Below, piece after piece: positions 1 through 41,250 of a DNA stretch of 41,250 bases. Source of the DNA: a virus. The translations under genes and the position numbers were made by a program. Numbering within the stretch: the first letter of the stretch is position 1; the number at the start of each line of letters is the position of its first letter. The stretch lies in the IMG/VR virus record IMGVR_UViG_3300047319_000760, positions 1-41,250 of that record; one strand, 5' to 3'. The notes below the pieces were generated by a model. It ran no database searches. It was given only the letters and a program-made list of their open reading frames with translations, and had not been told where the DNA came from.

Positions 1-127
1 ATGATCTCAGGATACAAGGCGTCAAAAAGTTGGGGACTGCTGGGCGCGGTGCAGGCCAGCTTGAACGGAGCCCTGGTATTGCTGAACCACACGATCACCC
101 ACGCCGCCAGCGCGGTCTTGCCCGGCC
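1..127. repeat. 127-bp terminal direct repeat, left copy
   Basis: These bases are identical to 41124-41250. The repeat lies inside the terminase gene, which is continuous when the ends are joined. A length of 127 is a common largest k-mer in short-read assemblers, so the repeat most likely marks a circular contig of 41,123 bp rather than a biological terminal repeat. A circularly permuted headful genome would assemble the same way. Confidence 0.97.
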
Positions 128-359
128 CATGGCACGATCGGATCGCAATCCGGGTGTGCCCCCTCGCCAGCGCCCGCAGCGCCCGCAGCTGCCAGTCGTC
201 CGGTTCCGCGTTGAGGACTTCCCTGACAAACGCGATCGGCGCCCGGGCATACCGCGCCAGGCTGACGTCGTACGGGTTCGGTGACCTGGCGATCGCCTCG
301 GCCCAGGTCGGCGGCATCCGTTCCGCATAGTCATTCGTGGTGGCGGTATAGTCGTTCAT
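1..359 (-). CDS. terL: Terminase large subunit, N-terminal part (continues at 41123)
   Basis: This is the start of the packaging ATPase; the rest lies at 40007-41250, and joining the ends gives about 491 residues. Reading leftward from the ATG at 359, the protein begins MNDYTATTND and contains a Walker A motif, SCHGPGKT, at about residues 75-82, preceded by the DDWQLRAL segment usual in terminases. The ATG at 371 is an in-frame alternative; neither has a clear Shine-Dalgarno. The start overlaps the divergent gene at 370. It is the first gene of the leftward virion block. The open frame on the other strand at 1-330 is a shadow of this gene. Confidence 0.93.
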   Translation of the reverse strand, partial: MNDYTATTNDYAERMPPTWAEAIARSPNPYDVSLARYARAPIAFVREVLNAEPDDWQLRALRALARGHTRIAIRSCHGPGKTALAAWVIVWFSNTRAPFKLACTAPSSPQLFDALYPEI

Positions 360-369
360 GGAGGATGGC

Positions 370-621
370 ATGCCAAAGGACAACAAGGATTATGCACACG
401 ACGTAGCAGACTGGATCGTTGACGAGACCGATATGGCGCGCGCTGAAGAACTCTCCAGAAAGATCGAGGCGCAATTCACCGGTTATGCCAACGGCGAAAT
501 AGCCTGCGCCCTGGCTGGGGCGATCAACGGCCTGTGCGACGCGGAACAGGAGTTTGGTGACTGGTATCTGTCGGCGTTGTTCCTCATCGCCTCACGCCAG
601 TCAGTCCACAACAAGTCCTAG
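370..621 (+). CDS. Small acidic hypothetical protein
   Basis: An 83-residue acidic protein that I do not recognise. It begins MPKDNKDYAHD, looks alpha-helical and has no membrane segment. I chose the ATG at 370 rather than 358 because GGAGGA at 360-365 sits five bases upstream. The start overlaps that of the leftward terminase gene, so the two are divergent with no intergenic space. Its stop overlaps the stop of the convergent GcrA-like gene. Such a small gene between a terminase and a regulator could be an accessory (moron-like) gene; no function is assigned. Confidence 0.6.
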   Translation: MPKDNKDYAHDVADWIVDETDMARAEELSRKIEAQFTGYANGEIACALAGAINGLCDAEQEFGDWYLSALFLIASRQSVHNKS

Positions 622-899
622 TCATGCATCTCACTCGGCAGTGGCGGCAGCGTCCGCGCGCCGGGTCGCAGTGGCTGCGGGCGCGGCTGGCGGGGTTCCG
701 GCGCAGGAATGGTGCCAGGTTGCTGCCGCATCTTCGGCAGCTGCAACGCCTGCGTCTGCTTGGTGACGCTGTATTTGCTGCGCCCCAGCATGCGCCCGAT
801 CAGCACCGGACCGAGCCCGGCATCCCAGAGTTGCCGCAACAACGTGCGCTCCTCGTCCGTCCAGGGAACCGACACAACGTGCTTCATGCTGGCTGGCAT
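618..899 (-). CDS. GcrA-like / Myb-like DNA-binding protein
   Basis: A 93-residue protein with a trihelical DNA-binding segment near the N terminus: WTDEERTLLRQLW, then GLGPVLIGRMLGRSKYSVT. This resembles the N-terminal domain of GcrA, the alphaproteobacterial cell-cycle regulator that acts with sigma-70 at methylated promoters. The C-terminal half is rich in Pro and Arg and looks disordered. The ATG at 899 is preceded by GGAGAG at good spacing. It lies upstream of the terminase on the same strand, so it could influence late transcription or host GcrA-regulated genes; that role is inferred. Other SANT/Myb-type HTH families are possible. Confidence 0.7.
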   Translation of the reverse strand: MPASMKHVVSVPWTDEERTLLRQLWDAGLGPVLIGRMLGRSKYSVTKQTQALQLPKMRQQPGTIPAPEPRQPRPQPLRPGARTLPPLPSEMHD

Positions 900-927
900 G
901 GCGGCTCTCCGCGCGGTAGGTGTGGCC

Positions 928-1001
<74 letters not shown>

Positions 1002-1078
1002 CCGCCTCAATTGTGGCAACTGGCACTTCTCTAGGGGTCAGGCGTGGTAATGGGCGTTTTGAAGAGTAGGAGGCCACG

Positions 1079-1303
1079 GTGAAGCTCGGTTTCCGGCGTG
1101 ACTTCGATCCTGCCCTGCTCTCGTGGGGAGGCCCGGATGAGCCAGCGGCCGAGGAATGCTCGATCTGCGACGCGCCATTTAGCGAGGACGACGTGCCGCT
1201 GATCATGTGGCGCGAGGACGGCTGGTGCGTGCGCCTCTGCGACGCCTGCGTGGAGCGGTGGATCGAGTTCCGCCGCGCAGGTGAGGGGCAGGTTGATGAG
1301 TAG
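1079..1303 (+). CDS. Small zinc-binding protein
   Basis: A 74-residue protein with two Cys pairs, CSIC and CDAC, about 26 residues apart, as in a treble-clef or zinc-ribbon fold. It starts with GTG at 1079 behind AGGAGG at five-base spacing. It is followed closely by another small two-Cys-pair protein, and both have strong ribosome sites, so they are probably expressed together. Such proteins usually bind DNA, RNA or a protein partner; no specific function is visible. Confidence 0.72.
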   Translation: MKLGFRRDFDPALLSWGGPDEPAAEECSICDAPFSEDDVPLIMWREDGWCVRLCDACVERWIEFRRAGEGQVDE

Positions 1304-1311
1304 GAGGTGGC

Positions 1312-1551
1312 ATGACCGACCTTATCGTGATGCGGCTGGCCAACATGCATCGGGTGCATCCCCGCCAGGACAACTCTCGCGTCTGCGCTACGTGCGGCGA
1401 ACAGGTCGGCATCTATCCGTCTGGGCAGGCCATGTTGGCGGCCGATCCGTCGATCCGGCTCATCTGCGATGTATGCCGCACCCCGGCTGACATCACGTTC
1501 CTGGCGCCCGGCGCCGAGCGTGAGCCGTTCGAGTCAGAGGACCGGAGATAA
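1312..1551 (+). CDS. Small zinc-ribbon-like protein
   Basis: A 79-residue protein with Cys pairs CATC and CDVC separated by about 26 residues, the arrangement of a zinc ribbon. The ATG at 1312 follows AGGAGG at close spacing. It lies nine bases after the preceding zinc-binding gene, and the two probably share a transcript. The C-terminal tail is acidic and looks disordered. No family was recognised. Confidence 0.72.
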   Translation: MTDLIVMRLANMHRVHPRQDNSRVCATCGEQVGIYPSGQAMLAADPSIRLICDVCRTPADITFLAPGAEREPFESEDRR

Positions 1552-1595
1552 TTATCCTCCCGTGGGCTACTCTCCAAAATCAGCCTTTTGAAGCC

Positions 1596-1781
1596 TCACG
1601 GACACTTGCCCAGCCGCCACAACCGGTCGTCCGCCGTGCCGCCCGAGGTCAACATCGCGCCGTCCACCAACCCCTGATGATACAGCCACTGCAATAGCCG
1701 GAACGTCGTCCGCAACTCGCTCTCACGGTGCCAGCCACCATCCGCCAGTCGTGCCAACACGCGACGCTCAGCCTTGCTCAT
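1596..1781 (-). CDS. Small winged-helix-like hypothetical protein
   Basis: A 61-residue protein beginning MSKAERRVLARLADGGWH and containing LRTTFRLLQWLYHQGLV, a pattern compatible with a small winged helix-turn-helix. The start overlaps the stop of the upstream membrane gene by ATGA, so it is translationally coupled. It is the last gene of the leftward accessory operon that begins near 3809 and ends convergently with the zinc-ribbon gene at 1551. The fold is inferred from sequence pattern only. Confidence 0.6.
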   Translation of the reverse strand: MSKAERRVLARLADGGWHRESELRTTFRLLQWLYHQGLVDGAMLTSGGTADDRLWRLGKCP

Positions 1782-2011
1782 TGCTGCTTCAGGCAGCTCT
1801 CGATGATCCGGGTGATCATCACGTTGCGCACCTCGGTGTTGTGCTGGAACACGTAGGCGGCGACCCCCAAAAACGCGATATTCATGATCACGAGCAGCAG
1901 AAAGGCCGGCGGCAATGCGCGGATGAGCTTCTCGGACACTGAAGCCCACGTCCCGCCATTGCCGCCATTGCGACCATTCCCGTTATGCCCCGACGGTGGT
2001 GCGCTTGTCAT
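1778..2011 (-). CDS. One-TM membrane protein, hypothetical
   Basis: A 77-residue protein with a Gly/Asn-rich N-terminal tail (residues 1-20), then one hydrophobic segment around residues 33-55 (LPPAFLLLVIMNIAFLGVAAY) and a short charged C-terminal helix. The single TM and small size would suit a holin, spanin-like or superinfection protein, but nothing is diagnostic. It overlaps the preceding gene by about 30 bases and the following gene by ATGA, so all belong to one translationally coupled operon. Confidence 0.65.
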   Translation of the reverse strand: MTSAPPSGHNGNGRNGGNGGTWASVSEKLIRALPPAFLLLVIMNIAFLGVAAYVFQHNTEVRNVMITRIIESCLKQQ

Positions 2012-2210
2012 AGACCGACACGCCGCCGTCCAGGGCCTGGATACACTTGCCCAGCCGCATCGAGGCATCCTCCAGATGGCGATAGGCCAGCATCACGTTG
2101 GCGATCGCCTCGCCGTCAGTGAGCTGCCCCTTCAGCGCCAGCATGTCCGCAGCGGTGTCCTTGATGGCGCCCCGCAGGTCGTTGATGGCCTCGATCTGCT
2201 TGTCGCTCAT
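1983..2210 (-). CDS. Small helical protein resembling Acb2/Tad1 hairpin family
   Basis: A 75-residue protein predicted to be two helices. Its C-terminal half, about residues 38-69, reads VMLAYRHLEDASMRLGKCIQ followed by ALDGGVSVYDKR. From memory this resembles the hairpin domain shared by the phage anti-defence proteins Acb2 and Tad1, which sequester cyclic nucleotides or gcADPR made by CBASS and Thoeris. I cannot run a profile search, so the assignment is tentative. The start codon overlaps the stop of the PEP-CTERM gene (ATGA), so the two are translationally coupled. Confidence 0.5.
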   Translation of the reverse strand: MSDKQIEAINDLRGAIKDTAADMLALKGQLTDGEAIANVMLAYRHLEDASMRLGKCIQALDGGVSVYDKRTTVGA

Positions 2211-2845
2211 GACACCCGCCGCGGCCGCACCAAGCCCAGTCCCAGCAACCCGACGCCCAGCAGCGCCAGACTCGCCGGCTCCGGCACCGCATTGGCCGAG
2301 AACGTGCCGCTGACATTGGAGGTGAACGATCCAATACTCGTGCCCACAATCGCAAAGCCTGGCGCGATATTGGTGAACGCCAGCCCCACCGCCAACGGCG
2401 CAGACAACGACGTAATCACATCGCTGGTGAACGACGCCAGATCAGGCGGCGCACCAACCGCCAACGCCCCACCAGTCCCCGTCCCAAACACCAGATCAGT
2501 GAACGATCCACTGAGGTAGTTGGTGCCGGTCATCCCCGTGCCGCTGAAGATGCTGAACGATCCCGCATAGTGCTGGGCAGCACCGCTACCCAGTGGCTGT
2601 GCCAGGTCAGTGGATGTGACGTTGAGGTCGAAGAAAGCAGCGACCGGCGACCCATTCTGGAGCTGCGTGATGCCGATCGGAGCATCGACAGCCGTGATCG
2701 TGGTCTGATCCTGTGCTGCGTTCTCAGTCGCAGTGATCGGCGCGCCACTGGACTGGCCAAACACCAAAATCGTGTCGGCATAGGCGGCCACATGGAAGAA
2801 GCAGGCGCCCGCGATGATGCTGACGCCGAGCAGTGCTCGTTTCAT
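2207..2845 (-). CDS. Secreted PEP-CTERM sorting-domain protein
   Basis: A 212-residue exported protein. The N terminus is a signal peptide (MKRALLGVSIIAGACFFHVAAYA, cut after about residue 23). The mature part is low in Cys and rich in Thr, Ser, Gly and Ala, suggesting beta structure. The C terminus is a textbook PEP-CTERM signal: VPEP, a hydrophobic helix (LALLGVGLLGLGLV) and a basic end RPRRVS. In bacteria this tripartite signal is recognised by exosortase and usually belongs to exopolysaccharide-associated surface proteins. No exosortase is present here, so the host must supply it. Phage carriage is unusual. It is coupled by ATGA to the downstream Acb2/Tad1-like gene. Confidence 0.88.
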   Translation of the reverse strand: MKRALLGVSIIAGACFFHVAAYADTILVFGQSSGAPITATENAAQDQTTITAVDAPIGITQLQNGSPVAAFFDLNVTSTDLAQPLGSGAAQHYAGSFSIFSGTGMTGTNYLSGSFTDLVFGTGTGGALAVGAPPDLASFTSDVITSLSAPLAVGLAFTNIAPGFAIVGTSIGSFTSNVSGTFSANAVPEPASLALLGVGLLGLGLVRPRRVS

Positions 2846-2899
2846 GACGTGAAGCCCCTGTGGGTTATAAAGTGAGCGGAATTTGTCCGTCTGTCGTTG

Positions 2900-3367
2900 C
2901 TACTTCGGCTGTGCGTGCGGCGGCAGCGCGTGACCAGGGCGCAGCGAGGGGTCCACGCAAACGTACCGCCACCCCAAGCCAGGTATGCCCACGACAACCC
3001 AGAACTTCTGCGATGGCAGCGCATTGTCGATCTGACCACCCTGCCCGCCCGGTAAGGTATTGTCCGGCCGACCACCGCCAGGAAGCGGCTGCGTGCTGCC
3101 AGCCGGCGGCCGCACCGGTCCCGTCGTCGGATACACCGGGCCACCAGGTGACGGCCAAATGGTCCCCGGATGCACCGGCAGCGTATTGTCTGGCCCGATC
3201 GGCACGATAGGCCGCGAGAACGATGGCGGCGGCCAGATCCCAACAGGCGGCTCAGGCAACGTGTTGTCCGGGCCAATCGGCGGCGTCCCAGGCAACTCAT
3301 TGCTCGGGTAATTCGTCCCCTGATCCGCCAGCGTCAATACCCCACCGGTGATGCGAAATGTCGGCAT
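2900..3367 (-). CDS. Proline-rich PDNTLP-repeat protein
   Basis: A 155-residue Pro/Gly-rich protein with a degenerate repeat: IGPDNTLPEPP, IGPDNTLPVHP, RPDNTLPGGQ and IDNALPSQK, at increasing divergence towards the C terminus. A short non-repeat domain (KFWVVVGIPGLGWRYVCVDP) follows. There is no signal peptide. The ATG at 3367 has AAGGAG at a suitable distance. Repeat proteins of this kind occur in phages of alphaproteobacteria without known function. It sits between the membrane peptides and the PEP-CTERM gene in the same operon. Confidence 0.75.
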   Translation of the reverse strand: MPTFRITGGVLTLADQGTNYPSNELPGTPPIGPDNTLPEPPVGIWPPPSFSRPIVPIGPDNTLPVHPGTIWPSPGGPVYPTTGPVRPPAGSTQPLPGGGRPDNTLPGGQGGQIDNALPSQKFWVVVGIPGLGWRYVCVDPSLRPGHALPPHAQPK

Positions 3368-3387
3368 CAGATGTCTCCTTGTGTTGA

Positions 3388-3419
3388 TGCGTCGTTGCGT
3401 CGTTACGTAATTACGTAGT
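3388..3419. repeat. Four tandem 8-bp repeats with central palindrome
   Basis: The sequence reads as TGCGTCGT twice, then TACGTAAT and TACGTAGT. The boundary of the last two units forms a perfect 14-bp palindrome, TACGTAATTACGTA, at 3404-3417. It lies 20-50 bases upstream of the start codon at 3367 on the leftward strand, a position suited to an operator or to translation control. Confidence 0.7.
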
Positions 3420-3433
3420 CGTGCCCCGTGTCG

Positions 3434-3526
3434 TCACATCACCACCGCGACGATCGGGGCAACGCACAGCGCCATGATAGCCAGTAGCCCGACGATGATG
3501 ACGCCCCACGGGGGTGCCGGGATCAC
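3434..3526 (-). CDS. 30-residue membrane peptide
   Basis: A tiny open frame encoding one hydrophobic helix, starting VIPAPPWGVIIVGLLAIMAL. It starts with GTG inside the overlap GTGA formed with the stop of the previous peptide gene. This makes a chain of three overlapping membrane peptides (3809 to 3434). The overlaps, not similarity, are the reason for calling it. Function unknown; small membrane toxins, holin partners or exclusion peptides are all possible. Confidence 0.5.
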   Translation of the reverse strand: MIPAPPWGVIIVGLLAIMALCVAPIVAVVM

Positions 3527-3594
3527 GTGACACCAGCAATGCAGATCACCACGACAATCAGCACCAGCTCACCAAGCACAATCAAGGGCGTCAT
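3523..3594 (-). CDS. 23-residue membrane peptide
   Basis: This peptide is almost wholly one hydrophobic helix (MTPLIVLGELVLIVVVICIA). The ATG overlaps the stop of the upstream gene by ATGA, and its own stop overlaps the next start by GTGA. Translational coupling on both sides is the main support. No family is recognised. Confidence 0.5.
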   Translation of the reverse strand: MTPLIVLGELVLIVVVICIAGVT

Positions 3595-3809
3595 CGCAAC
3601 AACGGCCGCCCACCACCGATCGGCGCTAACCCCGCAAAATCCAGCAACAACAGGATCAGGATCAGGCACGCAATCACCGTCACTATCACACGCGCCACCT
3701 GCTGGAACGGCGCCGGCAACGGGATCACGCTCAGCACATACAGCACCAGCCACAGCACAATCCCAATGATCAACAAATACACCAGCAACAGTATCAGCGA
3801 TGATATCAT
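3591..3809 (-). CDS. Two-TM small membrane protein
   Basis: A 72-residue protein with two hydrophobic segments, about residues 2-28 (ISSLILLLVYLLIIGIVLWL) and 40-62 (VARVIVTVIACLILILLLLD), joined by a short loop with prolines. The topology and size resemble class II holins, but the C terminus is not strongly charged. It is the first gene of the leftward accessory operon and overlaps the next membrane peptide. Holin is a possibility, not a call. Confidence 0.68.
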   Translation of the reverse strand: MISSLILLLVYLLIIGIVLWLVLYVLSVIPLPAPFQQVARVIVTVIACLILILLLLDFAGLAPIGGGRPLLR

Positions 3810-4471
3810 GGCCGTATATCCGGATGTGTAGTCGCTTCACACACAACCCGCGCCACCCCCTCCACCATCACCAACCAACACCCGCACGCACACGCACCGC
3901 TGGGCTCAAACGCCCGCAGCACGCCGCACCGCAAGCATCGCGGGAATATCGAGAGCGAAAGAGTGTCGCATGTCATGTGTATATGCCGGTGTATATACTA
4001 GTGGGATTTGTGCTAAAAATTTCGGGAGAGTGTGAGGGTGGGCGTGGGTGTCAGTCGATGCTGCGTGAAGGGGGGCACCAACACCCCCTCGATCGTGGTG
4101 GTGATGCGATACGCCTAGAGCGTTGGCGTTGCTGTGTGCGCGCGGCTGGTCTGCATCGATGCGGGCTGTGTTGGTTCGCTACTCTGTGCCAGCACGGCGC
4201 GCACTCTGGCTAGCTCATCAGCCAACTCCTTGGTCATTGGCCTGGTCTGCCAACGATGCAGGCTGTGCTGCCTGCCTAAGCCCTTCGGATGCACTCTAAC
4301 GACAGCCATCTGTGGCATTGCGCTGCTACCTGTGGTTACGGCCGATAATCAGGGTTTGCGGACACGATAACGCACATCACCGCAGTCTCTCGTTGTTCGT
4401 GGCACGTGTAGGTTGCAGCCACTATGTATATACCGCTGTCAGCACAGGCAGGTGTAGCTACATAGAGCGCG
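3810..4471. other. Long segment with no convincing gene
   Basis: This 660-bp stretch holds the candidate leftward promoter (3992-4019) and a hairpin of AGGGGG/CCCCCT arms at 4069-4089 without a T tract. There is one weak leftward frame, 4115-4237 (40 residues, MTKELADELARVRAVLA), with no ribosome site. A second AT-rich spot lies near 4425. It could be the untranslated 3' end of the gene at 4472 plus control DNA. Confidence 0.55.
3992..4019 (-). promoter_or_regulatory. Candidate leftward promoter of the accessory operon
   Basis: On the minus strand TTTTTA (4019-4014) and TATATA (3997-3992) are separated by 16 bases in an AT-rich island of an otherwise GC-rich genome. Transcription would run into the membrane-peptide/PEP-CTERM operon, leaving a leader of about 180 bases. 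The -35 match is weak. Confidence 0.4.
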
Positions 4472-4804
4472 CTATTCCTCGGGCAATGGGGCATCGAGCA
4501 ATGATGCAGGCGGCGCATCTTGTGCCTGCGGCTCTAGCGTAACTATGCGCTTTGCCTGGCCCTGCAGCTCCTGCGATACACGCATTGCTGCTTCGAGATG
4601 GAAGTGGAGATGGTTGGCACCATCGCTGACGATATGCGCTGGCATCACCTTGGCCAGCAGTGACATGAAAACGCTCGGGTTCTCAAGTGCTTGCTTGGCC
4701 AAGTAGCGCACGCCGCCGACGTTGTGCAGTGCTTGCAGCATCATGCCTCGCACGTCTGCATTGACGCCGTTCGGGATGCCTTTTCGACTGCCGCCTTTGG
4801 GCAT
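4472..4804 (-). CDS. DNA-packaging-like small protein (TerS-like N terminus), hypothetical
   Basis: A 110-residue protein beginning MPKGGSRKGIPNGVNADVRG, a basic Gly/Pro/Asn-rich start common in phage proteins annotated as small-terminase-like or DUF5681-like. The middle (NVGGVRYLAKQALENPSVFM) looks helical. The start at 4804 is the conserved MPKGG methionine. It lies far from the large terminase, divergent from the early operon, so a packaging role is uncertain; a DNA-binding regulator is equally possible. A weak leftward promoter (TTGTCA, 15 bases, TAAAGA) lies near 4854-4880. Confidence 0.6.
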   Translation of the reverse strand: MPKGGSRKGIPNGVNADVRGMMLQALHNVGGVRYLAKQALENPSVFMSLLAKVMPAHIVSDGANHLHFHLEAAMRVSQELQGQAKRIVTLEPQAQDAPPASLLDAPLPEE

Positions 4805-4907
4805 CGTCTTCACTCTCTCGACCGAGCTTAGAGAAAGCAACAGCTTAGCTCCCTTTCTTTACACTGCCATCAGGCGTGACAATTAGTATCCACACCCACA
4901 TAACCTG

Positions 4908-4936
4908 TTGACACACATTAACGGCTATGGTTATAT
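4908..4936 (+). promoter_or_regulatory. Sigma-70-type early promoter P1
   Basis: TTGACA at 4908-4913 and TTATAT at 4931-4936 are separated by exactly 17 bases. The -10 box is followed at once by GTCGTCATACAC, also present after promoter P2, and then by ACAGGAGACGACGAATG. GTCGTC (4937-4942) and GACGAC (4957-4962) form an inverted repeat around the expected start point, a plausible operator. Confidence 0.85.
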
Positions 4937-4964
4937 GTCGTCATACACCAACAGGAGACGACGA

Positions 4965-5210
4965 ATGACCGACGAACAATGGAAGGCGCTGTCGAAGGAT
5001 CTGAAGGAGCCGGTGTTCGGGGCCAAGGTGAAGTTGAGCAAGGCTCAGAGGGTAGCGTTGGCTGCTTACAACTTCCGGCTTGCGCAGGAGGATCGTTACT
5101 TAGGTTCGGTGTTTGTGACGCCGATGGGTCAGCGGAAGGTTGAGGCGGAGACGTCGGCTGCGTATGCGGCGTGCAAGTCGCTTGGGATGGGTCCTGAGCA
5201 CGGGCTGTAG
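4965..5210 (+). CDS. Early hypothetical protein, first gene after P1
   Basis: An 81-residue basic protein beginning MTDEQWKALSKDLKEP that I do not recognise. The ATG at 4965 is chosen because AGGAG lies at normal spacing and the upstream in-frame TTG is the -35 box itself. Codon use is typical of the early genes around it. The strong promoter and first position suggest an immediate-early role such as host takeover, but that is only inferred from position. Confidence 0.78.
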   Translation: MTDEQWKALSKDLKEPVFGAKVKLSKAQRVALAAYNFRLAQEDRYLGSVFVTPMGQRKVEAETSAAYAACKSLGMGPEHGL

Positions 5211-5237
5211 ATAATTACATCCATCCGAAGATACCTG

Positions 5238-5266
5238 TTGACATCCACACACATCCATCATACATT
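5238..5266 (+). promoter_or_regulatory. Sigma-70-type early promoter P2, duplicate of P1
   Basis: TTGACA at 5238-5243 and TACATT at 5261-5266 have a 17-base spacer. GTCGTCATACAC follows directly, and the leader ends in CAACAGGAGACGACGAATGACC exactly as in P1. The 17-base spacers differ in sequence, so the promoter, start-site and ribosome-binding blocks are what is conserved. Confidence 0.85.
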
Positions 5267-5304
5267 GTCGTCATACACAGACACCGAGCAACAGGAGACG
5301 ACGA

Positions 5305-5463
5305 ATGACCAACACCGCAATCCTTCGTTCCTTCGCTTCATCTGCACAGGCCCGTGCGGCTGGTTACAGCACTCTGGAGTGGCTGCGTGCGTTCAGCATT
5401 GCTGAGCATGCTGCTCGGATTGAGGTGAGCCACGCGATTACTGACCGTGAGATGGAGGGTTGA
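5305..5463 (+). CDS. Small early protein, first gene after P2
   Basis: A 52-residue protein (MTNTAILRSFASSAQARAAG at its start, acidic end). It has the same AGGAGACGACGAATGACC start context as the gene at 4965, so its first two residues are also M-T. The gene is followed after three bases by the next early gene. No family is recognised. The shared leader but unrelated protein suggests that the control unit, not the gene, was duplicated. Confidence 0.72.
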   Translation: MTNTAILRSFASSAQARAAGYSTLEWLRAFSIAEHAARIEVSHAITDREMEG

Positions 5464-5466
5464 GCG

Positions 5467-5673
5467 ATGAGCGTCCCCGACATGATCACGGCGTGTGTAG
5501 CTGGGTTTGGTGGGATTGAGCGGATAGATCCGAGTGGTGCGGCTTACAAGCGGCTGTGTGCGATCCTGGACGGTGCGGATGATGAGGCGTTGCGTGCGGT
5601 GCATCATGCCAACATCAGGTTTGCATCGAAGCTGGCGTTCAACCGGATGATCCGTCGTGGGTTGGTGTCATGA
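5467..5673 (+). CDS. Early hypothetical protein
   Basis: A 68-residue helical protein, MSVPDMITACVAGFGG onward, of unknown function. The start lies three bases after the stop of the previous gene, and the stop overlaps the next start by ATGA. It belongs to the P2 operon of four short genes that ends at 6058. Confidence 0.75.
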   Translation: MSVPDMITACVAGFGGIERIDPSGAAYKRLCAILDGADDEALRAVHHANIRFASKLAFNRMIRRGLVS

Positions 5674-5843
5674 GTGAGGCATTGCCTGCGGCGGCGACGG
5701 CGAACGCGCGCATCACGATCTACGTGTCGGCACAACTTGATGAGCAGATCCGGCGAGCTGCTGAAGAGGCTGGGCAGTCGCTGTCGGTGTGGATGGTTCG
5801 TGCGGCGCGAGCTGCACTCTCCAGATCGGAGATAGGGCGATGA
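5670..5843 (+). CDS. Ribbon-helix-helix (Arc/CopG-type) regulator
   Basis: A 57-residue protein with the ribbon-helix-helix pattern: a beta strand ARITIYVSAQLD (about residues 13-24), helix DEQIRRAAEEAG, turn QSLS, and helix VWMVRAARAAL. Such proteins bind DNA as dimers through the paired strand. The start overlaps the previous stop by ATGA and the stop overlaps the next start by ATGA. A natural guess is autoregulation of promoters P1 and P2, whose start regions share an inverted repeat; this is inferred. Confidence 0.78.
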   Translation: MSEALPAAATANARITIYVSAQLDEQIRRAAEEAGQSLSVWMVRAARAALSRSEIGR

Positions 5844-6058
5844 ATGAGGAGACGGGGGCTGTGGATATTCTGGCCATAGCGTCGGCGTCTCTATCGGAGG
5901 CTCGTCGGGCGCTTGATTGCGCGAGGATGTTGCAGGCTGGTCCGGCGGCTGAGTTACGATACCAGCTTGCGTTGGTTGAGGTTGGGTTGGCTGAGCGTGG
6001 CATGGCGGCGGCGCGTGATCTGGCGATTTCAATGGAGGCTAGAAGTCGTCCCGGCTGA
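5840..6058 (+). CDS. Early helical hypothetical protein
   Basis: A 72-residue Ala/Leu-rich helical protein beginning MNEETGAVDILAIASASLSE. The start overlaps the ribbon-helix-helix gene by ATGA. Its last 20 bases overlap the 3' end of the leftward NusG-like gene, so the two operons converge without a terminator. No domain is recognised. Confidence 0.7.
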   Translation: MNEETGAVDILAIASASLSEARRALDCARMLQAGPAAELRYQLALVEVGLAERGMAAARDLAISMEARSRPG

Positions 6059-6611
6059 CAAGTGCATCGAATGGGTAGGTGACTTCGCGGAGTTGTCCGA
6101 GGAACAACACCCCCACGGTGGCATTCTCGCCCTCCACTGCGAGCACGACCCCTGGCAGGCCCATGAGCGGCCCCACGCGAGGCGCCACAGCGTCGCCTGA
6201 TGCCCACCGGGCCTCTTTCCGCTGTTGGGTAGCGGCCAACGCCTCCACGCCGCGTAGCACGCTCACAGCGCTCTCTGGTAGTAGATACGGGTTTTGGCCT
6301 GCCATCATGAGGCGATTGACCCCGCGGGAGTGGGCGATGGGCGCCCAGGGCGATTGTATGCCCACGAACAGGTAGCTGGTGAACAGCGGCACGGCGATGC
6401 GGTGGGTCATGGTGCGGGTGACGCGGTCCATGCGCAGGACTGAGCGGGTGAGCAGCCAGACCTGGTAGCCTTGGCGGCGGAGGTTGAGTGCGGCCCAGTG
6501 CTCGGCTTGTGGGTGGGTGTGGACGACGCCCCAACGGCTACCGCACCCGAGGTCACCGACTGCGGGTTCGGGTGTAGCTACGCACTGTGGCTGGTTGGCG
6601 TCAAGCGGCAT
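6039..6611 (-). CDS. NusG/RfaH-like transcription antitermination protein
   Basis: A 190-residue protein with the two-domain layout of NusG. Residues about 26-122 match the NGN domain that binds RNA polymerase: WGVVHTHPQAEHWAALNLRR, then VPLFTSYLFVGI and the segment ending LPESAVSVLRG. Residues about 139-185 form a KOW domain: GDAVAPRVGPLMGLPGVV, then VGVLFLGQLREVTYPFDAL. Specialised paralogues such as RfaH and LoaP let polymerase pass terminators in particular operons. The gene follows a zinc-ribbon gene by overlap, downstream of the TGTCCGGC array. A phage role in late antitermination is a good inference; its target is not visible. Confidence 0.85.
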   Translation of the reverse strand: MPLDANQPQCVATPEPAVGDLGCGSRWGVVHTHPQAEHWAALNLRRQGYQVWLLTRSVLRMDRVTRTMTHRIAVPLFTSYLFVGIQSPWAPIAHSRGVNRLMMAGQNPYLLPESAVSVLRGVEALAATQQRKEARWASGDAVAPRVGPLMGLPGVVLAVEGENATVGVLFLGQLREVTYPFDALVSRDDF

Positions 6612-6813
6612 GAGGGCGATCGGGCTTTTCGGCGAGGGGCTTGGTGCGGAGGAGGACGTTGCGTCGGCCCTTGCCGCAGTTGGGGCACTGGAGCGTTCGG
6701 ATGTGAGCGATCCAGGTGGCGACGGGGCAGTTTGACGGCTGCCAGTCGTCCCACCAGTGGCCGCAGGCTTTGCATGCGCACCAGAGGGGCTCGAAGGTGG
6801 GGCGGTTGGTCAT
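6601..6813 (-). CDS. Zinc-ribbon protein
   Basis: A 70-residue protein with Cys pairs CACKAC (residues about 11-16) and CPNC, plus WWDDW between them; the pattern suggests a zinc ribbon with a flanking aromatic patch. The C terminus is basic. It overlaps the NusG-like gene by 11 bases. I use the ATG at 6813; GGAGGAGG lies 17 bases upstream, too far, so the true start could be slightly upstream. Its pairing with a NusG paralogue suggests a transcription-related partner. Confidence 0.7.
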   Translation of the reverse strand: MTNRPTFEPLWCACKACGHWWDDWQPSNCPVATWIAHIRTLQCPNCGKGRRNVLLRTKPLAEKPDRPHAA

Positions 6814-6855
6814 GGCATCAGGCGCTGAGCCTCCTCCACAACCTATGGTTAGGGG

Positions 6856-7102
6856 GCCGGACAATAATTCAAGCCGGACATAAATACTTCTGTCCGGCAT
6901 TTCTGTCCGGCCTGTTTCCGGCTGCTCACAAGGCGCAAAAACCCCAGGCAGTCTGCGGCTTTGCTGCAAATCATCTCGGGCATCCGGAGCCGGATGGAAT
7001 TCCCCCTTAAGGGGGGAATTACCATCCGTCCAGGCCGGACAATGCCGGGAATTATGTCCGGCCTATTTTTGTCCGGCATTCTGTCCGGCATTTCTGTCCG
7101 GC
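6856..7102. repeat. Iterated TGTCCGGC array (nine perfect copies)
   Basis: Perfect copies of TGTCCGGC lie at 6891, 6904, 7055, 7070, 7082 and 7095 on the plus strand, and as GCCGGACA at 6856, 6873 and 7034. A degenerate copy (TTTCCGGC) is at 6915. Neighbouring same-strand copies are 12-15 bases apart. The two clusters flank a large inverted repeat. The last copy touches the stop codon of the ATPase gene. This is how iteron origins or multi-site operators look; the leftward reading frame across it is a shadow. Confidence 0.88.
6992..7027. repeat. 36-bp near-perfect inverted repeat
   Basis: Arms GGATGGAATTCCCCC and GGGGGGAATTACCATCC flank a TTAA centre. Pairing is complete apart from two single-base bulges. 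No T tract follows on either strand, so it is not a standard terminator. Its place between the two TGTCCGGC clusters suggests a cruciform at an origin, or an RNA hairpin in the leader of the zinc-ribbon/NusG operon. Confidence 0.85.
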
Positions 7103-8623
7103 TCATGACACTACCTCTGGTTGCACGATCCAGACCCATTTGTCCCTGATGGCGACGGTTTCGAGGGTGAGTAGACGATCTGCGGCGCGCCTGAAGGACT
7201 TGAGTTTGGTGTCGGTTTTGTCGTCCTCGACGCAGGCGCGGGAGTAGAATTCGGTGCGCCAGCGCTCCTCACGAACGGCTGGCAGGTTGGCTGGAGCGAT
7301 GCCGTGCTGGCCTTCCATGACAATCAGGTCGGCGAGGATTTTACGGGCGATGAAGGTCTTTTCGTCATTGGCTGGCCGGCCGCGCCCGTTGGCATGACTA
7401 TGAGGCTTGGGCGCCTTGTCGGATGGGACGGCGAGCTTGATGAGCACGGGGTCGCCGTTTGTGAACGTCCATGACGGATGCGGGCATGGCTTCAGCTCGA
7501 AATGGATGGGCGCGAACGACATACCCCGTAGCTTGCCCTGCCAGTGGAGTGTCGTCACGTTTTGTTCGTCATCCGCCCAGAGCGTCAAATTGCCATCGAC
7601 CTCGTTGAGGAACGAGCCGCCGCCGCGTGGGAGCAGATTGGTTTCATCGGCATGTTTGGTGGGGTGGGTGGCGATGATGACGGCGGGTCGGCCTGGCATG
7701 GCAGGGAAGTGCTTTCGCAGCATTCTGGCCCACGTGATGGCGTTGGCATTGCTGTCCTCGTCGTCATCGAAGCGATATGCGGCCGACGTGTCGAGGACGA
7801 CCATAGCGGTTTCACCGCCGGCCGCGGCCATCTGGATGGCTTGCTCGGGCATGCTGGCGAGGTCGAAGGCGCCGGCCATCACGACCATATCCAGATTGCG
7901 GGGATCGATGCCCCAGTGTCGGCATGCGGTGTGGATCTTCTGCGCGAAGTCGGAGGGGTTTTCGCCGGCGAACCAGACCACGCGACCTGCCACGGTATGC
8001 TTCCCCGCCACCGGGCGCCCGCTGGCTACGCAGAGAGCGATATACAGCAACACGGCGGTTTTGCCATGCGATGTCAGCGCTGTGAGCGTGTAGAGGCTGG
8101 CACGCTGGATCAGCGGCTCGATGAGGTATTCCGGAGGCTTCTGCGCGCTGATGAAGGCGCTGACGGATTGCGCCCACGGCACGCCGGTATCGTCACGGGC
8201 CTGCTGTTTCTGCTCAACCGCTGTGATGAAGTCGTGGTGCGCCTTTTTCCATTCAGCGACAACGTCGTTGCGCAGGTTGGTGTGGCGCGCGAGTTTGCCG
8301 CCGCAAATAGCGATCGTCATTGAGATTTGCTCAGGGATGATCGCCCGGTCTTTCCCGGCCCGGTAGAACGCCCCAACGATTTCGGTCAGCGTTGGGATAG
8401 GATCGACGGCCGCGCCGTTGATGAAGTCGATGATGTGGGGATGTTCCTTGCAGAGCGTGTCCCACACCGCGCCAAACTCAGTGGCCTCGCGCGGATCTTC
8501 GAGGGGGGGGATCTCCTCCTCAATGGGCTCTCCAGGCTGCCGAATGCGATACTGTGACATGTAGCTACGAACATTTGGCCCCAGGTTGTTCCACTCGTCG
8601 TCGTGGCCGTTACCGTTCTTCAT
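7103..8623 (-). CDS. RepA-type AAA ATPase (putative replicative helicase)
   Basis: A 506-residue protein with a RecA-like ATPase core. Walker A is ALTSHGKTA around residues 182-190 (Lys188), Walker B is MVVLDTSAAY near 271, followed by a sensor-like IIATHPTK. The C-terminal part (NDEKTFIARKILADLIV and on) looks like a winged helix. This is the plan of RepA/AAA_25 helicases of plasmids and phages. I chose the ATG at 8623, which follows GGAGG. No primase or DNA polymerase is present, so it would recruit host enzymes. The gene ends exactly at the TGTCCGGC array. Confidence 0.82.
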   Translation of the reverse strand: MKNGNGHDDEWNNLGPNVRSYMSQYRIRQPGEPIEEEIPPLEDPREATEFGAVWDTLCKEHPHIIDFINGAAVDPIPTLTEIVGAFYRAGKDRAIIPEQISMTIAICGGKLARHTNLRNDVVAEWKKAHHDFITAVEQKQQARDDTGVPWAQSVSAFISAQKPPEYLIEPLIQRASLYTLTALTSHGKTAVLLYIALCVASGRPVAGKHTVAGRVVWFAGENPSDFAQKIHTACRHWGIDPRNLDMVVMAGAFDLASMPEQAIQMAAAGGETAMVVLDTSAAYRFDDDEDSNANAITWARMLRKHFPAMPGRPAVIIATHPTKHADETNLLPRGGGSFLNEVDGNLTLWADDEQNVTTLHWQGKLRGMSFAPIHFELKPCPHPSWTFTNGDPVLIKLAVPSDKAPKPHSHANGRGRPANDEKTFIARKILADLIVMEGQHGIAPANLPAVREERWRTEFYSRACVEDDKTDTKLKSFRRAADRLLTLETVAIRDKWVWIVQPEVVS

Positions 8624-8840
8624 GGCACTGCACCTCCGTTTCGAGTTGGTGCAGTTGGCGCATGGCTGAGACGGTGGCATCCGCCTCGGCTGCCAGGTCG
8701 GAGGCTGGTAGGGCGCGTTGCAGGCGTCGCCATGAGCGCAGCATGCGCTGGCGATCGCGGATGAATGTGGTGAGGCATGGGCACAGCTCCGTTGACGCGG
8801 CCGGGGAGCTATGCAAAATGAGCCCTGTCAGGTTGCTCAT
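8610..8840 (-). CDS. Small coiled-coil-like hypothetical protein
   Basis: A 76-residue protein, MSNLTGLILHSSPAAS onward, with a helical Arg/Leu-rich middle and an acidic heptad-like C terminus. Its end overlaps the start of the ATPase gene by 14 bases, suggesting coupled translation and perhaps a loader or partner. No domain is recognised and the start has only a weak ribosome site. Confidence 0.55.
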   Translation of the reverse strand: MSNLTGLILHSSPAASTELCPCLTTFIRDRQRMLRSWRRLQRALPASDLAAEADATVSAMRQLHQLETEVQCHEER

Positions 8841-8882
8841 TTCGCGCGCACCCCCCGGTGCCGCTTGGTTTCGATCACAGTT

Positions 8883-8911
8883 CGCCCCGTTTGCCGCGGG
8901 GCGTTTCTGTT
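8883..8911 (+). terminator. Terminator-like hairpin with T-rich tail
   Basis: CGCCCCG (8883-8889) and CGGGGCG (8897-8903) form a 7-bp GC stem with a 7-base loop, followed by TTTCTGTT on the plus strand. All local genes run leftward, so it would stop antisense transcription into the replication operon or end an unseen small RNA. Confidence 0.5.
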
Positions 8912-8940
8912 ATGGGCCACGCAACGAGTCCGGGCAACGG

Positions 8941-9240
8941 TCATTGCTGCACCTTCGCAGCCATCTCTGCCGCCAACGCCTCAAACGGCGCCTCCAGATC
9001 ATCGATGCCAGACGACATCGTCATCGCCCACAGCGTCGCTAGCAACTCGTACAGCACCTCACCAGGCGCCGGCTCGCCGCTGGTCCAGCCCTCCCAGGCA
9101 CACAGCATGATCCGCCGCGCATCGGCGAACTGGCCGCCCAGATGGTACGCTTCAGACGCCAGGTTGGTGCCGTAGTCGCGCCAGTCCGCGGCCTGCGTCG
9201 CGTGACGTTCCAACGTCAACAATGGATCATCCCCAGTCAC
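8941..9240 (-). CDS. Hypothetical protein downstream of ParB-like gene
   Basis: A 99-residue acidic helical protein. I start it at the GTG at 9240, one base after the stop of the ParB-like gene; the longer open frame upstream is an Arg-rich shadow. It has Trp-rich helices (AADWRDYGTNLASEAYHLGG) and no known domain. Its place between ParB-like and ATPase genes suggests a replication or partition accessory. Confidence 0.7.
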   Translation of the reverse strand: MTGDDPLLTLERHATQAADWRDYGTNLASEAYHLGGQFADARRIMLCAWEGWTSGEPAPGEVLYELLATLWAMTMSSGIDDLEAPFEALAAEMAAKVQQ

Positions 9241-9241
9241 G

Positions 9242-10054
9242 CTATGCCGCCTTGGCCGACACCGCACTCGTCGGCGCAGCGCTGACCGGCACGCGGCCGT
9301 TCGGGGCATACACCTCCTGAATGATCGCACACACCGCCCGCGGCATACTGCCGCCGAACGCTTCCCGTGACGCCTTGGCAGCACCCAGCAACCGGCCAGG
9401 GGTGAACTTGCGCGCCAGCTTCTTGGCCACCCGGTCAGGCTTGACCAGTTCAGGTTGCGCCAGAAACAACGCCACGCCACGCATCAGCGGCGCATCAAAC
9501 CCGGCACTGTCCATCCCCCATGTGTCTTTGATGAAAGCCAACACGTCGCCCAGCATGTCAGAGCCGTATTGCTTATAGATTGACAGCAACGCATACACCG
9601 CGCGGACGCACCCGTCTGCCTGCGCATTCTGTACCTTGAGCCCAGCACATTCGACAACGTCCGATACGGCGCACTCTGCCTCATAACCGGCCGTCACCCC
9701 GACCTTGAACATATCCAATGCCGTGGGTTTGCTACGCCCCCCATTCATCCCATAAAAAACCCGTGCGCTTTCAGCGGCTGTGCCGGCTGTGACAACGACG
9801 CACGGGATGCGTTCATTATCTCCGAACTTCATCCTGACCGCGCTGGCTCGCGTCCATCCGTCGTCAACATGGTACTTGCCATCCGGCAACGCACTCACTG
9901 TGACCGTACCAAACAGATCCGGGTTAAAGGCGGCAGCGATCTGCTTCGCCTTGTATTCCGCAAGATCGCGTTGCGCCTCAGGCCACGCCACGGTCAGGTC
10001 ACCAACCCGCAGCCACTTCATGGTGTGTTCTTTAGAAGATAGTGTCTTGGTCAT
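9242..10054 (-). CDS. ParB-like N-terminal-domain protein, second copy
   Basis: A 270-residue protein whose first half has the ParB/sulfiredoxin fold: YKAKQIAAAFNPDLFGTVTV, then DGKYHVDDGWTRASAVRMKF, the position of the GxxR-like loop. It resembles the phage DUF6551 group. The second half is helical and basic. Its start overlaps the upstream ParB-like gene by ATGA. Tandem ParB-like proteins could serve partition, replication control or CTP-dependent DNA clamping; no ParA is found. In ParB the loop carries Arg residues that bind CTP; here only TRAS is seen. Confidence 0.75.
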   Translation of the reverse strand: MTKTLSSKEHTMKWLRVGDLTVAWPEAQRDLAEYKAKQIAAAFNPDLFGTVTVSALPDGKYHVDDGWTRASAVRMKFGDNERIPCVVVTAGTAAESARVFYGMNGGRSKPTALDMFKVGVTAGYEAECAVSDVVECAGLKVQNAQADGCVRAVYALLSIYKQYGSDMLGDVLAFIKDTWGMDSAGFDAPLMRGVALFLAQPELVKPDRVAKKLARKFTPGRLLGAAKASREAFGGSMPRAVCAIIQEVYAPNGRVPVSAAPTSAVSAKAA

Positions 10055-11154
10055 CGGTGCATTTCCTCGATCCTGGTGATCAGCACACGAACACTTTCAA
10101 TCGCATCACGTAACTCCGACAGCACGTCTTTGGCGTGCTGCGGCGATAGATGCGGTACTTCGATTTTCCCGCCGTTCAGACACGACTGGATCAGTATCCC
10201 GATACCGTGCTCGAAACGCTCGGTTCGGTTGTTTTCGCGCGCAGTTCGTGAATTACCCTTACGATCGCCCCACAGCCGCCGCATGATCGGCGCGATGGTC
10301 TGGCAAATCGCTTCAAGCGGAACGCTCTGTTCGTTCATCGCAGCGAGCGCTGCCGCGGCAATCGACGTATCATGCAGCGATAGGTCGCCCCGATCGGCGA
10401 TCAGCACTATGTCCATCATCTGTCGGCAACGGTGGCGGCGTATGCCAAGCGCATCCGCGACCCGGTCGGCAGATTTCATCTCTTGATACAACGCGATCGC
10501 CTTGCGGGCGACGAACTCCGGAGACTGCCCATCAGGCAGTTTGGGGGGGCACCGTCTCGACTGCGGGAACGGGATGATTGTCGCCGGCTGCACAGGACGC
10601 CGCTTCTCCCTCTCCCGCTGCCAGATACCAAAGACGGTGCGCGAAACCTTGGCGTCGCCCGATCTCACGGCTTCTATCTCCTGTTCGGTGCCACGCTGCC
10701 AGATGGTCTTCGCCCGAATAACCAGGGCACGGCTTACACCCAGCATCTTGGCGGCCTGATCTGCGGTTACATTTGGACCATCGGATATTTGTATCCGATG
10801 GTCTGACATGCGGTCGCCGCCAACCTCTGCAGTCGCAATCTGGCATGCAATCATCGCCCGCTGGCTCAGGTTCAGATGCCGCCGGTGCAGGTTCTTCGAC
10901 ACCACAAAATCCAGCGGCGTGCCAATCCCATCCCATTCCTCGGTTATCGGTGTGTGGCCGAGTTTCTGTGCGGCAAGCCACCGATTGCGTCCGTCGAGAA
11001 TGCTGCCATTCAGCAGCACGATGGCGTCACGTTGCCCGTTCTTTCTGATGTCATCAGCCAACGCAGCGAGATCAGCCTCGCCCATCAACGGGAAGACATC
11101 AGCCGCCGGATGCGACCGAAGATCGTTCGACAGTACGGACGCCGGTTGCGCCAT
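10051..11154 (-). CDS. ParB-like protein with HTH
   Basis: A 367-residue protein. Residues about 14-110 form a ParB N-terminal domain: HPAADVFPLMGEADLAALAD, GSILDGRNRWLAAQKLG and SKNLHRRHLNLSQRAMIA. An HTH follows at about 151-175 (TADQAAKMLGVSRALVIRAKTI). The C-terminal half is helical. This is a fuller ParB arrangement than its downstream neighbour and might bind a centromere-like site or act as a transcription regulator. The ribosome site is a run of nine G residues seven bases before the ATG. No ParA partner is seen. Confidence 0.82.
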   Translation of the reverse strand: MAQPASVLSNDLRSHPAADVFPLMGEADLAALADDIRKNGQRDAIVLLNGSILDGRNRWLAAQKLGHTPITEEWDGIGTPLDFVVSKNLHRRHLNLSQRAMIACQIATAEVGGDRMSDHRIQISDGPNVTADQAAKMLGVSRALVIRAKTIWQRGTEQEIEAVRSGDAKVSRTVFGIWQREREKRRPVQPATIIPFPQSRRCPPKLPDGQSPEFVARKAIALYQEMKSADRVADALGIRRHRCRQMMDIVLIADRGDLSLHDTSIAAAALAAMNEQSVPLEAICQTIAPIMRRLWGDRKGNSRTARENNRTERFEHGIGILIQSCLNGGKIEVPHLSPQHAKDVLSELRDAIESVRVLITRIEEMHR

Positions 11155-11169
11155 ATTCTTTCCCCCCCC

Positions 11170-11274
11170 CTATCGGATTGCCCCACTGCCGAATGCCATC
11201 ACGATCGCCCAAGTCGCGCCGAACGCCAGCGCCCACGACAGCAGCGTGATCAACGTGGCGCGGAGCAACGACAT
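11170..11274 (-). CDS. 34-residue membrane peptide
   Basis: The frame encodes MSLLRATLITLLSWALAFGA and continues hydrophobic to a short end GSGAIR. Its ATG directly follows the stop of the nuclease gene (TAGATG) and its stop is at the start of the G9 tract before the ParB-like gene. The tight packing is the main evidence. It may anchor or regulate, or only couple translation. Confidence 0.5.
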   Translation of the reverse strand: MSLLRATLITLLSWALAFGATWAIVMAFGSGAIR

Positions 11275-11733
11275 CTAAGCTGCAACTCTGCCACGAAGAG
11301 GCACGCCGGCCGCAGCCACCGCATCGAGCGCCTCGGGCACGGAGCGGACGACAGCGACCGGGAAGCCGGCATCCGCGAGCCGGGGGTGCAGCGCCTTCTG
11401 CGCCGGCGAGAGCTGCCCGCCGCGGCTGCGCTTCAGCTCCAACAACACGAGGCGGCCGCGCCAGAACACGCCCATATCCGGCCAACCCGCCAGGCAGCCG
11501 AGCCGCTTCTTGCGGCCGCCCTCGATCGCGGAGCGGGCATTGGACAAGTCCCAGGCGGTGATGATGCAGTCCGACGGCGCCAGATAGGCCAGGGCACTGT
11601 TCACCGAGGCACCCAGTTCGTCCTCCGCGGCGATCGGGGCGGTGAGCCGGAACTTGGCCGGCACCGACACGCGGACGCCCGCGGCGCCGCCAGAGACGCG
11701 CATGGAACGGGGGTCATCGCCGGGGGCGGTCAC
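11275..11733 (-). CDS. VRR-NUC domain nuclease
   Basis: A 152-residue protein with a PD-(D/E)XK core of VRR-NUC type: GWPDMGVFWRG, LVLLELKR, then GGQLSPAQKALHPRLADAG and a Val-rich strand. Likely metal ligands are Asp86, Glu99 and Lys101. Phage VRR-NUC enzymes act on branched DNA such as Holliday junctions and flaps. It overlaps the Cro-like gene by four bases and is the second gene of the leftward replication operon. With the ERF protein at 14618 it would supply recombination. Confidence 0.85.
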   Translation of the reverse strand: MTAPGDDPRSMRVSGGAAGVRVSVPAKFRLTAPIAAEDELGASVNSALAYLAPSDCIITAWDLSNARSAIEGGRKKRLGCLAGWPDMGVFWRGRLVLLELKRSRGGQLSPAQKALHPRLADAGFPVAVVRSVPEALDAVAAAGVPLRGRVAA

Positions 11734-11966
11734 TCGGCCGCCATCCGCTGGCGCACCGGGAACAGGTCAGGCCGCAGCCGCCGCTTCGAGATGCCTGTGA
11801 TCCGCGCCACGATAGCAACATGCCGCTCCGGCACCCGGCGCCACTGGCTGACCGCCGCCCTGGACACGCCAAGGGCCTCCGCGATCTCGGTGACCGCCAG
11901 ACGGGGGCTTAGAGCCAACTCCAGAGCCGCATCACGCTCCGGGCGCGGAGGAGGGCGGTATGCCAT
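11730..11966 (-). CDS. Cro-like helix-turn-helix regulator
   Basis: A 78-residue basic protein with an HTH: VTEIAEALGVSRAAVSQWRR, then VPERHVAIVARITGISKRRL. The latter segment, with R-P-D-L-F-P after it, is typical of YdaS/Cro-like antirepressors. It is divergent from the XRE repressor at 12090, the classical switch arrangement, and heads the leftward replication operon. An 8-bp inverted repeat overlaps its start codon. Confidence 0.82.
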   Translation of the reverse strand: MAYRPPPRPERDAALELALSPRLAVTEIAEALGVSRAAVSQWRRVPERHVAIVARITGISKRRLRPDLFPVRQRMAAE

Positions 11967-11998
11967 GCGCCACCTTACTTAACCCGTGCGTGGCATAC
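11958..11998. promoter_or_regulatory. Candidate switch operator (inverted repeat)
   Basis: GTATGCCA at 11958-11965 and TGGCATAC at 11991-11998 are exact inverted copies 25 bases apart. They span the start of the Cro-like gene within the divergent control region, where repressor and Cro should bind. Promoter boxes here are weak and not called. Confidence 0.5.
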
Positions 11999-12089
11999 AA
12001 GGCTGTGATTGGGTTGCGAAGCGGGCCTTAACTCCGGTAAGCTTGTGGCCTATCTAGCATGCTGCCCAGCACGACTCCGAGGTGGACCC

Positions 12090-12524
12090 GTGGAAAAAGA
12101 CGTTGGTGATCGACTGCGTGAAATCCGTGAGCGCCAGGGCATGAAGCAAAGCGAACTGGCCGCCAAGCTTGGCGTTCACGTCATGACCGTGACCCTGTGG
12201 GAGAACGTGAAGGCACGCCGCAAAGTCGCCGCCAAGTATCTACCACGGATCGCGCAAATCCTGAATATCCGTGTAGCTGAGCTGCTCGGAGAAGAAGGCA
12301 CTCTTGAGCAGACAACACGCGATCCGCTGCCGATCATGACCCAGAGTTCGGCCGAGGTTCAGTTGCTATGGATGTACCGGCTAATGTCGGAGAAACTCCA
12401 GTTGTGGCAGTTGGCGCAGTTCATCGAGTGTGTGAACGGCGGCAAGCCGCGTTATGCGCCTGGCCATGAGCCGAGCATCGATAGTGCCGCCATGCAGAGC
12501 ACCATACTGGGCTTCGGTCGCTAA
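12090..12524 (+). CDS. XRE-family repressor (CI-like)
   Basis: A 144-residue protein with an N-terminal XRE HTH: VGDRLREIRERQGMKQSELA, AKLGVHVMTVTLWEN, then AAKYLPRIAQILNI. The C-terminal part is helical and lacks a recognisable LexA-type protease domain, so induction would not follow the standard RecA route. The GTG start at 12090 follows GAGGTGG at good spacing; the upstream in-frame ATG has none. It is divergent from the Cro-like gene. Confidence 0.82.
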   Translation: MEKDVGDRLREIRERQGMKQSELAAKLGVHVMTVTLWENVKARRKVAAKYLPRIAQILNIRVAELLGEEGTLEQTTRDPLPIMTQSSAEVQLLWMYRLMSEKLQLWQLAQFIECVNGGKPRYAPGHEPSIDSAAMQSTILGFGR

Positions 12525-12599
12525 ATCGCGAACAATTCCGCTGAGATCGTAAGACGCATCTTGCAGGACTAGCTTACCGGGTGTAAGGTTGCTTCCAGA

Positions 12600-13085
12600 T
12601 TGCGGAAGCAGCGAATGTTCATTTTTACCGAACGGCACGACGACGGCCTCCTCCTCCGACATCGTTGGTGTCCCGTCCAAGGGGGCCAAGCCGATGGTGC
12701 GTCTGGAACGTCGTGGCTAGGCATTGCTGGCGAGATAGGCGCGCCCGACGCGAGTGTAGACCCGTCACGGGCATGTCATGCAAGTGGCACAGACGCATCA
12801 TCGTTACACGCCACACGGGATACCAAATCACACGCCGTTAACGCTTTGTTCCTGCGGGAATTCCCGCAGCGCGCACCCTCTGTAACAGAGAGTTACCGCG
12901 CCCAGGCATTGGCCGAGCTGCTCAACGATCTCGCGGAATATCGCGCCGCCAACCCAGCCTTCCGCCCCTACTGGCGCCGCCTAGCCCTCCACGACATCGC
13001 CCGGTTCCGCCGGGACCATTTGGATCCAGAGCGAGCCGCGTTCGAGGCAGCGGTGCGCCGCAGCAAGCTCCGGAGGGCAGCATGA
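12600..13085 (+). CDS. Hypothetical protein, start uncertain
   Basis: The last 70-85 residues (YRAQALAELLNDLAEYRAAN and on, ending RRSKLRRAA) look like a real helical basic protein with GC-rich third codon positions. The first half (from ATG 12600) is Gly/Arg/Ser-rich and looks non-coding. No good ribosome site was found; the real start may be a TTG near 12846 or 12908. Two palindromes lie at 12852-12890, perhaps upstream of the true start. It is first in the rightward operon. Confidence 0.45.
   Translation: MRKQRMFIFTERHDDGLLLRHRWCPVQGGQADGASGTSWLGIAGEIGAPDASVDPSRACHASGTDASSLHATRDTKSHAVNALFLREFPQRAPSVTESYRAQALAELLNDLAEYRAANPAFRPYWRRLALHDIARFRRDHLDPERAAFEAAVRRSKLRRAA
12852..12890. repeat. 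18-bp perfect palindrome plus adjoining inverted repeat
   Basis: CTGCGGGAATTCCCGCAG (12852-12869) is a perfect palindrome. CTCTGT-A-ACAGAG (12878-12890) follows eight bases later. They lie between the repressor and the rightward operon, a sensible place for operators. No T tract follows, so they are unlikely to be a terminator. Confidence 0.7.
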
Positions 13086-13342
13086 ACGCCTGCCCCGATC
13101 TGCTCGCGGCGCTGAAGCTCCGTCAGCGAGACCTCGAACTCGACGCAGTCGCGATCCGCAGCCGCATCGAAGAGGTAGCCGAGTTGATCGCCATGCTGGA
13201 GCAGCCACAGCGCAACAAGCGTGGCCGCCCACCAGGACCGCGGGCTGTGTTCACCCCACGCCGCGTCACCCCGTCTGGCGGGGTCAACGAACCGCCAGAC
13301 GACGACGAACTACCGCAGCAATCCGACGCCCCCGGCGCGTGA
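13082..13342 (+). CDS. Hypothetical coiled-coil protein
   Basis: An 86-residue protein. Residues about 8-42 are a long heptad-like helix (LLAALKLRQRDLELDAVAIR); the remainder is basic then acidic and disordered (KRGRPPGPR, PPDDDELPQQ). KRGRPPGP resembles an AT-hook. It begins at an overlap (ATGA) with the upstream gene and ends by overlapping the next. No family recognised. Confidence 0.7.
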   Translation: MNACPDLLAALKLRQRDLELDAVAIRSRIEEVAELIAMLEQPQRNKRGRPPGPRAVFTPRRVTPSGGVNEPPDDDELPQQSDAPGA

Positions 13343-13545
13343 TGACCGACGCACCGCTCTCCTCGTGTTGCGAGCACCCGCTAGAGCCTCGCGGACTGAT
13401 CCGCACCTGCGCGCGCTGCGGCCAGGTCTATCGGCGCGACGGCAAGCCGGAGGGCCGCTGGACCTATCCCCGCTTCGACCACGACGGCCGCGTGCTCAAG
13501 CCGCTCAACACGCCTCGCCCCATCCCCATCGGAGATAGAACATGA
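13342..13545 (+). CDS. Small zinc-ribbon-like protein
   Basis: A 67-residue protein with C-C-x-H near residue 9 and CARC near residue 25, followed by YRRDGKPEGRW; this looks like a small zinc knuckle. The ATG at 13342 shares bases with the preceding stop (TGATG); a GTG three bases earlier is possible. It overlaps the next gene by ATGA. Confidence 0.68.
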   Translation: MTDAPLSSCCEHPLEPRGLIRTCARCGQVYRRDGKPEGRWTYPRFDHDGRVLKPLNTPRPIPIGDRT

Positions 13546-13757
13546 TCAGCGACGACTACCAGAACCTGGCCGATCGCATCGCCGGATACGCCAACCGCCT
13601 CGAACCCATCATGCCGAGCGTGGCCAAGCACATCGCGGCGAACCTGCTCGATCTGGCTGACCGCGTGCGCCACATGGAGGTCGTGCCGCTGAAGCTGGAC
13701 TCGCCCGAGGTCCGGCTGGGCTTCCACACGCTCCGGGAGCGCCACGATGCCGACTGA
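13542..13757 (+). CDS. Hypothetical helical protein
   Basis: A 71-residue protein, MISDDYQNLADRIAGYANRL onward, mainly helical, of unknown function. It overlaps both neighbours by a few bases, consistent with a tightly packed early operon running from about 12.6 to 15.76 kb. Confidence 0.7.
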   Translation: MISDDYQNLADRIAGYANRLEPIMPSVAKHIAANLLDLADRVRHMEVVPLKLDSPEVRLGFHTLRERHDAD

Positions 13758-14049
13758 CCAGCTACCACCCGCCGACGAGCTGTTCGACGTTCGGGATAAA
13801 ATTAAGCAGCTCACGTCGCGCGAACTGGAATTGAAAACGCTCATGATCGCCGACCCATCGGCACGCACTGGCAACAGCCATGCTGCAGAGATCAAGGAGG
13901 TCGAGACAACCCGGACAGACCTGAAAGAAATGCGCGCATGTCACGCCGACATTGTCGAGCAGTTCACGTTCCCGGTGAAGATCACCCGTGTCGAGCTGCG
14001 CGGTATTTCAGATGACGGCGAGCTTGTCTCCCTGCGTCGCAAAGCCTAG
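13747..14049 (+). CDS. Hypothetical coiled-coil protein
   Basis: A 100-residue protein with a coiled-coil-like first half (FDVRDKIKQLTSRELELKTL) and a beta-rich C terminus (FPVKITRVELRGISDDGELV). No domain is recognised. It lies directly upstream of the HNH nuclease gene and the ERF gene, so it may have belonged with ERF before the nuclease entered. Confidence 0.7.
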   Translation: MPTDQLPPADELFDVRDKIKQLTSRELELKTLMIADPSARTGNSHAAEIKEVETTRTDLKEMRACHADIVEQFTFPVKITRVELRGISDDGELVSLRRKA

Positions 14050-14060
14050 AGGACTATGTG

Positions 14061-14621
14061 ATGCCTGGTGCGCTAATAACCGCGCAGTGCGAGCACTGCG
14101 GAAAACCCTTCGAGAGGCCCGCATACAGGTTCAAACAGGGCCAGAGGCATTGCTCTCCCAAGTGTCATTATCGTGCAGCGACACAAACACCAGAGGAAAT
14201 CTTTAATAGATTTGTTCGCAAGGCGACAGACCAAGACGCCTGCTGGGGATGGACTGCGGCGGTTAATCAACGTGGCTATGGTCACATAACATACGTCGTA
14301 GATGGAATACTCAAGCGTGATACCGCTCACCGCTTTTCCTACAAGCTACACAAAGGCCCTATACCTGACGGAATGTTCGTGTGCCACACTTGTGACAACA
14401 CATCGTGCAGCAACCCTAATCACCTGTTCCTGGGAACTCCGGCCGACAATGCAGCGGATATGACAGCTAAGGGTAGGCATGCCACCAAACTCTCAGTCGA
14501 GGAGGTGATGGCAATCCGCGCGTCATCATCGCCTGGCCGTGCGCTCGCCAGGGCGTATGGCGTCTCTAAAACTCAAATCAGGCAAATCAAGCGCGGCTTA
14601 CAGTGGAGACACATCCTATGA
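14061..14621 (+). CDS. HNH homing-type endonuclease
   Basis: A 186-residue protein. An N-terminal zinc ribbon (CEHCGKPF, then CSPKC) is followed by the HNH core: YGHITYVVDG, AHRFSYKLHKGPIPDGMFVC, HTCDNTSCSNPNHLFLGTPA. The C terminus carries an HTH (GRALARAYGVSKTQIRQIKR). This is the plan of free-standing phage HNH homing enzymes. Codons are richer in A/T than those of its neighbours, a sign of independent entry. The stop overlaps the ERF start by ATGA. GTG at 14058 is an alternative start. Confidence 0.88.
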   Translation: MPGALITAQCEHCGKPFERPAYRFKQGQRHCSPKCHYRAATQTPEEIFNRFVRKATDQDACWGWTAAVNQRGYGHITYVVDGILKRDTAHRFSYKLHKGPIPDGMFVCHTCDNTSCSNPNHLFLGTPADNAADMTAKGRHATKLSVEEVMAIRASSSPGRALARAYGVSKTQIRQIKRGLQWRHIL

Positions 14622-15490
14622 ACGAGATCACCCCTGCCAACGGCGCCTTGATGTCGTTCATCGAGCGTGCTGCCAAGGACGACAGCTTCGACGTGGCCAA
14701 ATTTGGCGAACTGCTGCGGCTGCAACGCGATGTCGAGCATGACCATGCCAGGAAGATGTTCAATCAGGCGATGGCAGCAGCCCAATCCGAGATGCAATCC
14801 GTCGTGCGCGACGCCAAAAACAGCCACCTGAACAATAAGTACGCCAAGCTGGAGACGATCGACGCGGCCATGCGCCCCATATATACGCGCAATGGCTTTA
14901 GTGTCCGTTTTGGATCGGCTCCTGCTCCGCACGAGGGCTGGATGCGCATCACTTGCACCGTGGCGCATGAGGGGGGATACTTCGAGGAGAACTATCTCGA
15001 CAGCCCGGTGACCACCACAGGGTCGCAGGGCGGCCGGATGGCAATGACCCCCGTCCAGGCGATCGGCTCAACCGTCACCTATCTGCGCCGCTATCTGCTC
15101 TCTATGGTTATGAATGTGGTCTTAGCGGACGACGACGACGACGGCGAGGGCATGCGCTCTCAGCCAGCCGCCACGCCACGCTACCAGCGGAAGGTTGACC
15201 CAACGCCCTACGACGCCGAGCCGGCCGAGAGGCCGCGGCGGACCGACGAGCAGTGGGAGGTGTGGGTCGCCAAGCTGCAGGCAGCGTGCGCCGTGCTGAA
15301 GCACCGCCAGGAGGTGGTGGAGATTGGCAACAAGCCATCGGTGAGGGACGCTATCAGGGATGCGCCAGATCGGTTCAAGCGCGATATCAGCGCTATCCTG
15401 GCCGAGGCCTTTGAACGCTTCCCAGCGGAGCCCGGTGACGACCTGGACGAGGTCGTGATCGCTGGGGAGGAGAAGGTCGGCGCAGGATGA
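14618..15490 (+). CDS. erf: ERF-family single-strand annealing protein
   Basis: A 290-residue protein of the ERF superfamily. Typical features are AKLETIDAAMRPIYTRNGFS, the strand SVRFGSAPA, and the segment GSTVTYLRRYLLSMVMNVVL followed by a run of five Asp (DDDDD) near residue 175. Such proteins anneal complementary strands and can circularise terminally redundant genomes. The C-terminal third is a species-specific tail. It is coupled to the HNH gene upstream and overlaps the next gene. It probably works with the VRR-NUC nuclease. Confidence 0.88.
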   Translation: MNEITPANGALMSFIERAAKDDSFDVAKFGELLRLQRDVEHDHARKMFNQAMAAAQSEMQSVVRDAKNSHLNNKYAKLETIDAAMRPIYTRNGFSVRFGSAPAPHEGWMRITCTVAHEGGYFEENYLDSPVTTTGSQGGRMAMTPVQAIGSTVTYLRRYLLSMVMNVVLADDDDDGEGMRSQPAATPRYQRKVDPTPYDAEPAERPRRTDEQWEVWVAKLQAACAVLKHRQEVVEIGNKPSVRDAIRDAPDRFKRDISAILAEAFERFPAEPGDDLDEVVIAGEEKVGAG

Positions 15491-15762
15491 CCTCAACCAC
15501 GCTGCCATCGCCGGGAGAGTGGCTCCGCGAGCAAGTTCCGGACGCATGGCATCCTGCTGCGGAAGACCATAATGATCGGGCGATTGAACGCGATAACCGC
15601 CAACCGTGGCCGCATGTGACCGACCACCAATTCCTCGAAGCGGTGGAAGGCTACCTTCGCTGTCTGGAGCCTGAGCAAGAGGCGCGTCTGTCCCAGGACC
15701 AACTGCGTCGGCTGATAGCAATCGCGCGGCGCTGGACTAATCCTGCCAAGGCTGGAGAGTAG
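15487..15762 (+). CDS. Hypothetical protein
   Basis: A 91-residue acidic protein, MTSTTLPSPGEWLREQVPDA onward, with a helical end (LSQDQLRRLIAIARRW). It overlaps the ERF gene by four bases and closes the operon. A GC-rich inverted repeat (TTCGGGCGG and CCGCCCTGAA, 15769-15810) follows without a T tract. Function unknown; position suggests a recombination accessory. Confidence 0.65.
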   Translation: MTSTTLPSPGEWLREQVPDAWHPAAEDHNDRAIERDNRQPWPHVTDHQFLEAVEGYLRCLEPEQEARLSQDQLRRLIAIARRWTNPAKAGE

Positions 15763-15871
15763 TCATACAATTCGGGCGGAAGCAGCCCTCGGAAGCCGCT
15801 CCCGCCCTGAACGCCGCGCCGACTTGCCCAACCGGCGCAGCGTCTCTCACCGGGCGTATGAGGACCACCCT

Positions 15872-15997
15872 ATGCGTATATACATTGCTCTCGCGTTACT
15901 TGCCACGATGCTCGCTGGCGGCATCGCCTTCGAGGCGCATGCCTATACCTGCACCACGAGTTGCTTCGGCAACACCTGTACGACGACCTGCTTCTAA
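15872..15997 (+). CDS. 41-residue secreted Cys-rich microprotein
   Basis: A small frame with a signal-peptide-like N terminus (MRIYIALALLATMLAGGIAF) and a mature end of about 18 residues containing four Cys: YTCTTSCFGNTCTTTCF. The spacing C-x3-C-x4-C-x3-C suggests two disulphides or a metal site. The ATG at 15872 has GAGGA seven bases upstream. The gene is too short for routine calling. A toxin-like, signalling or envelope-modifying role is speculation. Confidence 0.65.
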   Translation: MRIYIALALLATMLAGGIAFEAHAYTCTTSCFGNTCTTTCF

Positions 15998-16004
15998 CTG
16001 GAGG

Positions 16005-16025
16005 GGCGGCGTTGATAGCGCCGCC
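16005..16025 (+). promoter_or_regulatory. GC-rich hairpin between two small genes
   Basis: GGCGGCG and CGCCGCC form a 7-bp stem around TTGATAG, just after the microprotein stop and nine bases before the next ATG. It has no T tract and instead overlaps the only purine-rich ribosome-site candidate, so it may limit translation of the membrane protein. Confidence 0.45.
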
Positions 16026-16033
16026 TCATCCAC

Positions 16034-16255
16034 ATGATAGAACTCCTCCTAGTCCTCATCATCGCCACAGCGGCCGTTCTGGGCTGGTTCGCCGGCAGCG
16101 TGTTTGTCTGCGTATTCCTCTCTCTGCCGGTTGCGTTCCTTTTCCTGATAGCTGCTACGAATCATGGCAACGGCGCATGGTTGCCAATCCTGCTCGTAGC
16201 GCTGATCGTTATCTGGATGCCGCTTGTGCTACGGCGATTGACCCGCCGTTACTGA
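16034..16255 (+). CDS. Small multi-TM membrane protein
   Basis: A 73-residue protein with two or three hydrophobic segments (IELLLVLIIATAAVLGWFAG, VCVFLSLPVAFLFLIA, LPILLVALIVIWMPLVL) and a basic end RRLTRRY. This is a holin-like topology. It overlaps the 3' end of the leftward virion block, that is, it lies beside the last virion genes, where lysis genes often sit. The holin role is only a suggestion. Confidence 0.62.
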   Translation: MIELLLVLIIATAAVLGWFAGSVFVCVFLSLPVAFLFLIAATNHGNGAWLPILLVALIVIWMPLVLRRLTRRY

Positions 16256-17850
16256 CCGGGAGCCGGTGGCGGTACGCCCTGACTGATCGCCTGTGATACC
16301 TTATCGAGAGTGACTTTTCTGAGGGCCGCCCGCAGTTGGGCCGCCCATGGTTCTGTCACGCTGCCGCCGATATTCCCACCGACAAAGGCGCCGCCTGGGC
16401 CAAACATGGAGCCCCCGATCGCGCCACCTACAGCCTGCCCTGCTGGCTTTATCATTTGAATGCCGACGTTTGTCAGCGGGCCGATCTGGCCGCTCTTAAG
16501 AGACTGCTCAAACGCGGCACGCTCGGCATCCGACCAATTGCGTGTCTGGTTGCCCCGCAGCATGGTATTGCCACGGCTGGTCAGGTAGGTGGCCTGCTTG
16601 TCGTCTGGTAGCAGGCTGGCGTCATATTTTAGGTCTTCAATCTGCCGCTGCTTGATGTATTGCGTATAGGCTTGCCGCGCCGGCTCCAGAGCGGCCAGCG
16701 CCTTGGGATCGCCCGTCGTGTCATTTGGACCTAGCGACTGGGTCTTCTCCCGGATCTTGCCTTGAGCATCCTCGATCTGGCTGGCGAGGGTGTAATCCTT
16801 GGAGTTGAGTGCTTTTTGCCGTTCTGCGGTCAGGCGACGATCTAGCGACATCGCCGCATCGAACGACATCGGCTGGTCCAGCAGCGGTGTATACTCTTTA
16901 CCGAGTTGCACCAGCGGTGTGTTGCCGACAGCGATAGCCTTGTGCGGGTCGGTTTCCACCTGATCGGTCAGTGTGCGCAGGATGCCATTCGAGGCATTAG
17001 GGTTGATCATCGCGCCCTGCGCTGTCTGTTTGTCGGCGGAGCTATAGAAGCCCTGCGAGCGCGCCAGCATTTCGTCGGCTGTCATCGTAGGAGCAATACC
17101 TGGCGGCACAGTGGGCGCTGGCGAGATATTCAGCAAGCCGCCGCTGGATGGTCCAGGTTGGGGCGATGGTGGAGGCTGCGCGGCGGGAGCAAACGGCGTC
17201 GGCGGCTGCGGCATATTGGTGGTGTCCGCATTGCGACGCAGCAGGGTGTTGATCGCGGCGGTCACCGGGTCCGGTGGGATAGCCGCGCGCTGAGCTTTCC
17301 ACACATCGGATAGCGACGGGGTTGGGGTGCTCAGTTCCCTTATCGCTGCCATGTCCGCCTTGGGCGGCAACAGCGGCACGCCATGCAAGGCCGGCGATAC
17401 AGGCGCCTCGGTGGCCTCCAGGTTAATATCGCGTTGCAACGATTGCGGCACGCCCCACGATTTGAGCGCCTCATTACCGAGCGTCATCACGCTGTTGCCG
17501 ATGCCAGCCACCCCACCCAACGCTGTGCCGGCAGTATCGCCCACCAGATTGACGGCAGGCCCCCACCAGGTTCCGGCCATGCTTTTCTGAAACTCTGGAG
17601 TAAGGACCGATCGTTCACCAGGCCGCGTCACGCTCTCAGGAACGCTGCGGTAGCCTTCACCGAAGGCACCACGAATGGCTGGCACATCAACGCCGCTGTC
17701 TCGCACCACGCCGTTGGATGTGAATGACGGCAATTGATCATGAGACGTCTCTAGTATGCCCTTTGGCGGAGGTGCGGGCGGCTGGTCGCTAGACGATGAC
17801 CCGCCAGGGCCACCCGGCGCTACCATCGCAGCCCCCCAGGTATCGTCCAT
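16249..17850 (-). CDS. Putative internal virion protein
   Basis: A 533-residue protein at the end of the virion block. It begins MDDTWGAAM, sharing the DTW motif with the two genes before it. The N-terminal half is Pro/Gly/Ser-rich with a hydrophobic stretch (GDTAGTALGGVAGIGNSVMT); the middle is Gln/Ala-rich and helical; a Gly-rich hydrophobic run (GQAVGGAIGGSMFGPGGAFV) lies near the C terminus. This resembles podovirus ejection proteins, but no domain is recognised. It overlaps the transglycosylase gene by ATGA. Confidence 0.68.
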   Translation of the reverse strand: MDDTWGAAMVAPGGPGGSSSSDQPPAPPPKGILETSHDQLPSFTSNGVVRDSGVDVPAIRGAFGEGYRSVPESVTRPGERSVLTPEFQKSMAGTWWGPAVNLVGDTAGTALGGVAGIGNSVMTLGNEALKSWGVPQSLQRDINLEATEAPVSPALHGVPLLPPKADMAAIRELSTPTPSLSDVWKAQRAAIPPDPVTAAINTLLRRNADTTNMPQPPTPFAPAAQPPPSPQPGPSSGGLLNISPAPTVPPGIAPTMTADEMLARSQGFYSSADKQTAQGAMINPNASNGILRTLTDQVETDPHKAIAVGNTPLVQLGKEYTPLLDQPMSFDAAMSLDRRLTAERQKALNSKDYTLASQIEDAQGKIREKTQSLGPNDTTGDPKALAALEPARQAYTQYIKQRQIEDLKYDASLLPDDKQATYLTSRGNTMLRGNQTRNWSDAERAAFEQSLKSGQIGPLTNVGIQMIKPAGQAVGGAIGGSMFGPGGAFVGGNIGGSVTEPWAAQLRAALRKVTLDKVSQAISQGVPPPAPGQ

Positions 17851-20159
17851 CAGCGTGGCACCGTGGCTGGCCGCAGCACCGCTGGCGGCTGGGTTGATGG
17901 TGGTGTCTGGCCTGGTGTTTTCATTACCATTATGGCGCCGTTGTCGAGGTGGAAAAGTGTGCCCGGCCGGATGTCGTGCTCTTGTGCATATTTATCCCAC
18001 ACCGGCTTCCATGCTGGGTCACCCCAGTGGGCGCTGATATCTGCCGGCACGCTCGGCACAAATGGTTTTTGCTTTGCGTTCGCCCGATCGAAGGCATCGG
18101 CATAATTCACGTTCGGTCGGCTCATCTCCTTAAGTATGTCCGAGGAGAACGCCTGCTTTGCCTTATGGGCCTGTTCCAGGTAGCTGATCGCTGCAGTGCG
18201 GGTATCCTTGTCCATCCATTCGGTTGGCCCCATACGTTCGATGAACGTCAGGTCGCGGTCGGACAACGAACCCATCGCCATGCCCTGGCGTAGCGTCTTC
18301 ACCAGATTGGCTATGCCGCCCTGCAGCAACTGCACGCCGGCAGTCTCCTCCAACGGCATACCCGCCTGTCCCAGCTTCACAGCGATTGACTGATCGGTGC
18401 CTGGCCATTTCGTGGTTTGCAACCAGCCCGGCCGTCCAACGCTATCGGAGATCGCGCGAAAGCCTTGTAGCTGAGAGACAATATCACGGGACTGAGCCAA
18501 CTCTGTCTGTGCCGACTTCAGTCCTGCCTCATTGGCGGCATTCATCGGCGCCTCTCGGTTGGTAAGGCGCGTCTGTTCGGCCTGGATGTTGGCCAGCTTG
18601 ATCGCCTGCTCGCCCTCCTGTGTCTTCAGCGCGACGGCTGCCGCACGATCCGCAGCGGCTTTCTCATCCCCCTGCTGGCGCGTTCTTTCCGCGTCATAAA
18701 GCTGTCGCTGGGTGTCCAGCGCCTTGGCCCGCGCCGCCGCTAGCAGCTCGGCCGACTTGGCAGTGGCAGCCCCCTGCGCATCGGTAACAGCCTTGGCTGC
18801 CGTGTTGTAGTCGGACAGCGACTTGTTCGGGTCGCCGCCGCGTCCGGCGCGCGCCAGCGAAAGCTGCTGCGCTGCGGTCGCCTCGGCTGCCTCAAGTTTA
18901 GCCAGGTTCGGTGGCGTGACCGTATAGTCAGCCGCGTTGATGGCGATCGGATGCTGCGCCTGGAATTGCTCGAACGTCTGCTGGCCGGCGGGCGGTGGTG
19001 TTGTGGCGTCCGCTGTCGTCGTGGGCGCCGCTGGCGGCGTCTGGCCTGGTGCTGGAGGAGTTGCGGCGGGCGCCGCCGTAGAGCCGCTGGGAGGCCCTGG
19101 AACGGCCCCTGTGGTGGCCACCTTGTAGGGCGCAACCGGCGGCATATACCGCGTGACGTTGGCGACGTAGTTCGGATCGCCGCCGCCGTTGTAAGCCTGC
19201 AGCGCTTTCGCTTGCCCTTCCGGAGTTGAGAGATCGGCGCCTGCGGATTTGGCCCGAGCCGCCAAGTAATCCGCCCCGAAGTTAATGTTGGTGCCAGGGT
19301 CGCGCAGGATGTCGGGATTGCGCACGCCGGTCAGCCCGAAGCCGGGATCAGTCGCGGTCTTCGGATGGATCTGCATGATGCCGACTTCGCCGGCGCCGCC
19401 GGTCGCACCGGGATTGAACCCGCTTTCCTGCCGGGCCTGGGCGATGAGCAGATCCACCGGCACCCCGGTGCGCTTCGACGCTGCCTCGAACAGCGGCATG
19501 TATTCAGGCGGCACCGGCACATTACCGGCCGGCCCGCCCTTGCCGTAGGCGGTCAGCGGTCCAGCGACGCCACCCCCGCCTGGCTTCCCAGCGCCGCCCG
19601 CAGTTCCTGGCACGGCAGGGGTGCTTGCGAGCAGTGGGTTGGGGAGGTTCGCGCCAGCCTGCATCTGCAGCAGCGGCAGTGCCTGTTTGATCCGTTCCAG
19701 CTGCAGCTTCTGCTGCTCCATCTGCCAGTTCTGCTGCGCGCCGAGATAGCCGGCCACCCGCTGCTCCGACCCCGCCTCGCTCTGCTCGGCCCCCTGGAAG
19801 CCTTGCGCGAGACCGCCGAACATCGGCTTACCGGGGTAGTAGCCCGAGCCCGCCATCAGCGATGTGCCGAAGTCGCCGAGCGCGCGAATGCCGGCGCGCT
19901 CCCGCTGTGCGGGTGAGAGCACGTCGGTCACCGTGCCGCCGGCGAGCGCTGTGCCGATCTTGCCGAGCAGCCCAACGAGGCCGCCTTGGGCTGGTGTGGT
20001 GTCTTGCTGCACCGTCGGTAGCGGCGCATCGAGCAACGCCAGTTGCCGTCTGATGTAGTCCGCCATCGGGTCGGTGGCGGGTGGTGCGGCGCTCGGAGGA
20101 GGCGCTGCGGCTGGCGGTGCGACCGTCTGCGCCAGATCCCAGGTGTCCTCGGCTGCCAT
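17850..20159 (-). CDS. Virion lytic transglycosylase / internal ejection protein
   Basis: A 769-residue protein with an SLT-type lysozyme-like domain at about residues 217-335: LFEAASKRTGVPVDLLIAQA, RQESGFNP with catalytic Glu245, GIMQIHP, and LQAYNGGGDP. The N terminus has MAAEDTWDL, an Ala/Pro linker and a helical region; the C-terminal 400 residues are helical. It would cut the peptidoglycan during DNA entry, like T7 gp16. It is the only cell-wall hydrolase I recognise in the genome, so it might also contribute to lysis. Confidence 0.87.
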   Translation of the reverse strand: MAAEDTWDLAQTVAPPAAAPPPSAAPPATDPMADYIRRQLALLDAPLPTVQQDTTPAQGGLVGLLGKIGTALAGGTVTDVLSPAQRERAGIRALGDFGTSLMAGSGYYPGKPMFGGLAQGFQGAEQSEAGSEQRVAGYLGAQQNWQMEQQKLQLERIKQALPLLQMQAGANLPNPLLASTPAVPGTAGGAGKPGGGGVAGPLTAYGKGGPAGNVPVPPEYMPLFEAASKRTGVPVDLLIAQARQESGFNPGATGGAGEVGIMQIHPKTATDPGFGLTGVRNPDILRDPGTNINFGADYLAARAKSAGADLSTPEGQAKALQAYNGGGDPNYVANVTRYMPPVAPYKVATTGAVPGPPSGSTAAPAATPPAPGQTPPAAPTTTADATTPPPAGQQTFEQFQAQHPIAINAADYTVTPPNLAKLEAAEATAAQQLSLARAGRGGDPNKSLSDYNTAAKAVTDAQGAATAKSAELLAAARAKALDTQRQLYDAERTRQQGDEKAAADRAAAVALKTQEGEQAIKLANIQAEQTRLTNREAPMNAANEAGLKSAQTELAQSRDIVSQLQGFRAISDSVGRPGWLQTTKWPGTDQSIAVKLGQAGMPLEETAGVQLLQGGIANLVKTLRQGMAMGSLSDRDLTFIERMGPTEWMDKDTRTAAISYLEQAHKAKQAFSSDILKEMSRPNVNYADAFDRANAKQKPFVPSVPADISAHWGDPAWKPVWDKYAQEHDIRPGTLFHLDNGAIMVMKTPGQTPPSTQPPAVLRPATVPR

Positions 20160-20168
20160 GTGCGCCCC

Positions 20169-20615
20169 CTATAGACCGAGCAAGCCGGATGTCCGACCAC
20201 CACCCTGGAGATTGACCGGGCGTGCGGTGGCCGGGTTGGAGGCCGCCCGCAGTTCCTGCACACGCTGCATCAGCATCTGGACGAGGGCGTTCATCGCGGC
20301 CGGGTTGCCGCTGTAGGCGCCGCTGGCAGCTTGGCCCGCGGCCGCCTGCGCGCCTGGCGGTAGGTTGGACACGGCCGGCTTCTGCGGGCCTTGCGCGGAT
20401 GCGTCGCTGACAGCCTTCAGGCCCTGGGCGAGTTTTGAATAGTCAATGCCGCCCGAACCCGGCGTGTCGAACGACTGATTGCCTCCCGCGATAAATCCCC
20501 CCTGCCCCACAGGGATCTGCTCGTTGTTCCACTGGCCGAGCGTGTCACCGAGCGAGGTAAAGCCGCCACCTCCGCCGCCATCGCCAAGTGCCGAGAGATC
20601 CCATGTGTCACCCAT
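20169..20615 (-). CDS. Small virion-associated protein with DTW N terminus
   Basis: A 148-residue Gly/Ala/Gln-rich protein beginning MGDTWDLSALGDGG. The N-terminal DTWDL is shared with the transglycosylase at 17850 and as DTW with the gene at 16249. A helical segment (MNALVQMLMQRVQELRA) lies near the C terminus. It probably belongs to the internal virion set; no family recognised. Confidence 0.65.
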   Translation of the reverse strand: MGDTWDLSALGDGGGGGGFTSLGDTLGQWNNEQIPVGQGGFIAGGNQSFDTPGSGGIDYSKLAQGLKAVSDASAQGPQKPAVSNLPPGAQAAAGQAASGAYSGNPAAMNALVQMLMQRVQELRAASNPATARPVNLQGGGRTSGLLGL

Positions 20616-20617
20616 CG

Positions 20618-21955
20618 CTAAATCCCCGCTGCCGCGCCGCCGATCGACGCGACCTTGCTGATCAAGCCGAGGTACGACCCGATCTGATCGACCGTGCTCG
20701 GCGTCGTGGTGCCCGTCGTGGTGCCGGTGGTGGTGCCGGTTCCGGTGGTGCTGCCCGAGGTGCCGTAGGGCACGCCGCTGACCGCGGACAGCAGCAGATC
20801 GAGGTTCTGGATCGGTTGCTGTTGTGACCCGTAATACTGCCCCATCTGGGCATTCAGCCCGGCCTGCTGCTGCGACTGCTGCAGGCCGCCGATGCCGAGC
20901 AGGTTCTGCAGGTACTGCTGCGGCAGCCCGCTGCCGGTCTGCAATGCGTTGGCGATGTCGGCCTGGTTGTAGCCAGCCATCTGGCCGCCGGCCGCGAGGT
21001 TGCCCCGTGCGAGCGTGTCGGCGCCCTGGCCGAGCAGCGACGCGAAGTTGCTGCCGCCGGTCGCCTGCATCTGCGCGAGGTTGCTGCCCGCATTGCCGGC
21101 CATCTGCGCCAGCGTGCTCGCGGCGCCATACCGGTCCTGCTGCAGGTTGTTGCCGAGCGTGCCGGCGACGCCGAGTGCCTGGCCGTAGCCAGTGTTGAGG
21201 AGGTTCCCCAGGATGTTGCTTTCCCCGAGCGCGGCCTGCGACTGCGCCACGCCTTCCTGCACGCCCTGGCGCGAGCCGCCGAAAGCGCCGGCCTGATTGG
21301 CGTTGGCACCCACCTGCTGGAGGTTCTGCTGTAGCGCCTGCTTGCCGAGCGCCATCGTCGGATCGATCACCGCCTGGGTGTATGGGCTCATCATCGACTG
21401 CGCGTTCTGGGCGATCTCCTGCGCGGTGACCGGGCCGCCACCCCAGGCACCAAGCAGCCCCTGGGCATTACTGAGACCGCCCTGCATCGACTGCTGAGCG
21501 TTCGCGAGCCCGGTGTTGATAGACGCCTGGCCCTGTGACAGCCCGGTGCCGATCGCGCCCTGCGCGCCTTGCTGGCCTTGCTGTAGATACGACTGGTTCT
21601 GCGGCAGATAGTTGGCGAGGGCATTATAGATGCCGCCGGTCGTGCCGCCGATCTGCGACGCCATCGCGGTCGGATCGTTGTTAATGCCGTAGTCCCAGCC
21701 CTGCTGCGTGCCGGGCGACACATTGGCGACTTGCTGGCCTGGATACGGATTGAACAGGTTGGGATCTTGCGACAGCGTCTGCGCGGTGCCGACGGCCTGT
21801 TGCGCGGCGCCCGTTAGCCATGGCGGTAGCTGGGTCTGTGATGTGCCGGACGTGTTGGAGGTGTTGTCGGTGGCGGTCTGTTGGCTGCCGCCCTTGTTCT
21901 TGTAGACGCCCCCAAACGCTAGGTGGTCCGGTTGGCCGCCCTCGGTGAACCTCAT
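20618..21955 (-). CDS. Gln/Ala/Gly-rich virion protein (putative ejection protein)
   Basis: A 445-residue low-complexity protein. After an LPPWLTGAAQQAVGTAQ segment it is a long series of degenerate Gln/Ala/Gly helical repeats (QASINTGLANAQQSMQGGLS, then similar units to about residue 370). A Thr/Gly run (GTGTTTGTTTGTTT) near the end precedes a short hydrophobic C terminus. Similar proteins occur beside transglycosylases in podoviruses of proteobacteria and may be internal or ejected proteins. The repeated helices would suit a tube or bundle. Confidence 0.68.
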   Translation of the reverse strand: MRFTEGGQPDHLAFGGVYKNKGGSQQTATDNTSNTSGTSQTQLPPWLTGAAQQAVGTAQTLSQDPNLFNPYPGQQVANVSPGTQQGWDYGINNDPTAMASQIGGTTGGIYNALANYLPQNQSYLQQGQQGAQGAIGTGLSQGQASINTGLANAQQSMQGGLSNAQGLLGAWGGGPVTAQEIAQNAQSMMSPYTQAVIDPTMALGKQALQQNLQQVGANANQAGAFGGSRQGVQEGVAQSQAALGESNILGNLLNTGYGQALGVAGTLGNNLQQDRYGAASTLAQMAGNAGSNLAQMQATGGSNFASLLGQGADTLARGNLAAGGQMAGYNQADIANALQTGSGLPQQYLQNLLGIGGLQQSQQQAGLNAQMGQYYGSQQQPIQNLDLLLSAVSGVPYGTSGSTTGTGTTTGTTTGTTTPSTVDQIGSYLGLISKVASIGGAAAGI

Positions 21956-21964
21956 GGCCGGCTC

Positions 21965-22456
21965 CTATCGTTTCATGACGGCGCGGCGGAACAACGCCTC
22001 CAGCGGCGACGTCACCACGACACGGCCGCCAGGAACTGCTGCTGCTGCCGCCTTCGCAGCGGCGCGAACGCCGGCTGGGCTGGCGACACTTTCATGCGCG
22101 ACGGCACCGGATGGGGTGCGGCCCTGCACCAGCACCGCACGCTGCGCGCCGGATGATGCGAGGGCGTGACGCTTGCTCTCGGGGTAGCCGAGCTGCTTCG
22201 CCAGGTGCCCGTCAGTCAGCGTGCGCGCCTTGGCGAACTGGCGTGCCTGTTGTGGGTTGTTGGTAACCAGCGTGCCCTCGCGTCGTGTGGCCTTTACCAG
22301 TCCAGGCGGCAGCGAGGGCGGCAGCTTGGTGCCTTTGGCCATGAATGCCGAGGTCTTGGCGCTGCGAGGATCTGTGACTGCGGCAACTTGTGCCGCCACG
22401 TCAGCCACCGGCTCCGGTAGCGTGCCCAGCAGCCCTGGCGCCGGCTTACGAGCCAT
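21965..22456 (-). CDS. Hypothetical virion-region protein
   Basis: A 163-residue basic Ala/Lys/Pro-rich protein beginning MARKPAPGLLGTLPEPVADV. It overlaps the upstream gene by 11 bases. The end of the protein is rich in Val and Arg. No domain is recognised; the basic charge and position suggest a minor structural or DNA-contacting protein. Confidence 0.65.
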   Translation of the reverse strand: MARKPAPGLLGTLPEPVADVAAQVAAVTDPRSAKTSAFMAKGTKLPPSLPPGLVKATRREGTLVTNNPQQARQFAKARTLTDGHLAKQLGYPESKRHALASSGAQRAVLVQGRTPSGAVAHESVASPAGVRAAAKAAAAAVPGGRVVVTSPLEALFRRAVMKR

Positions 22457-22826
22457 CGGGGGTCACTAGCGTCTTGTGGAAGGTGGGCAAATGCGGTCTC
22501 CACCCAGATGAATAGGCCACCCTGCCCCATCCCTTACGGCCCATGGCGGTAGCATTCGTGCAGCCCTGCTCGCGCGCCCATTCGTCTATACGTGGCTCAA
22601 GCGCCAGGCAGTCGCGCAACCCGCCAAAGATCAGCCAGTAGTAAATCGACTTGCCGAGCGGATAGGTGTGGATCTCGGTGATGATGCAGCCGTCGTCCTG
22701 TTCCCATAGCTGCGCCTCGCCGGCTTTCAGCATCCGCACGACGTCGTCCAATCGGTGCGTTTGTGTCCCGCCGCACTCCAGGGCCTTCTGCAGTCTCCAT
22801 GCCTTCTCGCCGCCGGTCAGGCTCAT
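22446..22826 (-). CDS. GNAT-like conserved phage protein
   Basis: A 126-residue protein. I start it at MSLTGGEK (22826), which overlaps the previous stop by ATGA; the open frame upstream is Arg/Ser-rich shadow. The pattern DDVVRMLKAGEAQLW, then GCIITEIHTYP, then EWAREQGCTNATAMGRKGWG matches a small family next to podovirus tail genes with a GNAT-like fold. Acetyl-transfer activity is unproven. Confidence 0.75.
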   Translation of the reverse strand: MSLTGGEKAWRLQKALECGGTQTHRLDDVVRMLKAGEAQLWEQDDGCIITEIHTYPLGKSIYYWLIFGGLRDCLALEPRIDEWAREQGCTNATAMGRKGWGRVAYSSGWRPHLPTFHKTLVTPDGS

Positions 22827-23038
22827 GTCATCACCTGCGTAGTGATCAGCGCGCCCGAGGCATTGACCGACACGATCCAGTTGCTGCCATCCGGTGCGCG
22901 CAGCACGATGCTGTCGAAGGCCGGTGTCGTGGTTGATGGCGCCTTGCCGTTGATCGCGGCAGCCACGAGCGCAAACCGCTGGTTGATGTCGCCGCTTTGG
23001 GGCGCAACGAACGGAGCCGGGGCTTGCGGGCGTGCCAT
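22823..23038 (-). CDS. Small virion-region hypothetical protein
   Basis: A 71-residue protein beginning MARPQAPAPFVAPQSGDINQ, with a beta-rich end (DSIVLRAPDGSNWIVSVNAS). It overlaps both neighbours by a few bases and so is part of the same translationally coupled block as the tail protein at 23038. It may be a small tail or connector component. Unrecognised. Confidence 0.68.
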   Translation of the reverse strand: MARPQAPAPFVAPQSGDINQRFALVAAAINGKAPSTTTPAFDSIVLRAPDGSNWIVSVNASGALITTQVMT

Positions 23039-24600
23039 CAGCGCTTGCCCGCGGCGCTGATGTCGATGCGATTGCGGCCGACGCTGAACGGCGCGTCATC
23101 GATCGCCTCGATCCGCATGCGAATGCTGCGACCAGAGATCCGCGCATCCAGCAGCCCGTCGTGGATCTCGGTCAGCAGTCCGCTATCGGTCTCGACCGGT
23201 GAGCGTGGCTGTTCCCTGGCCAGAAACCTGAAGCCGAAATGCGGCGCGAGCGTCGGATCGGTGGTGTCATCGAAAACCACTTGTTTCACGTGGAACCGGA
23301 TATCCCCCTCGCCTTGGTTGATGGAGCCGCTCTCCGCGAACACCTCGCCGGCACTGGCCCGCGGTGCGCCGTTGTCCGTCCAGCCGCTCTCGTGCTGATA
23401 GAGCGCGCCGCCACCACCGGGACCGACGCCGCCGAGGATGGGATAGTCGAGCGTACCGATGCGGTCGCCCGCCGTGCGTGCGCGCCGTCCCAACAGCCAG
23501 TAGCCCGGGATCGTCGTATAATTCATCGCGATGTAGGCGTTGTTCTCGCCGTCCGATGACGTCTCATCCGGCCAGTCCCACCACAGCTCAGCGAACTGGG
23601 GATTTGCCGAACCGAAGAGGCGCCCGGCGCCGCCTGCCTTAAGCGTGGTGAAGAACCAGTTCTTCACGTCGCAAGGCAAGGGTTGAACCGTTCCGTTATA
23701 CAACCAAAAGTTCTGCGCCGACATCCACGCCACGAACGATCCCGCGCCTGCCACCGCACGAGGGCTGATCGGCCCGCAGCCCGCGCCGATCTGGTTGATG
23801 CCATACGCATAGGGCGGCCCGACATAAGTCATCAGGTGAACGTCGTTCGTGGTAAACAGCAGGATGCCCGCGGCCACCTTGCACGCGGTGAGCGCAGCTG
23901 CGCTGGTCACCAGCTGCTTGTCGCCCGCCAGGTTGGTCACATCGGCCGTCCAGACGGTCATATCCTCCTGATCGGACCAGGCGACGCGGCGCGGATCGCC
24001 GCCGGCCCCATAAAGGACGACCTGGCGCTGATCGGTCACGATGACGCCGCGGTTGCCGACCGGCGCATTCAGCACTTGGGTTGCGGGCGTGCCTGGCGTC
24101 GTGGGGTCCCACGAATACAGGTGCCCGTCCTGGGTCGGGACGACCACGAGCAGCTCGCCGAAGGTGTCCATGCTCCACCAGTCGGTGACATGGCCGAGGA
24201 TGCCCGGCGGGCCGATCGGGCTGCCGGTAGGTGATGAGATCCCGTACTTGCCATCGCCGTAGAACCCGAGGCCATAGCCCGAGGCATAGCCTGGCGGCAG
24301 GATCGGCGGAGCGCCTGTCGGGGTGATGTCGTAGAGCGCCTGGGTGTCGAAGCAGTAGGCCCAGAGGTGGGTATCTGTGCCGAACGCCGCCCAGCGCTGA
24401 TAGCTGTTGTCGTGCCAGGTGACGACGTCTCTCGGAACGTCCGACACGCCGCTGCCCTCGACCACGGCGTTGCCGCCGACTGGCACCAGCACGCCGCCCC
24501 GCCAGCGCACGTTATTTCCGTTGAACCACCGGCCGCTTGTTGCCTCGCTGGTGCTTTCGCGCACGATGCCTGGCGGTGGCGATTGGGTGAGCCTAGGCAC
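23038..24600 (-). CDS. Tail/DNA-stabilisation structural protein
   Basis: A 520-residue protein with repeated beta-propeller-like motifs rich in Trp and Gly: GRWFNGNNVRWRGGVLVPVG near the start, then WAAFGTDTHLWAYCFDTQAL, then YDITPTG. This start is shared by a large podovirus family annotated as tail protein or gp10-like packaged-DNA stabilisation factor. It should form part of the tail hub. It overlaps the S74 fibre gene by eight bases and the next gene by one. The precise tail part is uncertain. Confidence 0.75.
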   Translation of the reverse strand: MPRLTQSPPPGIVRESTSEATSGRWFNGNNVRWRGGVLVPVGGNAVVEGSGVSDVPRDVVTWHDNSYQRWAAFGTDTHLWAYCFDTQALYDITPTGAPPILPPGYASGYGLGFYGDGKYGISSPTGSPIGPPGILGHVTDWWSMDTFGELLVVVPTQDGHLYSWDPTTPGTPATQVLNAPVGNRGVIVTDQRQVVLYGAGGDPRRVAWSDQEDMTVWTADVTNLAGDKQLVTSAAALTACKVAAGILLFTTNDVHLMTYVGPPYAYGINQIGAGCGPISPRAVAGAGSFVAWMSAQNFWLYNGTVQPLPCDVKNWFFTTLKAGGAGRLFGSANPQFAELWWDWPDETSSDGENNAYIAMNYTTIPGYWLLGRRARTAGDRIGTLDYPILGGVGPGGGGALYQHESGWTDNGAPRASAGEVFAESGSINQGEGDIRFHVKQVVFDDTTDPTLAPHFGFRFLAREQPRSPVETDSGLLTEIHDGLLDARISGRSIRMRIEAIDDAPFSVGRNRIDISAAGKR

Positions 24601-25411
24601 TGGTCAATTCCAGCGCGGTCACCCGTTCGGCCAACTCGCGGATGGCATTGCACACGGCCAGCAGGAGGGGACCGAGTTGCGTGCCCAACTGTCCGGGCAG
24701 CAGCAGCGGATCGATCGATCCATCCATCCTCGGTGTTGCCATCTCGAACACCAGTTCCGGCATGATGCGCTGCGTCGCCTGCGCCGAGAGACCGTAGTGG
24801 GTGACGCCGTCAGCCCGCGTGCCGCCTTCGCCGTTGTACTCGAACGCGATCGGCAGCAGCTCGCAGATATCAGCGAGACCAGCACCGTACGGCCGCACAT
24901 TCGTTTTCACCCGGTCGTCGGATGGCGCGGCCCAACTTCCGCCCCCCGGCTTGAAGGCGTTGCCGGTAATGGTGAGATGGCCGCCGAATTGTAGGCTCAT
25001 CAGCGAGGAACCGGAGTTCCAGAACCGGGTGCCGTTCTGCTCGTCGTAGACGTCGGTGACGCTGCCTTGCCACTGCAGGATGCGCTGGGGGTAGTTGCGA
25101 TAGATGGCGAAGTCGGTGACCTGGCTGTGGGCGAAGTATGCCGAGCCGTCTGTATAGGACGTGGTGAACTCGCCTACCGCCGCGCCGAGCTGATTGCCGA
25201 CGCTGAGATTGCCGGTGACGGTCATGCTGCCGGTGATGGTGCCGCCGGTTGACGGCAGGAAGCTGCCGCTGGCGCCTGTCCCGCCGGTGATGGTGTGCAG
25301 GAAGCCGTCGAGTGCCGTCCAGTTGGCGTTGGTCTTGTTGCCCCACGTGTCTTGTGAGCCGCCTATCGCGGGCAATGTGAACCCGTAGTTGGGGGTGGTG
25401 GCATCACTCAT
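24593..25411 (-). CDS. Tail fibre protein with S74 intramolecular chaperone
   Basis: A 272-residue fibre. Residues 1-40 are a short virion-attachment-like module (NYGFTLPAIGGSQDTWG, NANWTALDGF) related to those of the genes at 25979 and 26343. The middle is Gly/Thr-rich. The C-terminal 108 residues are a peptidase S74 chaperone: APSDDRVKTNVRPYGAGLAD, AFEYNG and HYGLSAQ. By analogy with endosialidase it would trimerise the fibre and cut itself just before or at Ser164-Asp165. It should recognise the host surface. Confidence 0.87.
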   Translation of the reverse strand: MSDATTPNYGFTLPAIGGSQDTWGNKTNANWTALDGFLHTITGGTGASGSFLPSTGGTITGSMTVTGNLSVGNQLGAAVGEFTTSYTDGSAYFAHSQVTDFAIYRNYPQRILQWQGSVTDVYDEQNGTRFWNSGSSLMSLQFGGHLTITGNAFKPGGGSWAAPSDDRVKTNVRPYGAGLADICELLPIAFEYNGEGGTRADGVTHYGLSAQATQRIMPELVFEMATPRMDGSIDPLLLPGQLGTQLGPLLLAVCNAIRELAERVTALELTSA

Positions 25412-25649
25412 GGGCGCGCTCTTCCGCATCGGCGCCATTGCCACGATGCACTGGCATGGTCATGGCCATGGGCGGCTGCTGCAGCCGCGCTATCTGCGTC
25501 TGGCACTGTCGCTCGATATCACCGATCAACTGCTGGATGGGCACGATGGGCCGCGCCAGCGTCTCCAGCACCGCGCGCCACTGGGCGATCGACAGCGTGA
25601 CGCTCAGCGGCTGATCAGGGGTGACAGCGCCATTCGGGGCATCGCTCAT
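25404..25649 (-). CDS. Small hypothetical protein in tail block
   Basis: An 81-residue protein. I start it at MSDAPNG (25649), overlapping the previous stop by ATGA. It has a helical segment (IAQWRAVLETLARPIVPIQQ) and ends overlapping the fibre start by eight bases. It may be a fibre chaperone or tail assembly factor; unknown. Confidence 0.65.
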   Translation of the reverse strand: MSDAPNGAVTPDQPLSVTLSIAQWRAVLETLARPIVPIQQLIGDIERQCQTQIARLQQPPMAMTMPVHRGNGADAEERAHE

Positions 25650-25969
25650 TTCACGCCTGCTGGCGGCTTCCCTGGCCATGGGATGGGCGGCGTCAGCGCT
25701 GTCTCAACCGGATCGTCAGCGAGCGAGATTTTCCAGGTGGCGCCAGCGTCAAACGGGACGCAGACGATCCAGCCTAGGGGACCAAGACCACGCCTACGCC
25801 CCTGCCAGCCGACCTGGCGTATATAATCCTGGCGGTTGCCTTCACTCAGTACACCCTTCGTGCGCCGTGCCTGCTTATCGTAGAGTACGTAATGGGGTGC
25901 GCCATCGCATGGCACCCATTGCGGGTTGGGCTGTGCGGTGTTGGACATCGAGCCTGCGAAAGTCGCCAT
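25646..25969 (-). CDS. Small hypothetical protein in tail block
   Basis: A 107-residue protein, MATFAGSMSNTAQPNPQWVP onward, with Trp and Pro spread over its length (VGWQGRRRGLGPLGWIVCVP). It looks like a small beta domain. Close spacing to both neighbours places it in the tail operon. No family recognised. Confidence 0.68.
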   Translation of the reverse strand: MATFAGSMSNTAQPNPQWVPCDGAPHYVLYDKQARRTKGVLSEGNRQDYIRQVGWQGRRRGLGPLGWIVCVPFDAGATWKISLADDPVETALTPPIPWPGKPPAGVK

Positions 25970-25978
25970 TATGCTCTC

Positions 25979-26329
25979 CTAAGCCGTACTACTGTCGGTA
26001 ATCAGGCCGTACGCAGCGAGTTGTGTGAGCAGCGACGCAACAGCGGCATTACCCCCGCGCGAGCCTGTGACTGTTGGCCTGGCGATCGGCGCGGTGTTGT
26101 TGAAGCCCACGGTGCTGTTATGACGCACAGAGCCGCCGAAGATGGTTGCGCCGGTTACTGTACCGCCGGCCAGTGGCAGAAACGGACCATGGACATTTGA
26201 GCCAAGGACAGCGTCCAGCACGTCGGCATTGGCATTGAGGTGCACCCCCCAGGTGCCGTCGTCCATGTCGTAGTTTGGGCGAAAGAGGCCGAGGTTCGGC
26301 GTGAGGGTGTAGTCGGGCGATCCGCTCAT
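25979..26329 (-). CDS. Short tail-fibre-like protein, paralogue of 26343
   Basis: A 116-residue protein made of the two ends of its upstream neighbour. Its N terminus (SPDYTLTPNLGLFRP, DGTWGVHLNANADVLDAVLG) and C terminus (GFNNTAPIARPTVTGSRGG, YGLITDSSTA) match those of the gene at 26343, while the large middle is missing. It may be a fibre adaptor or a trimmed duplicate. The ATG at 26329 is chosen by homology. Confidence 0.75.
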   Translation of the reverse strand: MSGSPDYTLTPNLGLFRPNYDMDDGTWGVHLNANADVLDAVLGSNVHGPFLPLAGGTVTGATIFGGSVRHNSTVGFNNTAPIARPTVTGSRGGNAAVASLLTQLAAYGLITDSSTA

Positions 26330-26342
26330 GGTGCTGCGCGCC

Positions 26343-28046
26343 TCATGCTGTCGTGGTGTCGGTGATGAGACCCAGCGCCGCGAGGGCGACGCACAGCGCC
26401 TTGCCTGCCACGCTTCCGGCCCAGGCCCCTGCCACTGTGGGCTTGGCGATCGGCGCGGTGTTGAACCCGACGCTGCCGTTGATCCTGGTGGCGTTGGCAA
26501 GCGTGATCACGCCGGTGCCGAACGCGCTGATGTTTAGCCCGATGTTGGTGTCGGTGCCACCCGCGCCGTGGAACACAGATAAGACCGGTGGGCTGCCTGC
26601 TACCGCTCCGGTCACCACGATATTGTTGATGCCGTTGGCCACCGGGTTGAACTGCGCAATCGGAGTGACTGTGCCGCTGGTGCCCCGGACGATGGTTGTC
26701 GTGGTTCCATCACCGATGACCAGTTGGTTCTGGGCGGTAACGCACAGCAGTCCGAGAGTGGCTGTTCCGGCGGCATTCATCGCCTTCAGGTATGCCAGGT
26801 TATCCAGCGTTGGATTGACGCGCCCAGCGTAGTCGGAGGAGATCCTGAGATCGACGCCGGTGGTGCCTGCATAGGTCGGGTCGGCATAAATCCGCGCGGC
26901 GTGGTGCGTCGCTGCCGTGGTGTTGTCGGTGTAGAGGAATTGCAGGTCTTGCGACGGATCTCCGGTGATCGCGGGCACGCCTGTTGTCTTGGAGCCTGCA
27001 AGAAACGCGGTGACCGCCGTGCCGTTACCGGAGACGAAGCCGACGCTCCAGGGAAACGACGACTGGGAGGCGTAGCCGGCAGAGGTGGCCGCTCCTGTAC
27101 TGGTATCGGTGATGGTCTCGCCGATGATGAATGCGCCGACAATGTTGTTCAGCGTCAGGGTGCCGGTCGCTCCGGTCTGCGCCACAACGGTAATTTGTGC
27201 CGTGGCGTGAGATGTCCCACCCGTGACAACAAGACCGACAGTGAACGTGCCTGTGGCGGCGTTAAATGGCAGGGAATGCTGACCGGGGAACACGCCGGTC
27301 GCATAGGCATACCAGCTCGCGGCGTTGAGTTGCGGGACGGTCGAGGACAAGATCTGGAGTATGCCGCGCACGGTTGTGGTGTTGTTGCGAACGAAATAGT
27401 CGCACTCAATCTGCTCGCGGACACCCGTGTATGGCCCTGGATTGTTGTTGGCTACATCGCTGTCGGTGCAGACTGTGTTGAGCCCCCAGAGTGTGGCATT
27501 ATTGGACATAGCTGACGCATAGAAGATCCCCGCCAGCGCGCCGCCTCTACCGTCGTAATCCACCACCGACGCGCAGAAAGCTGTGTTCAGGCTTGAGCTT
27601 TGCAGTCCCGCTGGGATCGTCAGCACGCTTTCGAGGTTGTTGTATTGTCCGGTGGCACGACTTGCGGTCGCGAACATGCGAGCGAAGTGATCGTGGAACG
27701 TCTCAGCGCCAAATCTAACGCTGGCAGTATGCGGCGTCAGGCCGTGGCCCATCGCGAGGTTGCCGCCAGCATAGCCCTGCACCACCTCCAGGCCGTTGTT
27801 GCAGGTCGGGCCGTTGTCGCTGGTGTTGATGGTCAGCGCGTTGACCGTGCTTCCGGCAGGCGCCGTGACGATGCCCCCTTGCAATGGCAGGAACGGGCCG
27901 CCGCCGGTCGCGAAGTTGATGGCGCTGTCGAGCGCGTCGGCATTGGAGTTCCATAAATCACCCCACAACCCAACCGCCATGTTGGCGATGGGTTTAAATA
28001 GACCGAGATGCGGGGTTGTCGTGTAATCGGTGCCGAGACCGCTCAT
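26343..28046 (-). CDS. Tail fibre / tailspike-like receptor-binding protein
   Basis: A 567-residue protein. Residues 1-45 are a virion-attachment-like module (DYTTTPHLGLFKPIANMAVG, NSNADALDSAIN). The long middle is Thr/Gly/Asn-rich beta sequence (including GTLTLNNIVGAFIIGETITD) expected of a fibre or spike. The last 45 residues (APIAKPTVAGAWAGSVAGKA to LGLITDTTTA) match the short protein at 25979. It probably contacts the receptor. It overlaps the next gene by ATGA. Enzymatic depolymerase activity is not evident. Confidence 0.75.
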   Translation of the reverse strand: MSGLGTDYTTTPHLGLFKPIANMAVGLWGDLWNSNADALDSAINFATGGGPFLPLQGGIVTAPAGSTVNALTINTSDNGPTCNNGLEVVQGYAGGNLAMGHGLTPHTASVRFGAETFHDHFARMFATASRATGQYNNLESVLTIPAGLQSSSLNTAFCASVVDYDGRGGALAGIFYASAMSNNATLWGLNTVCTDSDVANNNPGPYTGVREQIECDYFVRNNTTTVRGILQILSSTVPQLNAASWYAYATGVFPGQHSLPFNAATGTFTVGLVVTGGTSHATAQITVVAQTGATGTLTLNNIVGAFIIGETITDTSTGAATSAGYASQSSFPWSVGFVSGNGTAVTAFLAGSKTTGVPAITGDPSQDLQFLYTDNTTAATHHAARIYADPTYAGTTGVDLRISSDYAGRVNPTLDNLAYLKAMNAAGTATLGLLCVTAQNQLVIGDGTTTTIVRGTSGTVTPIAQFNPVANGINNIVVTGAVAGSPPVLSVFHGAGGTDTNIGLNISAFGTGVITLANATRINGSVGFNTAPIAKPTVAGAWAGSVAGKALCVALAALGLITDTTTA

Positions 28047-28600
28047 GATACTGCCACCACGTCGAAGGGGCCGGGTGCCCAGGTGCCTGGATTGCCGCCG
28101 CACAGGGCGACGGTGCCGAAGGTGCGGAACAGCAGGATTGCGCGCTCGGCGAACTCGTACGGCCCGGCGCCATATGGCCCGACGTCATAGGGTGAGCCGA
28201 TGCCGGCTGATGGCGGCGTGAGATAGTGCCAGGTGGCGTATTTGCCGACGCCCCAGGTGAGCGTGCCGAAGCCCAACGGTCTGGTCGCATTGTAGACCTG
28301 ATAGCCGCCGGCCGAGACGCGCAGCTCGTCATACATCGCGGTATAGACAATGGCGGTCGTCAGCCCGGTGCCGATGAGGTGGCCGCCGGTGAGCGCGTCG
28401 TACAGGTTGACGGTGTCGATAGCGCCCCAGTCGGGGCCACAGGACGGCCACTGCACGGTGGCGATGTTGGCACCGACGATGCCGTCACCGGTATCCACGA
28501 ACGTCGTGGGGCGTCGCACGTAGCCAGTGCCAGCCACCTCGACGCCATCGGATTGGAGGCCCATCCAGCATGCGAACGGATATGCGAATGAGGTGGCCAT
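28043..28600 (-). CDS. Tail-associated hypothetical protein
   Basis: A 185-residue Gly/Tyr/Trp-rich beta-like protein beginning MATSFAYPFACWMGLQSDGV. It has DVGPYGAGPYEFAERAILLF near the end. It overlaps the gene before by one base and the fibre gene by four. It may be a tail knob or fibre-connecting protein; no family recognised. Confidence 0.68.
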   Translation of the reverse strand: MATSFAYPFACWMGLQSDGVEVAGTGYVRRPTTFVDTGDGIVGANIATVQWPSCGPDWGAIDTVNLYDALTGGHLIGTGLTTAIVYTAMYDELRVSAGGYQVYNATRPLGFGTLTWGVGKYATWHYLTPPSAGIGSPYDVGPYGAGPYEFAERAILLFRTFGTVALCGGNPGTWAPGPFDVVAVS

Positions 28601-29781
28601 CAGGTGGTCGCCCCCTGCAGCTCGGAAGCACTGAGTGCGCGCGGCCAGTAGCGGACGCGGCGCAGATAGAATGAACCGAGTGTGGTTGGCACGGCGCGCC
28701 CTAGCTTGAGCGTGGTCACGGCCGGCAGATTACCCACGGTGGTATTGAGAGCAGAGGTGGCACCATTCAGCGCGTAGAAGTGTGCGCCAGAGATGGTCGA
28801 ATAGCCGAGCTTGAACGGCGTCCCGAATGGGATCTTGCCGAGCGAGTTGTTGTTGTAGTTGGTTACGCCTGCGGCGATCTCGGTGGCGCTGGAGGTGCCT
28901 TGAAACGGCCCCGACGTGCAGGTCAGCAGAGTGCGATTGTTGTTCGTGGTGTCATCGAGCTGAAGGAAGTTGCCACCGCCGACCGGGACCAGCGCGTCGG
29001 CCACCATCGACAGCGCGAGCGTGGTGCCGCTGGTATACCAGGGGGATGTCAGCATGGTGGCGCTGTCCACCACACGCGTTGCCGCCGCAGCGGTCGTCGG
29101 GATGTAGCTGGTCGGGATGGATTGCTGCTCTAGTTGTGCGAATTGCACGCTGCCCGTCACTGTCAGCGTCAGCGTGCCGGCGGCCGGGGTGAACCCCAGG
29201 AAAACCCGCTGCATAGGCCCGGTGCCGGCCAGCGGCCCAACAGTCGATGCGCCGCTGAGCGTGATGGTGCCAGTGCCGTAGAACGAGAGCGAGGTTGCGG
29301 TTGCGGTGACGGTGACAGACTGGGTGCCGAGCGTGGCGCTATTGAGCAACAGGTTGGTAGCACCCTGCTCAAGGAACAGCCCGTTGAGCGCGTGCGTGAT
29401 CGGGTCGTAATCCCAGCGCGGCGCATTGGTCGCCGCGGTCTGCATCACCCCGCTGGCATCGAAATACGTCGCTGTGCTGGCGCGTGTGAACGTGATGCGC
29501 CCATCCAGTGAACCGGGCGTCATGAACGACAGATCGAGCGATGGCGGGGCGCCGGTCGCGAAGCTCTGCACGCCGGCATGATGCGGATAGGTCACCTGCC
29601 GCGAGAACAGCATGCACCAGCCCGCAGCCGACACTGGCCCCTCGATGCGGTTGCACGAACTTGGCGCAGCGTAGTGCCGACACATGCCGCAGCGCTCGGC
29701 GCCGCCCGCAGGGGTGTAGCGCGCGGCCTGCTTGGTGGCCTTGGGCGTGCCGCGGAGGGCGAGGCGCTGCAGGACTGCCAT
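28600..29781 (-). CDS. Tail protein with N-terminal HiPIP-like Cys cluster
   Basis: A 393-residue protein. Residues 31-56 hold Cys31, Cys34, Cys43 and Cys56 in the spacing C-x2-C-x8-C-x12-C with the ending GWCMLF; this is the pattern I know from small high-potential iron-sulphur proteins. Residues about 85-390 are a beta-rich tail module starting ITFTRASTATYFDASG and ALNGLFLEQGATNLLLNS, as in phage receptor-binding proteins with a LamG-like domain (to about 393, SELQGATT). A 4Fe-4S cluster or a disulphide/metal site is possible. It overlaps the adaptor gene by ATGA. Confidence 0.72.
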   Translation of the reverse strand: MAVLQRLALRGTPKATKQAARYTPAGGAERCGMCRHYAAPSSCNRIEGPVSAAGWCMLFSRQVTYPHHAGVQSFATGAPPSLDLSFMTPGSLDGRITFTRASTATYFDASGVMQTAATNAPRWDYDPITHALNGLFLEQGATNLLLNSATLGTQSVTVTATATSLSFYGTGTITLSGASTVGPLAGTGPMQRVFLGFTPAAGTLTLTVTGSVQFAQLEQQSIPTSYIPTTAAAATRVVDSATMLTSPWYTSGTTLALSMVADALVPVGGGNFLQLDDTTNNNRTLLTCTSGPFQGTSSATEIAAGVTNYNNNSLGKIPFGTPFKLGYSTISGAHFYALNGATSALNTTVGNLPAVTTLKLGRAVPTTLGSFYLRRVRYWPRALSASELQGATT

Positions 29782-30458
29782 CAGAAGCACACCGCCATTT
29801 CGGCACGCAGCGGTGCGCCACTGTAATCACTTTGTTGCTTATGCAAGTTGGCTCGCGTCACTGCCTGCTGATATGCGGCGTCCATCTGCTGCGCGCGCGC
29901 GTCATCGAGTGCCCAGATGGCGCCTTCTCGAACAAGCCCGCATAAATACACCGAATACAGGTTCTCCAGGATCGGGTTGGTATCTGTTGGGAGCAGCAGC
30001 GGGCGCGGCTTGCGGTACCATCCCATAAGCACGCTCTGCGGCACCCAGGACGGGTCTGGCGGGTTGGGCACTTGTGGGTGCGGCAGGAACTCGATGCAGT
30101 TCGCCACCAGCCTGTAGGCCACGCTGGGGCCGCTCAGTGCGGTGATGGCGTCGTAGGGCTGCGAGCCGATCGGCTGATACTGCGATGACCAATGACCGCT
30201 CCACTCATCCTTCAGGACGAGCAGCTCGCCCGTGGTGGCGTCCCTGATGCTCTCCATGGTGGCGAAATCGGATGGCAGTGCGATGTAGGCGGCGTCGATC
30301 GGCTGGATGGCCGACGCCACCTGACAGCGTGCGCGCAGCGTCTGGGCCAGCTCCGTCTCCACCGCGCTGACCCAGCCGGGCATGACACCGTTGGTCAGGA
30401 TGTCCTGCCGGTTGAGGTAGCTGGCGACGTCGGCCTGGAGCTGCGCGAGGGATGCCAT
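29781..30458 (-). CDS. Head-tail adaptor (connector) protein
   Basis: A 225-residue protein with the features of podovirus adaptor proteins: LQADVASYLNRQDI near the N terminus, the strand IDAAYIALPSDFATMESIRD, then GWYRKPRPLLLPTDTNPILE, and a helical end (YLCGLVREGAIWALDDARAQ). It should bind the portal and join the tail. The start at 30458 overlaps the previous stop by ATGA; the longer frame upstream is a His/Arg-rich shadow. Confidence 0.82.
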   Translation of the reverse strand: MASLAQLQADVASYLNRQDILTNGVMPGWVSAVETELAQTLRARCQVASAIQPIDAAYIALPSDFATMESIRDATTGELLVLKDEWSGHWSSQYQPIGSQPYDAITALSGPSVAYRLVANCIEFLPHPQVPNPPDPSWVPQSVLMGWYRKPRPLLLPTDTNPILENLYSVYLCGLVREGAIWALDDARAQQMDAAYQQAVTRANLHKQQSDYSGAPLRAEMAVCF

Positions 30459-30958
30459 CAGGGAGGCGCAGCCACGATGACGCCGTTGCTCGCCGGCGCT
30501 GCGGTGGTCCCAAGCGCGTTGGTGGCGCTCACGACACATGTCGCGGTCTTGCCGACGTCGTCCGCCATGATGGGCAGCGATGCCGTGCCGCCTGTGATGT
30601 CGGCGCCATCCAACTGCCACTGATAGGCGTAGCTGTGCGGCTCTGCTTGCATGCCCTCCCAGTTACCCATCGTGCAGCTGAGTTCGCTGCCAGCCTGCTG
30701 CACATGCGGGACATCGACGTTGATCGGAGGTGTGGTGGGCACCGGATCGGGGCCGCCTCCTTCCGGTGCATCGATCTCCAGTAGCGGCTCGTATTGGCTG
30801 GCCTCCAGCACGGCGCCGGCGGCCGCAGTCTCCACGCCCTGCGCCAGCGCAGCATCGCCGGCAGCGCTGAGAGCCTCGGCCTGGGGATACAAACGTATCA
30901 ACAGCACCTGGTCGATACCCTCGACCAGCACTGGCTCGATGGTGCCGGTGCCGCTCAT
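30458..30958 (-). CDS. Ig-like domain virion protein
   Basis: A 166-residue protein. Residues about 9-60 (VEGIDQVLLIRLYPQAEALS, AALAQGVETA) are homologous to the C-terminal half of the upstream protein at 30955. Residues about 85-163 form an Ig-like domain: GSELSCTMGNW, YAYQWQLDGADITGGTASLP, KTATCVVSATNALG. Ig-like domains on phage heads are thought to hold weakly to cell-surface glycans. It overlaps both neighbours. Confidence 0.75.
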   Translation of the reverse strand: MSGTGTIEPVLVEGIDQVLLIRLYPQAEALSAAGDAALAQGVETAAAGAVLEASQYEPLLEIDAPEGGGPDPVPTTPPINVDVPHVQQAGSELSCTMGNWEGMQAEPHSYAYQWQLDGADITGGTASLPIMADDVGKTATCVVSATNALGTTAAPASNGVIVAAPP

Positions 30959-31293
30959 GGCTTGGGCTTTGCCACTGCCGGGTCGCCCTCGATCGAGATC
31001 GGCACCTGCTGTGCCGCGACCAGCGTCGAGCCTTGCTCCCAGGTCTCCTTGCCCTGCGCGAGCGCCCGCGCTGCCACATCCTCGGCGCTGTCGGCGTCGG
31101 GATAGAGGCGATGCAGCAGCACCGGGTCGATGCCCTCGACCATCGTCGGCTCAGCGCCCTTGGTCTCGGGCGTCTGCGCGACGTGCCCGGCCATCGGCTG
31201 CATGGAGCCAGCGGTTGCGGGAGCGCCGCCGACGCCTGGTGTGGGCTTCATGCTGCCGGCATGCGGAGCGTCGTGTTTGGTTGGGCTGGCCAT
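30955..31293 (-). CDS. Hypothetical virion protein, paralogue of Ig-protein N terminus
   Basis: A 112-residue protein with a Gly/Ala/Pro/Met-rich N-terminal half and a C-terminal half (VEGIDPVLLHRLYPDADSAE, ALAQGKETWEQGSTLVAAQQ) that matches residues about 9-60 of the next protein. A tandem duplication, with later gain of the Ig domain, explains this. Function unknown. Confidence 0.72.
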   Translation of the reverse strand: MASPTKHDAPHAGSMKPTPGVGGAPATAGSMQPMAGHVAQTPETKGAEPTMVEGIDPVLLHRLYPDADSAEDVAARALAQGKETWEQGSTLVAAQQVPISIEGDPAVAKPKP

Positions 31294-31304
31294 GATGGTC
31301 TCCT

Positions 31305-31628
31305 TCAGATCTTGCGGGCGTCGTCGGTGCGGAACACGCGGTTGTCGCGCTCATCGAGCCAGGCATTGAGCGCCTTCTGGTCGCGGGTGATGCCGAGCTT
31401 CTGCAACTGCTGCCAGATCACCATGGGGATGCGCGCGACGTGGGTGATGCCGTCAGGGTTCGGCCGGTGTTTGTCGAAGTTGGACGCGAGTTGCTTGGCG
31501 CTCTCGACAATGGGGCGGGTGTTCTGCGAGGTGATGATGACCGGAAGCCCGGTTTCGCTGTCCGTCACGATCTCGGTGGACCGCTGCGTTACCGGGTTCC
31601 AGGACTCGAAGAACGGTCTGTCGGTCAT
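31305..31628 (-). CDS. Conserved head-region hypothetical protein
   Basis: A 107-residue protein, MTDRPFFESWNPVTQRSTEI onward, with a helical middle and an acidic/basic end (ALNAWLDERDNRVFRTDDAR). Proteins like this lie next to capsid genes in related podoviruses; a head or neck role is likely but unproven. It is separated from the capsid gene by the opposite-strand endonuclease. Confidence 0.7.
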   Translation of the reverse strand: MTDRPFFESWNPVTQRSTEIVTDSETGLPVIITSQNTRPIVESAKQLASNFDKHRPNPDGITHVARIPMVIWQQLQKLGITRDQKALNAWLDERDNRVFRTDDARKI

Positions 31629-31717
31629 AGCGGGATGCCGCTATAAGCGGGGCGACGCGTAGTTCCGACACTCCGCGCCACCCCTGACCACGATCCTACT
31701 GGAGAGGACCGAAGCTG

Positions 31718-32200
31718 ATGCCATCCAACGACGATGAGACGCGCAAGGCAATCAAGACCGCGTATATGCGGACTTGGGTTGCGGAAAACCGCGAGGCTCG
31801 CGCAGCCTATCAGAAGGAATACGCCCAGAAGAACCGTGACACTATCAACGAGCATAAGCGCCGGTATCGCGAGAAGAACCGCGAAAAGATTAAGGAAGCC
31901 AACCGCCGATACATCCGCGGCGAGTATGGCGAGATAACAGCCAAAGAGAAGGAACACCAAGCACGCAATCGTCTTCAGCGCGCTGTGGACTTGGAAGTAA
32001 TGGCTGGGCGCCCTCGACCTGCCGTCTGCGATGCTTGCGGCGGGCCACCCGACAAGGGACGCGCGCTCCACTACGATCACTGTCATCAGAAAGGCCATTT
32101 CCGCGGCTGGCTGTGCCGGGAATGCAATCTGGCTCTGGGCAACGTGCGAGATGACCGCAATCGGCTTCTCAAGCTGATCGCCTATCTCGACAGAGCCTAG
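31718..32200 (+). CDS. Endonuclease VII-family (HNH) nuclease on the opposite strand
   Basis: A 160-residue protein. The N-terminal 90 residues are Lys/Arg/Glu-rich helix with repeated EKNREKIKEANRRY-like units. The C terminus is the endonuclease VII/HNH core: CDACGGPPDKGRALHYDHCH, GHFRGWLCRECNLALGNVRD, and LIAYLD. T4 endonuclease VII resolves branched DNA, but stand-alone forms can be homing enzymes. It runs against all surrounding virion genes, between capsid and a head gene, a common site of homing insertions. GGAGAGG lies before the ATG. Confidence 0.87.
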   Translation: MPSNDDETRKAIKTAYMRTWVAENREARAAYQKEYAQKNRDTINEHKRRYREKNREKIKEANRRYIRGEYGEITAKEKEHQARNRLQRAVDLEVMAGRPRPAVCDACGGPPDKGRALHYDHCHQKGHFRGWLCRECNLALGNVRDDRNRLLKLIAYLDRA

Positions 32201-32263
32201 GATAACATTCCCGGACAGTTTAGCCTCCTTCCTAGCCCACAGACCTACGAGAAAACACTGGTA

Positions 32264-33247
32264 TCATTGATTAAGGTCGAAGATCGTCGCGTGAGCCTTG
32301 GGAGCGGTAGGTCTGATGCACCCCTCGAAAATAACCCCACCTTGGGAATTATCTCCTGTCTGGGCGTAGTCCTGCTGGACTAAATCCCTTTCCGGCAACG
32401 GGGCCATCTCGACATAGTCCGTAGATACAAGCAAAATCTGGTGCGCAGGACAGAACCGATCCGGCGTCAGTTGCAGCGTGCCAAAGTTGGTGCGGTAGAC
32501 ATCCACGGCGCCTTGGATGGTCATCTCGCCCGTGGGACTGGCTTGCACGATATTTTGGGCGACGATGGGATTTCCGGTTCCACCTTGGCTGAGCGTCGCG
32601 AAGTAGTTCTTAATATTTCCGCTCATGATACCGATCGTTGGGTTGCCGCCGGCTTGCCAGCACTGCTGGATGGCGGCGTTGACCACGGCGAGTGTGAGGT
32701 CGAACGCGGTGCCGACCGTGCCTGCGTTGGAGCCATCGCCGATCGGCATGACGCCAGCGCCGGCGCCGCGGCTACCGAAGTTGGTGTAGCAGGGTAAGCC
32801 CGACATATGCCTCGGGTCGGTGATGGTGCGAACCAATGGGCTGGTTACTGCCAACTCCAGGTCGCGCTTCACCTCCATGGCCCTCAAAATCATGTTGCGG
32901 TTGTATTCGTCCTCGCCACCGACGACGTCCACCACACGCAGCGTGTTGGACACGCCCACTGTCCTTGCGAGAATTTGGCAGACGTTGTTGAGCCGCACCG
33001 GCTTGATGACGGCCTGCATGACGGCAGTGAAGCCTTCCGGTTGGGCGTTATCTGCGGCCGGGTTGAGCTCCTGTACGATCCACTCGGTCAGGACCTGCTT
33101 AGAACCGACGCGAGGGCACGCGCTGACCAGCGGTGTCTCGTCGGGATCGATGCGATAGATGATATCCGCGAGGTCTTCGCGGACGCCAACGGCGGCGGTC
33201 TCGATGTAAGTGCCTGCCGGTGCGGCTCCCTGTGCGGGAACAGCCAT
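32264..33247 (-). CDS. Major capsid protein (SU10-type/DUF5309-like)
   Basis: A 327-residue protein resembling the SU10 MCP (DUF5309) family: REDLADIIYRIDPDETPLVS near the N terminus, then TEWIVQELNPAADNAQPEGF, and VSNTLRVVDVVGGEDEYNRN. The C terminus (FCPAHQILLVSTDYVEMAPL) is likewise typical. It should adopt the HK97 fold and build the icosahedral shell. It lies after the scaffold-like gene but is separated from it by a 430-bp gap. The 3' end is next to the endonuclease VII gene. Confidence 0.87.
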   Translation of the reverse strand: MAVPAQGAAPAGTYIETAAVGVREDLADIIYRIDPDETPLVSACPRVGSKQVLTEWIVQELNPAADNAQPEGFTAVMQAVIKPVRLNNVCQILARTVGVSNTLRVVDVVGGEDEYNRNMILRAMEVKRDLELAVTSPLVRTITDPRHMSGLPCYTNFGSRGAGAGVMPIGDGSNAGTVGTAFDLTLAVVNAAIQQCWQAGGNPTIGIMSGNIKNYFATLSQGGTGNPIVAQNIVQASPTGEMTIQGAVDVYRTNFGTLQLTPDRFCPAHQILLVSTDYVEMAPLPERDLVQQDYAQTGDNSQGGVIFEGCIRPTAPKAHATIFDLNQ

Positions 33248-33557
33248 GGTCTACTCCATTGCTTAGCACGGCGCTGAGCGCCTGGTGCCGGTTGAACCAA
33301 AATTGCTGGTTCGCAATGGAGCGACTGGAGGTCGGCTCGGGCGTTTACCGCTTGGTCACCTGGTGGTGACTGCGGTGCGTGCCGGCGACCAACTTGGTCA
33401 TCCTCGCGACTTCACGGCCCGGTCGTTGCTTGGTGGCTGGACCACTGCCCCCGACCGACGGGGTGACGCTATTGCTGTAGCTACGGTGTCGTCAAGCGGC
33501 TAAACGAGAAACGCCGGACAGGATGGGCCTGCCCGGCATCTCCAAGGGAGCAATGCG

Positions 33558-33638
33558 ATGTTGAAGCTCGCACGGTTCCTGCCGCGAATAGTGGTGATCG
33601 TGGCCGTCGTGGTCAAGATCAGCATACATCGGCGGTAG
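33558..33638 (+). CDS. Possible 26-residue membrane peptide, opposite strand
   Basis: The frame encodes MLKLARFLPRIVVIVAVVVK and a basic end ISIHRR. AAGGGAG lies eight bases before the ATG. It is antisense to the virion block inside the capsid leader. It could equally be chance; only the ribosome site and hydrophobic content support it. Confidence 0.3.
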   Translation: MLKLARFLPRIVVIVAVVVKISIHRR

Positions 33639-33643
33639 GGTAT

Positions 33644-33669
33644 GGCGCCAGTCCTGCGGGGCTGGCGCC
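33644..33669 (-). promoter_or_regulatory. Stable hairpin between scaffold-like and capsid genes
   Basis: The 8-bp arms GGCGCCAG and CTGGCGCC are exact complements around a 10-base loop. It begins 12 bases after the stop of the scaffold-like gene. There is no T tract on the leftward strand, so it is more likely an mRNA end-stabiliser or attenuator than an intrinsic terminator. Confidence 0.55.
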
Positions 33670-33680
33670 TGCCCCTGGGA

Positions 33681-34820
33681 TCAGTATCTGCCGCTGCCGT
33701 TGCTGCCGGCGGCTGCGGAGCGTCGGGCGCTGAGCAGGGCAGCGGCATTGCGGGCGTTGGGTGCGGCCTCGAACTGCTGCTCCATGGCCTGCACCTGGGC
33801 GGCGGGGGCTGGTGGCGGGCGCACGCCACGCACCTGTGCGGTCTGCACCGGCTGGGGGGCGCGGGTCTTGGCGCCTTCGACCATTCTGTCCCACATCATC
33901 GCTTTCATCATGCTTTCGACGTGGCGTGGATCGGAGAGCCCCTGGAGTTCCTGGCGGGTGTAGCCGCCCTTGGCCTCGGCCCAGCGGGCAATATCGCGCT
34001 GGACGGTGGCGCGCTGCGCGTCATCCCGCCAGAATTCATACTTCTCGCTGAGCAGCTTGTTGCCGGCCTCGACCTGCTGGCTCATCGAGCGCTCGTAGGC
34101 CTGCTGCTGGAGTTGGGTCAGCGTGCCGAGGCGTTGCTGCTCCGCGGTGGCAGCCTGATAGGCGGCGAACTGGCGGAGATACCCCTGTGGGTCGGTATCG
34201 ATCATGGATGGGTCGGGTGGCGCGGCGCCTTGCAGCTGCTGGCCGAGCTTGGCGAGTTCCGGCTGGATGTGGGGCAAGACCGTCGCCAATGCCTCGGCCT
34301 GCTGCTGGAGTTGCTGGCGCTGCTGGGCGAGTTCCTGGGTCTTGCGGGTGTAGTCTGCGGCCTGGCCCATCGCCGTCCTGATCTGGGCGGCGGTGACGCG
34401 ATGGCCGTCGATCGTGAAGACGCCGTCGCCGGCTGCGTCTGCGGCCGGTGCCGCGCCATCGGGTGCGGCCGGACTGGCCCCCTGGTCCAATCCCAGCGCC
34501 TTGGCGATGGTGTCATAGCTATCGGTGGGGGCTGCGGCCTTCCCTTCGGTTGGCTGCGCTGCGGGCTGCTGTGGGGCCGCGTTGAGACGCGCTTCGCCTG
34601 GTCCCTGTGTGACGGGATTGAGGCGTGCTGTTGCGGCGTCCTGGCGGCGTTTGGCGGCGAGCATGCGGCCGGCATCGGAGAGGCTGATGGCCTCCTGGCT
34701 GGCGGGGGCTGGTGCATTGGCCAGGCCGGCGTCGTTGGAGGCTGGCGCTGGGGTGGCTGGCTGGGCTGCTGCGGGGGTTGCCGGGGCAGCCGGTGCGGCT
34801 GTGCCGCTACTATCGCTCAT
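33681..34820 (-). CDS. Scaffold-like protein
   Basis: A 379-residue Ala/Pro/Gln-rich protein directly upstream of the capsid gene. The N-terminal 150 residues are disordered, then comes FTIDGHRVTAAQIRTAMGQA, followed by a long coiled coil (about 160-260) rich in Gln (QELAQQRQQLQQQAEALATV). The C terminus is basic (ALLSARRSAAAG). This is typical of head scaffolding proteins in podoviruses, which are lost on maturation. It overlaps the gene before it by four bases. Confidence 0.78.
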   Translation of the reverse strand: MSDSSGTAAPAAPATPAAAQPATPAPASNDAGLANAPAPASQEAISLSDAGRMLAAKRRQDAATARLNPVTQGPGEARLNAAPQQPAAQPTEGKAAAPTDSYDTIAKALGLDQGASPAAPDGAAPAADAAGDGVFTIDGHRVTAAQIRTAMGQAADYTRKTQELAQQRQQLQQQAEALATVLPHIQPELAKLGQQLQGAAPPDPSMIDTDPQGYLRQFAAYQAATAEQQRLGTLTQLQQQAYERSMSQQVEAGNKLLSEKYEFWRDDAQRATVQRDIARWAEAKGGYTRQELQGLSDPRHVESMMKAMMWDRMVEGAKTRAPQPVQTAQVRGVRPPPAPAAQVQAMEQQFEAAPNARNAAALLSARRSAAAGSNGSGRY

Positions 34821-35437
34821 TGCGAAACCTTCTGGGTGGCTTGACGATTTGGCCCGGCTCCGGAGATCCGATTGCCGGAAATGAGCTTTGCCCCCGGGTA
34901 TTGGGCAAGGATTGCCTCACGAAGTTGCCGGACACCAGCAATGCCAAAGCTGTTGGCACCCTCATCGGCTCGCACATCAGCAATCTGCAATTCGCGGCGG
35001 GCTGGGTTCCATGTTGTATCGAGGCTGCCGATGTAACTCTGTTCGGGGCCACCCTTGATCAGATACGAGTGCTTATCGAGATTGTCGGCGCCGACGCCTT
35101 CCCATGAACCAATCCGCTGCAGCCTGAGTTCTGGCGCTGTGGTGCCCATCATGACGCCCTGGGCGTATTGCCGGGCTGCATCTACCATCCCCGCCTGTGT
35201 CGGCAACCCGTCATCCCCCAGCAGGCCCATCTGGCGGCTCTGCTCGCGCTGGCGGGCCATAGCGTCGGTAATCATCTGATAGGTCTGGCCGAGTGCCGCA
35301 CCTTGGTCGGGGCCGGTGTCCGGTGGTGTCCCCTGCACCTGCAGCGGCTGTCCGAGCAGATCGGTGGGCGCGCCGCCGGACGCCCCTGGCAATGGCGACT
35401 GCCCGAACTGGTAGTCCGGATCGAGCAGTGACGGCAT
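34817..35437 (-). CDS. Hypothetical head-region protein
   Basis: A 206-residue protein. The N-terminal half is Gly/Pro/Gln-rich (MPSLLDPDYQFGQSPLPGAS); the C-terminal half is a folded alpha/beta domain (ELQIADVRADEGANSFGIAG, VRQLREAILAQYPGAKLISG) ending in NRISGAG. The C-terminal pattern recalls GNAT-like domains, but the match is weak. It overlaps the next gene. Function unknown. Confidence 0.68.
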   Translation of the reverse strand: MPSLLDPDYQFGQSPLPGASGGAPTDLLGQPLQVQGTPPDTGPDQGAALGQTYQMITDAMARQREQSRQMGLLGDDGLPTQAGMVDAARQYAQGVMMGTTAPELRLQRIGSWEGVGADNLDKHSYLIKGGPEQSYIGSLDTTWNPARRELQIADVRADEGANSFGIAGVRQLREAILAQYPGAKLISGNRISGAGPNRQATQKVSQ

Positions 35438-35718
35438 TACTCAAACCGCCGGGCGTTTTGCTCGCGCCCTTGCTCATACAGCGCGGTATCCAGCCGGGTC
35501 TTCATCTCGGTGGCCAGGAAGTCCACAGCGCGCGCCATGTGCCGGGCATCCTCGCGCTCTTTGACGTCTGGCCCATGCACGGCCTGCTGCACGGCGGCGG
35601 CACGGATCGCTGCGAGCAGGTCCATCAGTTCACGGTCCTGCAGCAGCCGATGGGCCTCGGTGCCGCGCCGCATGACCTCGTAGCGTTCTTCGGCAGAAAG
35701 TGGGTGTTGCTCGCTCAC
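35437..35718 (-). CDS. Hypothetical helical head-region protein
   Basis: A 93-residue helical, charged protein, MSEQHPLSAEERYEVMRRGT onward. It overlaps the upstream small basic gene by four bases and abuts the next. No family recognised. It might be a minor head or assembly protein. Confidence 0.7.
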   Translation of the reverse strand: MSEQHPLSAEERYEVMRRGTEAHRLLQDRELMDLLAAIRAAAVQQAVHGPDVKEREDARHMARAVDFLATEMKTRLDTALYEQGREQNARRFE

Positions 35719-35870
35719 CGCGACTTGGGCGCCGTGGTTCTGCTGATGGTGGGCAGCTTGGCGGTGCCGCGATCCTTGCCGGCGCCGGATGTGCCGCCGC
35801 TGGCTGGTTTGTTCTGGCCCTGGCGTGGCACTGTCTTGGTGCTCTGCGATCCTGACGCGCGTGTGACCAT
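35715..35870 (-). CDS. 51-residue basic protein
   Basis: A short Lys/Arg/Ser/Thr-rich disordered protein, MVTRASGSQSTKTVPRQGQN onward. The ATG at 35870 has GGAGG just upstream. It lies between the portal gene and a helical head gene with a four-base overlap. The high basic charge suggests DNA contact or a small structural tail. Confidence 0.65.
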   Translation of the reverse strand: MVTRASGSQSTKTVPRQGQNKPASGGTSGAGKDRGTAKLPTISRTTAPKSR

Positions 35871-35886
35871 GGTGGCCTCCTGATGG

Positions 35887-38628
35887 TTACTGCCCTGGTT
35901 GTGGTGGTGGACCGCCCGGCCGCGGCAATGACGGCCCTCCCGGTCCGAACAGGCTCTGTCCGGCGGCACGCGCTGCGATGTTCCCATACGCGCTGGGCAT
36001 TTGGCCCTGCATGAGCGCCTGGCGGGTTGCCATCGCCTGCGCCGGATTGGTCGAGCCGACAGGCGGCCCCATGGGCTGTGGCGGGCGTGGCGGCATCATG
36101 GACGGCCCTGGGGCTGCCGGGGCCTGTGGCGGGCGTGGAGGCCCTCCAGGGGGCGGCTGTGGTGGCGCCGCTCCTTGGGTCGTCGCTGGCATCTGCGGGC
36201 TGGTGGGTGGCGGCAGATTGCCGAGCAGCTGGATGCCCGGCACCTTGGACGCCATCGCCTGCTGGAACTCGGTGAGCGAGGGGACCGGCGTGCCGAACTG
36301 TGCGCCGGCCACCCACGTCTTCGTCCACGCGTCCAATGCCGCTTGATCCCGCTTCAGATCATCGTCGGTCAGCATCTGCGCCCGCTTGGTCTGCTCGCTG
36401 GCCCGGTCATTTTCCACATCGGCCGCGGTCTTGCCGGCCTGCACCTGGGCGAGGATCAGCGACGGATCGGGCGGTGTCGGTGGCGGCGGGGGCGCCTGGA
36501 ACCCCGGCGGCAGGGCTTTGAAGTAGGACGACACATCCGCGATATTCGCAGTCTCCAGCATCCTGCTCAGCGTGTTGCGGTATTCCGGCACCCCGACCAA
36601 GGGGTTATCGAGCCCTTGGCTGGCCATGATCATCTCTTGTTTGCCGGCGATCTGGGCGAGCATGGCGAGGCGCTCCATGGGCATGCCCTTGCCGCCGACA
36701 TTGACCGAGGTCTGCCACATCACCCCGAGGGCGCGCGGATCGATCGCCGCCCATTGGCCCCTAATCCTGTACACATTCGGCCTGTCCTGGTGCCGCGCCA
36801 TCATCTTGAGCAGCCCGCTATAGAGCGGCGCCAGCCCTGTTTCGGCCAGCGTGCGCGCCATCATGTCGAGGCGGTCCTGTGCGGCCGAGGTCTGTGCCGA
36901 CACGGCCACCGGGGCGGTGCTCTGCAGCTCGTCCACCGTCAGTCCCTGCGACGCCCGGGTAATCCCCGTCCTGCTCTCCCGGATGGCCTCCAGGGCCTGC
37001 ATCATCTCAAGTGCCGCCTGACCCGTGTACGGCTTCACCAGCTCGGTCACGGCGCCCGCCTGGGTGGTGCGGATGATGCTGCCGATCGCCGTCTGCCGCG
37101 CATCCGCGAGATTGACTTGCCCCAGCGTCACCACAGTCCGCGGGAACATGCTCTGGGCTAAACTATCCAGGGTCGCCCGCATCACCCGGCTTTCGACCCG
37201 CTGCAGGTCCATCACCATGTCGGCCTGCGAATAACCGATCAGCCGCCCGGGTTCTCTGTACGGGGTGAAACACGCCAGCGGGATTTCGTCGCAGCGTTCC
37301 CACTGGATCATCTTGGTGGCATTGCCGAGCATGTGGACGTGGATGAGTTCGGCCTTGTGGTCGTTATCCGTATCGCACCTGATCCACCCCTCCGCGTATC
37401 TACATATGCCCATACTGCGGTCGTTCGGCGGCGACGCCTTGATGTTCAGGCCCTGTGCCGGATTGCGGGCAATCATCTCACGGCGCTGCTGCGGCCGCAT
37501 CATGGTGTCGCAGTAGGCCAGGATCTTGTCCTCGGGTAATCCCATTTCAATGAGATCACTGGCCGGCACATCCCGCACATGAAATATGCCGCGCGCGGTC
37601 CCGACATCGTTGGCATCGGCCACCACCCAGACGCACTCGGCCGGCACGGCTTCGACGCACGGCCAGTTCTGTTGTGCTGTCCGCGTAATGGTGGCCGCCC
37701 ACATTTCGGGTGCGCCACCCTGCTGTAGATACATCGCCCCGTCGGGGGTCTTTTGCAGGGTGGAGACTTCTTCGTCCGTCATCGGGCGGCGGACGATCCG
37801 TTGCGCCTCGATGCCGGGCTGGGCGAGCAGCATCTGGAGCTGCGGCTGCAGCAGGCCCTCGCACACGTCGGTGCGGATTTGCTCGCGCTTGCCCCAGTAC
37901 CAGCGCGCCCACCCTGCCTTTCTGGTCAGTGCGTCCAGCAACACGTCGTGCAGCACCTGCCAGCCGTGGTTGGCGGTGAACAGCGCCCAGCGGGCATAGT
38001 CGGTCGCCTGCTTCGACAGCGCCGTTGCCAACTGGTCGTTGCCGGTGATCTCGCTGCTGATTGGTTCAAACGACACCGGGTCCTCGACCCCGGTGAACAC
38101 GCGCAGCAGACTCGGCAGCGTGCTGCGGATCGTGTCGCGGACAACCGTGAGCACGATTTGTGACCGTCCCGGCGTTTCATCACCCAATGGCCGCCCGTCG
38201 TAATACTGCGATGCCGTGATGCGTTCGCGGCTGAGGTACATATCGTACGTTTGGGCTATTTTAAAGTAGTATTGAGCTATAGCCTCAATCTCTCTATCAT
38301 CCTTCCCAAGTCTTTCGAAAAGTATTTCCTGCTGCCATTTTACACCAGCAGGCTTCACTGCGGGCCGCAGTCCGGCCGCGTAACGTCTTAATGATGGTGG
38401 CAACTCCAGGTCGCCATCCGGTGGAATGTCCGCTCGCGGCTGGGGGACCAAATAAGCGAGCATTTGCTCGCTACCAAGGTTTAATCCTTGGGGTTGCATA
38501 CCGCTGGGAACGAGGTTCGGAAGTGGGGGCAAGGGAGGAATACCGCCGCCCATCATTGGCGACATGATCCCTTGCGGTGAAGCACCAAGCAGTCCTGGCG
38601 GTCGCGTCGGCATAGCGAAACCGCTCAT
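35887..38628 (-). CDS. Portal protein
   Basis: A 913-residue protein of podovirus portal type. Diagnostic segments near the N terminus are ASQYYDGRPLGDETPGRSQI and VVRDTIRSTLPSLLRVFTGV, followed by ALLDALTRKAGWARWYWGKR. The helical wing and crown follow, and the last 180 residues are Pro/Gly-rich. It forms the dodecameric channel for packaging. At 38251-38350 the gene has about 39% GC, far below the rest. It overlaps the HNH gene by ATGA. Confidence 0.85.
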   Translation of the reverse strand: MSGFAMPTRPPGLLGASPQGIMSPMMGGGIPPLPPLPNLVPSGMQPQGLNLGSEQMLAYLVPQPRADIPPDGDLELPPSLRRYAAGLRPAVKPAGVKWQQEILFERLGKDDREIEAIAQYYFKIAQTYDMYLSRERITASQYYDGRPLGDETPGRSQIVLTVVRDTIRSTLPSLLRVFTGVEDPVSFEPISSEITGNDQLATALSKQATDYARWALFTANHGWQVLHDVLLDALTRKAGWARWYWGKREQIRTDVCEGLLQPQLQMLLAQPGIEAQRIVRRPMTDEEVSTLQKTPDGAMYLQQGGAPEMWAATITRTAQQNWPCVEAVPAECVWVVADANDVGTARGIFHVRDVPASDLIEMGLPEDKILAYCDTMMRPQQRREMIARNPAQGLNIKASPPNDRSMGICRYAEGWIRCDTDNDHKAELIHVHMLGNATKMIQWERCDEIPLACFTPYREPGRLIGYSQADMVMDLQRVESRVMRATLDSLAQSMFPRTVVTLGQVNLADARQTAIGSIIRTTQAGAVTELVKPYTGQAALEMMQALEAIRESRTGITRASQGLTVDELQSTAPVAVSAQTSAAQDRLDMMARTLAETGLAPLYSGLLKMMARHQDRPNVYRIRGQWAAIDPRALGVMWQTSVNVGGKGMPMERLAMLAQIAGKQEMIMASQGLDNPLVGVPEYRNTLSRMLETANIADVSSYFKALPPGFQAPPPPPTPPDPSLILAQVQAGKTAADVENDRASEQTKRAQMLTDDDLKRDQAALDAWTKTWVAGAQFGTPVPSLTEFQQAMASKVPGIQLLGNLPPPTSPQMPATTQGAAPPQPPPGGPPRPPQAPAAPGPSMMPPRPPQPMGPPVGSTNPAQAMATRQALMQGQMPSAYGNIAARAAGQSLFGPGGPSLPRPGGPPPQPGQ

Positions 38629-39107
38629 GGGCGTTTCCTCTTGGGCTGATACGACCGCTCATAATCGAGTTGTCGGCAGATCCGACATGACCGGGCGCCG
38701 CTATTAGGCGTGATGTAGGTGTTCTCCGCCGTGAACTCGTGGCCGTGCTTGCAGTGTGTCCAGTGACGCTGCCAGCCGCCGATGGCCTTTATCCGCTCTG
38801 CGGCCTGAGCCACACCAACGCCGCGCCGTAGATTTGTGCTGCGGGTGACCGCTTCGAGGTGATCCGGATTGACGCAACAGCGGACCCGACAGAGATGGTC
38901 CAGATCGAGCCCTTGCGGCACTGGCCCTTTCGCCAGTTCGTAGGCCAGCCGGTGGGCATACATCGTGCCTTGCGGCAGCCGGTATTGAGCGTAGCCAGCC
39001 GTCGAGCAGGCGCCTTCCCAGGCCCAGCAGCCGCTGAACGGCACCGGCACAGCGCGTGCCATGAGCCATTCCATGTCGCGCACCATCAGTGTCTGCGGTC
39101 CCTTCAC
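38625..39107 (-). CDS. HNH homing-type endonuclease in virion block
   Basis: A 160-residue protein with an HNH core: GCWAWEGACSTAGYAQYRLP, YAHRLAYELAKGPVPQGLDL, DHLCRVRCCVNPDHLEAVTR. A zinc ribbon at the C terminus (CKHGHEF, CRICRQLDYER) completes the homing-nuclease layout. It starts with GTG overlapping the upstream stop by one base; ATG seven codons in is an alternative. It sits between a small head gene and the portal. Cleavage of a portal-less or uninfected relative would explain spread. Confidence 0.87.
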   Translation of the reverse strand: MKGPQTLMVRDMEWLMARAVPVPFSGCWAWEGACSTAGYAQYRLPQGTMYAHRLAYELAKGPVPQGLDLDHLCRVRCCVNPDHLEAVTRSTNLRRGVGVAQAAERIKAIGGWQRHWTHCKHGHEFTAENTYITPNSGARSCRICRQLDYERSYQPKRKRP

Positions 39108-39616
39108 TACATGGTCCCCTCTGCGCCGCCGCCGCCGCCTTCGCTGTGGTCGCCGCCCAGCAGCCCCTGCGGCATTTGCTGCTGGTTCGCAGCCGCCTGC
39201 TTATCCTGCTCGGCTTTGATCATCGCCAGAATGTCGGCGAGGCCGGGGAGTTGTGGCGCGCCTGCTGCGGCCTGCGGTGGGGGTGGCGCCTGGCGCCCCC
39301 ACATGTCGTAGCCCGATGCGCCGACCCCTTGGGCCGCCGCTGGTGCCAACCCCGGGCCGGTGTTGAGCGAGGGTACAGGGCTTGGCGCCTGTGCCTGCGG
39401 CATCTGCCCTTGGGGGCTGCCGGTCGTGACATGCCCCCACTTGTCGTAGGTCGGGTCTGGTGCGGGCGCCTGGGCCGCCTGGGGCGCCGGGATCGGGCCA
39501 TAGCCTTGTGGTGCCCACCCCATCCCCACAATCGCATTATACAGGTCGCCCTGCGTCGCTGTCGGGCCGCCGGTCGGCACGCCCAGCAGACCGGATGGCA
39601 CCATGGTCCCGCTCAT
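39107..39616 (-). CDS. Pro/Gly/Gln-rich hypothetical head protein
   Basis: A 169-residue low-complexity protein. Two degenerate units contain YDKWGHVTTG and YDMWGRQAPP, each followed by Pro/Gln-rich linker. A helix (LADILAMIKAEQDKQAAANQ) lies near the C terminus. It overlaps the upstream HTH gene by four bases. A minor virion or assembly protein is likely; unrecognised. Confidence 0.65.
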   Translation of the reverse strand: MSGTMVPSGLLGVPTGGPTATQGDLYNAIVGMGWAPQGYGPIPAPQAAQAPAPDPTYDKWGHVTTGSPQGQMPQAQAPSPVPSLNTGPGLAPAAAQGVGASGYDMWGRQAPPPPQAAAGAPQLPGLADILAMIKAEQDKQAAANQQQMPQGLLGGDHSEGGGGGAEGTM

Positions 39617-40002
39617 GTCTCGATGCCCTCCGTACCGACGTAGGGCCGCAGTTCGATGAATGCCTCAATCAGGCAGGCGACGGCAGCGGCTTTCGCCTCG
39701 TGCTTCTCATCGCGCTTTTCCTGTCTCTGTTTCGCGCGCAGCCGCTTCTCCATCTCACGCCATTCCGCTGTCTCAGCTTTGCGTATTTTACGCTCCCTGG
39801 CGTCGTGGTTCGCGATTGCCTTTAGGTGTTCCTCCGACAGTGGCGGGAAGCCAATCAGGTCATAGACCCGGCTTTTGTTAAGCCCGAGCAACTCTACAAT
39901 CGCGCTCACCGGCATTTTCTTCCGCATCTTGACGACCTGCGCATACAGGGCGCGCTCGGCGTTACGCTGTTCAAGGTTCAGACCGCGCATCATTTGGGTC
40001 AC
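39613..40002 (-). CDS. HTH protein downstream of TerL (candidate small terminase)
   Basis: A 129-residue highly charged helical protein. An HTH (MPVSAIVELLGLNKSRVYDL) lies at about residues 30-50, followed by IGFPPLSEEHLKAIANH and a Lys/Arg/Glu-rich coiled coil. Small terminases combine an HTH with an oligomerising coil, and this gene is next to TerL, but it follows rather than precedes it. The gene at 4472 is a rival TerS candidate. It starts four bases after the TerL stop. Confidence 0.62.
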   Translation of the reverse strand: MTQMMRGLNLEQRNAERALYAQVVKMRKKMPVSAIVELLGLNKSRVYDLIGFPPLSEEHLKAIANHDARERKIRKAETAEWREMEKRLRAKQRQEKRDEKHEAKAAAVACLIEAFIELRPYVGTEGIET

Positions 40003-40006
40003 GGCC

Positions 40007-41250
40007 TCATACCTCCACCTCTATGCCGAGATCCATGCGCAGCCCGACCTTGTCGTAGATCCCGCCGCTCATGCCCGAGCCCACCCCCAGCCCGTGCTGG
40101 CAGAACGTCAGGTTCAACGCGTCGGCATAGTCGCAGCTCGGCAGCCCCCTGGCCCGCATCGCGTTCTTGTCCTCCACCTTGAGGCGGCCGTCGCTCAGGA
40201 ACGCATACCGCGGCGCCACCAGGTCATCCCGCAGCCGCTCATGCCGCGGCAGCCGCACGGCACGCGTGCTCAGCCACTCTTTCGCCCTCACCCACAACTC
40301 ATCCCGCAGCCGGCTATACCGCCCGGTCGTGCTCGGGGACTCCGATACATTCACCCCCAGAATGGGCAACCCCTGCTCGTTGAGCCGATCGACCACGCCC
40401 GCACCAATCCCAATCACGTCTATACAAATCAATGCCGGCTTCTGGATCTGCGCGTCCCATTCCGCTTTTATCGCACCAGCCAGCATCATGGTGTCCAGTT
40501 GGTGGAACGATCGCGGCATCTCAGTCACCACGTTGCCACGGCGCTTAATGAGGACAGACGCATCCGTCCCGAACCGCGCGACGTCGACGCCCCACAACTC
40601 CGGCTCGGAGTGGTCAATCGCGACATCCCGCAGCATGGCACTGTCCACCAGCTCCGCCGGAATGAGCGTATCCGCATCGGCCAGCGGGAACTCGCCCAGC
40701 ACCCGCACCCGATACGCATTGCTGTCGGCGCCGTAGCGTCCCGCAATCTCCTCCGCAAAGTCCTGCGTCACCCTTGGACTATCGGCATAGCCCACTTTCA
40801 GCGTGAACCACCGATCCCGCTCCAACATGAACGCCTTCCAGAAGAAGCCGCTGGACCGTGTCGGGTTGCCGATCAGCAGCGTGATCGCCCCCGCACTGCT
40901 CATGCTCCCCGACGCCGCCTCGAACACCTGTTCCGGCACGCCACTGGCCTCATCCACCACCAGCATGATGTTGTCCGAGTGCAGGCCGGCGAGGGCCTCC
41001 GGTGTTTCCGGCCTCGATGTCCTCGCGGTAATAAAACACTCCGGATTGCTCTTCAGCGTTATGTGATCGCTGGTAACCGTCCACAGATCCCGCCAGGCAC
41101 TCGGCAACCGATCCAGCCATTTGATGATCTCAGGATACAAGGCGTCAAAAAGTTGGGGACTGCTGGGCGCGGTGCAGGCCAGCTTGAACGGAGCCCTGGT
41201 ATTGCTGAACCACACGATCACCCACGCCGCCAGCGCGGTCTTGCCCGGCC
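40007..41250 (-). CDS. terL: Terminase large subunit, main part (begins at 359 across the join)
   Basis: This is residues 78-491 of the packaging motor; the N terminus is at 1-359. Walker B is IMLVVDEAS with Asp177/Glu178, followed by a motif III-like LLIGNPTRSSG. The C-terminal RNase H-like nuclease has conserved acids in ELWGVDVARFGTD, LICIDVIGIGAGVVDRL and CDYADALNLTF. It cuts and packages concatemers through the portal. The frame reads to the end of the window and resumes in phase at the start when one 127-bp copy is removed. Confidence 0.95.
   Translation of the reverse strand, partial: PGKTALAAWVIVWFSNTRAPFKLACTAPSSPQLFDALYPEIIKWLDRLPSAWRDLWTVTSDHITLKSNPECFITARTSRPETPEALAGLHSDNIMLVVDEASGVPEQVFEAASGSMSSAGAITLLIGNPTRSSGFFWKAFMLERDRWFTLKVGYADSPRVTQDFAEEIAGRYGADSNAYRVRVLGEFPLADADTLIPAELVDSAMLRDVAIDHSEPELWGVDVARFGTDASVLIKRRGNVVTEMPRSFHQLDTMMLAGAIKAEWDAQIQKPALICIDVIGIGAGVVDRLNEQGLPILGVNVSESPSTTGRYSRLRDELWVRAKEWLSTRAVRLPRHERLRDDLVAPRYAFLSDGRLKVEDKNAMRARGLPSCDYADALNLTFCQHGLGVGSGMSGGIYDKVGLRMDLGIEVEV
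41124..41250. repeat. 127-bp terminal direct repeat, right copy
   Basis: This is the right-hand copy of bases 1-127. One copy should be removed when the genome is closed. The reading frame of the large terminase crosses the junction without a break, which supports true circularity or terminal redundancy. Confidence 0.97.

Follow-up and report, generated by a model that had tools for sequence, protein, structure and literature searches.

Organization of the locus

The window, meaning the whole stretch of DNA analysed here, is a 41,250-base phage record of IMG/VR in which an SU10-type portal gene is present. Nine exact GCCGGACA/TGTCCGGC boxes lie at positions 6856-7102, in two clusters of mixed orientation with a hairpin between them, within a 289-bp gap that has a RepA-type helicase/ATPase gene on one side and zinc-ribbon/NusG genes on the other. 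The first-pass annotation had described nine boxes around a cruciform-capable inverted repeat, placed after the ATPase gene and before the zinc-ribbon/NusG genes, and this description holds: all nine exact copies were located, together with one degenerate copy. It had also seen no room for a gene, and the array is indeed intergenic, because the last box directly adjoins the stop of the ATPase gene and the next gene is the zinc-ribbon ORF. The features are as follows.

6039-6611, minus strand: NusG-family protein, a neighbour only (Pfam NusG 3.8e-11, PHROG antiterminator; position not conserved)
6601-6813, minus strand: zinc-ribbon ORF, 70 aa, accessory (unmatched in the relatives searched)
6856-6863, minus strand: box 9, inverted (kept in relatives L003, L020 and L071)
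6873-6880, minus strand: box 8, inverted (kept in L003, L020 and L071)
6891-6898, plus strand: box 7, TGTCCGGC (kept in L003, L020 and L071)
6904-6911, plus strand: box 6, TGTCCGGC (kept in L003, L020 and L071)
6915-6922, plus strand: degenerate tenth box, TTTCCGGC
6991-7028, no strand: hairpin/inverted repeat between the clusters (arms 6991-7006 and 7013-7028)
7034-7041, minus strand: box 5, inverted (the sole box degraded in L071)
7055-7062, plus strand: box 4, TGTCCGGC (kept in L003, L020 and L071)
7070-7077, plus strand: box 3, TGTCCGGC (kept in L003, L020 and L071)
7082-7089, plus strand: box 2, TGTCCGGC (kept in L003, L020 and L071)
7095-7102, plus strand: box 1, TGTCCGGC, ATPase-side cluster (kept in L003, L020 and L071)
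7103-8680, minus strand: RepA-type (RecA-fold, AAA_25) replicative helicase/ATPase, 525 aa, proposed initiator (Pfam AAA_25 4.7e-18)
7103-7375, minus strand: C-terminal winged-helix-like domain of the ATPase, residues about 436-525, proposed box reader (AF2 model)
7166-7210, minus strand: proposed recognition helix TKLKSFRRAADRLL, residues 491-505 (aligned to the relatives' KWRVQ, and AF2 model)

Read on the minus strand, the first cluster comprises four boxes in direct orientation, at steps of 13, 12 and 15 bp, and then a single inverted box; the second comprises a direct pair with a step of 13 bp and then two inverted boxes. The spacers between direct boxes are A/T-rich, and the switch of orientation noted earlier between clusters is thus seen within them as well. 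Only 4 exact copies of the box occur in the remaining 41 kb. The 7-bp core CCGGACA has 19 copies in the window, whereas shuffles have 7.7 +/- 2.7 and none of 100 reached 19; the cluster score of the boxes was -log10P = 16.3. As single-stranded DNA, the segment 6980-7040 has a predicted fold of -22.8 kcal/mol (z = -7.2). The array gave no match to Rfam families and no sigma-70-like promoter, and the single terminator-like match found in it was at shuffle expectation. GC skew, which had been put forward as a check for an origin, gave no clear signal, with no clean switch at the array and with the skew confounded by gene strand.

The ATPase and its C-terminal domain

The window ATPase has PHROG matches to DNA polymerase/primase and helicase-primase, its family profile matches RSF1010 RepA, and AAA_25 is its only Pfam match, no primase domain being recognised. 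The model of the relative L074 has a fold match to RSF1010 RepA (1olo/1nlf), the profile match is to 1g8y, and the ATPase is predicted to be a RecA-fold, putatively hexameric helicase of the RSF1010 RepA type. N-terminal primase-like fusions differ among the helicases of relatives, with a Prim-Pol in L088 and weak Toprim matches in L072 and L106. No relatives of L074 were found in plasmids.

The C-terminal 80 or so residues of L074 form a predicted winged helix with pLDDT of about 90 (helices 287-310, 316-323 and 334-346, then strands), and the segment KWRVQ, residues 334-338, lies at the start of the recognition helix in this confident prediction. In the window the C-terminal domain was modelled by AF2 at low confidence, with helices at 438-459, 463-482 and 491-505. 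The tripeptide RWR occurs both in the window (ERWRTEF) and in L089 (SRWRMQ), which both have CCGGACA boxes; a common code was considered and rejected, the match being taken as coincidence because alignment and model put the window RWR in helix 2 and the recognition helix at TKLKSFRR.

Conservation of the array in relatives

Absence of the boxes from relatives with the same genes had been named beforehand as the result that would speak against a function, and the outcome favoured the array. In L003 and L020 the box cores are identical to those of the window in 63 of 63 letters. L071, whose ATPase is 73% identical, keeps 8 of the 9 boxes at the same spacing next to a different adjoining gene; 60 of 63 box letters but 107 of 184 linker letters are identical between it and the window (Fisher p = 5.5e-9), and in these alignments the boxes are preferentially conserved over the linkers. 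The hairpin of L071 lies in the same place with an altered stem sequence and retained complementarity. The array is also kept in the close relatives L003, L004 and L020, from which the zinc-ribbon gene is absent, so that NusG directly follows the array there.

ATPase homologues were drawn more widely from viral contigs and bacterial genomes, the genome matches being mostly of Rhizobiales and many homologues just 20-40% identical to the window ATPase. For 46 of the 53 loci, no short-repeat array anywhere in the locus is stronger than one that starts between -100 and +1000 bp from the ATPase stop, sometimes past a small inserted gene, and across about 100 loci the array, as detected by sequence, accompanies the ATPase gene. 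The genes downstream of the array vary among relatives and the ATPase is constant. The repeat word differs by lineage, with CCGGACA, TCAGACA, CGTAGCA, CGTATCA, CGTTCCA, CGTAACA, CGTACCG and TGAACCA among others. No such array was found at the 3' end of the helicase gene in Gordonia, Corynebacterium and Caulobacter phages whose RepA-like helicases are distant. In L077, L078, L081, L090 and L092 the array lies about +490 to +830 from the ATPase stop, apparently behind an inserted gene, and the word still tends to match the helix. A NusG paralogue recurs downstream of the array at varying distance (6039-6611 in the window, and in L075, L082, L108 and L071), which suggests a loosely linked early-region gene.

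A gap of 41-47 bp between sites was present in 33 of 48 arrays versus 19 expected, and in many relatives it holds an AT-rich stretch (mean AT 0.60, compared with 0.40 in the loci), the pattern that an unwinding element would show. In the window the inter-cluster gap has an AT of 0.45 and is filled by the hairpin, and the AT-rich gap of relatives is not clear there. Hairpins exceeded chance (p <= 1/30) in 34 of the 48 arrays, an excess to which pairing between inverted iterons contributes.

Co-variation of repeat word and recognition helix

A partial Mantel scan of 48 loci was run over 431 five-residue windows of the ATPase alignment, with whole-protein distance controlled and with no preselection of windows. 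The best predictor of the repeat word was KWRVQ (partial r = 0.32 versus a mean of 0.02 and sd of 0.07; 0 of 2000 permutations). A second and weaker peak, SHPVK near the ATPase core (r = 0.28), is probably residual clade structure.

A rule was fixed before new loci were fetched. Within the frame K/R-X-R/K-V and the word CGTA[N]C, it assigns G to X = W or Y, T to A, I, P or G, C to R or K, A to Q, and the word CGTTC to S. The blind test covered 33 new loci, after removal of redundancy at 90% identity, and the rule was right for 23 of them (mean of shuffles 11.3, highest 22 in 20,000). The scoring script was looser than the rule (any residue before X, V/A/I/T after it, X = S scored on two bases), and the effective number is below 33, since L263 is practically the same as a training locus and several of the others resemble one another in kind. 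The 10 misses were in part weak arrays and in part strong ones (L169, L159 and L177). The array was not detectable in seven further new loci, and none was detected near the ATPase in L217 and L204 (helices NKQRVQ and NKQKVD), for which the rule predicts CGTAAC.

When training and new loci were tabulated together, restricted to loci with words in the GT..C frame, so that the values are conditional counts and not an error rate, A/G/I/P went with T in 17 of 17, W/Y with G in 5 of 5, R/K with C in 8 of 8, Q/M with A in 4 of 4 (M being absent from the prior rule and added later), and S with T followed by C, T or G in 15 of 16. Phylogeny was controlled for with a tree from which the winged helix had been left out: of 16 path-disjoint pairs with different X, 14 also have different words, and of 16 same-X pairs, 11 share the word (Fisher p = 0.003). 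The two sharpest pairs of relatives, each 93% identical overall, differ in both: L079 and L094 (W with CGTAGC, A with CGTATC), and L080 and L083 (S with CGTTCC, Q with CGTAAC). These comparisons suggest that a change of one residue in the helicase is accompanied by a change of one base pair in the repeats, and the pairings appear chemically sensible, with Arg opposite the G of a C-G pair, Gln with A, and small or hydrophobic residues with T. The recognition helix of the window, TKLKSFRRA, falls outside the readable K-X-R/K-V frame, and the code therefore cannot predict the window's own box.

We lean, with some reserve, towards the view that this large phage family, many of whose members are phages of Alphaproteobacteria, has self-specifying origins in which the C-terminal recognition helix of a RecA-fold RepA-type helicase reads that protein's own iterons by a near one-residue-to-one-base-pair code. 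If the code is true, origin specificity would be switchable, between relatives 93% identical, through one or two residues and matching changes of the repeats.

A probable helicase-read replication origin

Multiple short repeats cluster at the helicase gene, directly 3' of the ATPase. The linkage of the array to the ATPase in about 100 loci, the co-variation of word and helix and a layout like that of known helicase-read origins together make it likely, in our judgement, that 6856-7102 is the iteron-type replication origin of the phage, or its cis-required core, read by the helicase. For the window itself the proposed assignment draws on position, on the constraint on the boxes and on family resemblance. 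Three readings had been offered at the first stage, namely an origin, an operator of the zinc-ribbon/NusG operon and an ops-like element for NusG; the first is the best supported, and the other two are disfavoured below.

We infer that the helicase would bind the GCCGGACA boxes via its own C-terminal winged-helix domain and that the segment has origin activity. Helicase rings would assemble on the oppositely oriented box clusters, the DNA between the clusters would be melted, and replication would begin there. As a guess, the hairpin may act in priming or loading.

Comparison with known systems

The helicase alpha of phage P4 is of superfamily SF3. It has a bacterial-type Toprim primase, whereas the window protein is a RecA-fold RepA-like helicase with AAA_25 only and no primase found. 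The P4 annotation places crr, described there as required in cis for replication and holding 8-bp type 1 repeats that face both ways, 46 bp behind the stop of alpha; the array detector used here finds it 52 bp past that stop. The window resembles it in having repeats directly 3' of the helicase gene and in both orientations, and the type 1 repeat TGTTCACC (P4 = L298, 4291-4590) has the general GT-N-N-C shape of the words of these phages. Alpha binds the origin repeats through a C-terminal winged helix (PMC4234260), which resembles the proposal made here, the corresponding domain being confident in the relative L074 and a low-confidence model in the window.

The C-terminal domain of SaPI Rep recognises iterons that lie immediately behind the gene for Rep, and SCCmec Cch2 uses a C-terminal region to bind direct repeats located downstream of the gene that encodes it, with inverted repeats nearby (PMC7581432). 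The SaPI Rep/ori system is of another helicase class and other hosts than ours, and is likened to it by layout. Cch2, with a putative origin, is a staphylococcal D5/MCM-like 3'-5' helicase with three iterons only, unlike the present one. Among solved structures, the RepA of RSF1010 (IncQ) comes closest to the ATPase (1g8y/1olo/1nlf), and the oriV of that plasmid has iterons plus ssi hairpins (PMC4234260); there a separate RepC reads the iterons, whereas here the helicase chain itself is predicted to carry the winged helix. ORF904 of pRN1 has a winged helix at its C-terminus, and a stem-loop that is essential lies downstream of this replication gene (PMC4234260), but this is an archaeal plasmid with an SF3 helicase and a prim-pol, and the stem-loop is without iterons. 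In the PrimQH and All3500 primase families, as far as the accessible part of the source goes, RepA-type helicase domains are fused to primases, in PrimQH with a winged helix, and winged-helix origin recognition is suggested for PolpTN2 only (PMC5862659); that part, within the openly available literature, mentions no iterons or recognition code.

Helicases that read iterons behind their own gene are already known (P4, SaPI, SCCmec). If our reading is true, the design extends to the RepA-type helicases of many environmental phages, natural variation yields a readable protein-DNA code in which the origin word is often predictable from one residue, origins could be found in phage genomes that lack annotation, and single-residue swaps would put the evolution of origin specificity directly to the test. 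In PLE, altered iterons and replication modules allow satellites to evade a phage nuclease mimicking the initiator (PMC8263062), and by this precedent the fast diversification of words could reflect replicon conflict.

Alternative functions of the array

It is also conceivable, though we hold it improbable, that the ATPase winged helix binds the boxes for regulation or copy control (autoregulation, incompatibility or a replication terminator) and that the true origin lies elsewhere. The co-variation of word and helix equally fits any function of helicase binding, and in P4 the same repeats also occur in a separate ori1 at a distance of 4.8 kb; on the other hand, the site lies 3' of the gene and not at a promoter, AT-rich gaps and hairpins recur in the relatives' arrays, and no second array with the same core stands out in the window.

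That the array is an operator of the downstream operon, with the zinc-ribbon protein, a CI-like repressor (12009-12524) or some other regulator bound to it, is very unlikely. The array does lie upstream of the zinc-ribbon/NusG operon on the same strand, and several boxes could make an operator, but the zinc-ribbon gene is missing beside the array in L003, L004 and L020, a different gene adjoins it in L071, the ATPase stays constant while the downstream genes vary, a sigma-70-like promoter was not found, and the repeat word follows the ATPase helix. Two ParB-like genes upstream (9242-11154) might suggest a partition (centromere) site, which we regard as more improbable still, since the ATPase helix predicts the word variation and no ParA/ParB pair was identified adjoining the array. 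The NusG paralogue is encoded not far from the array in the window and in some relatives, but an ops-like pausing or recruitment element for it is scarcely credible given that the loci of most arrays contain no match to NusG, that the boxes stand in both orientations and that word changes track the ATPase.

Other repeats

In L071, dense CTCGCTC repeats at 11041-12079 are distant from the ATPase and unrelated to the iterons. Most of what a scan of the collection for three consecutive GCCGGACA brought up was coding sequence with in-frame 15-bp repeats, or other repeats without relation to the array. The contig L019/L065 (G003), which has a Mu-type transposase, carries at one end (312-441) three GCCGGACA boxes, with GAAA as spacer, together with one box in inverted orientation; considered as a related site, this Mu-like contig was set aside as probably unrelated, and its boxes are possibly transposase end sites that share the word by coincidence.
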